Below, piece after piece: positions 1-35,751 of a stretch of 35,751 nt of DNA. Within the stretch, counting starts at the first letter, position 1; every line of letters starts with the position of its first letter. Source of the DNA: a virus; the IMG/VR virus record IMGVR_UViG_3300034072_002220, positions 1-35,751 of that record; one strand, written 5' to 3'. The position numbers and the translations under genes are program-made. Below the pieces are notes generated by a model. The model was not told where the DNA came from. It saw nothing but the letters and a program-made list of their open reading frames with translations, and did not search any database.

Positions 1-252
1 TATGCAAAGCAACTATTTGTAACAAGTGGCTACCTAAATAAAGCCGTGCGTGAGGTAACAGGAAAAACAGTTATAAAATGTATTACAGAGGTACTTATCA
101 GCGAAGCAAAATATTTACTGATGAGTTCACAACATTCAATCGAAACCATTAGCGAGCAACTGCACTTTACTTCTGCGGGGAGCTTCAGCAGGTTCTTTAA
201 AAGGCAAACAGATACAACGCCTATGGAATATAGGAAAGAATACGGTAAATAA
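1..252 (+). CDS. AraC-family transcriptional regulator, C-terminal fragment
   Basis: The frame is open from base 1, so the gene begins upstream of the window; only 83 residues plus the stop are visible. They carry the second half of an AraC/XylS DNA-binding domain: a helix with SEAKYLLMSSQHSIETISEQL, then the typical F..AGSFSRFFKRQTDTTPMEYRK signature of the second helix-turn-helix and the conserved post-helix P..YR. This class activates or represses nearby genes in response to small ligands bound by the missing N-terminal domain. It precedes the RteC-like gene by 64 bp on the same strand, so both may belong to one regulatory region of a host mobile element. It is not phage DNA. Confidence 0.85.
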   Translation, partial: YAKQLFVTSGYLNKAVREVTGKTVIKCITEVLISEAKYLLMSSQHSIETISEQLHFTSAGSFSRFFKRQTDTTPMEYRKEYGK

Positions 253-316
253 CAGGCATGCACAGATAACAGTGCTTCATTATTGTCGGTGCACGGCTAT
301 ATCAATTATTTGAGCT

Positions 317-1141
317 ATGGTACGTTCAGCGATTTTTAAGGAGATACTATCAGAAATAGATACCAGGGAGCAGGAACTGTCGCTCGGCGATACATCCCTT
401 ATTGAACAGTCCGGGATCATGATCGCGTTATTGCAAGGGGTTCTTGTACGCATTAAGGAACAGGTACGCACAGCAGGATTTGCCGATGCAATGCAGGAAA
501 TCGAGTTCTTTAAGGAAGTGAAGCCTCTGATTTTGGGTAAACTCATCTACTACAATAATGTCTACAGAATTGAAACTACCTGCCCCGTAAGGGGCGGCAA
601 GTTATACCGCAAATATTTTGAGGGCCAGCTGAAGCTTTTAAAACAGAATAATGCAAGCCAGTTAGATATGGACTTCTACAGGTACTATCGTTCGGGCAGG
701 ACAGATAAAGATGCTGACTATTTTTTGCGCGAGCAGGTACATTATGCTACCGTTTTAGACAGCTTCTACTTTGAGATGGACAGCCAGTATTCCACCTATT
801 ATGACCATCTGGTCGCAAGGTTTATAGCGCAAGACCATACCTACATCTATCTTTTGTCAAGGATTGACCCTGAAACGCCGGTTAACTTCGGTTTACTGGA
901 TATTCCGGAGGACCTGCAATGGACGGGCACTAAAAATGCCCTTATAGAGCTCATCTACGCCTTATATATCTCGGGGGTACTTTCCCATGGTAAGATAGGT
1001 ATCCGTAAGCTGAGCCTTATTTTTCAAAGCCTCTTTAAAATATCTTTGGGTGACATCCATCACGCTTTTCACCGCATGAAAGACCGATCCGGCAAGCGGA
1101 CGTTATTTATTGACCAATTACGGAACTCCCTGGAAGTATAA
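317..1141 (+). CDS. rteC: RteC-family protein
   Basis: 274 residues, close to the usual RteC length. RteC was described on the CTnDOT conjugative transposon of Bacteroides, where it is the last regulator of the tetracycline-induced excision cascade and activates excision genes. Visible family features include the N-terminal helical part with FFKEVKPLILGKLIYYNNVYRIE, the central KYFEGQLKLLKQ segment, a FYRYYRSGRTDKDADYF motif and a C-terminal region rich in aromatic and helical residues (LSLIFQSLFKISLGDIHHAFHRMKDRSGKRTLFIDQL). The ATG at 317 is the first good start after the upstream stop. Its presence suggests that the prophage entered or lies beside an integrative conjugative element. The assignment is by motif recall; rteC-like genes occur in many Bacteroidota elements unrelated to tetracycline. 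Confidence 0.75.
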   Translation: MVRSAIFKEILSEIDTREQELSLGDTSLIEQSGIMIALLQGVLVRIKEQVRTAGFADAMQEIEFFKEVKPLILGKLIYYNNVYRIETTCPVRGGKLYRKYFEGQLKLLKQNNASQLDMDFYRYYRSGRTDKDADYFLREQVHYATVLDSFYFEMDSQYSTYYDHLVARFIAQDHTYIYLLSRIDPETPVNFGLLDIPEDLQWTGTKNALIELIYALYISGVLSHGKIGIRKLSLIFQSLFKISLGDIHHAFHRMKDRSGKRTLFIDQLRNSLEV

Positions 1142-1221
1142 TCGGCGAAACCAAACCTGCAAAAAACCGCAGCTATGAATTCTAATCCGGCGTTCAAATC
1201 TACAACTTATTTTAAAGGTTA

Positions 1222-1246
1222 TTAAAAAGCGTTTTAAACGCCTTTA
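1222..1246 (-). terminator. Likely intrinsic terminator after the orphan gene
   Basis: Read on the minus strand there is a short stem, GCGT/ACGC with a 5-nt AT loop, extended by A-T pairs and followed at once by TTTTT. On the plus strand the core reads GCGTTTTAAACGC (1229-1241) and is framed by TTTAAAGG (1211-1218) and CCTTTAAA (1241-1248). It overlaps the stop codon of the minus-strand gene and lies 80 bp beyond the end of rteC, so it could serve both directions. The stem is short, so confidence is modest. Confidence 0.4.
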
Positions 1247-1522
1247 AAGCTGCAAAAATTCTTTTCTGAAGCCATCAGCAAAAATAAGTACATAATCATG
1301 CCTTTGCCTGTCTTTGTTATCAAGCTTTAGCAGGCTAAATTTGCGCGTATCCGGGTTATATTGGTACTCTATATTTATTATAGATGTTATTTGCGCTGTA
1401 TAGCCTTCTAATAAGCTCGTAAGATGGTCTTTAAAATTCTGTATCCTGAAATCATGGTACTCCTGATTGTGATAGAACTCTTCATCATGCTCAAACTTTA
1501 CTTTAACCGTCACATTTATCAT
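1244..1522 (-). CDS. Small hypothetical protein at the phage right end
   Basis: 92 residues from the ATG at 1522; a longer reading would need a TTG start at 1543, which is less likely. The protein is charged and mixed alpha/beta, rich in His, Asp, Tyr and Phe at the N-terminus (KFEHDEEFYHNQEYHDF) and ends in DGFRKEFLQL. No signal peptide, membrane segment or known motif is visible. It stands alone between two terminators, past the methyltransferase operon, in the place where transposable phages often keep cargo genes next to the terminus. Whether it belongs to the phage or to the flanking element cannot be decided from the sequence. Confidence 0.55.
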   Translation of the reverse strand: MINVTVKVKFEHDEEFYHNQEYHDFRIQNFKDHLTSLLEGYTAQITSIINIEYQYNPDTRKFSLLKLDNKDRQRHDYVLIFADGFRKEFLQL

Positions 1523-1550
1523 ACCTTCATCTTGTTTCTGCAAATCTATT

Positions 1551-1577
1551 AAAAAGCCCCAAAAAATGGGGCTTTTT
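1551..1577. terminator. Strong bidirectional intrinsic terminator
   Basis: A 10-bp perfect stem, AAAAAGCCCC (1551-1560) and GGGGCTTTTT (1568-1577), with a 7-nt A-rich loop and T tracts on either strand. It lies 61 bp downstream of the methyltransferase stop and should end the long minus-strand late transcript. Confidence 0.9.
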
Positions 1578-1638
1578 TTGTTGCAACACTTGCGTAATAT
1601 ATTGGTTTTAACTATCTTTATTCTGTGTTAGAATGAGG

Positions 1639-2478
1639 CTAACTCATTGATTGCGTCCATTGTTTATGGAGCATAATATCTGTATATGTAGCCACATTAT
1701 TCATTTGCATATTAAGCTCTTTACGCTCAGCTCCGTTAAACGGGTTTAAGCCGCCTGTATTACTTTCTATCCACTCACACAGCTCTATTATTGATGACTT
1801 GTTGGATGTGAAGTAGAAGTATGAAGTGTTTTTCAGCACCTTCAGCACATCAAGATAGTCGGCTAACTTCCAATAGTTTTTATACGTACCTGTTTCAGTG
1901 GCCAAGTATGGCGGGTCAACCATAAAAACAACATTTTCTTTGTCTTTGTACATATTAAAAACCTCTTTATAGTCCGCACCAATAACCTCTACACCATCAA
2001 GATAACCGTCAGCATTATATTCGCTCATTTTTATATTGTTATACAGCGTGCTTTTTGTCAATTCATCAAATGACAGCACATACTTCATGCTGAATAACAA
2101 AGATGATGACAGGGTAATATAATCTACCGCTCCCGGTTCTGACTTAATGCGCTCAAGTACCATGTCTCTTACTGTACCTGTTATACGCTTTTCACGTGGC
2201 CACTCTTTTACAATTGCTCTCAGGTCTGCTAATAGAGCGTTAGTATGCGGAATAAGTTTAATGCGCTGAGCATAGTCATCATAATCGTTATATACCGCTG
2301 TTGCATTCGGATAAACAACCTTAACAGTGTGTGAAAGAAGCCCTGAGCCGCCAAATAAATCTACATAGGTAGCATTAGCCGGATAGTGCTTTAAAGCTGT
2401 CTTAAAGTCTTTTAAAAATCGTCTTTTTTGCCCCATAAACGGAAGGGGTGCCGCATTGTAATTTTTCATTTTTACCAT
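1639..2478 (-). CDS. dam: D12-class DNA N6-adenine methyltransferase
   Basis: 279 residues, the normal size for a Dam/D12 enzyme that transfers a methyl group from S-adenosylmethionine to N6 of adenine in DNA. The N-terminal PLPFMGQKRRF (about 12-21) is the D12 version of the SAM-contacting K/RxxF region. DLFGGSG (40-46) is the glycine-rich SAM loop and VDPPY (187-191) is catalytic motif IV. It is the last gene of the minus-strand late arm, the place where Mu carries the mom modification gene, so it probably protects phage DNA or affects its own regulation. A second in-frame ATG at codon 4 is a possible start. A long hairpin lies 31 nt upstream of the start, with a strong terminator downstream. 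The target sequence is not predictable here. Confidence 0.9.
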   Translation of the reverse strand: MVKMKNYNAAPLPFMGQKRRFLKDFKTALKHYPANATYVDLFGGSGLLSHTVKVVYPNATAVYNDYDDYAQRIKLIPHTNALLADLRAIVKEWPREKRITGTVRDMVLERIKSEPGAVDYITLSSSLLFSMKYVLSFDELTKSTLYNNIKMSEYNADGYLDGVEVIGADYKEVFNMYKDKENVVFMVDPPYLATETGTYKNYWKLADYLDVLKVLKNTSYFYFTSNKSSIIELCEWIESNTGGLNPFNGAERKELNMQMNNVATYTDIMLHKQWTQSMS

Positions 2479-2509
2479 TATAATTATTCAAATCGTTAGT
2501 ATATTTGCA

Positions 2510-2605
2510 GTCTCCCAACATAATAAAATAACACATACATGCAGGAAGGCTCATGCCCTCAGTCTGCGCTTGTATGTGCTATCTTTTAAGTTTATGTTGG
2601 GAGAC
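2510..2605. other. 96-nt rod-like inverted repeat upstream of dam (RNA element candidate)
   Basis: The outer arms GTCTCCCAACATA (2510-2522) and TATGTTGGGAGAC (2593-2605) are a perfect 13-bp inverted repeat. Inside are an 8-bp stem, CACATACA (2532-2539) with TGTATGTG (2571-2578), and a 4-bp stem GCAG (2541-2544) with CTGC (2564-2567). An A/T-rich bulge separates the outer and middle stems. The element fills the 151-bp gap between a small gene and dam, with its edge 31 nt before the dam ATG on the minus strand. On the plus strand a TATATTTG (2500-2507) matches the Bacteroidota -7 box, but no -33 box is visible. It may be a leader hairpin of dam mRNA, a small RNA or a processing site. No U-tract follows it, so a plain terminator is unlikely. 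Confidence 0.6.
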
Positions 2606-2629
2606 CTAAACTAAATGGCTGGGGGCTTT

Positions 2630-2821
2630 TTACTCTTCTATGCTCGGCTCTTTATATTGTTCTAAAAGGGCTATATTGACACCTAACGCTGCCAGCATAA
2701 TCTTTGCCCTTTCAATGGATGTTAAAAGCATTTGGGCAGTTCCAACAATGTTAGAACCATCGGCCACCGGAATAATGGCCAATACTTCAAATTCGTTAAA
2801 ACGGATAAGATACTTTCTCAT
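2630..2821 (-). CDS. Small hypothetical phage protein
   Basis: 63 residues, starting 4 bp after the stop of the leucine-rich-repeat gene and so cotranscribed with the fibre genes. It begins with a short beta-like stretch (RKYLIRFNEFEVLAIIPV), followed by helices containing QMLLTSIERAKIMLAAL and a charged tail. There is no recognisable motif. Its place after the tail-tip gene is one where fibre chaperones or small capping proteins are often found, but nothing in the sequence proves that role. Confidence 0.6.
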   Translation of the reverse strand: MRKYLIRFNEFEVLAIIPVADGSNIVGTAQMLLTSIERAKIMLAALGVNIALLEQYKEPSIEE

Positions 2822-2824
2822 ATT

Positions 2825-4390
2825 TTATAAGGGTTTTATATTCCATACATGTTCATACTGATTAACCAACACCCATATCTTTTCTAATTGGCTGGCTGGT
2901 GTTCCATTGTTGCTACCCTGTATGTAGCCTGCTGGCTGCTGGTAGTTTCCGGATGGCCTCACTGAGTTGCTGGTTTCGGTAGATGTTGAGCCGTATATAT
3001 CAACTGTCATACTCCTGAACTGGCTTGCTGATGTTCCGGTAATAGGAGCATTGGCAACTGTAAAAGAATAGAAGCTATCTACAAAAGCGTTAACCCTTGC
3101 TACTGTACCATAGGCAGCAGGCGCAATAAAGCTTTTAAGCTTTGTGAGCTGGTTTAGCCATACAGGCAGCGCAGTGGCCATTGTGTTAACTGCTGTAATG
3201 TTGATTGTGGTAAGATTGATACAGGCTGAAAAATCGCCCCATGCATTTAAATGATTACTAATTGTGAAGTTAGCCTGATATAGAGCCAAAATTTTCAAGC
3301 CTGTAAGCTTGCTTACAAATGCAGGAACCGCACCAGCATTCCATGTCTGACCTCCGATTTGAATATGTTCAAGTGTAGTATTAGTAAAAGCGATATCATA
3401 ATTATTATTATGCCCGGCATTACGAACATTTATAACCTTTACGCTTGGCAATGTGAGCAGTTTTTCAAATTCGGTAAAAGGCATGGCCGTCCTGTTAATG
3501 TCTGCATATTCTAAAGACTGCAACCCACTTACATCATCCGGTAATCTCATGGCCGTGGACGAGTTAATACCTATATACATATCCTTTAACTTGTAAAGCT
3601 CTGCAAATTCAGCAGGCATAGTGTAATTAATACCTGTTTGCGCAATATTAATGTAGGTAAGGGTTTCTTTCAGTTTGTTAATTTCATCAAATCTTTTATT
3701 TTCAGCTGACCCGGACAGGTTAATAGTATTGGTTAATGAAAGTGTCTGAATTGGCGAATTCAATATCCAGTTAGGAAACCCGGCATTCATAACATCGCCC
3801 ACTTGAGAGAGGTTAAGTGTGCGTATCCGGCTATTATAAAAATCCTGCGGGAAATTGGTTATAAAGTAACTTTGCGATATACTAAGATACTCAAGGTTTT
3901 GAAGTTTTGATAATCCGGCGGGCAGGCTGTTATATAAGTAGGTACGGTTAAAGATTATTGTTGTTATGGCCTGCGGTTTCTGAAAGCGCATCGTTATATC
4001 CCTGTATTGCTCATAGCTGTCATTTACAGTGTTTTTTATACCTGCTGGCAAATCCTGAAAGTAATAAACCGGAACCACAAAAGAGCCTGTAATGTTAATT
4101 GTAGCTGGCGTGGTAGCATTGGCAACAGCACCCATATCAATACGGCGGTTTGAGCCTGAAACCTTAAAATCAACAACATGCTCACCTGTACCGTCGTTGT
4201 AGTCAATATAAAGCTTATTGTCTATATTGTTTTGTGAAATAAGCCTGAAGCTGTTTTCAAATGTACTGTTATAGCGCGCCGGGAAGTAAGAACCTTTGAC
4301 CCTGAACTTTAAGATAATTTCAGCATCAGGGGTTATAGTCATAAACCTGCCTAAAGAACGTGCTATTTTACCGTTTACTAATAATAACAT
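2825..4390 (-). CDS. Leucine-rich-repeat tail tip / receptor-binding protein
   Basis: 521 residues. The N-terminal 130 residues are beta-rich and contain a PKD-like stretch YIDYNDGTGEHVVDF (about 61-75). From about residue 150 to 430 there is a run of irregular leucine-rich repeats of the LPxxLxxLxxLxxLxIxxxxx type (for example LPAGLSKLQNLEYLSISQ, then PAEFAELYKLKDMYI, then VSGLQSLEYADI). The C-terminus ends in a NYQQPAGYIQGS..GTPASQLEKIWVLVNQYEHVWN block, probably a globular tip. There is no signal peptide, which argues for a virion protein rather than a secreted adhesin. It closes the fibre cluster and most likely contacts the host surface. An enzymatic role is not suggested by any motif. 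Confidence 0.7.
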   Translation of the reverse strand: MLLLVNGKIARSLGRFMTITPDAEIILKFRVKGSYFPARYNSTFENSFRLISQNNIDNKLYIDYNDGTGEHVVDFKVSGSNRRIDMGAVANATTPATINITGSFVVPVYYFQDLPAGIKNTVNDSYEQYRDITMRFQKPQAITTIIFNRTYLYNSLPAGLSKLQNLEYLSISQSYFITNFPQDFYNSRIRTLNLSQVGDVMNAGFPNWILNSPIQTLSLTNTINLSGSAENKRFDEINKLKETLTYINIAQTGINYTMPAEFAELYKLKDMYIGINSSTAMRLPDDVSGLQSLEYADINRTAMPFTEFEKLLTLPSVKVINVRNAGHNNNYDIAFTNTTLEHIQIGGQTWNAGAVPAFVSKLTGLKILALYQANFTISNHLNAWGDFSACINLTTINITAVNTMATALPVWLNQLTKLKSFIAPAAYGTVARVNAFVDSFYSFTVANAPITGTSASQFRSMTVDIYGSTSTETSNSVRPSGNYQQPAGYIQGSNNGTPASQLEKIWVLVNQYEHVWNIKPL

Positions 4391-4393
4391 GAT

Positions 4394-5233
4394 TTAAACC
4401 ATTTTAGTTACTGTGTACTTTATCCAGTGTGCATCACTGTCACCAACTTTCTCATAAATAGTGGGCGTTGCCATAAAGGCGCACACAACTGTAAAGCCTT
4501 TCTTATAGCCATTAGATGTAGGGTAGGCTGAAACAATATCTGCCAGCGATGCAAAGCCTGTGCTGGTTTCATTATACTCCCTGTAATTCATCATGGTTTC
4601 TGCGCTAAGCACTCCATCAGGGCCGACTGTAACAACGCGGCTTTCTGTACCTTCATAAGCAAGGCTGAGCAACAGATCTGTTCCAAAAAGGGTAAGCATT
4701 TCAAACCTGCTCCTTATTTGTGAGTACCTGAAGACAGCAAATGAATCGGTACGCAATAAGATATCCTGCCCTGAAGCTGTATATAGCCTATTGCCCGGTA
4801 GTGACTCATTGCTCAGGTTTTTTATAGTCAACAAGCCCTGGCTTTTATTATATATGATAACCTGCTGGCCATCATAAAAATTAGTACTACTTATACCGGT
4901 AACGTTAACAGCAGAAGCAAAGCTTACAAGCCCTTTGCCCTGAGCGTTTACATTATGGGCATCAGTGTTGGCCGTTATCTCCAGCTCACCCTGTGCTGCC
5001 TTATCTGTTTTTTTATCAAGCTCAGCTTTAACCGTTGGTGTATTAGGATAAGAAGCTGTATCAGCGTTATTGATGTTGGTGGTTTTCTTATTAACATCCG
5101 CAACCAGCTCGTTAACCTTATTCGTTACTTGGTTAAATTCGATGGCCATTATCTTTTGATTTTCCGGTATATCCTGAACGGCCTGCACTTTCTCAGGGCT
5201 GTCAACTTTATTTGCTATGTTTAAAGGTTCCAT
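4394..5233 (-). CDS. Putative tail fibre / baseplate appendage protein
   Basis: 279 residues, abutting its neighbours (shared base with the upstream stop at 5233, 3 bp before the LRR gene). The N-terminal 60 residues are predicted helical and may form a trimeric coiled coil (AIEFNQVTNKVNELVADVNKKTTNINNAD). The rest is beta-rich with many Asn, Thr and Gly, as in fibre shafts. A DKAAQGELEITANTDAH stretch resembles fibre repeats. No chaperone or enzyme motif is seen. Its position between fibre genes and the LRR tip suggests an adaptor linking the tip protein to the fibre; this is inference. Confidence 0.55.
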   Translation of the reverse strand: MEPLNIANKVDSPEKVQAVQDIPENQKIMAIEFNQVTNKVNELVADVNKKTTNINNADTASYPNTPTVKAELDKKTDKAAQGELEITANTDAHNVNAQGKGLVSFASAVNVTGISSTNFYDGQQVIIYNKSQGLLTIKNLSNESLPGNRLYTASGQDILLRTDSFAVFRYSQIRSRFEMLTLFGTDLLLSLAYEGTESRVVTVGPDGVLSAETMMNYREYNETSTGFASLADIVSAYPTSNGYKKGFTVVCAFMATPTIYEKVGDSDAHWIKYTVTKMV

Positions 5234-5679
5234 TATGGTTGTGTTTGAAGTTTAAGTTCGTTATAATAAGCTGTTAAAAAAGCTTCATTATCTGTCTCAA
5301 GAATATCCCTTATCACGCCCTGAGCATCCATTACTTTGTAATTAGATGCGGCGCGTTCCATACAACTGTAAAATAGACGTGCGCTTTGGTGCATAGGATA
5401 ATCGTTTCCTGAGAAAGTAAAGACAGCAGTATCAAGGCCATTTACTTTAGCCCTGTATTCATAAGCGGGCTGCTCGGCTAAATATTCTGCCTCATAAGCT
5501 GCCATCTCAGATTCACTTCGCTCTTCAAGTTGGCCATTAACTATCTTTAAAGGCGATACGCCAAACTGATTTTGCGGCATATCCTCTTCATCAATAACAA
5601 GCGGTGTGTCTTCACCGTCCCATGTTTGCCAAAACAAAAAGGGTTTATTTGGCAGTTCTGTTGCTATTAGTTTTCCCAT
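5233..5679 (-). CDS. Putative tail fibre assembly-type protein
   Basis: 148 residues, acidic, beta-rich at the N-terminus (PFLFWQTWDGEDTPLVIDEED) and helical at the C-terminus. The middle has a Glu/Ala-rich helix (SESEMAAYEAEYLAEQPAYEYRAKVNG), followed by a pattern in which a small protein describes a residue or value to be tested (YPMHQSARLFYSCMERAASNYKVMDAQGVIRDI). A small acidic protein between two fibre genes is the classic place for a fibre assembly chaperone, but no family is recognised with certainty. It overlaps the next gene by one base, suggesting coupled translation. Confidence 0.5.
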   Translation of the reverse strand: MGKLIATELPNKPFLFWQTWDGEDTPLVIDEEDMPQNQFGVSPLKIVNGQLEERSESEMAAYEAEYLAEQPAYEYRAKVNGLDTAVFTFSGNDYPMHQSARLFYSCMERAASNYKVMDAQGVIRDILETDNEAFLTAYYNELKLQTQP

Positions 5680-5680
5680 A

Positions 5681-6526
5681 TTAAGCTTTGATTATTGTGT
5701 AACGAATTCGTAAACTTTGCGTAAAGCTGCCTGACTCTCTCAGCCTTATTTTAAAGGATGTAGCTGTTTTGCTATGTATAGCATAAAAAAGTGTAGCGGT
5801 TGCAGCGGCCACACCTTCACTTGTTGCCTCAAAGCTTGGTATCACCTGATAAATAGACGTTCCAATAGAAGTAAAGACAGCCGTAAACTCAAGATTGCCG
5901 TTTTGTATATCCCCTGCCATTATGGTGCCTTGCTTTAGTATGATAGCGGCGTTGGGCTTGTTTAATATTCCTGAAGTTGCACTTTCAGGCGAAAGCCAGT
6001 TAGGTTTTACATTTACCTGTGCGCCAGCTTGTATGCCGTTTAACTTAGTCAGTAATTCATTCGTAAAAGGGATATAATTGGAATCTATAACTATTCCATC
6101 GGGCAGAGCAAAGTCTGTAAGCTCTTTAACTGTTTTTAGCCTTTTAAGGTCTGAGAAAGGAAAACTGGCCACAACTGTACCGTTGCCAGTTCCGCAGGTG
6201 GCATAACGTGTTATATATGCCGGAAGGCTGTCAAGCTGCTGGTCGTTATTGGCATCAACATTGTAATTTACAAACTCTGTATTTTCGTAAATCTTAACTG
6301 TAGTGCCGGGTGCTGACTGCTGAAAAAGTATAAGCTCTGAATTGTAACTGATAAAGCCCTGTGTTACTAACTGTCCGTTAAATACGACATTTACCCCTGA
6401 AATTATAGTTTTATCACCAGCTAAAGCTGCAAGCGCGGCAAGTGGCTCAGCAAAGCAGGCCTGAAGGAACCGCCACGTTTTGTTAGTTCCCGGAAAACCT
6501 GTAGATGGTATGGTTATTCTATCCAT
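5681..6526 (-). CDS. Tail fibre protein
   Basis: 281 residues. The segment LTKLNGIQAGAQVNVKPNWL followed by SATSGILNKP (about residues 158-190) is a motif often seen in tail fibres of many phages, where it marks a triple-beta shaft region before the distal domain. The N-terminal part (ITIPSTGFPGTNKTWRFLQACFAEPLAALAALAGDKTIISGV) is likely the attachment module, and the C-terminus is beta-sandwich-like. It overlaps the gp48-like gene by 13 bp, as expected for the Mu order gp47-gp48-fibre. It is the first of the fibre genes downstream of the baseplate. Confidence 0.7.
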   Translation of the reverse strand: MDRITIPSTGFPGTNKTWRFLQACFAEPLAALAALAGDKTIISGVNVVFNGQLVTQGFISYNSELILFQQSAPGTTVKIYENTEFVNYNVDANNDQQLDSLPAYITRYATCGTGNGTVVASFPFSDLKRLKTVKELTDFALPDGIVIDSNYIPFTNELLTKLNGIQAGAQVNVKPNWLSPESATSGILNKPNAAIILKQGTIMAGDIQNGNLEFTAVFTSIGTSIYQVIPSFEATSEGVAAATATLFYAIHSKTATSFKIRLRESGSFTQSLRIRYTIIKA

Positions 6527-7026
6527 GCTATGTTATAGTTTTTACTGTATAATTTGTAATAATCAATTTCTGCTTTCATTAAAGACAATAGCGCGTTAAG
6601 CTGTTGCTGTGATTGTGGCTGTAACTGTGCGGGTACAATAACATTAAAGTCGATACCATCACCAACAAATTCGGTCTGTTCTTTAAAATGTACCGGAAGG
6701 TTATCTTCCGGCTCATAAAACCAAACAGGCCTGGCCTCTTCAGCTTCATAAAACCAAACAGGCTCTACAATTACTGCATTGGTTATCTTAATGCGGCGCA
6801 GCACCGGGTCAAACTTATCATTAAGCAGCTTTTGCAAATACACAACCTGACTGTTATGGCTCACTTTATAAAGTGATGACTGCCGGAAGGCCATAAAGAT
6901 GTTATAAAGTGTCAGCACTGGCTGAATAAGGCAATTAAGCCAAGCTATAAAGCCTGCTTTACGCTTTCTTATCGGTAGCTGCTCCTGTATAAGCTGTTGC
7001 CAGTTGATGTTAAAAAATGCTGTCAT
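6514..7026 (-). CDS. gp48-like baseplate / tail protein
   Basis: 170 residues between the gpJ-like baseplate gene and the fibre gene, the position of Mu gp48 (P2 gpI type), which joins the baseplate to fibres. The N-terminal 50 residues are helical and hydrophobic in patches (LNCLIQPVLTLYNIFMAF). The middle has two tandem copies of a PVWFYE-type motif (about residues 89 and 100) and a weaker third (LPVHFKE). The C-terminus is a helix ending in Trp-Ile-Glu. Similarity to the gpI family at residue level is weak, so the assignment depends on order. The duplicated DNA behind the motif is listed separately. Confidence 0.55.
   Translation of the reverse strand: MTAFFNINWQQLIQEQLPIRKRKAGFIAWLNCLIQPVLTLYNIFMAFRQSSLYKVSHNSQVVYLQKLLNDKFDPVLRRIKITNAVIVEPVWFYEAEEARPVWFYEPEDNLPVHFKEQTEFVGDGIDFNVIVPAQLQPQSQQQLNALLSLMKAEIDYYKLYSKNYNIAWIE
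6713..6763. repeat. Two 18-bp direct repeats inside the gp48-like gene
   Basis: TCATAAAACCAAACAGGC occurs at 6713-6730 and again at 6746-6763, a 33-bp (11-codon) offset that keeps the frame. It encodes the tandem PVWFYE motif. Such an in-frame tandem copy can gain or lose units by slippage. Confidence 0.9.
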
Positions 7027-7883
7027 TACTCTTGTGGTGCTATCCAGTTAATTGTTATTTCATCAAGCTTCAGGTAGCCGCTGTCCGGTGTCCTGATTTC
7101 ATTAACAAGCCCTACATTAGCTGCATCATCTTCATAGTTATAGCTGCCGTACTTAGTCCATAAGTTCACGATGTTTGGTATAAGCACACCCGGCACCGTT
7201 TGAATGTGGTCTTCTAAATACCTTCTTACCAGCCTGCCGTTAAACTGCTGGCTCTTCAGGTATGCCCGGATTGCGTTCTGTACAGGTTCATCATCTGTAC
7301 CATCAAGGCGCGCACCCGTAGGGCTTAATACCTGCGGGTTATAGTAAATATCAATTTCAGCTTTAAGTAAATCTGCATCGGTTGATGTGGCCACTATGGT
7401 AGTTCCGGCATCGGCCACTAAATTCATGTAGGCTTTAAAGCCTGTAAGCTCTTCTATCGTCAATGGTGCATATTCATCACCCAAAAGCTTTACAACCTTT
7501 ATGCGCAGTACGCCGTAGCCGTTTTGGTTAAGCTTTACAACCGCCGCATTGGCAATAATTTTAGAAGCTGCTATTTGCTCATCCGTTAAGCCCGAATTGT
7601 CGTACACATCACTATCGTTAAGGGCATAGCCATGCTGATAGTTTAAAGCTATATCCCTGTACCATTTTTGGTTATGCACGCGTGTGGCCGCAATGCGTTC
7701 TTCAAGTTCCTGGGCATGTACATCCCAAAGGCTCTCATGGATAAAAAGCACAAATGCAATTACATAAACCCATAACCGCCATACGGCTGTATTTGATGTT
7801 GATGTAAGCTTTGCCGATAGCTCAGGCGAAGCAGCAATGCTTTCATATATCTGAGACTGTATTTGTTGAAGTGAACGAGCCAT
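7026..7883 (-). CDS. Baseplate J-like (gp47-type) protein
   Basis: 285 residues, in the position of Mu gp47. Known gpJ-family features are a helical N-terminus and a central region with paired beta strands and NGYGVLRIKVVK, a later LKAEIDIYYNPQVLSPTGAR and C-terminal helix-rich NAIRAYLKSQQFNGRLVRRYLEDHIQTVPGV. The protein forms the wedge ring of contractile baseplates. The N-terminal segment RLWVYVIAFVLFIHESLW is hydrophobic but amphipathic with charged flanks and is common in Bacteroidota homologues, so I do not read it as a membrane anchor. The stop shares a base with the downstream start. Confidence 0.75.
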   Translation of the reverse strand: MARSLQQIQSQIYESIAASPELSAKLTSTSNTAVWRLWVYVIAFVLFIHESLWDVHAQELEERIAATRVHNQKWYRDIALNYQHGYALNDSDVYDNSGLTDEQIAASKIIANAAVVKLNQNGYGVLRIKVVKLLGDEYAPLTIEELTGFKAYMNLVADAGTTIVATSTDADLLKAEIDIYYNPQVLSPTGARLDGTDDEPVQNAIRAYLKSQQFNGRLVRRYLEDHIQTVPGVLIPNIVNLWTKYGSYNYEDDAANVGLVNEIRTPDSGYLKLDEITINWIAPQE

Positions 7884-8173
7884 TATAATGAAGGTAATAT
7901 TTGTGGTAAATAGTAATTTTCATCTGTACCGCCTGCCTGAGCTGTAAGCCCGGTGGCTGGCTTTAAATTATTATTTGCGTAGTAACTGGCCATCTGTTTG
8001 TTTTCTGCTGAGTAATCAGGAATAACAAGCTGCTGTCCGGGCATTAGTATTTTAGTTACCGGATAGCCATTAGCAAGGGCAATGGCCACTACAGCCGTTA
8101 CTGTTCCCAGTTCCTGAATTGCTATATCAAAAAGGCTTTGCCTATTGGATATTATCACCGTCCTTTGTTCCAT
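7883..8173 (-). CDS. LysM-like tail protein (gpX type)
   Basis: 96 residues using the ATG at 8173. A GTG at 8224 would give a longer form, but it lies inside the upstream gene and lacks support. The fold is a LysM-like repeat: SLFDIAIQELGTVTAVVAIALANGYPVTKILMPGQQLVIPD, like P2 gpX and Mu-type baseplate genes, which are thought to bind peptidoglycan or the tail axis. The gene begins inside the last 32 bp of the holin-like gene and ends at the gp47 start, so it is part of a tightly packed tail operon. Confidence 0.7.
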   Translation of the reverse strand: MEQRTVIISNRQSLFDIAIQELGTVTAVVAIALANGYPVTKILMPGQQLVIPDYSAENKQMASYYANNNLKPATGLTAQAGGTDENYYLPQILPSL

Positions 8174-8762
8174 CGAATTCAAACCATTTATTAAACTTTC
8201 TGAGTACCACACCATGCAGGCCACGCGCTTCGTGGTAGCCTAAAGAAGACAGGTTCTCAAGCCATGAGATAACCATCTGAAATACTATGCCCACCAAAAC
8301 AATGAAGTAGAGCCATTCAAACGGGTTAACATCAATGCCGAAAAAGTTTTTAGCCCCTGCCTTTGATGCAAATTTTTCCAAAACCCAAAGTATCTGTATA
8401 TACACACCTATCTTGAGTATCATTCTGCCTACCTTCCGGCTCTTGATTCTTTCTTTTTTATTTCTCATGGCCACCTTAACGCCTGTTTGAAATTCAGCAC
8501 AGATAAGCATTACAAAGGCTACTAAAAAGTAAATATCCATACCCATTGCCTGCTCTATAAATTCTCTTACAGTACCTAATCCCACAACTATAGACAGGGA
8601 TATTTTAAAGTTTTTCATGTAGAAAATCTTAAAGAGCGTAGTACTGAGGTCGTGCAGGTTCTTATAGCCAAACCCATTAAGAAGGTAGCTCACAGTATTT
8701 GTAAAGCTCATTTTAAGAACATAGCCTAAAGCCCAAAGGATGGCTAATATTTGATTTTTCAT
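8142..8762 (-). CDS. Holin-like phage membrane protein
   Basis: 206 residues, probably with three to four membrane segments: about 47-65 (ISLSIVVGLGTVREF), 76-92 (YFLVAFVMLICAEFQTG), 114-130 (LKIGVYIQILWVLE) and 150-168 (WLYFIVLVGIVFQMVISW). The order TGVKVA..KKERIKSRKVGRMILK and the C-terminal ISWLENLSSLGYH..LRKFNKWFE match the phage holin 4 (toxin-secretion/lysis) group. Holins open the inner membrane at the end of the lytic cycle. Its neighbours are baseplate genes rather than the endolysin gene, which is about 1.6 kb upstream in the same operon. It overlaps the gp46-like gene by ATGA. Confidence 0.7.
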   Translation of the reverse strand: MKNQILAILWALGYVLKMSFTNTVSYLLNGFGYKNLHDLSTTLFKIFYMKNFKISLSIVVGLGTVREFIEQAMGMDIYFLVAFVMLICAEFQTGVKVAMRNKKERIKSRKVGRMILKIGVYIQILWVLEKFASKAGAKNFFGIDVNPFEWLYFIVLVGIVFQMVISWLENLSSLGYHEARGLHGVVLRKFNKWFEFDGTKDGDNIQ

Positions 8763-9043
8763 ACTTTAATTTTTAAGTCGGTTAAGTCGGTTGTTATTTC
8801 AGGGTTTTCGTAGCCATCCATCTGCAACTGAATTGTAAGCTCCCTAAAGAACTTTTGCTTTGCTAAGGTTGTTTTCTTTAAGAAGCGCGAAGCCCCGAAG
8901 CCTACAGCCGGGAATTCTTTATATTCGCCCGGATGCGCCATAAAGATGCAGTTAACATGCTGCTGGTCGCTTTGCTCTACAACAAAGTCACCGTTTGCAA
9001 AAGCAAGGTCATAGTCTTCAGTAAGTGCTATATCTTTATTCAT
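8759..9043 (-). CDS. gp46-like baseplate wedge protein (gp25/gpW type)
   Basis: 94 residues in Mu gp46 position. The start DIALTEDYDLAFANGDFVVEQSDQQHV is the usual N-terminus of GpW/gp25-family wedge proteins, which bind baseplate J and the sheath. The segment HPGEYKEFPAVGFGASRFL is where the family has its typical pattern of an unpaired loop. At this length it is shorter than T4 gp25 but near the Mu gene. It is packed between a small unknown gene and the holin gene. Confidence 0.7.
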   Translation of the reverse strand: MNKDIALTEDYDLAFANGDFVVEQSDQQHVNCIFMAHPGEYKEFPAVGFGASRFLKKTTLAKQKFFRELTIQLQMDGYENPEITTDLTDLKIKV

Positions 9044-9044
9044 A

Positions 9045-9230
9045 TCAGGTTACTTTTCCTTCAGTTAGCGCGCCGCCGCCCGGTGGGCATACACCTATCA
9101 CGGTTCCGCTGGTTACAAAGTCATAAAAGGCAGTTGCAAGCTCATCAGCAACAGTTTCAACATTGCTATCGGTAGCCGGTGCAGAAAGTATCTGTATAAG
9201 CTTGTTTTTAAGTTCTTCTTTTGCGAGCAT
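9045..9230 (-). CDS. Small phage protein of the spike operon
   Basis: 61 residues, N-terminal helix with charged residues (AKEELKNKLIQIL), and C-terminal Pro-Gly-rich segment (SGTVIGVCPPGGGALTEGKVT). No enzymatic or binding motif is visible. The gene is packed between the spike-like gene and the gp46-like gene with stop/start overlap of one base. Its C-terminal turn-rich piece could form a spike-tip or PAAR-like cap, but it lacks the metal-binding residues of PAAR proteins, so I leave the role open. Confidence 0.55.
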   Translation of the reverse strand: MLAKEELKNKLIQILSAPATDSNVETVADELATAFYDFVTSGTVIGVCPPGGGALTEGKVT

Positions 9231-9760
9231 TACTCTATCAGTATTTTGTTTAGGTTCTCTTTGTTGGTGGCTGTAACGCCCTGCTTTATTTGTTCTATCG
9301 CTGCCACATCGGGCGACACGCCAATAGCTACTACTATCTTTTGAACTTCAGTACAAAGCTGGCCGACCTTATCCTGAAAGTCATTTAAAACCGTTTTAAG
9401 GTTTTGCCCTTTGTTACTAATCCTTACGCCTTCCGGTTCAATCTCAAAAACCAGTTCGGCCATAGTAATCTGAACCTTTTCTATTTCAGAACACGCCAGC
9501 AGGTAGGCTTCAGTACTATCATTTTCGATAATAGCACACAGTACTTCACTACCTACCTTTGGTATAATTTTAAACCTGCTGGCCTGCTCTTCATCAATTA
9601 CGGAATGAAACCGTACACCCAGCAGTTCCGGCAAGCCTTCACGCTCTACATCAAGTTCATGTTCCCGCACATTAGTTACCGTTCCGGAAGTCACCATAAT
9701 AGGGACTTCATTTTTGATAATTGCGTTTATTGCTTTCCTGAAGGCTTCGCCGTAATTCAT
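9230..9760 (-). CDS. gp45/gpV-like baseplate spike protein
   Basis: 176 residues. After an N-terminal helix there is an OB-fold-like beta region (IMVTSGTVTNVREHELDVEREGLPELLGVRFHSV, then IIPKVGSEVLCAIIENDSTEAYLLACSEIEKV) typical of Mu gp45 and P2 gpV spikes, followed by a short beta-helix-like segment (FEIEPEGVRISNKGQNLKTVL) and a helical end. The spike pierces the outer membrane during infection. The position after the lysis genes and before gp46 agrees with Mu. It is shorter than Mu gp45 at the beta-helix end. Confidence 0.75.
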   Translation of the reverse strand: MNYGEAFRKAINAIIKNEVPIMVTSGTVTNVREHELDVEREGLPELLGVRFHSVIDEEQASRFKIIPKVGSEVLCAIIENDSTEAYLLACSEIEKVQITMAELVFEIEPEGVRISNKGQNLKTVLNDFQDKVGQLCTEVQKIVVAIGVSPDVAAIEQIKQGVTATNKENLNKILIE

Positions 9761-10324
9761 TTAAAAGGGTTTTAAACGTTTTTTAAATCTGTTATAAAGC
9801 CATCTTATTATTATGGCCAGTACTGCTATTATTATGAGCCACCACAGCCAGTTTTGATAAGCAGGTTCCGACTGTACCTTTTTTTCGTTGCTTTTGCTTT
9901 TCTGCTCAGCTCCGCTTTTGCCCTTAATTTCGGTTTGCCCGGTAACATCGGCCTGCTTTGTATTTTCACGCTCAGCTGATTCTTTTGTCGATTCGTTTAC
10001 AGTAGTGTTGTTGCTGGTCTGCCCGGTCTCAACTATGGCGTTAGTAATCTGATACTCCTTGCCGTCTGCACCTTTAACCTGTATAGGCTTTTCCGGATTA
10101 ACAGGCGTAAGCTTAAGGTTATCTGTATTGATGGTAACAGCCGTTTCTTTTCTACTTTCTTTGGTGCTGGTCTCTTTTGAAGTTTCACTGCTTTTGTCGG
10201 TGGTCGTGCTGGCCAGCTCAAGCTCTGTATCGGCTTTCAAACTGGTTTCAGTTTGTTGCTTATCCATCTTGCGGCTTTTGCAGGCCACAAGACAAAGCAA
10301 TATCATAAGTATTATCCTTTTCAT
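9761..10324 (-). CDS. Candidate unimolecular spanin (lipoprotein with C-terminal membrane anchor)
   Basis: 187 residues. The N-terminus is a lipoprotein signal: basic MKR, hydrophobic core and a lipobox LVAC with Cys at residue 15. The C-terminus has one strong membrane segment (about 158-176, WLWWLIIIAVLAIIIRWLY) and a basic tail (NRFKKRLKPF). Between them lies a Ser/Thr/Lys/Glu-rich linker of about 140 residues predicted to be disordered. This is the topology of u-spanins such as phage T1 gp11, which tie inner and outer membranes and fuse them at lysis. The start overlaps the endolysin stop by 4 bp (ATGA), so the two are a lysis cassette. No separate Rz/Rz1 pair is visible elsewhere. Confidence 0.7.
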   Translation of the reverse strand: MKRIILMILLCLVACKSRKMDKQQTETSLKADTELELASTTTDKSSETSKETSTKESRKETAVTINTDNLKLTPVNPEKPIQVKGADGKEYQITNAIVETGQTSNNTTVNESTKESAERENTKQADVTGQTEIKGKSGAEQKSKSNEKKVQSEPAYQNWLWWLIIIAVLAIIIRWLYNRFKKRLKPF

Positions 10325-10872
10325 AGGTTAACCCATTTATATGTTTTGCCGTCAATTACTTCAGTAAAGGTGTCGCCACTGTCATACTTAGCCTTAAGCG
10401 TACGCCAAGTATGGCCGAATGTTTTTTCAAAGTGTGGGTTATCAATAAACTTTGTCCAGTCGCCGCCCCATACAAAGCCTATGCTCTTAAAGTGTTTTAC
10501 AACCTCCATCCAGTCGGCAACCTTGTCACCGTCAAAGTCTTTTATAATATCCCATGAGGCTGTTTCAAAGGTTCCGTTATCATCCAAGTCAAGCAGCAAC
10601 ACTATATCAAAAGCAAGCCCGTAGTTGTGGGTTGACTGGCCAGCTTTGGCATTAGTAACAATGCGCAACCTTTTGCCGTTTGCATCTGTCTTTTTTGTGC
10701 GGCCTTGTGCATAAAGCTCTTCCTGCTCTTCAAGGCTTCTAAGGGTATATGCAAAGCGTAACCTTACACGTTTGCCAAGCTGCTTGTTATTTATAAATTC
10801 GTAAGCTGTTAAAACCTGCTGCCTTATAGCCGGGTGAAGCAGCTTTATTCTTTGTAGTGTTAGTGCATCCAT
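10321..10872 (-). CDS. M15-family endolysin (D-Ala or L-Ala-D-Glu peptidase)
   Basis: 183 residues. The zinc peptidase motif SxHxxGxAxD is present as S80-T-H82-N-Y-G-L-A-F-D89 with D89 a further zinc ligand, and the second metal histidine is in NPHFE at H147. An N-terminal KRVRLRFAYTLRSLEEQEELYAQGR matches VanY/LD-type endolysins of phages. It would cleave the stem peptides of peptidoglycan. There is no signal peptide, so export through the holin is expected. It overlaps the u-spanin candidate by 4 bp. Confidence 0.9.
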   Translation of the reverse strand: MDALTLQRIKLLHPAIRQQVLTAYEFINNKQLGKRVRLRFAYTLRSLEEQEELYAQGRTKKTDANGKRLRIVTNAKAGQSTHNYGLAFDIVLLLDLDDNGTFETASWDIIKDFDGDKVADWMEVVKHFKSIGFVWGGDWTKFIDNPHFEKTFGHTWRTLKAKYDSGDTFTEVIDGKTYKWVNL

Positions 10873-10878
10873 AATTGG

Positions 10879-11874
10879 TTATATTTTCATTCCTAAAGTG
10901 TTGTCTCTCAAAAATCCGACTTCGCCGTTAAAGTCAATAGTTACGGCTTCTATTAAGTATTTGCCCTGCCTGTCGCTGTCAGGATAGTTAGGGTCAGTAA
11001 TTTCAACTCCGTCACCGGGTTGGGTTCTGGGCAGTCCCCAAGTGGGTATTTTGCCCCTGTAGCCGTCAAAGCTTAATGACTTATAAGTCTTTTCAGTAAG
11101 GTTTTTAAGCTCTTCAAAGCTTTTATTAGTGTAGTGCAGCGTTCTTATTGCACCGTTACGATCTCCGAAATCATACAGCAGCCTTTTGCCTTTTTTGTTG
11201 ATGGCTATGCCCCTGAACAGAATTTGCAAATCCTCTTTTTTTATGTACTTCAGGCTGTTATCTTCTTTAGCCCTTACATTACGGTTTATGTTAATCTGAT
11301 GCACCGTAATTGGTTTTACATCTATCATAAAGCCAACCGTTAAAACGCCATTCTTAAAGTAGCTATGCAGGCCGTAGCTGGTGCGCAGGTCTTCTAATAC
11401 TTTAAAAGCTGAAGCGTTTGAAATTATAAACTTGCCGAGGCTCACATTATCAATAATATTGTATTGGTAGCCCGGCGCTATGTACTTCAGCAGGTCAAGA
11501 AGCTTTAAACTTGCAAATGACTTTGTAAACTTGCTGCGCTTGAGCTGGTACATCATATCTTCGCACTCAATTTCAAGAGGAATGTCAGCCCCTATGGAGC
11601 TGACAAAACCGGAAAACTCCTCTTGATTGTCCCCGTCATAGCCTAAGCTTATACTGACAGGGTCGCCCACCTTTATAAAATCGGTAATGTTTTTCCGGGC
11701 AAATGAGTCAACACTCCCGTTGTACATTATCGAACTAAACTCACGTGGTACGATTATTTTAGCCTTATCAGATAGCTGCTTGATGCTTTTCTCTATCCTT
11801 ACAGCATTAACATTATTAAAGCTCACGTTGCCAATAGTAATATGGCAGGTCATGTTAAAATACAGATAGTACAT
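10879..11874 (-). CDS. Tail hub protein (gp44/gpD-like)
   Basis: 331 residues in the position of Mu gp44, the hub at the baseplate centre. Beta-rich N-terminus with TCHITIGNVSFNNVNAVRIEKSIKQLSDKAKI and a typical FSGFVSSIGAD loop, later KLLDLLKYIAPGY and PGDGVEITDPNYPDSDRQGKYLIEAVTIDF, as in late-control/hub proteins. The ATG at 11874 overlaps the upstream stop (TGATG), but an internal ATG at residue 8 is an alternative start. It lies between the DUF6046-like gene and the lysis genes. Confidence 0.7.
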   Translation of the reverse strand: MYYLYFNMTCHITIGNVSFNNVNAVRIEKSIKQLSDKAKIIVPREFSSIMYNGSVDSFARKNITDFIKVGDPVSISLGYDGDNQEEFSGFVSSIGADIPLEIECEDMMYQLKRSKFTKSFASLKLLDLLKYIAPGYQYNIIDNVSLGKFIISNASAFKVLEDLRTSYGLHSYFKNGVLTVGFMIDVKPITVHQININRNVRAKEDNSLKYIKKEDLQILFRGIAINKKGKRLLYDFGDRNGAIRTLHYTNKSFEELKNLTEKTYKSLSFDGYRGKIPTWGLPRTQPGDGVEITDPNYPDSDRQGKYLIEAVTIDFNGEVGFLRDNTLGMKI

Positions 11875-12464
11875 CAGGCATTTGGATTTATAAGGGTAAA
11901 GGCTACCGGGGCAATACTGCGCGCAATAAGCGTGTACTGTATTGTGTCCGCATAACCCTGAACCGGGTTAAACTCTATGCCAGTGAAATACACTGTTTTT
12001 ATATCCTTATCAAAGAACTGGGTGCCTACAACATCAACTACATTGTTGTACCTGAAGAGGCTGTAAAGCTGCTTTACCAAGCTTTCAGGATAGGTGCGGT
12101 TAACAATATCTACCAGCACACCGCGCAGGCGAATTTCAAAGGGCTTGGTTCCCCATCGTTCCACAACCACGTTATCAGTGCCGTTAATATCCGTTTCAAT
12201 AAGAGCTTTATCCTGAATGCAGTTGATAATTGGCGGTGGTGCCAGCAGGCCGTTAAACTCAGTGGCAAGCAGCATATCGCCGAACCTTACCGTTTGGCCA
12301 TTAAAGCTGAACTCAACATTTTCAAAGTCGCCTTCAGTATCCGGGTATGTCACAAGGTTGTATTCCCGGTTAACCATAGCTTTAGATGGTATATTAGTGC
12401 TGGCAACAAACCCGAAGGCGGCGGCATATCTGCCTGCAAGTGATATTATAATCTCGTTTGTCAT
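11874..12464 (-). CDS. DUF6046-like tail protein (Mu gp43-like position)
   Basis: 196 residues, similar to a Bacteroidota phage tail family with a beta-rich core (QTVRFGDMLLATEFNGLLAPPPIINCIQDKALIETD) and a repeated RLRGVLVDI..YP..LVKQLYSLF element that resembles DNA-circularisation or LysM-type tail proteins. The family name is from memory and moderately sure. Its ATG overlaps by 4 bp (ATGA) the stop of the frameshifted chaperone extension, showing that the region between it and the chaperone is coding. Confidence 0.6.
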   Translation of the reverse strand: MTNEIIISLAGRYAAAFGFVASTNIPSKAMVNREYNLVTYPDTEGDFENVEFSFNGQTVRFGDMLLATEFNGLLAPPPIINCIQDKALIETDINGTDNVVVERWGTKPFEIRLRGVLVDIVNRTYPESLVKQLYSLFRYNNVVDVVGTQFFDKDIKTVYFTGIEFNPVQGYADTIQYTLIARSIAPVAFTLINPNA

Positions 12465-13014
12465 AGCCCCAGTTCCTTAAAGTTGCCTAAAACGCCTATC
12501 TCTGCTAAATACTTAACCTGCGCCCATTTTTCAGCCCAAGTGGTATCATCAAGCTCTTCAGGAAAAGGGATGTGCAGGAAGTGAGATATAAGAGCGTTAA
12601 TTTTAAAAATGTTGTCTTTACCCTGACTGAAGTGAAGCCCACTACAGTCTTCTAAAACTTTTTTACCCTGCCGTCCCTTATTGGAATAAGCTCAGCTAAT
12701 AGCGACACGGTGGTCATGAAAAGCGCGTCATCAGCAAGTATGGTTTCAAGCTCACTCTTAACGCACTGTTTAACTAAAATCTCCTGGGCTTTTTTCGGGT
12801 TTACATCAATGTACTTCATGTACTGCCCAAGCGTAGCCCTGTCAGGAACTATCGCTACAACCTCTATGTATTCGGCTGTGTCATCAGTTGTAGGAACTTC
12901 AAGAAGTCGCAGGTTCTTAGAACCGTAAGTCTGAATAAAGGCTTCCCTTTGTTCTGTTGATATTGGGGCTGTTTTACAAAGCCCGGATTCTTTTATTTCT
13001 TTTTTATCTGCCAT
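12461..13014 (-). CDS. Tail-assembly chaperone, -1 frameshift form (gpGT analogue)
   Basis: Not a single ORF: the first 119 residues are the short form, then a -1 shift on A AAA AAG (12664 down to 12658) moves the ribosome into an open frame of 65 codons ending at TGA 12463-12461, giving about 184 residues. The extension begins VLEDCSGLHF and ends GNFKELGL; it is Trp/Lys/Ile-rich and helical (TWAEKWAQVKYLAEIG). The shift site is a classic efficient heptamer, as in lambda G-T, and the stop overlaps the next gene's ATG (ATGA). Codon-frame arithmetic from the heptamer to the stop is consistent (195 nt, no stop in frame). The region otherwise looks like a gene-free gap of 190 bp. Confidence 0.85.
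12652..13014 (-). CDS. Tail-assembly chaperone, short form (gpG analogue)
   Basis: 120 residues. It directly follows the tube gene and holds the position of lambda gpG and Mu gp41-type chaperones, which bind the tape measure before tube polymerisation. The sequence is acidic to neutral, with no motif beyond a helical central segment (ATLGQYMKYIDVNPKKAQEILVKQCV). At its 3' end it contains the slippery heptamer A AAA AAG, just before RVKKF and the TAG stop, so a second longer form is made (listed separately). The usual neighbour, the tape measure, is far away on the other strand. Confidence 0.8.
   Translation of the reverse strand: MADKKEIKESGLCKTAPISTEQREAFIQTYGSKNLRLLEVPTTDDTAEYIEVVAIVPDRATLGQYMKYIDVNPKKAQEILVKQCVKSELETILADDALFMTTVSLLAELIPIRDGRVKKF
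12658..12664 (-). promoter_or_regulatory. -1 ribosomal frameshift site A AAA AAG
   Basis: Read on the minus strand, the codons ...GTA AAA AAG TTT TAG... can re-pair as AAA AAA in the -1 frame. The 0-frame stop follows one codon later. No pseudoknot has been modelled; some such sites work without a stimulator. Confidence 0.85.
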
Positions 13015-13016
13015 GA

Positions 13017-13433
13017 TTAAATTGGGTTATTAAATTTTATATCTAAAACAAACAGGGTGTATTGTTTATTCAAGCCCATGTCGCCTGTTACTTCACGGCC
13101 TTGATTTTGGAACTTAGCGACAATAGTATCATTTACCGGAACATTATATTCGTTAACAAAAGTTACGTTAATGTCAAAGGGGCGCAGCTTAAGCAAGTCG
13201 CCGCCTGCGGCCTGCTCTATGGGTGTAATATCATGCATCATCACCGTCATGGTTGCAGTCGGCGTAATTTTGCCCATTGACCAGCTATTAGCCTTGTTTT
13301 TAAGAGTGTGGTTAAGCTGGTGTTCCTGCTCTGTATCGTAGTTGATTTCTACCACATCCAGCATTACGCCGTTAATGGTTACATCCACATCGCCACTGTC
13401 ATAGGCTTTTTTGTTTCTAATTACTGTACTCAT
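13017..13433 (-). CDS. Tail tube protein
   Basis: 138 residues, immediately before the chaperone gene and after the sheath gene. It begins STVIRNKKAYDSGDVDVTINGVMLDVVEINYDTEQEHQLNHTL and continues as a beta-sandwich with a KITPTATMTVMMHDITPIEQAAGG loop, the pattern of Mu gp40/FII-type tube proteins in Bacteroidota phages. Tube and sheath make up the contractile tail. It starts one base from the sheath stop. The role follows from position and the fold pattern; sequence identity to Mu gp40 is not obvious. Confidence 0.75.
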   Translation of the reverse strand: MSTVIRNKKAYDSGDVDVTINGVMLDVVEINYDTEQEHQLNHTLKNKANSWSMGKITPTATMTVMMHDITPIEQAAGGDLLKLRPFDINVTFVNEYNVPVNDTIVAKFQNQGREVTGDMGLNKQYTLFVLDIKFNNPI

Positions 13434-14680
13434 TATAACCGGTTTTTGATGTTTGATGTTCCGCGTATTTCGCCAATAGTGCCATAAGGAACTATAACGT
13501 AAGAGGTTTTTAGTACTTTCTCTACAACAAGGTCGCTTTCAGGGTCAACAAAGGTTTCACCGCCTGAAATCTCATTCCTGCGCTGCATCTCTGCAAAGAC
13601 ACCGTTGCCTATATCTTTAAAGTACTGCTGTACACCAATTGGCAGTTTTCCTGTTGCCGGGTCAACCGGGTAGGTTTTCTTAACCTTTGGCAGCAGGGCG
13701 GTTCTAAGAAGCCTTATTGCTTTGTCGTGTGTACGGCCATAGGCAATGGTATGCTCGTTAATATTGCCCTGAGCATCAAGTATAATCTCTGTACAGGTGT
13801 GGTCACCGTTCCATCGCACGCCCTCAAGGCCAGCATATTCATAACCGAATATGTAACCTTTGTTCTCAAGCGTCTGAAGGTCTGAGAATACATCTTCATT
13901 CTTTTGGTGTGAAGAAATGCCCGGCTCAAGCCATGCATCAACTGTAGCATCGGTAAGGTTAAAGACTTCATTGTCGCCTATGTTCTGCTCAACGGTTGCA
14001 GCGGCCACGGTTCCGAGTGCGGTACCTACATCGGCAAATTTTTGAGCCGCACCAGTTTTAGTGTCGGCATAGTTATAATCCTGCCCTATAAATACGCTTA
14101 CTTTCGGGGCTTTAACGTTCTCTATTGCCCTTAAATCTGCCGCTGAGGCAGCAGGACCCGAATAGGCATAACCTTCTAAAAGTACCTGGCACGGGAAGTG
14201 GTTTTCAAATGCCCAGTCAGCCAAGCCCTGCGCTTTTGGTATTGCATTGTAAACATCAGTCGGAAGCCCGTTAAGGCTTACCACAGCAGCTGTATTGTTT
14301 ACGGCCACTGCCAACTGGCGTACTTCACCCTTTGCGGCTACAAGAAGCTTTTTAGCATATTGCTCTTCAGCATCTTCTAATATCTCTACCATTGTGGTAG
14401 CTGCCGGAACCAGCATAACGTAAAGCTTTTGCCCTTCGCCGCCCATCCTGTAGAACTCAGTCAGGTGGCGCGTAGCATTCACGTTGTTATCTGTATCAAA
14501 GGCTTCAGTAAACCCGGCAGATGCTACATCTACCGAGTTGAACAATGTTTTAATTTCACCATGCGCGGTATTGGCAGTGGCAGCGCAGGCAATTATTATT
14601 GCCGAAATGCCGTCACCTAAGCTAAGGGTGTTAGCCCCGGTTCTGCCTCTTGTTATTGTTACTGCGTTTAAATTTGCCAT
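13433..14680 (-). CDS. Contractile tail sheath protein (DUF2586-type)
   Basis: 415 residues with the usual sheath layout: variable N-terminal and middle domains (AVTITRGRTGANTLSLGDGISAIIIACAA) and the conserved C-terminal domain with a polar handle (HDKAIRLLRTALLPKVKKTYPVDPATGKLPIGVQQYFKDIGNGVFAEMQRRNEISGGETFVDPE), ending in a beta strand with PYGTIGEIRG. It makes the phage a myovirus. Two overlapping open frames on the other strands are shadows. It lies upstream of the tube gene, as in Mu. Confidence 0.8.
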   Translation of the reverse strand: MANLNAVTITRGRTGANTLSLGDGISAIIIACAATANTAHGEIKTLFNSVDVASAGFTEAFDTDNNVNATRHLTEFYRMGGEGQKLYVMLVPAATTMVEILEDAEEQYAKKLLVAAKGEVRQLAVAVNNTAAVVSLNGLPTDVYNAIPKAQGLADWAFENHFPCQVLLEGYAYSGPAASAADLRAIENVKAPKVSVFIGQDYNYADTKTGAAQKFADVGTALGTVAAATVEQNIGDNEVFNLTDATVDAWLEPGISSHQKNEDVFSDLQTLENKGYIFGYEYAGLEGVRWNGDHTCTEIILDAQGNINEHTIAYGRTHDKAIRLLRTALLPKVKKTYPVDPATGKLPIGVQQYFKDIGNGVFAEMQRRNEISGGETFVDPESDLVVEKVLKTSYVIVPYGTIGEIRGTSNIKNRL

Positions 14681-14716
14681 TGTGAATTAAATGGTTTTGG
14701 TTACTGTTATGCCTGA

Positions 14717-15070
14717 TTAAGCCGCAGCCTGCTCAAGCTCTTTTTTTCTTTTGGCCACTGCATCTTTTACGCCTTTGCGGTCATCGCTTTCAAACTCTTT
14801 CAAGTCATCAAGCGTTGCAGCGGCCTTTATAAGCTCAACCGTTTCAGCAACGTTAGGCTTGTCCGCCTGTTTCTCATCCGGCTCTGTAGCTTCAGCAACA
14901 ACAGCAAGCGGTATAGGGGTTATCTCTTCAGCTTTTTTAACACTGTTAAGGGCTAAGTCTTTCTTTGTAAAAAATTCGCCTTTAGTATTCAGGTAAAGCT
15001 CTTTTACGTGCGGGTTGGCCTTAAATATCTTTGCGGCCTGCTCTTTTTGCTCTTTAGTTATTTTCGACAT
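14717..15070 (-). CDS. Small head protein, possibly gp35-like
   Basis: 117 residues, highly charged, with Lys/Glu/Ala-rich helices (EEQAAKIFKANPHVKELYLNTKGEFFTKKDLALNSVKKAEE, then DLKEFESDDRKGVKDAVAKRKKELEQAAA). The C-terminus resembles a Rho-N/SAP-like helix pair, and Mu gp35 lies in the same place between major capsid and sheath. Function unknown; likely a capsid accessory or a DNA-binding head protein. Confidence 0.55.
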   Translation of the reverse strand: MSKITKEQKEQAAKIFKANPHVKELYLNTKGEFFTKKDLALNSVKKAEEITPIPLAVVAEATEPDEKQADKPNVAETVELIKAAATLDDLKEFESDDRKGVKDAVAKRKKELEQAAA

Positions 15071-15088
15071 TGCAAGTTGTTATTAAGG

Positions 15089-16174
15089 TTATACGTCAGC
15101 TGAGACTATTGCGCCTGTAGCCCTTTGTTTACGCGGCAGTACTATGTAGTTATGCCTAACGTTATACAGCCATGCGTGTGTTTGCGTTGTAGGCTCATCC
15201 GCATAGTTCTTACTAAGCCCTGAAGCCCTGAACTGGTCAGGCGCGTAGAAAGAAACTGAAGCTTCAACATCACCCGCAACGATAGAAGCACCAAAGCTCT
15301 TTTTGGTTAATGTAGCAAGTGAGTAATGTGGCATATCTACATAAACCCACGTTTTGAAACTGTAAAGACGGGTGGCCAGCATCCCGCTTTCATCAAAGCT
15401 CAGGTGGTCGGCAGACTTTTTGGCCTCTGTACATTCAATAAGCAAATCAGTGTGGTGCTGAGTAGATAAAACCAAGTTCCTGCCCATCATTGGGATTTTC
15501 TGGTCGTTATATTGCTTCATGTGGGTAATCAAATCTTTCAGGATTAGCCTTTTCCTTCCGGTACCGTCATCGGGGCCGGTAGTAACCAGTACGGGTGTTG
15601 TAATTGTTTCAGCACCCGGAGCCAAAGCATGTACAGCCTTGTTGTGCTTAACGCTCATTACTGCGGCAGCATGTTTTTTCTGTACAAGCCTGATTTTATC
15701 ATAGGCCACATACTGAATTTCTTCCTGCCCTACTTTTGTTGCCACAGTTACGTACGTGTCAAGCGAGATAGGTATATCACCATCCGTTTGAGTTGCCGTA
15801 CCGATAGGATAGGTAATGTTGTTAATGATTACTTCAGGGTCAGCACCAACATCAACAAGGTGGATTATTTCGTTCTCACCGCGTGTTGCTACCACATGGC
15901 GCGACTCATCTGGTATCTCATTCAGGAACTGGGCGTTTTCCGTTTCCCGGAATTGCTCTACCAGCACATCCGTCCAAATCTCCTGATTTATGCCTTCCAT
16001 AGCCACACCGCGAAGCATAGCAGGAAAAGCAAGCTGCGCGCCTGTACTGGCTGCATACAGCACCCCAGCCGTAATGAGAGGGTTAAACCCGGTTATTGAA
16101 AAGATTAGCGCACCTGCAAACAATGCAAGGATAAAGTTTACCACAAGGGCAGAAATAGAAAGTTTACGTTTCAT
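15089..16174 (-). CDS. Major capsid protein (Mu gpT-like) with hydrophobic N-terminus
   Basis: 361 residues after the protease/scaffold gene, the place and size of Mu T (gp34). The core shows features of HK97-fold proteins of this group: FLNEIPDESRHVVATRGENEIIHLVDVGADPEVIINNITYPIG (about 82-130), an alpha spine, and a C-terminal SFYAPDQFRASGLSKNYADEPTTQTHAWLYNVRH. The first 50 residues, however, contain two strongly hydrophobic segments (about 8-28 and 31-50, with GFNP between) after a basic KRK; this is unusual for a soluble shell protein and may be removed in maturation or act as an assembly tag. The start is the only in-frame ATG upstream of the core that fits. Confidence 0.8.
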   Translation of the reverse strand: MKRKLSISALVVNFILALFAGALIFSITGFNPLITAGVLYAASTGAQLAFPAMLRGVAMEGINQEIWTDVLVEQFRETENAQFLNEIPDESRHVVATRGENEIIHLVDVGADPEVIINNITYPIGTATQTDGDIPISLDTYVTVATKVGQEEIQYVAYDKIRLVQKKHAAAVMSVKHNKAVHALAPGAETITTPVLVTTGPDDGTGRKRLILKDLITHMKQYNDQKIPMMGRNLVLSTQHHTDLLIECTEAKKSADHLSFDESGMLATRLYSFKTWVYVDMPHYSLATLTKKSFGASIVAGDVEASVSFYAPDQFRASGLSKNYADEPTTQTHAWLYNVRHNYIVLPRKQRATGAIVSADV

Positions 16175-16180
16175 GTATTA

Positions 16181-16690
16181 TTAGGAATTAAATGGTTTTT
16201 TGTACTTCGCTTCATAAAGCGCATTAAAGGCTTCAGGGTCATTTACTGCCATAGCCTCAAGTGCGCGCGGGTCTTCTTTCTGGTATTTATCCCAGTCCCA
16301 CCCATCACGGCCAGCTGAAGCTGTTGCTGAACCGCCTGTACCTGTTTTAAGCCTTTCAGTTAACGGGGCATGGGCTGTAAGGCCGTCAAGAACCGTCTGT
16401 AAGGCATCAACACCTGAAGTCTTGCCTATGCTCTCATAGGTGGCGCGCTGAGCAGCTGTAATTTTCTTTGCGCCTTCAGCTTTGTCAAGCATTGCTTTAA
16501 TGTTAGCATCCCTGCTTTCATTAGCTGCCGTCTCTAAGGCGGTAAGTTTTTGCTCAGCTGCTGTAAGCTTAGCGTTAGCCTCGGCTAATTTGTTGTCAAA
16601 ATGCGCTTGTACCGCATCAAGAATAGCCGTATCGGATGACTGCGCATTTACGCCTGACAAACCGAATTTGTGAATTAGATCTGTTTTCAT
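16181..16690 (-). CDS. Nested scaffold protein (Mu Z analogue) from an internal start
   Basis: An in-frame ATG at 16690 (codon 208 of the protease gene) is preceded by an A/T-rich run (AATAATAATTTAAAAATC) of the type seen before Bacteroidota start codons, in an otherwise GC-richer gene. It would give 169 residues covering the coiled coil and C-terminal tail. In Mu the scaffold Z is made exactly this way, inside gene I and in the same frame. The start is inferred from context and analogy. Confidence 0.6.
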   Translation of the reverse strand: MKTDLIHKFGLSGVNAQSSDTAILDAVQAHFDNKLAEANAKLTAAEQKLTALETAANESRDANIKAMLDKAEGAKKITAAQRATYESIGKTSGVDALQTVLDGLTAHAPLTERLKTGTGGSATASAGRDGWDWDKYQKEDPRALEAMAVNDPEAFNALYEAKYKKPFNS

Positions 16691-17311
16691 TGAATTGATT
16701 TTTAAATTATTATTATCGGTATCGCCCTTAGCCACATAAAGGGCTGCAAAAGCGTTAAAAGTATCCTGAAGGTTATTAGTAGGGTCATCTACTTTAATGT
16801 CTGTAACAGGCTCTATTATCTCATCAATAAGCCCGGCTTCAAGTGCCTGCTCCGCATCAAACCAGTTATCGCCATCCATCCACTTTACTACATCCTTTTC
16901 AGATTTACCTGTACGGGCTACAAGCTTTTTAATGAAGTTCTTTTCAATAGAGCGCAGCAGTGCCGCGTTTGACTCATGTTGCTTTGCATCACCATAGGTG
17001 CCGCCTGATGGGGCGTGCAGCATTAAAAAGCCGTTCTCGGCCATTAAAACCTTTTTAAAGGCTATTAAAAGTATTGCGGCCATTGAAGCGGCCACGCCGT
17101 CAATTACACCTATACACTCTGATTTTGCAGATAGAATAGTATTGTAAATAAGGTTGCCGTCAAACACGCTGCCGCCGTTGCAGTGGATGTGTATCTCTAA
17201 TTGTGGATATATGCCGTCAAGCCTTGAAAATGCGTCAAGGAAGTAGCTACCATCACCCGGATATATAGTTCCGTACATGAAGATGTGATTGCCGCTTGTT
17301 TTTAATATCAT
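16181..17311 (-). CDS. Head maturation protease fused to scaffold (Mu I/Z-like)
   Basis: 376 residues. The N-terminal 165 residues are ClpP-like (S14): serine S76 in DGVAASMAA, histidine H99 in MLHAPSGG, and aspartate near 146-148 in MDGDNW. The C-terminal half is a scaffold with a coiled coil (HFDNKLAEANAKLTAAEQKLTALETAANES, about 233-263) and a disordered Gly-rich linker before a short tail (KYQKEDPRALEAMAVNDPEAFNALYE). This is the Mu I-Z layout: the protease cleaves scaffold and itself during head assembly. It is the first gene of the minus-strand late arm; 152 bp separate it from the divergent terminase. Confidence 0.85.
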   Translation of the reverse strand: MILKTSGNHIFMYGTIYPGDGSYFLDAFSRLDGIYPQLEIHIHCNGGSVFDGNLIYNTILSAKSECIGVIDGVAASMAAILLIAFKKVLMAENGFLMLHAPSGGTYGDAKQHESNAALLRSIEKNFIKKLVARTGKSEKDVVKWMDGDNWFDAEQALEAGLIDEIIEPVTDIKVDDPTNNLQDTFNAFAALYVAKGDTDNNNLKINSMKTDLIHKFGLSGVNAQSSDTAILDAVQAHFDNKLAEANAKLTAAEQKLTALETAANESRDANIKAMLDKAEGAKKITAAQRATYESIGKTSGVDALQTVLDGLTAHAPLTERLKTGTGGSATASAGRDGWDWDKYQKEDPRALEAMAVNDPEAFNALYEAKYKKPFNS

Positions 17312-17463
17312 CGCTCGTGTTTGCTTTATTTCTCAGCAAACTTCAGCTAAAAAAACAGCTCCCGGAAGTAATACTGAATGCCTTGCATAAATTCCTGCAA
17401 AGGTTGCAAAGCCTTGATTTTGCAGCTATTTAGTTTTGCAACTTTGTTGCAAAACCATAGCGA
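17312..17463. promoter_or_regulatory. Divergent late control region
   Basis: 152 bp between divergent late operons (protease-scaffold to the left, terminases to the right). It holds a 9-bp perfect inverted repeat, GTTTTGCAA (17433-17441) and TTGCAAAAC (17447-17455) with a 5-bp spacer, plus further TTGCAAA or TGCAAAG copies around 17392-17425 (TGCAAAGGTTGCAAAG and TTTTGCAG). A -7 box match TAGTTTTG (17431-17438) overlaps the repeat and faces the terminase genes; TTG at 17404-17406 is a poor -33 candidate (24-bp spacing). I found no clear -7 box for the leftward operon. A regulator of late genes, as Mu C, could bind the repeats. Confidence 0.7.
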
Positions 17464-17904
17464 ATGAGTGAGTTATCCAACGACAAAAAGAGGTCGCTGG
17501 CCGAAAGGATGTTTATCAATGACGGCATGACCGCAAAGCAGATATCTATTGACCTTGATGTATCTGAGCAAACCCTTAGCAGGTGGCGCAAAGGCCGCAA
17601 AGGTGAAAAAGACTGGGACACGCGCCGGAATGAAGTTATCAGCGCGCCGCACGTGATTAAGGAAATTCTTTTAAAAGAGTTAAAGAAAATCGCTGAAGGT
17701 GAAGACCCGGGAATTGATGCTGATGCTTTGGCAAAAGTTTCTAAAGTCTTAGAAACCGTATCCGGCAAAGTGTCCGTTCAGGTTGTACTTAGTGTGTTTA
17801 AAGAGTTCGATAACTGGATGGCTGAACAAGACCCGAAAACAGCCGTACTGTTTACTGAATATCACAAGAAGTTTCTTATACATCGGATTAATCAAGAAGC
17901 GTAA
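17464..17904 (+). CDS. Small terminase subunit (gp27-like)
   Basis: 146 residues. A helix-turn-helix lies at about residues 22-46 (MTAKQISIDLDVSEQTLSRWRKGR), typical of TerS, which recognises the packaging site. A helical oligomerisation part follows (VIKEILLKELKKIAEG, ADALAKVSKVLETVS). It is the first plus-strand late gene, and its stop overlaps the TerL start by one base. In Mu the small subunit recognises the pac site near the phage left end. Confidence 0.75.
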   Translation: MSELSNDKKRSLAERMFINDGMTAKQISIDLDVSEQTLSRWRKGRKGEKDWDTRRNEVISAPHVIKEILLKELKKIAEGEDPGIDADALAKVSKVLETVSGKVSVQVVLSVFKEFDNWMAEQDPKTAVLFTEYHKKFLIHRINQEA

Positions 17905-19472
17905 TGGACAGGAAATGGGAAAAATTAATAAAGCAGTATGAGGAGCATTGCAGGCGTATAAAAAAATCAACTTCAGTTGATATAAACGAAAAGCCAGCCT
18001 CAAAAGCTAAAAGAATAGTAGAACTTGAGTCTGATTATATCAAATGGTTTGAATACTACTTTCCAAATTACGCTAAGTTTCCAAGCGCATGGTTTCATAA
18101 GCGCATGGCAAAGCTTATTATAGAAAACAAAATTGTTAGTCTGCTTGCTGAGATATATCGTTCAGGTGCCAAATCAGTTCACCTGGGCATGGGTATTCCT
18201 TTATATCTATATTTTACTAACGATATGTTTTACATGCTGCTAATAGGACAAACAGACCCAAAAGCAAAGAAACTAATCAGTAAAATACAGGCGCAGTTTC
18301 AGCATAATCAACGCCTCATTAATGACTATGGTAAACGCTACAATTATGGCGATTGGACTGGTGGTGATTTTACAACCGTTGACGGTGTAAAGTTTAAGGC
18401 GATGAGTATAGAACAGTCTGCACGTGGTGAAAGTGAAGAAGAAAACAGGCCTGATTACATACTTATTGATGATGTAGATACAAAGAAGCGATGCAAGAAT
18501 GATAAACTATCACGTGAAGCTTGTGATACTGTATGGGAGGATATTAGAGGAACATTTGATGAAGGTGGGCAAAGGCAAAGATTTGTAGTGTCCAACAATA
18601 ACTTTCACCCTAACACTGTCATAAACCAGCTTAAAAAGCAGTTTAAATTAATCAACGAAAAAGCTAAAGTAGCCGGGCGAAAAGTCAGGCATTTTGTTGT
18701 TACCGCTAAGGCGGTTAAAGATTTATCAACATTTGAACCCAACTGGCCTGAGAAAACAGATGCTGAATATTGGCGCGCCAAGTATGATGAAACTCCATAC
18801 AGGTCATTCATGCGAGAATACCAGCATGTTCATGTACAGGATGGTGTAATATTTAAGCCTGAGCAGATACAATGGAAAAAACGCCTTCGATTTTCTGAAT
18901 ATGACGGACTTTGCTTTTATGGTGACCTTTCGTATAAAGATGCAGGCGATTATAAAGCAATGATATTGGTTGGTAAAGCCGGGCGTGAATTTCACGTTTT
19001 AGCTGCTTTTGTTAGACAAACATCCCGCAGAACAGTTGCTGCGTGGTTGTACGACTATGTTCAGGACAACAACCTCTTACAATATAATGTTAAATATAAA
19101 ATTGAAGGGCTTTTTGCTCAGGACGATTTTGTGAACGATTTTGATATGGAAGGAGATGACCGCGGTTGGTATATAGCAGTTGTAGCGGATAAAAAGAGCA
19201 AAGAAGGTAAATATGACAGGATTGAAAGCATGACAGGGTATTTTGAAAGAGGTAATATATGGTTTAACGAAAAAGAAAAAGGCTCAGTAGATTTTCAAAA
19301 CTTAGAAGACCAGTTATTAGCCTTCGAAAAAGGCAGTGGAGCAAATGATGATGCTCCTGACGCGTTACAAAGCGCAATAGCTGAAGTTAACCAACTCTCT
19401 CATATTAATAAAAACCCGCCGAAAACCACAAGCAGAAAAGAAATTATCAGTAAACAAAAAAACCGCTATTAA
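17904..19472 (+). CDS. Large terminase subunit (TerL)
   Basis: 522 residues. The ATPase domain has a degenerate Walker A, RSGAKS (about 86-91, in place of the usual RGHAKST of this family), and Walker B YILIDDVD (about 185-192). The C-terminal RNase H-like nuclease has acidic residues at DLSYKDAGDY (about 341-350) and at DDAPDALQ (about 483-490). It pumps phage DNA into the procapsid and makes the headful cut. The gene is visibly richer in A+T than the portal gene and the minus-strand late genes, which suggests a different origin within a mosaic phage. Confidence 0.85.
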   Translation: MDRKWEKLIKQYEEHCRRIKKSTSVDINEKPASKAKRIVELESDYIKWFEYYFPNYAKFPSAWFHKRMAKLIIENKIVSLLAEIYRSGAKSVHLGMGIPLYLYFTNDMFYMLLIGQTDPKAKKLISKIQAQFQHNQRLINDYGKRYNYGDWTGGDFTTVDGVKFKAMSIEQSARGESEEENRPDYILIDDVDTKKRCKNDKLSREACDTVWEDIRGTFDEGGQRQRFVVSNNNFHPNTVINQLKKQFKLINEKAKVAGRKVRHFVVTAKAVKDLSTFEPNWPEKTDAEYWRAKYDETPYRSFMREYQHVHVQDGVIFKPEQIQWKKRLRFSEYDGLCFYGDLSYKDAGDYKAMILVGKAGREFHVLAAFVRQTSRRTVAAWLYDYVQDNNLLQYNVKYKIEGLFAQDDFVNDFDMEGDDRGWYIAVVADKKSKEGKYDRIESMTGYFERGNIWFNEKEKGSVDFQNLEDQLLAFEKGSGANDDAPDALQSAIAEVNQLSHINKNPPKTTSRKEIISKQKNRY

Positions 19473-19473
19473 C

Positions 19474-19917
19474 ATGAGATTTTTAAACGACTCAGACTAT
19501 ACCGCTTTAATTCGTAATGAGATTAAAGGCGCGCTTGTTGGCCAGTACACCGACAGCAAACTACATGGAGCTGAAAAAATGGCAATTGCCCAAATCAAGC
19601 AATATATTTCAGGTAAGCACCCGGTTGAGCAGGTTTTTGTAAGCTATGACCCGGATACGGATACTGAAGACGGCAGGGACGCATTTATCATTATGATAAC
19701 AATAGATTTAACCCTTTACCACCTGTACACATCAACCGCGCCGAACCTAATACCCAAGCACAGGAACGAGCGTTATGCCGATGCTTTGGAATGGCTTAAA
19801 GGAGTAGCAAAAGGCTCTATAGAGAGCGACCTTCCTAAGCATAAAGATAGTGCCGGAACTGATATGCTTAATATCAAAATTAATAGCAGGTATCAATCAG
19901 AAAACCAAAAATGGTAG
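19474..19917 (+). CDS. gp36-like head-tail joining protein (DUF1320)
   Basis: 147 residues, helical, with a short DUF1320-like pattern (DYTALIRNEI, then AEKMAIAQIKQYISG, a DIDLTLYHLYTSTAPN helix, and the RYADALEWLKGVAKG C-terminal helix). In Mu the corresponding gp36 works between capsid and tail. In Mu this gene is placed after major capsid, but here it is moved into the plus-strand arm between TerL and portal. It begins one base after the TerL stop. Confidence 0.7.
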   Translation: MRFLNDSDYTALIRNEIKGALVGQYTDSKLHGAEKMAIAQIKQYISGKHPVEQVFVSYDPDTDTEDGRDAFIIMITIDLTLYHLYTSTAPNLIPKHRNERYADALEWLKGVAKGSIESDLPKHKDSAGTDMLNIKINSRYQSENQKW

Positions 19918-19924
19918 TCATAAA

Positions 19925-19943
19925 CCTTTAAAAAGCCTTTAAA
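19925..19943 (+). repeat. CCTTTAAA pair, 11-bp period
   Basis: CCTTTAAA occurs at 19925-19932 and 19936-19943, one helical turn apart, in the 60-bp gap before the portal start. The same pair with the same 11-bp spacing is at 26740-26758 in the opposite orientation. Function unknown. Confidence 0.6.
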
Positions 19944-19977
19944 GCGCATTTCTAAGCAACTTTTAAAACAAAACCGC

Positions 19978-22524
19978 ATGAATATACTCGGAATGAAATT
20001 ACCTTCTTTTAGGCGCGCCCAAAACAAACCGGAGCAAACAGCCGTAACCAGCCCTGCCGCCGCAGCTGCCAGCAGGCCAAATTCGCGTGAACGGATAAGC
20101 CCGGCTGATAAACGCATAATTGATGCGATTGTAAAACAATATGCAGACAGGAGCCGTAAGGATATACAGAAATGGCGAACCGCTATCAAAATGGCTGAGC
20201 ATCCTGAAAAGCCACGCATGAACCAGCTGCATGACCTGTACAACGACTTAAAGACTGACGGGCATTACAAGTCGCTAATCCGGTTACGGAAATATGCCTC
20301 ACTTAACACGGCCTTCACCATAACGGATGGAGACGGTGAAGTGAATGAAGAGGCAACAAGCTTTTTTAACAAGGCTTGGTTTTATAAGTTTATCAGCAAC
20401 GCAATGGATAGTATCTTTTACGGTACAACGCTTGTAGAGCTGCTGATGGTAAAAGATAAAAAAGCCGACTTTAAAGTTATACCGCGCCGCAATGTAATTC
20501 CGCAGCTTAAGGCTGTTTTACCTGATGTGACTAAGGATGATTACATCAATTACGCCGACCCGTATTATGAGAACTGGCTTATAGAGGTTACAGATGAAGA
20601 GACTGAACTTGGCCTGATGAACGATATAGTGCCTAACCTGATATGGAAAAGGAACGTGGCGCAGTCGTGGGCTGAGTTTTGTGAAAAGTTTGGCATGCCG
20701 CTTATAACGGCCACCACAAACTCAAACGACCCGAAAACAATTGACAGGGTTAATGATATGCTTTTCCAACTGGGTGAAGCTTCGCTTGCTGTTTTTCCGC
20801 AGGGTACAACTATTGAGTTTAAAGAAAGCAACCGTACTGATGCCTTCAGGGTGTACAGTGAGTTCATTAAGACCTGTAAAAGCGAAATAGCCACGGCCAT
20901 AGTGGGTGGCGATATGATAATAGAGAATGGATCATCACGCAGCCAAAGTGAAGTACATGAGCGCAACCTTGATGATAAGATTGCCGTTGCAGATAAACGC
21001 TTTATTAAATTCTTAGTAGATGACCAGCTTATTCCGTTGCTTATAAGGCAGGGCGTAAACGTGCTTAAAGAGGGCGATGTTTTAGAGTTTGACCAAAGCC
21101 ACAATCTTGAGCTTGACAAGTTTTGGGATATCGTTAGCGGTATGCTTGACAAGGGTTATGAGCCGGATATGGATTGGCTGGCCAAAACCTTCAGCGTTCC
21201 GCTGGTGGGTAAAAAAAAAACTTTCGAGCCAACAGCCTACCAGCCGATAATGAGCAGCCTTAACCTTCCTGAATACCCGCAGGCCTGTTGCAGCGGCCAT
21301 ATACAAGCCGCTGGCAGCTTAGCGCGCAAACGGCTTCAGGAGTTTCAGGATAAGCTCCTGCAGGAGCTATGGGACAACAAAGATACCCTGAGCAGTGAAG
21401 CGCAGCTTACCATAACTGAAGGGCTTGAACTTGTAAAGGGATTGCATAACGGTTGGGGCAGGCGGCGCACTGAGGCAGCTTGGAACGCGCCCGACCATTT
21501 AGCCCTGAGCATGATGGAATACAACCTGTTTGAATTTGCCGAGTCGAAAACTGAAGCAAGGCTGGCTACATTTTCGGAATTGCTTATTAATAAAGACAAA
21601 GCACAGATAAGAAGCTTTGAAGAGTTTAAACGTGAAGCTTCGCGCATAACTGAAAACTTTAACGGTACCTGGCTCGAAACTGAATACAACCTGTCCGTTG
21701 CTACCGGGCAAACTTCAGCGGCCTATTTACGCGCTATGGCCGATAAAGATACGGTTACATCATTTGTGCAATATCAAACGGCGGGTGATAGCAAGGTGCG
21801 CCCGGAACATGCCGCGCTTAACGGTAAGATATTTTCACTTGATGACAAAGAAGCAATGAAGCTGTGGCCGCCAAACAGCTACAATTGCAGGTGTGAAATG
21901 GTACAGTACACTGGAAGGACTGAAGGCAAAGTAACATCCGGCAATGCAGCGCGCAAACTGTTGGGTGAAAAGTTTGAAGGTTCTAAGTTCGACCTGAACC
22001 GGGGCGACCTGAAGGCCGTGTTTACCAAAGCACAGCAATACGCTGATGCCAACGGTAAGAAAATAGAAAAGATGGACTTTGAGGTGTATAACCTTGAGCC
22101 GTTTTCTAAAATGAAAGGTTTGGAAAAAGCACGGCTTGACAGCTCTATCACACCGGATAACGTGAAGGAACTCTTTAAAGAGAATGCAGGGGTTAATTTA
22201 ATGGGCTTTGAAGACTATTTAAACAGAAAGATGGTGATGACTAAGAAGAGCTTCAACACCCACACCAAAGGCAAATATGTAACGGAATCTGAAAACAGGC
22301 ACCAGCTTTTTGCGCTGGTTAAAGATGTACTGCTGTCGCCTGATGAAGTTTGGCTGAAGCCAAAGCAAAAGCAAACTTTTTACCTGCGGTATTATGACGG
22401 GTTTGCAATGGCCGTCCCTGTTAATATAACCAACATCCGCACCGAAATTGGAACATGGTTTAAAGTAAAAGCTGATGAAAAAGAAATAAGAAGCGGGCTT
22501 TTAATACACAAAAAAAAGCCTTAA
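19978..22524 (+). CDS. Portal (DUF935) fused to MuF and a C-terminal nuclease-like toxin domain
   Basis: 848 residues, too long for one Mu gp29 or gp30. Residues 1 to about 430 are a DUF935 portal (NAMDSIFYGTTLVELLMVKDKKADFKVIPRRNVIP, ENGSSRSQSEVHERNLDDKIAVADKRFIKFLVDDQLIPLLI). About 480-640 are a MuF head-morphogenesis domain, ending with VRPEHAALNGKIF and WPPNSYNCRCEM. The last 80 residues, from about 768, carry a block (LFALVKDVLLSPDEVWLKPKQKQTFYLRYYDGFAMAVPV, later EKEIRSGLLIHKK) that resembles the PBECR2-type BECR-fold nuclease toxins known at MuF C-termini. Catalytic residues cannot be assigned safely. It would ride in the virion and could act on the host after injection. Confidence 0.85.
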   Translation: MNILGMKLPSFRRAQNKPEQTAVTSPAAAAASRPNSRERISPADKRIIDAIVKQYADRSRKDIQKWRTAIKMAEHPEKPRMNQLHDLYNDLKTDGHYKSLIRLRKYASLNTAFTITDGDGEVNEEATSFFNKAWFYKFISNAMDSIFYGTTLVELLMVKDKKADFKVIPRRNVIPQLKAVLPDVTKDDYINYADPYYENWLIEVTDEETELGLMNDIVPNLIWKRNVAQSWAEFCEKFGMPLITATTNSNDPKTIDRVNDMLFQLGEASLAVFPQGTTIEFKESNRTDAFRVYSEFIKTCKSEIATAIVGGDMIIENGSSRSQSEVHERNLDDKIAVADKRFIKFLVDDQLIPLLIRQGVNVLKEGDVLEFDQSHNLELDKFWDIVSGMLDKGYEPDMDWLAKTFSVPLVGKKKTFEPTAYQPIMSSLNLPEYPQACCSGHIQAAGSLARKRLQEFQDKLLQELWDNKDTLSSEAQLTITEGLELVKGLHNGWGRRRTEAAWNAPDHLALSMMEYNLFEFAESKTEARLATFSELLINKDKAQIRSFEEFKREASRITENFNGTWLETEYNLSVATGQTSAAYLRAMADKDTVTSFVQYQTAGDSKVRPEHAALNGKIFSLDDKEAMKLWPPNSYNCRCEMVQYTGRTEGKVTSGNAARKLLGEKFEGSKFDLNRGDLKAVFTKAQQYADANGKKIEKMDFEVYNLEPFSKMKGLEKARLDSSITPDNVKELFKENAGVNLMGFEDYLNRKMVMTKKSFNTHTKGKYVTESENRHQLFALVKDVLLSPDEVWLKPKQKQTFYLRYYDGFAMAVPVNITNIRTEIGTWFKVKADEKEIRSGLLIHKKKP

Positions 22525-22548
22525 ACCAGCTGCTCTTAGAGATATTCT

Positions 22549-22574
22549 CAGGGTTGCATATTGCATTAACCCTG
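22549..22574 (+). other. Hairpin in the gap before the tape-measure gene
   Basis: CAGGGTT (22549-22555) and AACCCTG (22568-22574) form a perfect 7-bp stem with a 12-nt loop in the 107-bp gap between the portal fusion and tape measure. No T-run follows, so it is not a good intrinsic terminator. It may mark a processing or attenuation site or separate the two late segments. No promoter facing the tape measure was found. Confidence 0.4.
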
Positions 22575-22631
22575 ATATTAACCAGCATGGTGTAAGGCTC
22601 TTATGGTACAAATGTAATAAAAATTATATTA

Positions 22632-24752
22632 ATGAGTGCAAAAAGTAAATTAGAACTATTGATGGAGCTTAAGAACAAGCTCTTCAATTCAAAGCTACGG
22701 GACAGTACTGAGAAACTGAACAGGGGGGTTCGTAAAATGAAATTCGACCTTGCAAGCCTCAGAACCGCATCGCTTAAGACCTTCAGGGCTATGGCTGCTG
22801 AAGTACCCATTTTCGGGCGCGCTATGGAGTTGCTGGGCAATCCTTACGTTTTGGTTGCCGCAGGGCTTATTGCCGTAACCGGGCTTTTTTATAAGGCCAC
22901 AAACGAGGCGGCAAAGTTTAACAGTGAGTTCCTGAATGTCCGGCAGCTTAACCTTGACAAAAGCGAAAAGCAGCTTACTTCTTATAAAGAGCTTATCCGG
23001 GACAGTGCCTTTGAAACAGGCAAAAGCGCCATTGACACTACTAAGGCTTACTATGATATTCAGTCAGCACTTGGCTTTTACGGCAACGAGGCTAAAAAGG
23101 TTTTTACTGAAGTAGCCAACTACAGCACAGCCACCGGGGCAGACCTGAATGAATCTATTAACGCAACCACTAAGGCCATTAAGGCATTCGGGTTACGGGC
23201 TGAAGATACAAGGCGGCTGCTTGAAAGTAATGCCAAAACAGTGCAGGTAGGTATAACCACCTTTAAGGAACTGGCTGTAGTGCAAACAGAGTATGCAGGC
23301 GCGGCTAAGGGCGCGGGGCAAAGTGTTGATGTGGCCAATAAGATATTTGCCGGGTTTACTTCAATAGCCAAAGGCAGTGCCGAAGCCGCTACTATGACTA
23401 AAACGGCCTTTCAGGGGCTTACTCAGGAATCGACAGTTAAAGGGTTAAAATCAATCGGGGTTAGCCTGTATGATAACAAAGGGCAAATGCGCGACCTAAG
23501 CAAAGTGCTAACTGAGGTTGACAGCAAATTTAAGCGCATGAGTCCTAAACAGATTGATGAGCTTATTAATAAGATAGGTGGCCCGGAAGGTTTGAGGGCG
23601 TTGCTTACCAAACTAAAGACAGGTGCTGATGACCTTTTTGCAACCTTTGACGCTTTTGATGCCTCAAGCTTTAGCCTTGATGAAGCATTGCGCAATGCAA
23701 AAGGCGATGTTACCATCCTGAGCGGTATTGTGCGTAACAAGTTTAACACGGTAATGGCAAAACTGGGCGAAAAGATACTGCCGCAGGTAGCAAAGGGGCT
23801 TGAGTGGCTTGATAAGGTAATGGATAAGGTATATAAGAACTTAGACACTATCCTGCTGCTGGTACGCAAAGCTGTAATAGCCTTTACCACTTTTAAAGTA
23901 ACTAATATGATGGTGGCCTCTTCAGTGGGTAAAATAGCCGTTGCCTTTAAAGGTGGTCTTGCAAATGGCATTGGCGCGGCCACAACTGCAATGAAAGGTT
24001 TTAACGCAGCTTTTAAAGCTAATTTAATAGGGCTTGTTACTTCGCTCATTATTACCCTTGCCAGCAGCATTGACGACCTTATCGGGAACAGTGAAAGGCT
24101 GCAAAAGCTGATAGAAAAAGAAAGGGGCTTTGATGAGCAGAACAACAACCTGCTAAAAGGCACTAAGCTTGACCTTGCAAAGTCTAATTTAGGCAGCTTA
24201 ACAAAAAGCCAGGCAGCAGATATACAAGAAGCAGCTAAGCAAAGGTTAAGGGATATTGAAACAGCTACATCAACACTAAGGGCAAGGTTGTCAGATGCGT
24301 CAGACCCCGAAGTACAAAAATTGAGAAACCTTCAAAATGAAGTTAATGCTTTAAGAAAGGACAATAAAAATACTCCTTTTGCAAAAAAAGAGTTAGAAAC
24401 TAAACAGTGGCAGCTTGACAGACAGACACGGGAACTATCAGGTGGTTATACAGGTACTGCTATGACCGAGATGTACCAGAAAAACAGGCAGATACTTGAG
24501 AACCTTAAGAACCGAAAATTAGTTAGCGATGAGGGTTCTGTTACAGGCGGCGCAGGCGGTGAGCAGGTAACAGCCGTTACCGACAGAGCATCGCAGCCCC
24601 GCAGCATAGTTATTAATATTGATTCCTTTAACAAAGGCGGCATTAACACCAGCACCACCACGCTGGCCAATAAGTCGCCTGAAGAAATAGAGGCATGGTT
24701 TACCGAGGCAATGATGAGAGTAGTAAGAGGTGTAGAACTGAGCTATGAGTAA
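22632..24752 (+). CDS. Tail tape measure protein
   Basis: 706 residues, of TP901-like type: an N-terminal coiled region (KLELLMELKNKLFNSKLRDSTEKLNRGVRK), one hydrophobic segment (about 69-88, GNPYVLVAAGLIAVTGLFYK), the typical phage tape-measure block (NLDKSEKQLTSYKELIRDSAFETGKSAIDTTKAYYDIQSALGFYG, then VANYSTATGADLNESINATTKAIKAFGL), a second hydrophobic area near 470-485 and a helical C-terminus. Known tape measures predict about 1.5 angstrom per residue, so a tail near 105 nm. Its gene is here in the plus-strand head operon, not after the chaperone as in Mu. The start follows a very A+T-rich leader. Confidence 0.85.
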   Translation: MSAKSKLELLMELKNKLFNSKLRDSTEKLNRGVRKMKFDLASLRTASLKTFRAMAAEVPIFGRAMELLGNPYVLVAAGLIAVTGLFYKATNEAAKFNSEFLNVRQLNLDKSEKQLTSYKELIRDSAFETGKSAIDTTKAYYDIQSALGFYGNEAKKVFTEVANYSTATGADLNESINATTKAIKAFGLRAEDTRRLLESNAKTVQVGITTFKELAVVQTEYAGAAKGAGQSVDVANKIFAGFTSIAKGSAEAATMTKTAFQGLTQESTVKGLKSIGVSLYDNKGQMRDLSKVLTEVDSKFKRMSPKQIDELINKIGGPEGLRALLTKLKTGADDLFATFDAFDASSFSLDEALRNAKGDVTILSGIVRNKFNTVMAKLGEKILPQVAKGLEWLDKVMDKVYKNLDTILLLVRKAVIAFTTFKVTNMMVASSVGKIAVAFKGGLANGIGAATTAMKGFNAAFKANLIGLVTSLIITLASSIDDLIGNSERLQKLIEKERGFDEQNNNLLKGTKLDLAKSNLGSLTKSQAADIQEAAKQRLRDIETATSTLRARLSDASDPEVQKLRNLQNEVNALRKDNKNTPFAKKELETKQWQLDRQTRELSGGYTGTAMTEMYQKNRQILENLKNRKLVSDEGSVTGGAGGEQVTAVTDRASQPRSIVINIDSFNKGGINTSTTTLANKSPEEIEAWFTEAMMRVVRGVELSYE

Positions 24753-25230
24753 CATATTCCGGCAGCTTGACAGGTTAAGCCGCGTGCATGAAAACTTTAT
24801 TAAGCGCGCGGCTGTGGTGACGGTAAACTTCAGCAAAGAGCGGTTTGTACTTAAAAACTGGGCAGATACCGGGCGCGAGCCGTGGCCGGCGCGCCAGCGT
24901 AAAGACAGGGGTTCTTTAATGGTGCGTACCGGAAGGCTCAAAAGGAGTTTAAGGGTAATAAAAACAGGCAACAATTACTTTGTTATAGGCACCGATGTAC
25001 CCTATGCACAGGCGCACAATGACGGGCTTACAATAGAAAAGACCGTAACCGTAAGGGAACACCAGCGCACCACCACACGCGGCAGGAGCGCGCGCCGGGT
25101 AACGGTTAGCACCCATGCCCGTAAAATGAAGCGAACCTTTAAGAAAAGGCAGTTTATAGGCGAATCGGCAATACTGATGCGCCGGATAGAAAGGCAGCTT
25201 GAAAAAGATATTACAGAAGCTTTAAAATAG
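24745..25230 (+). CDS. Virion morphogenesis protein (Mu gpG-like)
   Basis: 161 residues, basic. The pattern of the gpG (gp31) virion morphogenesis family is visible: an N-terminal helix (FRQLDRLSRVHENFIKRAAVV), REPWPARQRKDRGSLMVRTGRLKRSLRV, then YAQAHNDG with a basic arm (TTTRGRSARRVTV) and a C-terminal helix (ESAILMRRIERQLEKDITEAL). This family takes part in head-tail joining. The ATG overlaps the tape-measure stop by 8 bp, so translation is likely coupled. Confidence 0.75.
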   Translation: MSNIFRQLDRLSRVHENFIKRAAVVTVNFSKERFVLKNWADTGREPWPARQRKDRGSLMVRTGRLKRSLRVIKTGNNYFVIGTDVPYAQAHNDGLTIEKTVTVREHQRTTTRGRSARRVTVSTHARKMKRTFKKRQFIGESAILMRRIERQLEKDITEALK

Positions 25231-25236
25231 TTTTAA

Positions 25237-25770
25237 ATGAAAGCATTTTACACCAAACTGATTAACACGTTTTGTAATGATGAAACGGTAGAGCTGTTTA
25301 CGGCTAAGGGCGTTCCGGCAGTTAGGCACTTGGATATTTACAAAGGGCAGTACCTGTTTGCTGAAGATTTTGAGCAACTGATATTGCCTGCCTTGTTGGT
25401 GGAGTTTACCATAAACCACCAAACCCGAAAGGCAAATATATCAATACACTGCTGCTGGGAGCAGGTTGCAGAAACTTCAGCGCACACCGCCGATATAAAT
25501 ACCGGGCTGCTGTATCTTGACTGGCTTGATATTGTATATAGCCTGCTGCACCATCTTGAGAGTGAACACACGGGCAAGCTTGAGCTGATAAGTGAGGGGA
25601 TGCGCGATGACGACTCGCCCGTTTACGTACACGTGTTTAACTTTGAGTGCAGCTACATGGGCAGGGTTATACCTTCATACCAGCACTATAATGAAGCAAC
25701 TGGCGAAAAGGTAACCACCACCGGAACCATTAAGCCTGTGCCGCCTGAAGGACGTTTGTATGATTTTTAA
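25237..25770 (+). CDS. gp37-like tail terminator / completion protein
   Basis: 177 residues with two cysteines in a beta region (ISIHCCWEQVAETS), helical parts and a C-terminal beta sheet with Pro-rich turns (IKPVPPEGRLYDF). Beginning with an N-terminal ALLVEFTINHQTRKANISIHCCWEQ strand pair, it has the pattern and size of small tail-completion or terminator proteins of the Mu gp37 type. It lies after gpG with 6 bp between, in line with head-tail joining genes. I rely on order more than on residues. Confidence 0.55.
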   Translation: MKAFYTKLINTFCNDETVELFTAKGVPAVRHLDIYKGQYLFAEDFEQLILPALLVEFTINHQTRKANISIHCCWEQVAETSAHTADINTGLLYLDWLDIVYSLLHHLESEHTGKLELISEGMRDDDSPVYVHVFNFECSYMGRVIPSYQHYNEATGEKVTTTGTIKPVPPEGRLYDF

Positions 25771-25771
25771 C

Positions 25772-25779
25772 TATATTTG
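25772..25779 (+). promoter_or_regulatory. Candidate promoter -7 box TATATTTG
   Basis: An exact TAnnTTTG match just after the gp37-like stop and 22 bp before the next ATG. The nearest TTTG upstream (25755-25758) gives a spacing of 13, not 19, so only the -7 element is good. It would give the small membrane gene its own transcript. Confidence 0.4.
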
Positions 25780-25801
25780 ACAAACTTTAAAATTCTATAC
25801 A

Positions 25802-26002
25802 ATGAGACAAGAAGACCTTGATTTCTTTTTAGATAAGCTTAAGCTTGATACAGAAAGAGATTTACAAAAGAAGCAAGTAGTATATCAGCACAAAATACAG
25901 AGGGATATAGAAGTCATTAAGTACATTTTAATATTTTTTGCTGTTTTAGTCTGCATAGCGTTATTTAAATTTTGGCTGATGCCTGCTTTGTTTAAGCATT
26001 AA
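25802..26002 (+). CDS. Small single-pass membrane protein, possible moron
   Basis: 66 residues: an N-terminal Lys/Asp/Glu-rich helix (RQEDLDFFLDKLKLDTERDLQKKQVV), then one membrane segment at about 40-60 (KYILIFFAVLVCIALFKFWLMPAL) and a short tail ending in Lys-His. No motif known. It has its own -7 box upstream and the strong terminator directly after its stop, and it is richer in A+T than its neighbours, so it looks like an added gene. Roles such as superinfection exclusion or lysis timing are possible but not shown. Confidence 0.6.
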   Translation: MRQEDLDFFLDKLKLDTERDLQKKQVVYQHKIQRDIEVIKYILIFFAVLVCIALFKFWLMPALFKH

Positions 26003-26035
26003 AAAAGCCCTCAAAAGAGGGCTTTTTTAATGCTT
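25994..26035. terminator. Bidirectional terminator with a 19-bp perfect stem between convergent operons
   Basis: Left arm 25994-26012 (AAGCATTAAAAAAGCCCTC) and right arm 26017-26035 are perfect inverse complements with an AAAA loop and T tracts on both strands. It stops late (plus strand) and early (minus strand) transcripts. Both flanking genes end inside it with codons AAG CAT TAA (Lys-His-stop). Confidence 0.95.
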
Positions 26036-26476
26036 ACCAAATGTGGTAGGTTTAGGATTATCAAATCTGATTATTAAAAAATTTCGCTCAATATTAAAGA
26101 AGCCATTGACCCCCTTCAAACCGTTATAGTGAACATTATTACCTTTTAAAGAAGTTATAGGTTTATCCCAACCGAATGATTTGTAAAAGTCATCATTAAA
26201 TTTGAAGTTATATATAGTAACAAACTCAGCTTTCTTAAATGATTTATCAATGTAAAAAACTGTTATTTTTTGTCCTTTTAAATTCCATGTAAGAGTGTAA
26301 TTGCCTTTGTTAAGTATCAAATCTTCTTCAGGAGTTTCTATAACTTTAACAGGCTTGCCATACTTCGCGGTCAGCTCAGCTTCGCTTTTAAAGGCTATGT
26401 CTTTAATCATTGCGCCCGGCACCTGTGCTGTGGCGGTAAAGGCTACAAAAAGCAGCAGTGTAAATAGTTGTTTCAT
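26027..26476 (-). CDS. Secreted or periplasmic prophage protein of unknown function
   Basis: 149 residues with a clear signal peptide (MKQLFTLLLFVAFTATAQ, cleavage probably near residue 18) followed by a beta-rich mature part (YTLTWNLKGQKITVFYIDKSFKKAEFVTIY). No lipobox is visible. It is the last gene of the early operon and its end is inside the terminator. A secreted protein in this place is typical of lysogenic conversion or superinfection exclusion; nothing shows which. The gene is A+T-rich compared with MuA and MuB. Confidence 0.6.
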   Translation of the reverse strand: MKQLFTLLLFVAFTATAQVPGAMIKDIAFKSEAELTAKYGKPVKVIETPEEDLILNKGNYTLTWNLKGQKITVFYIDKSFKKAEFVTIYNFKFNDDFYKSFGWDKPITSLKGNNVHYNGLKGVNGFFNIERNFLIIRFDNPKPTTFGKH

Positions 26477-26478
26477 TG

Positions 26479-26613
26479 TCAGTATAATTTAGTTGCTATG
26501 GTTGCTGTTTCGCCACAAGTGGCACAATGTGATATCCAGTTCCCGGCAGTGTCTTTTTCTGAGTGTACGGCCTCGCTGCCGCATTTCTCACAAAAGTCAT
26601 AATTCAAGGCCAT
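26479..26613 (-). CDS. 44-residue zinc-ribbon protein
   Basis: A short gene, 2 bp before the start of the secreted protein and translated from ATG 26613. It encodes two CxxC knuckles, C8-E-K-C11 and C30-A-T-C33, with the usual spacing of 18 residues between, so a small zinc ribbon is expected. Such mini-proteins bind nucleic acid or protein. Mu Com, which activates translation of mom, is also a tiny zinc-binding protein, though not clearly homologous. The gene is absent from larger-ORF listings because of its length. Confidence 0.6.
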   Translation of the reverse strand: MALNYDFCEKCGSEAVHSEKDTAGNWISHCATCGETATIATKLY

Positions 26614-26625
26614 GCTGCAAATGTA

Positions 26626-26739
26626 TTAATTTTTATCATTCCTGTTTTTCACGTGCAGGAAAAACAGGTACAGCCCTGCAACTGCCACAAAGCAAAAAAG
26701 CACAAGCGCGCAGGTTCCGTTTGAAATATCTTGTATCAT
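26626..26739 (-). CDS. 37-residue membrane peptide
   Basis: ATG 26739 to TAA 26628-26626. After a polar start (IQDISNG) there is one hydrophobic stretch (about 10-29, CALVLFCFVAVAGLYLFFLH) and a basic tail with VKNRNDKN. It starts one base after a CCTTTAAA pair. The coding region contains a 10-bp perfect inverted repeat (26641-26650 and 26659-26668). Nothing is known of its function; it might be a holin/antiholin-like or a toxin-like peptide. Confidence 0.45.
   Translation of the reverse strand: MIQDISNGTCALVLFCFVAVAGLYLFFLHVKNRNDKN
26641..26668. other. 10-bp perfect inverted repeat inside the membrane-peptide gene
   Basis: CCTGTTTTTC (26641-26650) and GAAAAACAGG (26659-26668) with an 8-nt loop form a hairpin of moderate strength. 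It lies 28 bp before the zinc-ribbon start and could affect its expression. Confidence 0.55.
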
Positions 26740-26758
26740 TTTAAAGGTTTTTTAAAGG
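26740..26758 (-). repeat. CCTTTAAA pair, 11-bp period (minus strand)
   Basis: Complement copies of CCTTTAAA lie at 26740-26747 and 26751-26758 with the same spacing as the pair at 19925-19943. The 16-mer TTTTAAAGGTTATTAA at 26750-26765 also occurs at 1210-1225 near the phage right end. Confidence 0.6.
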
Positions 26759-26761
26759 TTA

Positions 26762-27202
26762 TTAATGCCTGCCCCAGTCCTGCTCCCAGTACCGCTGGTT
26801 AAGATAGGTTGTGGCGTGTGCTTTTTCCTGTTGTATGTGGCGCACCAAGTAAGAATTATAAGGCTTAATGCCTGCCATTGCACCCATTTTGTCGGCTTTG
26901 TTCATTCGTTTCCAAATGTTCTCAGCCATTGGCTTTTTGCCAACTTTGTAGCCGTAGGCATTCCAAAAGGCATCAAAGCTAAGGTCAAGCTCACCGCGCT
27001 GTACTGTAAAGTTCTTAATGGCCTGAAACATTCTTATTCCGGTTTCTTTAAGCGGAAACTTATCTGTAAACAGCCAGTCAATCTGCTGGCCGTTCAGTTC
27101 GCCGTCAAGTTCATAGGCAACTAAAGTGCCTGAAGCATCATATTTAAAGACAATACTGCCTTTAAAAGTAGTTCCGGTTACGGTGTAGATGTTATTAATC
27201 AT
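26762..27202 (-). CDS. Putative replication-associated phage protein
   Basis: 146 residues. The C-terminal half (about 75-140) has the pattern of the C-terminal domain of Bacteroidota phage replication proteins: DAFWNAYGYKVGKKPMAENIWKRMNKADKMGAMAGIKPYNSYL followed by TTYLNQRYWEQDW. The N-terminal half is beta-rich (YDASGTLVAYELDGELNG). The pattern suggests a small primosome-type or helicase-loader-type role but no catalytic motif is present. It overlaps the next gene by one base. Confidence 0.5.
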   Translation of the reverse strand: MINNIYTVTGTTFKGSIVFKYDASGTLVAYELDGELNGQQIDWLFTDKFPLKETGIRMFQAIKNFTVQRGELDLSFDAFWNAYGYKVGKKPMAENIWKRMNKADKMGAMAGIKPYNSYLVRHIQQEKAHATTYLNQRYWEQDWGRH

Positions 27203-27540
27203 TAGTTTAAACTTTTATCTAAATCGTTAATGGTTTTTTGCACTGTCTGTCGCTGGAAATCGGTTTCGCAGTTAACAATAAGGTCGCGCAGTATATCGCG
27301 CAAAGCCCACGCCTCATGATATTTTAAAGCAATGCTTAACTTAGCCCTGTACTGGAAGAGGTTGTTTGATTTTTTAACAACACTCTTCCACTTGGCCGAC
27401 AGCTTATCGGCAACATCAAAAGCAATGGATCTCGTTACATTTTCCATTATGTCAAGCGTAGGGGTGCAGTTATATACACCCTGAGCAATGCTGTTGATTA
27501 CAGCCAGCTTTTCTACTGTGGTTTTAAGGCTAACTTTCAT
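27202..27540 (-). CDS. Hypothetical early phage protein
   Basis: 112 residues, helical and basic, with a central LSIALKYHEAWALRDILRDLIVNCETDF and no known motif. It sits in the middle of the early operon, overlapping its upstream neighbour by 11 bp and the downstream by one base, so it belongs to the same transcript. Probably a protein interacting with replication or host regulation; no evidence for details. Confidence 0.5.
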   Translation of the reverse strand: MKVSLKTTVEKLAVINSIAQGVYNCTPTLDIMENVTRSIAFDVADKLSAKWKSVVKKSNNLFQYRAKLSIALKYHEAWALRDILRDLIVNCETDFQRQTVQKTINDLDKSLN

Positions 27541-27742
27541 TTTGCTCTTTTAAATCGTGGTAGGTTATAACCTGCTGCATGGCTTTTTCAACAGGCATGT
27601 TATTAATGGCTTCAATTTTGTCTTTAAGCTCTATCATGTGGCGCATAATCTTGTAAAGCGACTGCGGTGGGCAATAAGGCAGAAACCTTTCGTAAAGCTC
27701 AAGCTGCTGCTGCATTTGGTTCCTGTGGGTTATTGCGTTCAT
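27530..27742 (-). CDS. Small hypothetical early protein
   Basis: 70 residues, almost all helical (HRNQMQQQLELYERFLPYCPPQSLYKIMRHMIELKDKIEAINN), suggestive of a coiled-coil or adaptor. No motif. Part of the early operon; the last codons overlap the next gene's start. Confidence 0.5.
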   Translation of the reverse strand: MNAITHRNQMQQQLELYERFLPYCPPQSLYKIMRHMIELKDKIEAINNMPVEKAMQQVITYHDLKEQNES

Positions 27743-27747
27743 GGCTT

Positions 27748-28353
27748 CTAATTTTCAAGATAAAGGCCTGTAGATACCTGAGTATTAAATTCGCCTCCTT
27801 TCACTCCGCTAACCTTCAACCTGTCTTTAAGTTCTTTTTCAGATAGTTCAGATAAGTCAATGGTTTCAACTTCTTCAGGATGGTAAATTTTACTTTTGAT
27901 TGCATAGGTTCTAAAGAATACATCCTGTAGCTCAGCTCTTCTTTTATTCTTTGTTTTAGCTGAACGGCGGCGGTTGATTTCCTTAGCACATAGTTCTTTA
28001 AATTGTGCCTTCATGTGTCGCCTGAAGTATTCATAAGATGAAGAAAGCAAAACATAATCCATGTATTCAAGGCTAATACGTACTTCTCTGATGCCGTATG
28101 TATGCTTGTAAGCTTTAATATTTTTATCTTTAAAAAAGTAATTCATTAACTGACCTAAAAGCATTAAATCCATATTGTTGGAGTACTTAAAAGAATAAAT
28201 TTTGATAGCGATGCTTTCAATATCCTTATCATTAAGATTATACTTTTTCATAAGCCTATCTAATGCAGCTTTAGCAGCATCTTTTTCGCCTTGAACACCA
28301 TTATTTACAAGCCTGTAAACTTTCTCTACTTTTTTTCTTACTTCTTCAGTCAT
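27748..28353 (-). CDS. DUF2786-like early protein
   Basis: 201 residues. The N-terminal 40 residues (KVYRLVNNGVQGEKDAAKAALDRLMKKYNLNDKDIES) resemble DUF2786, found in phage early proteins and host DNA-handling proteins. The middle is rich in basic residues (KEINRRRSAKTKNKRRAELQDVFFRTYAIKSK), probably DNA binding. The gene has more A+T than MuA, suggesting acquisition. Exact function unknown. Confidence 0.6.
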   Translation of the reverse strand: MTEEVRKKVEKVYRLVNNGVQGEKDAAKAALDRLMKKYNLNDKDIESIAIKIYSFKYSNNMDLMLLGQLMNYFFKDKNIKAYKHTYGIREVRISLEYMDYVLLSSSYEYFRRHMKAQFKELCAKEINRRRSAKTKNKRRAELQDVFFRTYAIKSKIYHPEEVETIDLSELSEKELKDRLKVSGVKGGEFNTQVSTGLYLEN

Positions 28354-28354
28354 T

Positions 28355-28696
28355 TTACTCTTTATTAAACTTGAAACATCCTGTTAAATCTTCAATAAAG
28401 TAATTGCCATCGTTGCGAAAGCTAAATATTTTATTATCCCTTATTACCCTGATAATCTCACCATTTTCATGGTTTGGTAGTATGTCACGGAGCCACTTAA
28501 CAGTATTCTTAAGTCCAAATACATGATTATCCATGCTGGCTTCAACAGTATCAATTTGTTGCATTAACTGTTTATGTTGCCGCTTCAAATTCTCCATCTC
28601 TTCATATAGCTCAAACAGCAGGGCAAAGCCTTCATCTTTATCATGCTGAACGCGGTCAACAATTCCGCTCCAACTGGTGTCTATTTCTTTACTCAT
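28355..28696 (-). CDS. Hypothetical early coiled-coil protein
   Basis: 113 residues from the ATG at 28696, whose TGA neighbour overlaps the stop of the upstream 49-residue gene (ATGA); a start at 28702 is possible. A coiled coil runs from about 23 to 54 (ALLFELYEEMENLKRQHKQLMQQIDTVEASMDN), followed by a beta-rich end (IIRVIRDNKIFSFRNDGNYFIEDL). No known family. It starts directly upstream of the DUF2786-like gene. Confidence 0.55.
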   Translation of the reverse strand: MSKEIDTSWSGIVDRVQHDKDEGFALLFELYEEMENLKRQHKQLMQQIDTVEASMDNHVFGLKNTVKWLRDILPNHENGEIIRVIRDNKIFSFRNDGNYFIEDLTGCFKFNKE

Positions 28697-28842
28697 GCGC
28701 ATTGCGTTTTAGGTTTGTCTAAATGTTCGCCACACAGGGCGCAGGCCGTTACTGTAACTTCGCAGCCAGCAACCGACTCAAGCACCACAATTTTAGTATT
28801 ACTGTGGGTGCAGGATGGTTTAATATTGATTTCCGGTTCCAT
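28693..28842 (-). CDS. 49-residue cysteine-rich protein, probable zinc binder
   Basis: ATG 28842 to TGA 28695-28693. Metal-binding pairs are C11-T-H13 at the start and C34-A-L-C37 with H40 nearby; C27 and C48 are extra. A small zinc finger is likely. The gene fills the only large gap in this stretch of the early operon, and its stop overlaps the next start by ATGA, supporting translation. No function is known. Confidence 0.55.
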   Translation of the reverse strand: MEPEINIKPSCTHSNTKIVVLESVAGCEVTVTACALCGEHLDKPKTQCA

Positions 28843-28859
28843 ATAATTGATTTTAAAAT

Positions 28860-29108
28860 TTAGTCTTCTGTATGCCCATCGGCGGGGAACAGGCTTATTT
28901 GGTTGTTATCAGCTTCAAGCAGTTTTTTAAGTTCTCGCTCAGCCGGAACGCCCAGGTACTCATCAAAGGTGCGCTTGCTTATGTGGTAATGATTTTTGAT
29001 GTACGTGTCATAAATATGCACGTTAGTCATTCCTACCTGCTGGCAGTCTTTTGTGAGCTGCTGTATCTCTATTATTTTCCTGTAGTAATTCTTTTTGTTG
29101 TATGCCAT
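28860..29108 (-). CDS. Early phage protein with a clamp-binding-like motif
   Basis: 82 residues with an N-terminal basic helix (YNKKNYYRKIIEIQQLTKDCQQ), HYHISKRTFDEYLGVPAERELKKLLEA, and near the C-terminus QISLF, which fits the beta sliding-clamp binding consensus QxxLF. The form YHISKRTFDEYLGVPA resembles a helix-turn-helix and similar proteins occur often in Bacteroidota prophages. It might bring the phage replication complex to the host clamp. Confidence 0.55.
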   Translation of the reverse strand: MAYNKKNYYRKIIEIQQLTKDCQQVGMTNVHIYDTYIKNHYHISKRTFDEYLGVPAERELKKLLEADNNQISLFPADGHTED

Positions 29109-29572
29109 TAGTTGGGTAGGATAAAAGGCAGCCCTTTTGCGTGGAAATAAGCCTTTGTCCCGGCTTTTGCAGCCGACTTGGCATAATTCCTTTCTAAGCC
29201 CCTGAACTGCTTTATAAGGTCGTCTAATTCGTCTAATTCGTAGCTGTTAAGCTTTTTCTTCAGGATGCTGCTGTTAAGCATAAACCTGTTAAACTTATTC
29301 CAGTCGTTAGGGTCGTGAATTCCGGTTCTTTGCGCTATGGTAAGCACTATACTGCGCTTGCTCTTTTTCTCAAGCTCGGTATTGGCATCTATATTCGCCC
29401 GGAACTTATATTCACGTTCAAGTTTCTCGCATAGTTCATCAAGCTCATAGGCCAGTAAGCCTGTACTGCTTTCTGTACGGCCTGAAGTCCATGCATAAAT
29501 GAGCTCGTGGCGTTGCTTTTCGTCAATGCCATACTTAGAACAGAGGGTCATTAATTTTCTAACTGTTGCCAT
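29108..29572 (-). CDS. GemA-like protein (Mu gp16 type, DUF1018)
   Basis: 154 residues with the ATG at 29572; the longer open frame uses a TTG at 29581. The segment RHELIYAWTSGRTESSTGLLAYELDELCEKL (about 24-54) corresponds to the DUF1018/GemA regulatory protein of Mu, whose role is to alter host gene expression and DNA supercoiling. Its position between B and the late genes agrees with Mu order. The C-terminal half is helical. Confidence 0.65.
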   Translation of the reverse strand: MATVRKLMTLCSKYGIDEKQRHELIYAWTSGRTESSTGLLAYELDELCEKLEREYKFRANIDANTELEKKSKRSIVLTIAQRTGIHDPNDWNKFNRFMLNSSILKKKLNSYELDELDDLIKQFRGLERNYAKSAAKAGTKAYFHAKGLPFILPN

Positions 29573-29582
29573 GATTATCAAT

Positions 29583-30251
29583 TTAACTCCATTGTTCAGC
29601 CATCGCTTTGGCTATTCCTGGAAATGTTTTACTTCTTAATTTTCCTGAGCCTTTGCCCATCTTACCAAATATTGAGTATTTACTTTTACCTGATTTTTTA
29701 GATTTACTGTTGTAAACTAAAAATTCAGGTTCAACATGGGTTTTACTTTCAAATAGTGTATTACATTCGGAATGTTTCAGCAAGGGTAAGTTTTTTAACC
29801 ACAAGCAGGTTTTTTTTGGTACGTTGTCTCCGAAATAGTAAGGATTGATAATTTGATTAGGCTTACGTATATGAGTTGATATAACACCTACAGGATTTTC
29901 AATAGCTATTTTTTCGATAGGTGCATTCATCAAGTCATATACAAACCTCAAAGCATCAACTCTTAACTGCCACCTTTCAGGATTACAAATTATATGTCTG
30001 TTGCCTGATACTGTTAAGTAGGTACATGGTGGAAATGCAATTAACATATCCCATTTATCAATAAATATCTTGTTACCAGCTTCTGTTATAATATATCCAC
30101 CTGGTACAACATCAAATACATTAGCCTTTATATGAAATTGAGGATGGCCACCGCTGCAACTTTGTATATCACAGCTGTATGCTTCATGCCCCATAGCCCT
30201 AAATGCTAAGGCTACTATTTGACTTTCTTCACATGCAACTAAGATTTTCAT
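29583..30251 (-). CDS. DNA cytosine methyltransferase-like protein
   Basis: 222 residues. FPPCTY (73-78) is like motif IV PPC of C5-cytosine methyltransferases, IENPVG (117-122) is like motif VI ENV, and the N-terminus (KILVACEESQIVALAFRAMGHEAYSCDI) is like motif I FxGxG with altered residues. It lacks a target-recognition domain and is about half the size of a full C5 enzyme, so it may be inactive or only bind SAM. The gene is much richer in A+T than its neighbours, a sign of recent entry. It might counter host restriction. Confidence 0.6.
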   Translation of the reverse strand: MKILVACEESQIVALAFRAMGHEAYSCDIQSCSGGHPQFHIKANVFDVVPGGYIITEAGNKIFIDKWDMLIAFPPCTYLTVSGNRHIICNPERWQLRVDALRFVYDLMNAPIEKIAIENPVGVISTHIRKPNQIINPYYFGDNVPKKTCLWLKNLPLLKHSECNTLFESKTHVEPEFLVYNSKSKKSGKSKYSIFGKMGKGSGKLRSKTFPGIAKAMAEQWS

Positions 30252-30268
30252 ATTTCAGTATTCTTTGC

Positions 30269-30309
30269 TCCGCTCCCGGCCTCGAACCGGGATGAGTAGC
30301 CACTGCGGA
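30269..30309 (-). other. tRNA minihelix-like structure (T-arm plus short acceptor-like stem)
   Basis: On the minus strand there is a perfect 5-bp stem CCCGG/CCGGG with the loop TTCGAGG (30275-30291), a canonical T-arm. It is closed by a second 5-bp stem TCCGC/GCGGA (30305-30309 with 30269-30273). D and anticodon arms are missing, replaced by about 13 nt. It sits in the 61-bp gap between the MazG-like and methyltransferase-like genes. It may be a relic of a tRNA or a tRNA mimic in the early mRNA. It is not a complete tRNA. Confidence 0.55.
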
Positions 30310-30312
30310 TTT

Positions 30313-30564
30313 TTATTGTACGTTGCGGTCTAAACATTCAATCATGGCCACTGCAACCGCAGCCACTTGTATCAATTCGTCTCTGTAATTGGCATAGTTC
30401 CTTTTATCATTATACCTGAAGTGATTTTCTAAGGCCTCTTTGTTAACTTCGCCAACCTCTTCACCTAAAATGGCGCACCACTCAATTGGCAAATGGTTTT
30501 GTTCACCCCATTTAGCGTCTTGCTTTACACGCTCTTGCTGTACTTCTTCTAAGATTTTTTCCAT
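30313..30564 (-). CDS. MazG-like nucleotide pyrophosphohydrolase
   Basis: 83 residues from the ATG at 30564; a start at 30603 would run into the upstream gene. It has the MazG-type helical pattern with metal-binding acidic residues: EVQQERVKQDAKWG, then GEEVGEVNKEALENHF (EExxE-type) and YRDELIQVAAVAVAMIECL (ExxD-type, E and D in RDEL). Such enzymes clear NTPs or alarmones, and phage versions are thought to affect host ppGpp. It lies 2 bp after DUF3164. Confidence 0.65.
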   Translation of the reverse strand: MEKILEEVQQERVKQDAKWGEQNHLPIEWCAILGEEVGEVNKEALENHFRYNDKRNYANYRDELIQVAAVAVAMIECLDRNVQ

Positions 30565-30566
30565 AA

Positions 30567-31292
30567 TTACAAGCTTGAAAATTGAACATTTACATCTTTC
30601 CATTTACCGTTTTCATCAAGCTGGTAAGCGCGGCAGTACAGTGCAGAACCGGCCACTCTTTGGCACTCTACCAGCTTGTTAAATTCATCGCTAAGCTGAG
30701 CGTCATCCAGCTTGCTAACCTGTGAGCGAACCTTTGTGAGCAGCTTAGCATCATAGTCGCCTTTGGCATTGCGCATAAGTAAACTGTCAAGCAGGTTATA
30801 AAACCCTTTGTTACGTCCTTCAAACTTTGCCCTGAAGAGGTCTTTTATAGCGTTAATGTGTACAATGGCCTCTTCAGTAAATTCAAACCGCTCCTGACGC
30901 TCAACTACAAGCTTCATTCTGCCGTCTGTACTCTTCAGGGTGAAGTTTTTCCAGTCGGCCTTAAACTCTTTGCCTGCATCAGTAAACATTTGCTGATACA
31001 GTTGCTTTGCGCCCTTCAGGGTTTCTTCTTTAAGCTTGCTCAGCAGCTCATTTGCGGCTACAAACTGCGCAATGGCGGCAGTTACAAAGGCATTCTTTTC
31101 AGCTTCGCGCTGCTCCTTCTTTTTTATAGCAGCCGCTTTTTTCTCTTTTTCCTGACTGTCTAAATACTGGCGTATCTCATCAGGTGTCATTTTGGTAATG
31201 TCAGTTACCTTTTCAGCCGCAGCGGGTTCTTTACCCACATGTTCAGCTCCTTTTACTTCAATTTCGTTTACTGCATCCATTTTTTTAAGCAT
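30567..31292 (-). CDS. DUF3164-family early phage protein
   Basis: 241 residues (237 if started at the internal ATG 31280). The DUF3164 pattern is present: a charged linker (KEKKAAAIKKKEQREAEKN), LKSTDGRMKLVVERQERFEFTEEAI and the C-terminal LVECQRVAGSALYCRAYQ. This family is common in Mu-like early regions and its function is unknown. It has a long N-terminal alanine/lysine-rich helix. Overlaps the preceding gene by 8 bp. Confidence 0.75.
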   Translation of the reverse strand: MLKKMDAVNEIEVKGAEHVGKEPAAAEKVTDITKMTPDEIRQYLDSQEKEKKAAAIKKKEQREAEKNAFVTAAIAQFVAANELLSKLKEETLKGAKQLYQQMFTDAGKEFKADWKNFTLKSTDGRMKLVVERQERFEFTEEAIVHINAIKDLFRAKFEGRNKGFYNLLDSLLMRNAKGDYDAKLLTKVRSQVSKLDDAQLSDEFNKLVECQRVAGSALYCRAYQLDENGKWKDVNVQFSSL

Positions 31293-31599
31293 CTATTGTT
31301 TTTAAATTACTCTCATTAAGCTCTATCAGCTTGTTTACATAGTAGTTCCGGTTCTGTACCCGTTCGTTATAGTCCCGGTGGCCTTCATTGTGCATTATCC
31401 ACTCGTTAAGGCTCCCAATTTTGCGCTCTAAGGCTTCAGCGTTCATTTTCATTTTTTGTCGGTTTTGGTTAATCCTTTCAAATATTTTCTGTCCTAAATT
31501 GCCAGCCACACTTAGCAGCGGCCTGCCGTTTTTAGCTAAAAAAACCAAGTGTTTTTTTTCGGCATTGTAGGTGTACTGGCTTACATTGTGCATTCTCAT
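31285..31599 (-). CDS. Hypothetical early phage protein
   Basis: 104 residues, helical and basic. The start resembles a small beta hairpin (YTYNAEKKHLVFLAKNGRPLLSVAG), followed by a helix with the pattern KIFERINQNRQKMKMNAEALERKIGSLNEWI. It lies directly after MuB in the operon and overlaps the DUF3164 gene. No family identified. Confidence 0.5.
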   Translation of the reverse strand: MRMHNVSQYTYNAEKKHLVFLAKNGRPLLSVAGNLGQKIFERINQNRQKMKMNAEALERKIGSLNEWIMHNEGHRDYNERVQNRNYYVNKLIELNESNLKTIDA

Positions 31600-31602
31600 A
31601 GC

Positions 31603-32523
31603 TTATACAGTTTGGGTTAATAATTCGCGTTTGATAACGCGCTTTACGCGGCGCATATCCTGAACCACTTTCAGGGTTTGTTTGCTCTTGGTTTTCTTAT
31701 CTTCATATACCACAGCTACAGGCTTGCATTCAGTAAATATTTCAGCAGCCTTTTCACGCTCGTTAATTCCGTTGGCTTTACAGATAAGCTCTACATCATT
31801 AAGGGTAGCCCCGAACAGCTTTACATAGTTGCGGCCTAAGCGGCTTTCAAGCTCATCATAACCCTCCATTTTTAACCTAACCCCTCTTTTGATTTCTTCT
31901 TCTAAGTCTTCAGTACCTACAACCACAAGCCCGGCTTTATCTTCAATACGGTTAAAGAAGCTGATTATCCAGCGTTTTGCAGGGGCTTTAAGTTTCTTAA
32001 ACTCATCAATAACAAGAAGTGGCTTAGTAAAGGCGCGCTCATTAAAAAAATTGGATATACGAACGCCAATTTGTGAAACTGAAAGCCCCCCTTTTGGTGG
32101 CTCAATACCAAGTGTAAGGGCTAAAGCAGTAAGGAACTCGCGCTTTGCCCATTCATCAGCCTTAAGCACATATACCGACTCGCTGTGCGCTTTGGCAAAC
32201 TCATCTACACCTGTAGTCTTGCCTGAACCTGCTATAAAAGCTACCGGGATAAACAGGCTATGCTCTTTGGCATCGTTAAGCACACCCCACATCATCTTGA
32301 AGTTGGTGGTTTCTGCAATTTGCCAGCCTGAAAAATGAACGTTGAGCTTAGAGGCTACCTGCATCCACATTTCAGTTTTAATAAGCTCCCATTTGCCGTT
32401 AATCATGTTGCTGATAGTGGCGTTAGATACTTCACACTTAACCGATACTTTATTGCCGCTGCCTAAAGCTCCTATTTCGCGTTGTATCGCATCAACTATT
32501 TGGTTTTTTTGTACATTTGTCAT
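31603..32523 (-). CDS. muB: MuB-like transposition ATPase / target DNA binder
   Basis: 306 residues, near the size of Mu B. An N-terminal helix-turn-helix (VSVKCEVSNATISNMINGKWELI, about 27-50) leads into an AAA domain with Walker A AGSGKTT (98-104) and Walker B LLVIDEF (169-175) and a sensor region GLVVVGTEDLEEEIKRG. MuB binds target DNA as an ATP-dependent filament and delivers it to the transposase, giving target immunity. It follows MuA with 12 bp between. Confidence 0.9.
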   Translation of the reverse strand: MTNVQKNQIVDAIQREIGALGSGNKVSVKCEVSNATISNMINGKWELIKTEMWMQVASKLNVHFSGWQIAETTNFKMMWGVLNDAKEHSLFIPVAFIAGSGKTTGVDEFAKAHSESVYVLKADEWAKREFLTALALTLGIEPPKGGLSVSQIGVRISNFFNERAFTKPLLVIDEFKKLKAPAKRWIISFFNRIEDKAGLVVVGTEDLEEEIKRGVRLKMEGYDELESRLGRNYVKLFGATLNDVELICKANGINEREKAAEIFTECKPVAVVYEDKKTKSKQTLKVVQDMRRVKRVIKRELLTQTV

Positions 32524-32535
32524 GTTAAATGAATT

Positions 32536-34635
32536 TTAATATTGATTTTTGGTAAGAGAATTAATATCTATTTCAAGGCTGCTGGTCGTGCTGTAAACAC
32601 TTCCGGCAGCTTTTTTTAATGGTACTTCAGTGGCGCGCCTTGCCTCTTCAAGCAGTATTGCGGTTTCTGCATTTTCAGCACTTGCCTTATCGGTAAACCT
32701 GCCCATCAGCAGGGCAACATCATTGTTGTAGCCCATTTTTTCCTCAAGCTCTTCAGCTTTGCGGCGTTCAATCTCGGCAAGGCGTTGTTTTTCTTTATTA
32801 ACCCTGTTAAATTCAGCTTGTGGCCCATGTATAAGCGGTCTTTCAAATTGCTCAGCTTCACCCAAATGCACGAGGTAAGCTCCTTTAGACTTGAATAGGT
32901 ACACAGCACTCAGGTCTTCCATGTCATAACTGATAATTACTTCAGGTTCTTTGCTCAAAATTTCATAGTCATTAACCTGATAGATGTACTCTGCATTCTG
33001 AATTTCTGTCTTGATAAAGCCGTTCCTGATTTTGATTTTCTTTTTAAGCCCGAAAATCATTGATATTTGGTAGGCCTCAAGCCATTGCACGTGCGGTTTA
33101 TCGCTTTCATCATGCATAAGCTTTGGCGACTTATTTATATGCTTGTTTTTGCGGCTGTAGTAACTGTATGGCGTGGTTCTGTATGCCTCTACTATGGTTT
33201 CAGCTTCATTATATGCTTCAGTAAGATTAAAGCCTGCCTTTGCGCTTTCTTTTTTAATCCTTGCCAAGTATTCGGGGCTTCGGTGGGCATGCAGGCGCGT
33301 AGATTTAATGCCTTCGCCATAATAGTACTGGCTGTCTGTCATAAATACACTCTGTAGCGTTCCAAACCATCTTTCAAGGCTTGCTTTATCAGTTGCCTCA
33401 TGCCCGATGGTTACTTTCACACCCATTTGCTCTAAGTCAGAAAACAGCCTTTGAGCTTCAGCAGTATTATGCCCCGGAAAACGGTCAAAAACCATTTGAT
33501 AAGGAAGGTAGCCCGAAGACTGCACAGCCATTTTTAAGGCATTGATAACGCTCCAACGGTTCTCAGTATAGTCAAATGAATAACCCACTATATCGCCGCT
33601 GTGTGTATCGCGTACTGCAATTATGTATAAGAACTTATCAGAACCGTCATCTGCCTTGTGGGCTATCATGTTGAGCCTTGTTGCATCAATTTGCCAGCAG
33701 TCACCAGCAAAAAGGGCGTTTTGCATGGGTACATAACCCTCATACAAAGAAGCTTTAGTTGTGCCTTTGCCAAAACGCTGAGAGGCAGTAAGGAACTTGG
33801 TATTATGAAGTTCATAAACGTTTTGCCCAAACCATCGGCGTGAAGGCACCTTTTTGCCGAGCATACGGCACATATCCTGTATTTTTCGGGTTTTCCAGTC
33901 GTTAGAGTAGTTTTGCCCCATTGCTGTAAGCTGCATAGCCCAGCTGTAAACTTCAGGGTCATTATACTCTTGTGCATTCGTGTTCCCGGCGCGGGGCAGT
34001 TGTATAATTTCTGCAATGGCCTGTCCGTTTTCTATAACATCAGTTACCTTTTGTTTTAATATCCTGTAGTTTTTAGGCAGGTAGCGCAGGTCATTTTTTT
34101 CTATAAGCTCAGATAGCTGCTTGTAACCTTCATTCTCTGTCCTGAATTCGTTTTCCTGAATGTACTTTACACTGAACTCTAATACAGCACAGGCTTTGGC
34201 TAAGGCTTTTTGCTGCTCTTTGGTGCAGTCAGTATAACAGTGTAAAAAGTCCTTTTCATTTTCTTTTAAATAGCCTTTAAAAAAGCTTTCAAGCGTGTTG
34301 CTGGACTGCTGATTTATGGTCTGCTGGTAATTCGTTACCAGCTCTTCTTTATCGCCGAATAAATCCCTATAAAATTTAGGGGCTTGGTTAGGGATAAAAT
34401 CAATATCATAATAGAATGAGCCGTTAAGCTTTGCCCATCGCCAGCTTTTACCTGAAGCAGGCAAAACATTAAACCGCTGGTAACATGCCTGAACAGATTT
34501 TTTGTATAACCTTCTTGCAGTCCTGAAATAATCATTAGAAATGTCACACACCTCTTTTACGAGCCGTTCAGACAGCCAATAGGTTAGGCCGTCTGAAGTT
34601 TTGCGTATAAGGATGTCTTTGTCTCTAAAGGTCAT
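32536..34635 (-). CDS. muA: MuA-like DDE transposase
   Basis: 699 residues (Mu A has 663). The retroviral-integrase-type catalytic core holds D317 (QIDATRL), D384 (MVFDRFPGHN) and E421 (SLERWFGT), which fits D-D-E order. A helical DNA-binding N-terminus precedes it, and a C-terminal beta-barrel and a Lys/Glu-rich helix (NRVNKEKQRLAEIERRKAEELEEK), the MuB/ClpX-contact area in Mu, follow. It makes the nicks and strand transfer in replicative transposition. It is the second gene of the early operon. Confidence 0.95.
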   Translation of the reverse strand: MTFRDKDILIRKTSDGLTYWLSERLVKEVCDISNDYFRTARRLYKKSVQACYQRFNVLPASGKSWRWAKLNGSFYYDIDFIPNQAPKFYRDLFGDKEELVTNYQQTINQQSSNTLESFFKGYLKENEKDFLHCYTDCTKEQQKALAKACAVLEFSVKYIQENEFRTENEGYKQLSELIEKNDLRYLPKNYRILKQKVTDVIENGQAIAEIIQLPRAGNTNAQEYNDPEVYSWAMQLTAMGQNYSNDWKTRKIQDMCRMLGKKVPSRRWFGQNVYELHNTKFLTASQRFGKGTTKASLYEGYVPMQNALFAGDCWQIDATRLNMIAHKADDGSDKFLYIIAVRDTHSGDIVGYSFDYTENRWSVINALKMAVQSSGYLPYQMVFDRFPGHNTAEAQRLFSDLEQMGVKVTIGHEATDKASLERWFGTLQSVFMTDSQYYYGEGIKSTRLHAHRSPEYLARIKKESAKAGFNLTEAYNEAETIVEAYRTTPYSYYSRKNKHINKSPKLMHDESDKPHVQWLEAYQISMIFGLKKKIKIRNGFIKTEIQNAEYIYQVNDYEILSKEPEVIISYDMEDLSAVYLFKSKGAYLVHLGEAEQFERPLIHGPQAEFNRVNKEKQRLAEIERRKAEELEEKMGYNNDVALLMGRFTDKASAENAETAILLEEARRATEVPLKKAAGSVYSTTSSLEIDINSLTKNQY

Positions 34636-34669
34636 TTGTGTGGTTTGTGTTATCGGCTATCCGTGAAAT

Positions 34670-34879
34670 CTATTCAGTTATTGCAGTTGCTTTTTTAAAA
34701 GGCTCGGCAGCCTCTTTAATTTTTTGTACTGTCTTTTTACGCTTCTCGGTAAAATGGTCACCGTCATATTTGCCGGACAGTACATCACTCACATATTTGG
34801 ATGTAACTCCAACCTGAGTGGCTACGGCTACATTTACCCCGTGGAAGTAGGTTTCTGTAATTTTTTTTTCTGCACTCAT
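34670..34879 (-). CDS. Ner-like early regulator
   Basis: 69 residues with a lambda-repressor type helix-turn-helix: VNVAVATQVGVTSKYVSDVLSGKYDG (about 15-40), followed by a basic helix (FTEKRKKTVQKIKEAAEPFKKA). It is the first gene downstream of the early promoter and just upstream of MuA, the place of Mu Ner, which dampens early and repressor transcription. The leader after the predicted start of transcription is about 25-30 nt. Confidence 0.7.
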   Translation of the reverse strand: MSAEKKITETYFHGVNVAVATQVGVTSKYVSDVLSGKYDGDHFTEKRKKTVQKIKEAAEPFKKATAITE

Positions 34880-34914
34880 ATTTTTTAACTTACTTTGGTT
34901 TCATAAATACAGAA

Positions 34915-34945
34915 CAAATATAATGTAATATTTTACACTAACAAA
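34915..34945 (-). promoter_or_regulatory. Early promoter, exact TTTG-N19-TAnnTTTG
   Basis: Read on the minus strand, TTTG at 34945-34942 is the -33 box and TATATTTG at 34922-34915 is the -7 box, separated by 19 bp, the Bacteroidota primary-sigma consensus. It faces the Ner-like gene at 34879. Confidence 0.85.
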
Positions 34946-34959
34946 TTAATAGTGTAAAA
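34931..34959. promoter_or_regulatory. Operator candidate overlapping the early promoter
   Basis: TTTTACACTA (34931-34940) and TAGTGTAAAA (34950-34959) form a perfect 10-bp inverted repeat with a 9-bp spacer. The -33 TTTG of the early promoter lies in the spacer. A second partial dyad, TGTAA/TTACA, is at 34924-34937. Binding of the S24 repressor or the Ner-like protein here would shut the early promoter. Confidence 0.75.
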
Positions 34960-34966
34960 AAATACG

Positions 34967-35267
34967 CTATCACTATGGGGGCTACAGAGCGCGTTAAGCA
35001 GTTTATTGAAAATAAAGGCATTAGCAAATATGAGTTTTGCAAAAAATTAGGCTTCTCAAATAAGTTTTTAGATAATAGCAGCAACATGGGAACTGATAAA
35101 GCAGGTAAAATATTACACTATTTTCCTGACTTAAACGCTGAGTGGTTATTGACTGGCGAAGGCAATATGATTAAAACTAAAAATGCAAGGGATAGTGATA
35201 GTTTAGAAGTATCACATAAAGTATCACAAAATCAATACAATACTAAAAATGCAAATAATGTGATACT
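34967..35267. promoter_or_regulatory. Additional operator-like repeats around and inside the repressor gene
   Basis: CTATCACTAT at 34967-34976 spans the repressor start codon and recurs inverted at 35192-35201. AGTATCACA lies at 35208-35216 and 35220-35228 (12-bp period), with its complement TGTGATACT at 35259-35267. All share a GTATCAC/GTGATA core. They may be autoregulatory sites or, for the internal ones, a codon repeat in the linker. Confidence 0.45.
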
Positions 35268-35751
35268 TTTAAATGAAGAGGAAGCTAAGTATGTAAAGAC
35301 CTTCATGCTAAAGACTGATAAGCGAAATGAGCATCAGATAATACCAATATATAACTTAGAGGCTTCAGCTGGTTTAGTGAAGTTACTGGATAGCCCTATG
35401 AGCCATAACATTATAGACTATATCAGCATTCCTAACCTGCCTAATTGTGATGGTGCTGTATTTGTAACGGGTGACAGTATGTATCCGCTTCTAAAAAGCG
35501 GTGATATAGTGGCTTACAAGCAAATACATGATATTATTAATGATATTTTCTTTGGTGAAATGTACATCCTGTCTTTACAGCTAAGCGGTGAAGAGCTTGT
35601 AACAATAAAATACGTGCAAAAAAGCGAAATAGAAGGCCATATAAAGCTTGTAAGCCAAAATAGGCACCATGATGACAAAGATGTACCTTTAACAAAAATA
35701 AGGGCGTTAGCCTTGATAAAGGCGTCTATTCGCTACAACATGATGTATTAG
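34975..35751 (+). CDS. LexA/CI-like prophage repressor, S24 peptidase family
   Basis: 258 residues. An N-terminal helix-turn-helix (about 5-40, VKQFIENKGISKYEFCKKLGFSNKFLD) and a hydrophilic linker are followed by an S24 peptidase domain: cleavage-type site at A132-G133 (LEASAG), catalytic serine S168 in TGDSMYPLL and probable catalytic lysine K212 (VTIK). Proteins of this type are cleaved after RecA activation, linking induction to DNA damage. It diverges from the early operon, and its end coincides with the end of the window. It differs from Mu c, which lacks this peptidase domain. Confidence 0.9.
   Translation: MGATERVKQFIENKGISKYEFCKKLGFSNKFLDNSSNMGTDKAGKILHYFPDLNAEWLLTGEGNMIKTKNARDSDSLEVSHKVSQNQYNTKNANNVILLNEEEAKYVKTFMLKTDKRNEHQIIPIYNLEASAGLVKLLDSPMSHNIIDYISIPNLPNCDGAVFVTGDSMYPLLKSGDIVAYKQIHDIINDIFFGEMYILSLQLSGEELVTIKYVQKSEIEGHIKLVSQNRHHDDKDVPLTKIRALALIKASIRYNMMY

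Follow-up and report, generated by a model that had tools for sequence, protein, structure and literature searches.

A putative lambda G/GT-type tail-assembly chaperone pair with a conserved -1 frame extension in Bacteroidota phages

We analyzed a viral DNA stretch of 35,751 nt (IMG/VR record IMGVR_UViG_3300034072_002220), referred to here as the window, and found that, judged from its sequence and that of its relatives, it very probably encodes a lambda G/GT-type tail-assembly chaperone pair, the long form of which would arise by -1 slippage at the heptamer A AAA AAG. The original prediction had described a 65-codon frame without a start of its own, running from such a heptamer at the end of the chaperone gene to a TGA that overlaps the next ATG, and all of these elements were indeed present, on the minus strand, which the prediction had not named (Table 1). 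The zero-frame codons at the 3' end of the chaperone gene read GTA AAA AAG TTT TAG, which places the heptamer in the correct X XXY YYZ phase. The two called frames are separated by 187 nt (12651-12465), and the extension peptide, VLEDCSGLHF...NFKELGL, ends at a TGA (12463-12461) that overlaps the ATG (12464-12462) of the following gene in the form ATGA. The predicted fusion product comprises 184 aa.

Table 1. Positions in the window of the chaperone locus and of the tail genes discussed in the text
Feature	Position	Strand	Basis
Tail-assembly chaperone (predicted), short form (G-like), 120 aa, C-terminus RVKKF followed by the stop	13014-12652	-	Open reading frame, gene order after tube/sheath, model match
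Slippery heptamer A AAA AAG, one codon ahead of the zero-frame TAG (12654-12652)	12664-12658	-	Phase checked
Predicted 65-residue extension in the -1 frame (T-like domain), translated after the slip	12464..12658	-	Conserved in 42 loci, third-position excess, model
Candidate stimulatory hairpin GACTG-T-AGTG-GGCTT-CACT-T-CAGTC	12625..12649	-	Folding energy -11.3 kcal/mol
DUF6046 protein (baseplate-hub-like), gene after the extension	11874..12464	-	Pfam PF19512, E 1e-31; PHROG 5233 baseplate hub
Tail tube-like protein, gene between sheath and chaperone	13017..13433	-	PHROG 4579 tail protein, E 6.6e-9
Tail sheath (DUF2586)	13433..14680	-	Pfam PF10758, E 4.4e-33; PHROG 907 tail sheath
Tape-measure protein, divergent operon	22632..24752	+	14 PHROG tape-measure matches, best E 1.2e-34

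Taken alone, this locus is only suggestive of frameshifting, since 1.2% of the shuffles of the gap also left 65 codons open, and slippery heptamers of the types searched stand in the correct phase at ∼0.3% of codons in the genes of the window phage. The case becomes firm because both the extension and the slip site are conserved across relatives. Scans with single sequences recovered few of these, and scanning with an alignment of the fusion recovered 34 loci (18 from genomes and 16 from viral sequences). Together with 7 loci from phage records and from an earlier scan, and with the window itself, this gave 42 loci from Bacteroidota phages and prophages, 36 of them distinct with the window counted. 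At all 42, the extension was shifted by -1 from the chaperone frame, contained none of the stop codons that, according to the original prediction, would have refuted it, and was preceded by a slip site no more than 12 nt from the zero-frame stop. The distance from the last upstream -1 stop to the zero-frame stop was often just 13 to 22 nt, with the slip site falling inside it every time. Since the -1 stop bounds one side of this short stretch and the zero-frame stop the other, the frame change is confined to it.

The slip sites themselves were A AAA AAG (18 of the 36 distinct loci), G GGA AAG (12), A AAA AAC (4), and G GAA AAG (2). The expectation that the heptamer would be conserved in homologues thus held in that one of the first three types was found in phase, but it did not hold for two Empedobacter loci, which have G GAA AAG alone. 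These two prophages (L019 and L027) are the sole loci lacking a canonical heptamer; they read GTG GAA AAG TAT/TAC TAA, where apparently only an A AAG slip is possible, and their extension is conserved regardless. The codon before the slip ended in A at all 22 distinct sites of the A6 type (20 Val/Ile and 2 Leu codons), compared with 30% of the Val/Ile codons in the remainder of these genes. As related sequences are not independent, we regard this bias as no more than supporting evidence for a frameshift.

The extension also appeared to be maintained as protein. In pairwise comparisons, differences between extensions were concentrated at the third positions of the -1 frame; between the window and locus L013, for instance, we counted 15, 8, and 36 differences at positions 1, 2, and 3, respectively, corresponding to a pN of 0.17 and a pS of 0.87. 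In most of the pairs compared, pN was lower for the extension than for the chaperone. By this pattern of substitution, purifying selection acts on the extension in its -1 frame. A rival explanation is a sequencing error, or the decay of what had once been a single gene broken by an indel, and nothing specific speaks for it. We consider its probability to be negligible, as the homologues refute it: 42 loci, among them cultured phages and genome assemblies, have the identical frame change in the identical position, and selection is maintained on both halves.

Another explanation is that the extension is a small gene in its own right, translated by reinitiation or from a nonstandard start past the chaperone stop. 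Two deposited records, those of the phages fF4 and lotta8-1, do call part of the extension in this way, from an internal start. However, from the heptamer to the stop, the -1 frame of the window lacks ATG, GTG, and TTG codons alike, the conserved sequence (LEDCxGL) starts at the slip site itself, upstream of any internal ATG, and the phase relative to the chaperone is invariably -1 with the slip site retained. A separate gene therefore seems quite improbable. Even less credible to us is slippage of RNA polymerase, rather than of the ribosome, as the event that unites both frames. The site in the window is a run of six A residues, but such a run is short for polymerase slippage, and many of the relatives use G GGA AAG, which contains no long homopolymer.

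In the favored reading, that of ribosomal frameshifting, most ribosomes would terminate at the TAG and release the 120-aa short form. A minority, we infer, would slip by -1 at A AAA AAG, with the tRNA-Lys(UUU) molecules in the P and A sites re-pairing from AAA AAG to AAA AAA, and would continue in the -1 frame to yield the 184-aa form with its 65-aa helical C-terminal domain. In E. coli, A AAA AAG is described as one of the most shift-prone sites, exceeding A AAA AAC in this respect, and AAA and AAG are both decoded there by one tRNA-Lys (PMC5009743). Consistently, a pattern search found tRNA-Lys(UUU) as the sole tRNA-Lys in 11 of 12 host genomes, a count to be read with the caveat that the search uses a consensus D-arm, so that divergent tRNAs may be missed, and that metagenome-assembled genomes (MAGs) are possibly incomplete. 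The exception was a Chitinophagaceae MAG with an additional CUU tRNA-Lys, the prophage of which has G GGA AAG as its slip site.

A hairpin that begins after an 8-nt spacer downstream of the heptamer in the window may aid the slip. Among 30-nt windows of the late operon, it ranks in the lowest 0.9% by folding energy, and its z score against synonymous recoding is -2.3. Over 35 related sequences, the downstream RNA was on average more stable than its synonymous recodings (mean z of -1.14), and about half of the loci showed no unusual downstream structure. The outer arms of the window hairpin are retained in loci L013 and L034 and are lost further out; in a Tenacibaculum-like group, the stem changes were one-sided only (G-U/G-C). 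We tried and rejected a universally conserved stimulatory hairpin, as the stems vary by subgroup. Strong stems (-18.2, -18.4, and -27.3 kcal/mol) are present at three of the four loci with A AAA AAC, and strong stems also occur at several of the G GGA AAG loci. The three A AAA AAC cases lie in L016 near position 5342, in L029 near 5285, and in L005 near 8015, and the fourth A AAA AAC locus, L035, lacks such a stem. Very strong hairpins right after this weaker heptamer in three of four loci suggest compensation. On these grounds, the hairpin is likely to act as a stimulator, though not a universal one.

The identification of the short form as a tail-assembly chaperone relies on structure as well as on position. 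It had no convincing family in Pfam, PHROGs, or NCBIfam, its sole match being PHROG 19076 of unknown function, and a sequence search of the PDB gave no match. A model built from 29 relatives reached a pLDDT of 83, and its top Foldseek matches were 3fgx, the HK97 tail-assembly chaperone 2ob9, and YqbN (3klu). In VIA-align, the model aligned with 3fgx with a Z score of 9.9 (rmsd 2.8, 91 residues aligned), with 2ob9 at Z 5.9 (rmsd 3.7, 81 residues, 14% sequence identity), and with 3klu at Z 5.8 (rmsd 4.3, 83 residues, 2% identity); the next best was 5ir0, an uncharacterized protein of a PICI-like element, at Z 4.5, and unrelated chains scored ∼2. Because the moderate scores for 2ob9 and 3klu combine with the place of the gene after sheath and tube and with the frameshift, we have good confidence in assigning the modeled short form to the tail-assembly chaperones of HK97 fold. 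This match, and the -1 frame open at all 42 loci, support the lambda G-T type of frameshift that had been proposed for the window.

Three of the loci (L005:7344-8021, L010:2990-3517, and L011:3023-3565) have a short form that resembles a tandem duplication of the chaperone domain, being 175 to 225 aa long with two similar halves and retaining the slip site where the second copy ends. The extension was modeled as a two-helix hairpin (pLDDT of 85), and its conserved core is HFLHIPFPExLxDxxWAxKWAQV. It had no convincing family in Pfam, PHROGs, or NCBIfam, and its model matched nothing significantly among viral predicted structures (best E of 0.13). In these sequence-family and viral-structure searches, no relation to a known T domain was detectable.

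The window phage does look like a contractile-tailed phage of Bacteroidota, with a DUF2586 sheath, and it is probably transposable, given rve and Mu-transposase C-terminal matches that stay under the Pfam cutoffs; its description as a Bacteroidota Mu-like phage is supported, with transposability being the less certain part. The tube-like protein between sheath and chaperone also matches PHROG 9206, labeled major head protein (E of 4e-13). DUF6046 follows directly 3' of the extension in 38 of the 42 loci, without exception within the family of the window, and starts between -20 and +10 nt from the extension stop. In lambda G-T type systems, the tape-measure gene usually follows immediately after the chaperone pair, an arrangement that is not mechanistically required. 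No tape-measure gene was found directly downstream of the chaperone pair in the window or in any of the eight related records tested; it was on the opposite strand in all nine, and in the window it comes after the portal and terminase genes in the plus-strand operon. The same strand carries an 848-aa gene (19978-22524) in which a portal is seemingly joined to a minor head/morphogenesis protein. This gene, too, ends in an in-phase A AAA AAG one codon ahead of its stop, and stops were present downstream of the heptamer in the one frame that was read.

We give an even chance to a broader reading, in which the G/GT pair and the tape-measure protein would be divided between two operons throughout a clade of Bacteroidota contractile-tailed phages. 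Three slip sites, interchangeable with one another, would determine the G:GT ratio in hosts with one kind of lysine tRNA, with strong hairpins offsetting the weaker A AAA AAC. Being made from opposite-strand operons, the chaperones would, according to this reading, have to find the tape-measure protein in trans. The separation of the chaperone gene from the tape-measure gene implies that close linkage of both is not obligatory. The three slip sites, with and without hairpins, also form a natural set for studying frameshifting in Bacteroidota.

Frameshifting by -1 in tail-assembly chaperones is described as widespread in PMC5009743, with reference to Xu et al. 2004. The present loci extend this conserved frameshift to a Bacteroidota phage family, the long form of which the public records read either omit or split: the extension is left as an unannotated gap in Winogradskyella phage Peternella_1 and Flavobacterium phage FPSV-S1, and it is partly called as a separate hypothetical gene in Flavobacterium phages fF4 and lotta8-1. 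A description of frameshifting in these phages was not found in the open-licence literature. The extension can now enter annotation as a joined gene.

Flavobacterium phage fF4 (MN850656) resembles the window in its chaperone (50% identity) and its -1 frame extension (60%), in having DUF6046 next, and in carrying the tape-measure gene on the opposite strand; it differs in its G GGA AAG site and was deposited with two separate hypothetical genes. Peternella_1, FPSV-S1, and lotta8-1 (Winoviridae) share the A AAA AAG at the gene end, followed by a -1 open frame of 61 to 85 codons. Unlike in the window, a long gene that is annotated as the tape measure or occupies the corresponding place lies directly downstream in these three phages, and the short forms of FPSV-S1 and lotta8-1 are longer (175 to 180 aa).

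In systems of the lambda G-T type, the two products are made at a set ratio that is needed for tail assembly, and the slip site of lambda itself is G GGA AAG, which relatives of the window phage also use. On the model of lambda, binding of the tape-measure protein would fall to the N-terminal part common to both forms, and the extension would serve to recruit the tube protein. As with gpG and gpGT, the locus combines a short chaperone with a rarer, C-terminally extended form, here predicted, from a -1 slip near the 3' end of the gene, and the chaperone is positioned after the tube gene. In contrast to gpG and gpGT, to which we found no sequence relation, the extension is followed by DUF6046, and the tape-measure gene is on the opposite strand. 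The chaperone and extension of the window thus form a new family within the known lambda G-T type.
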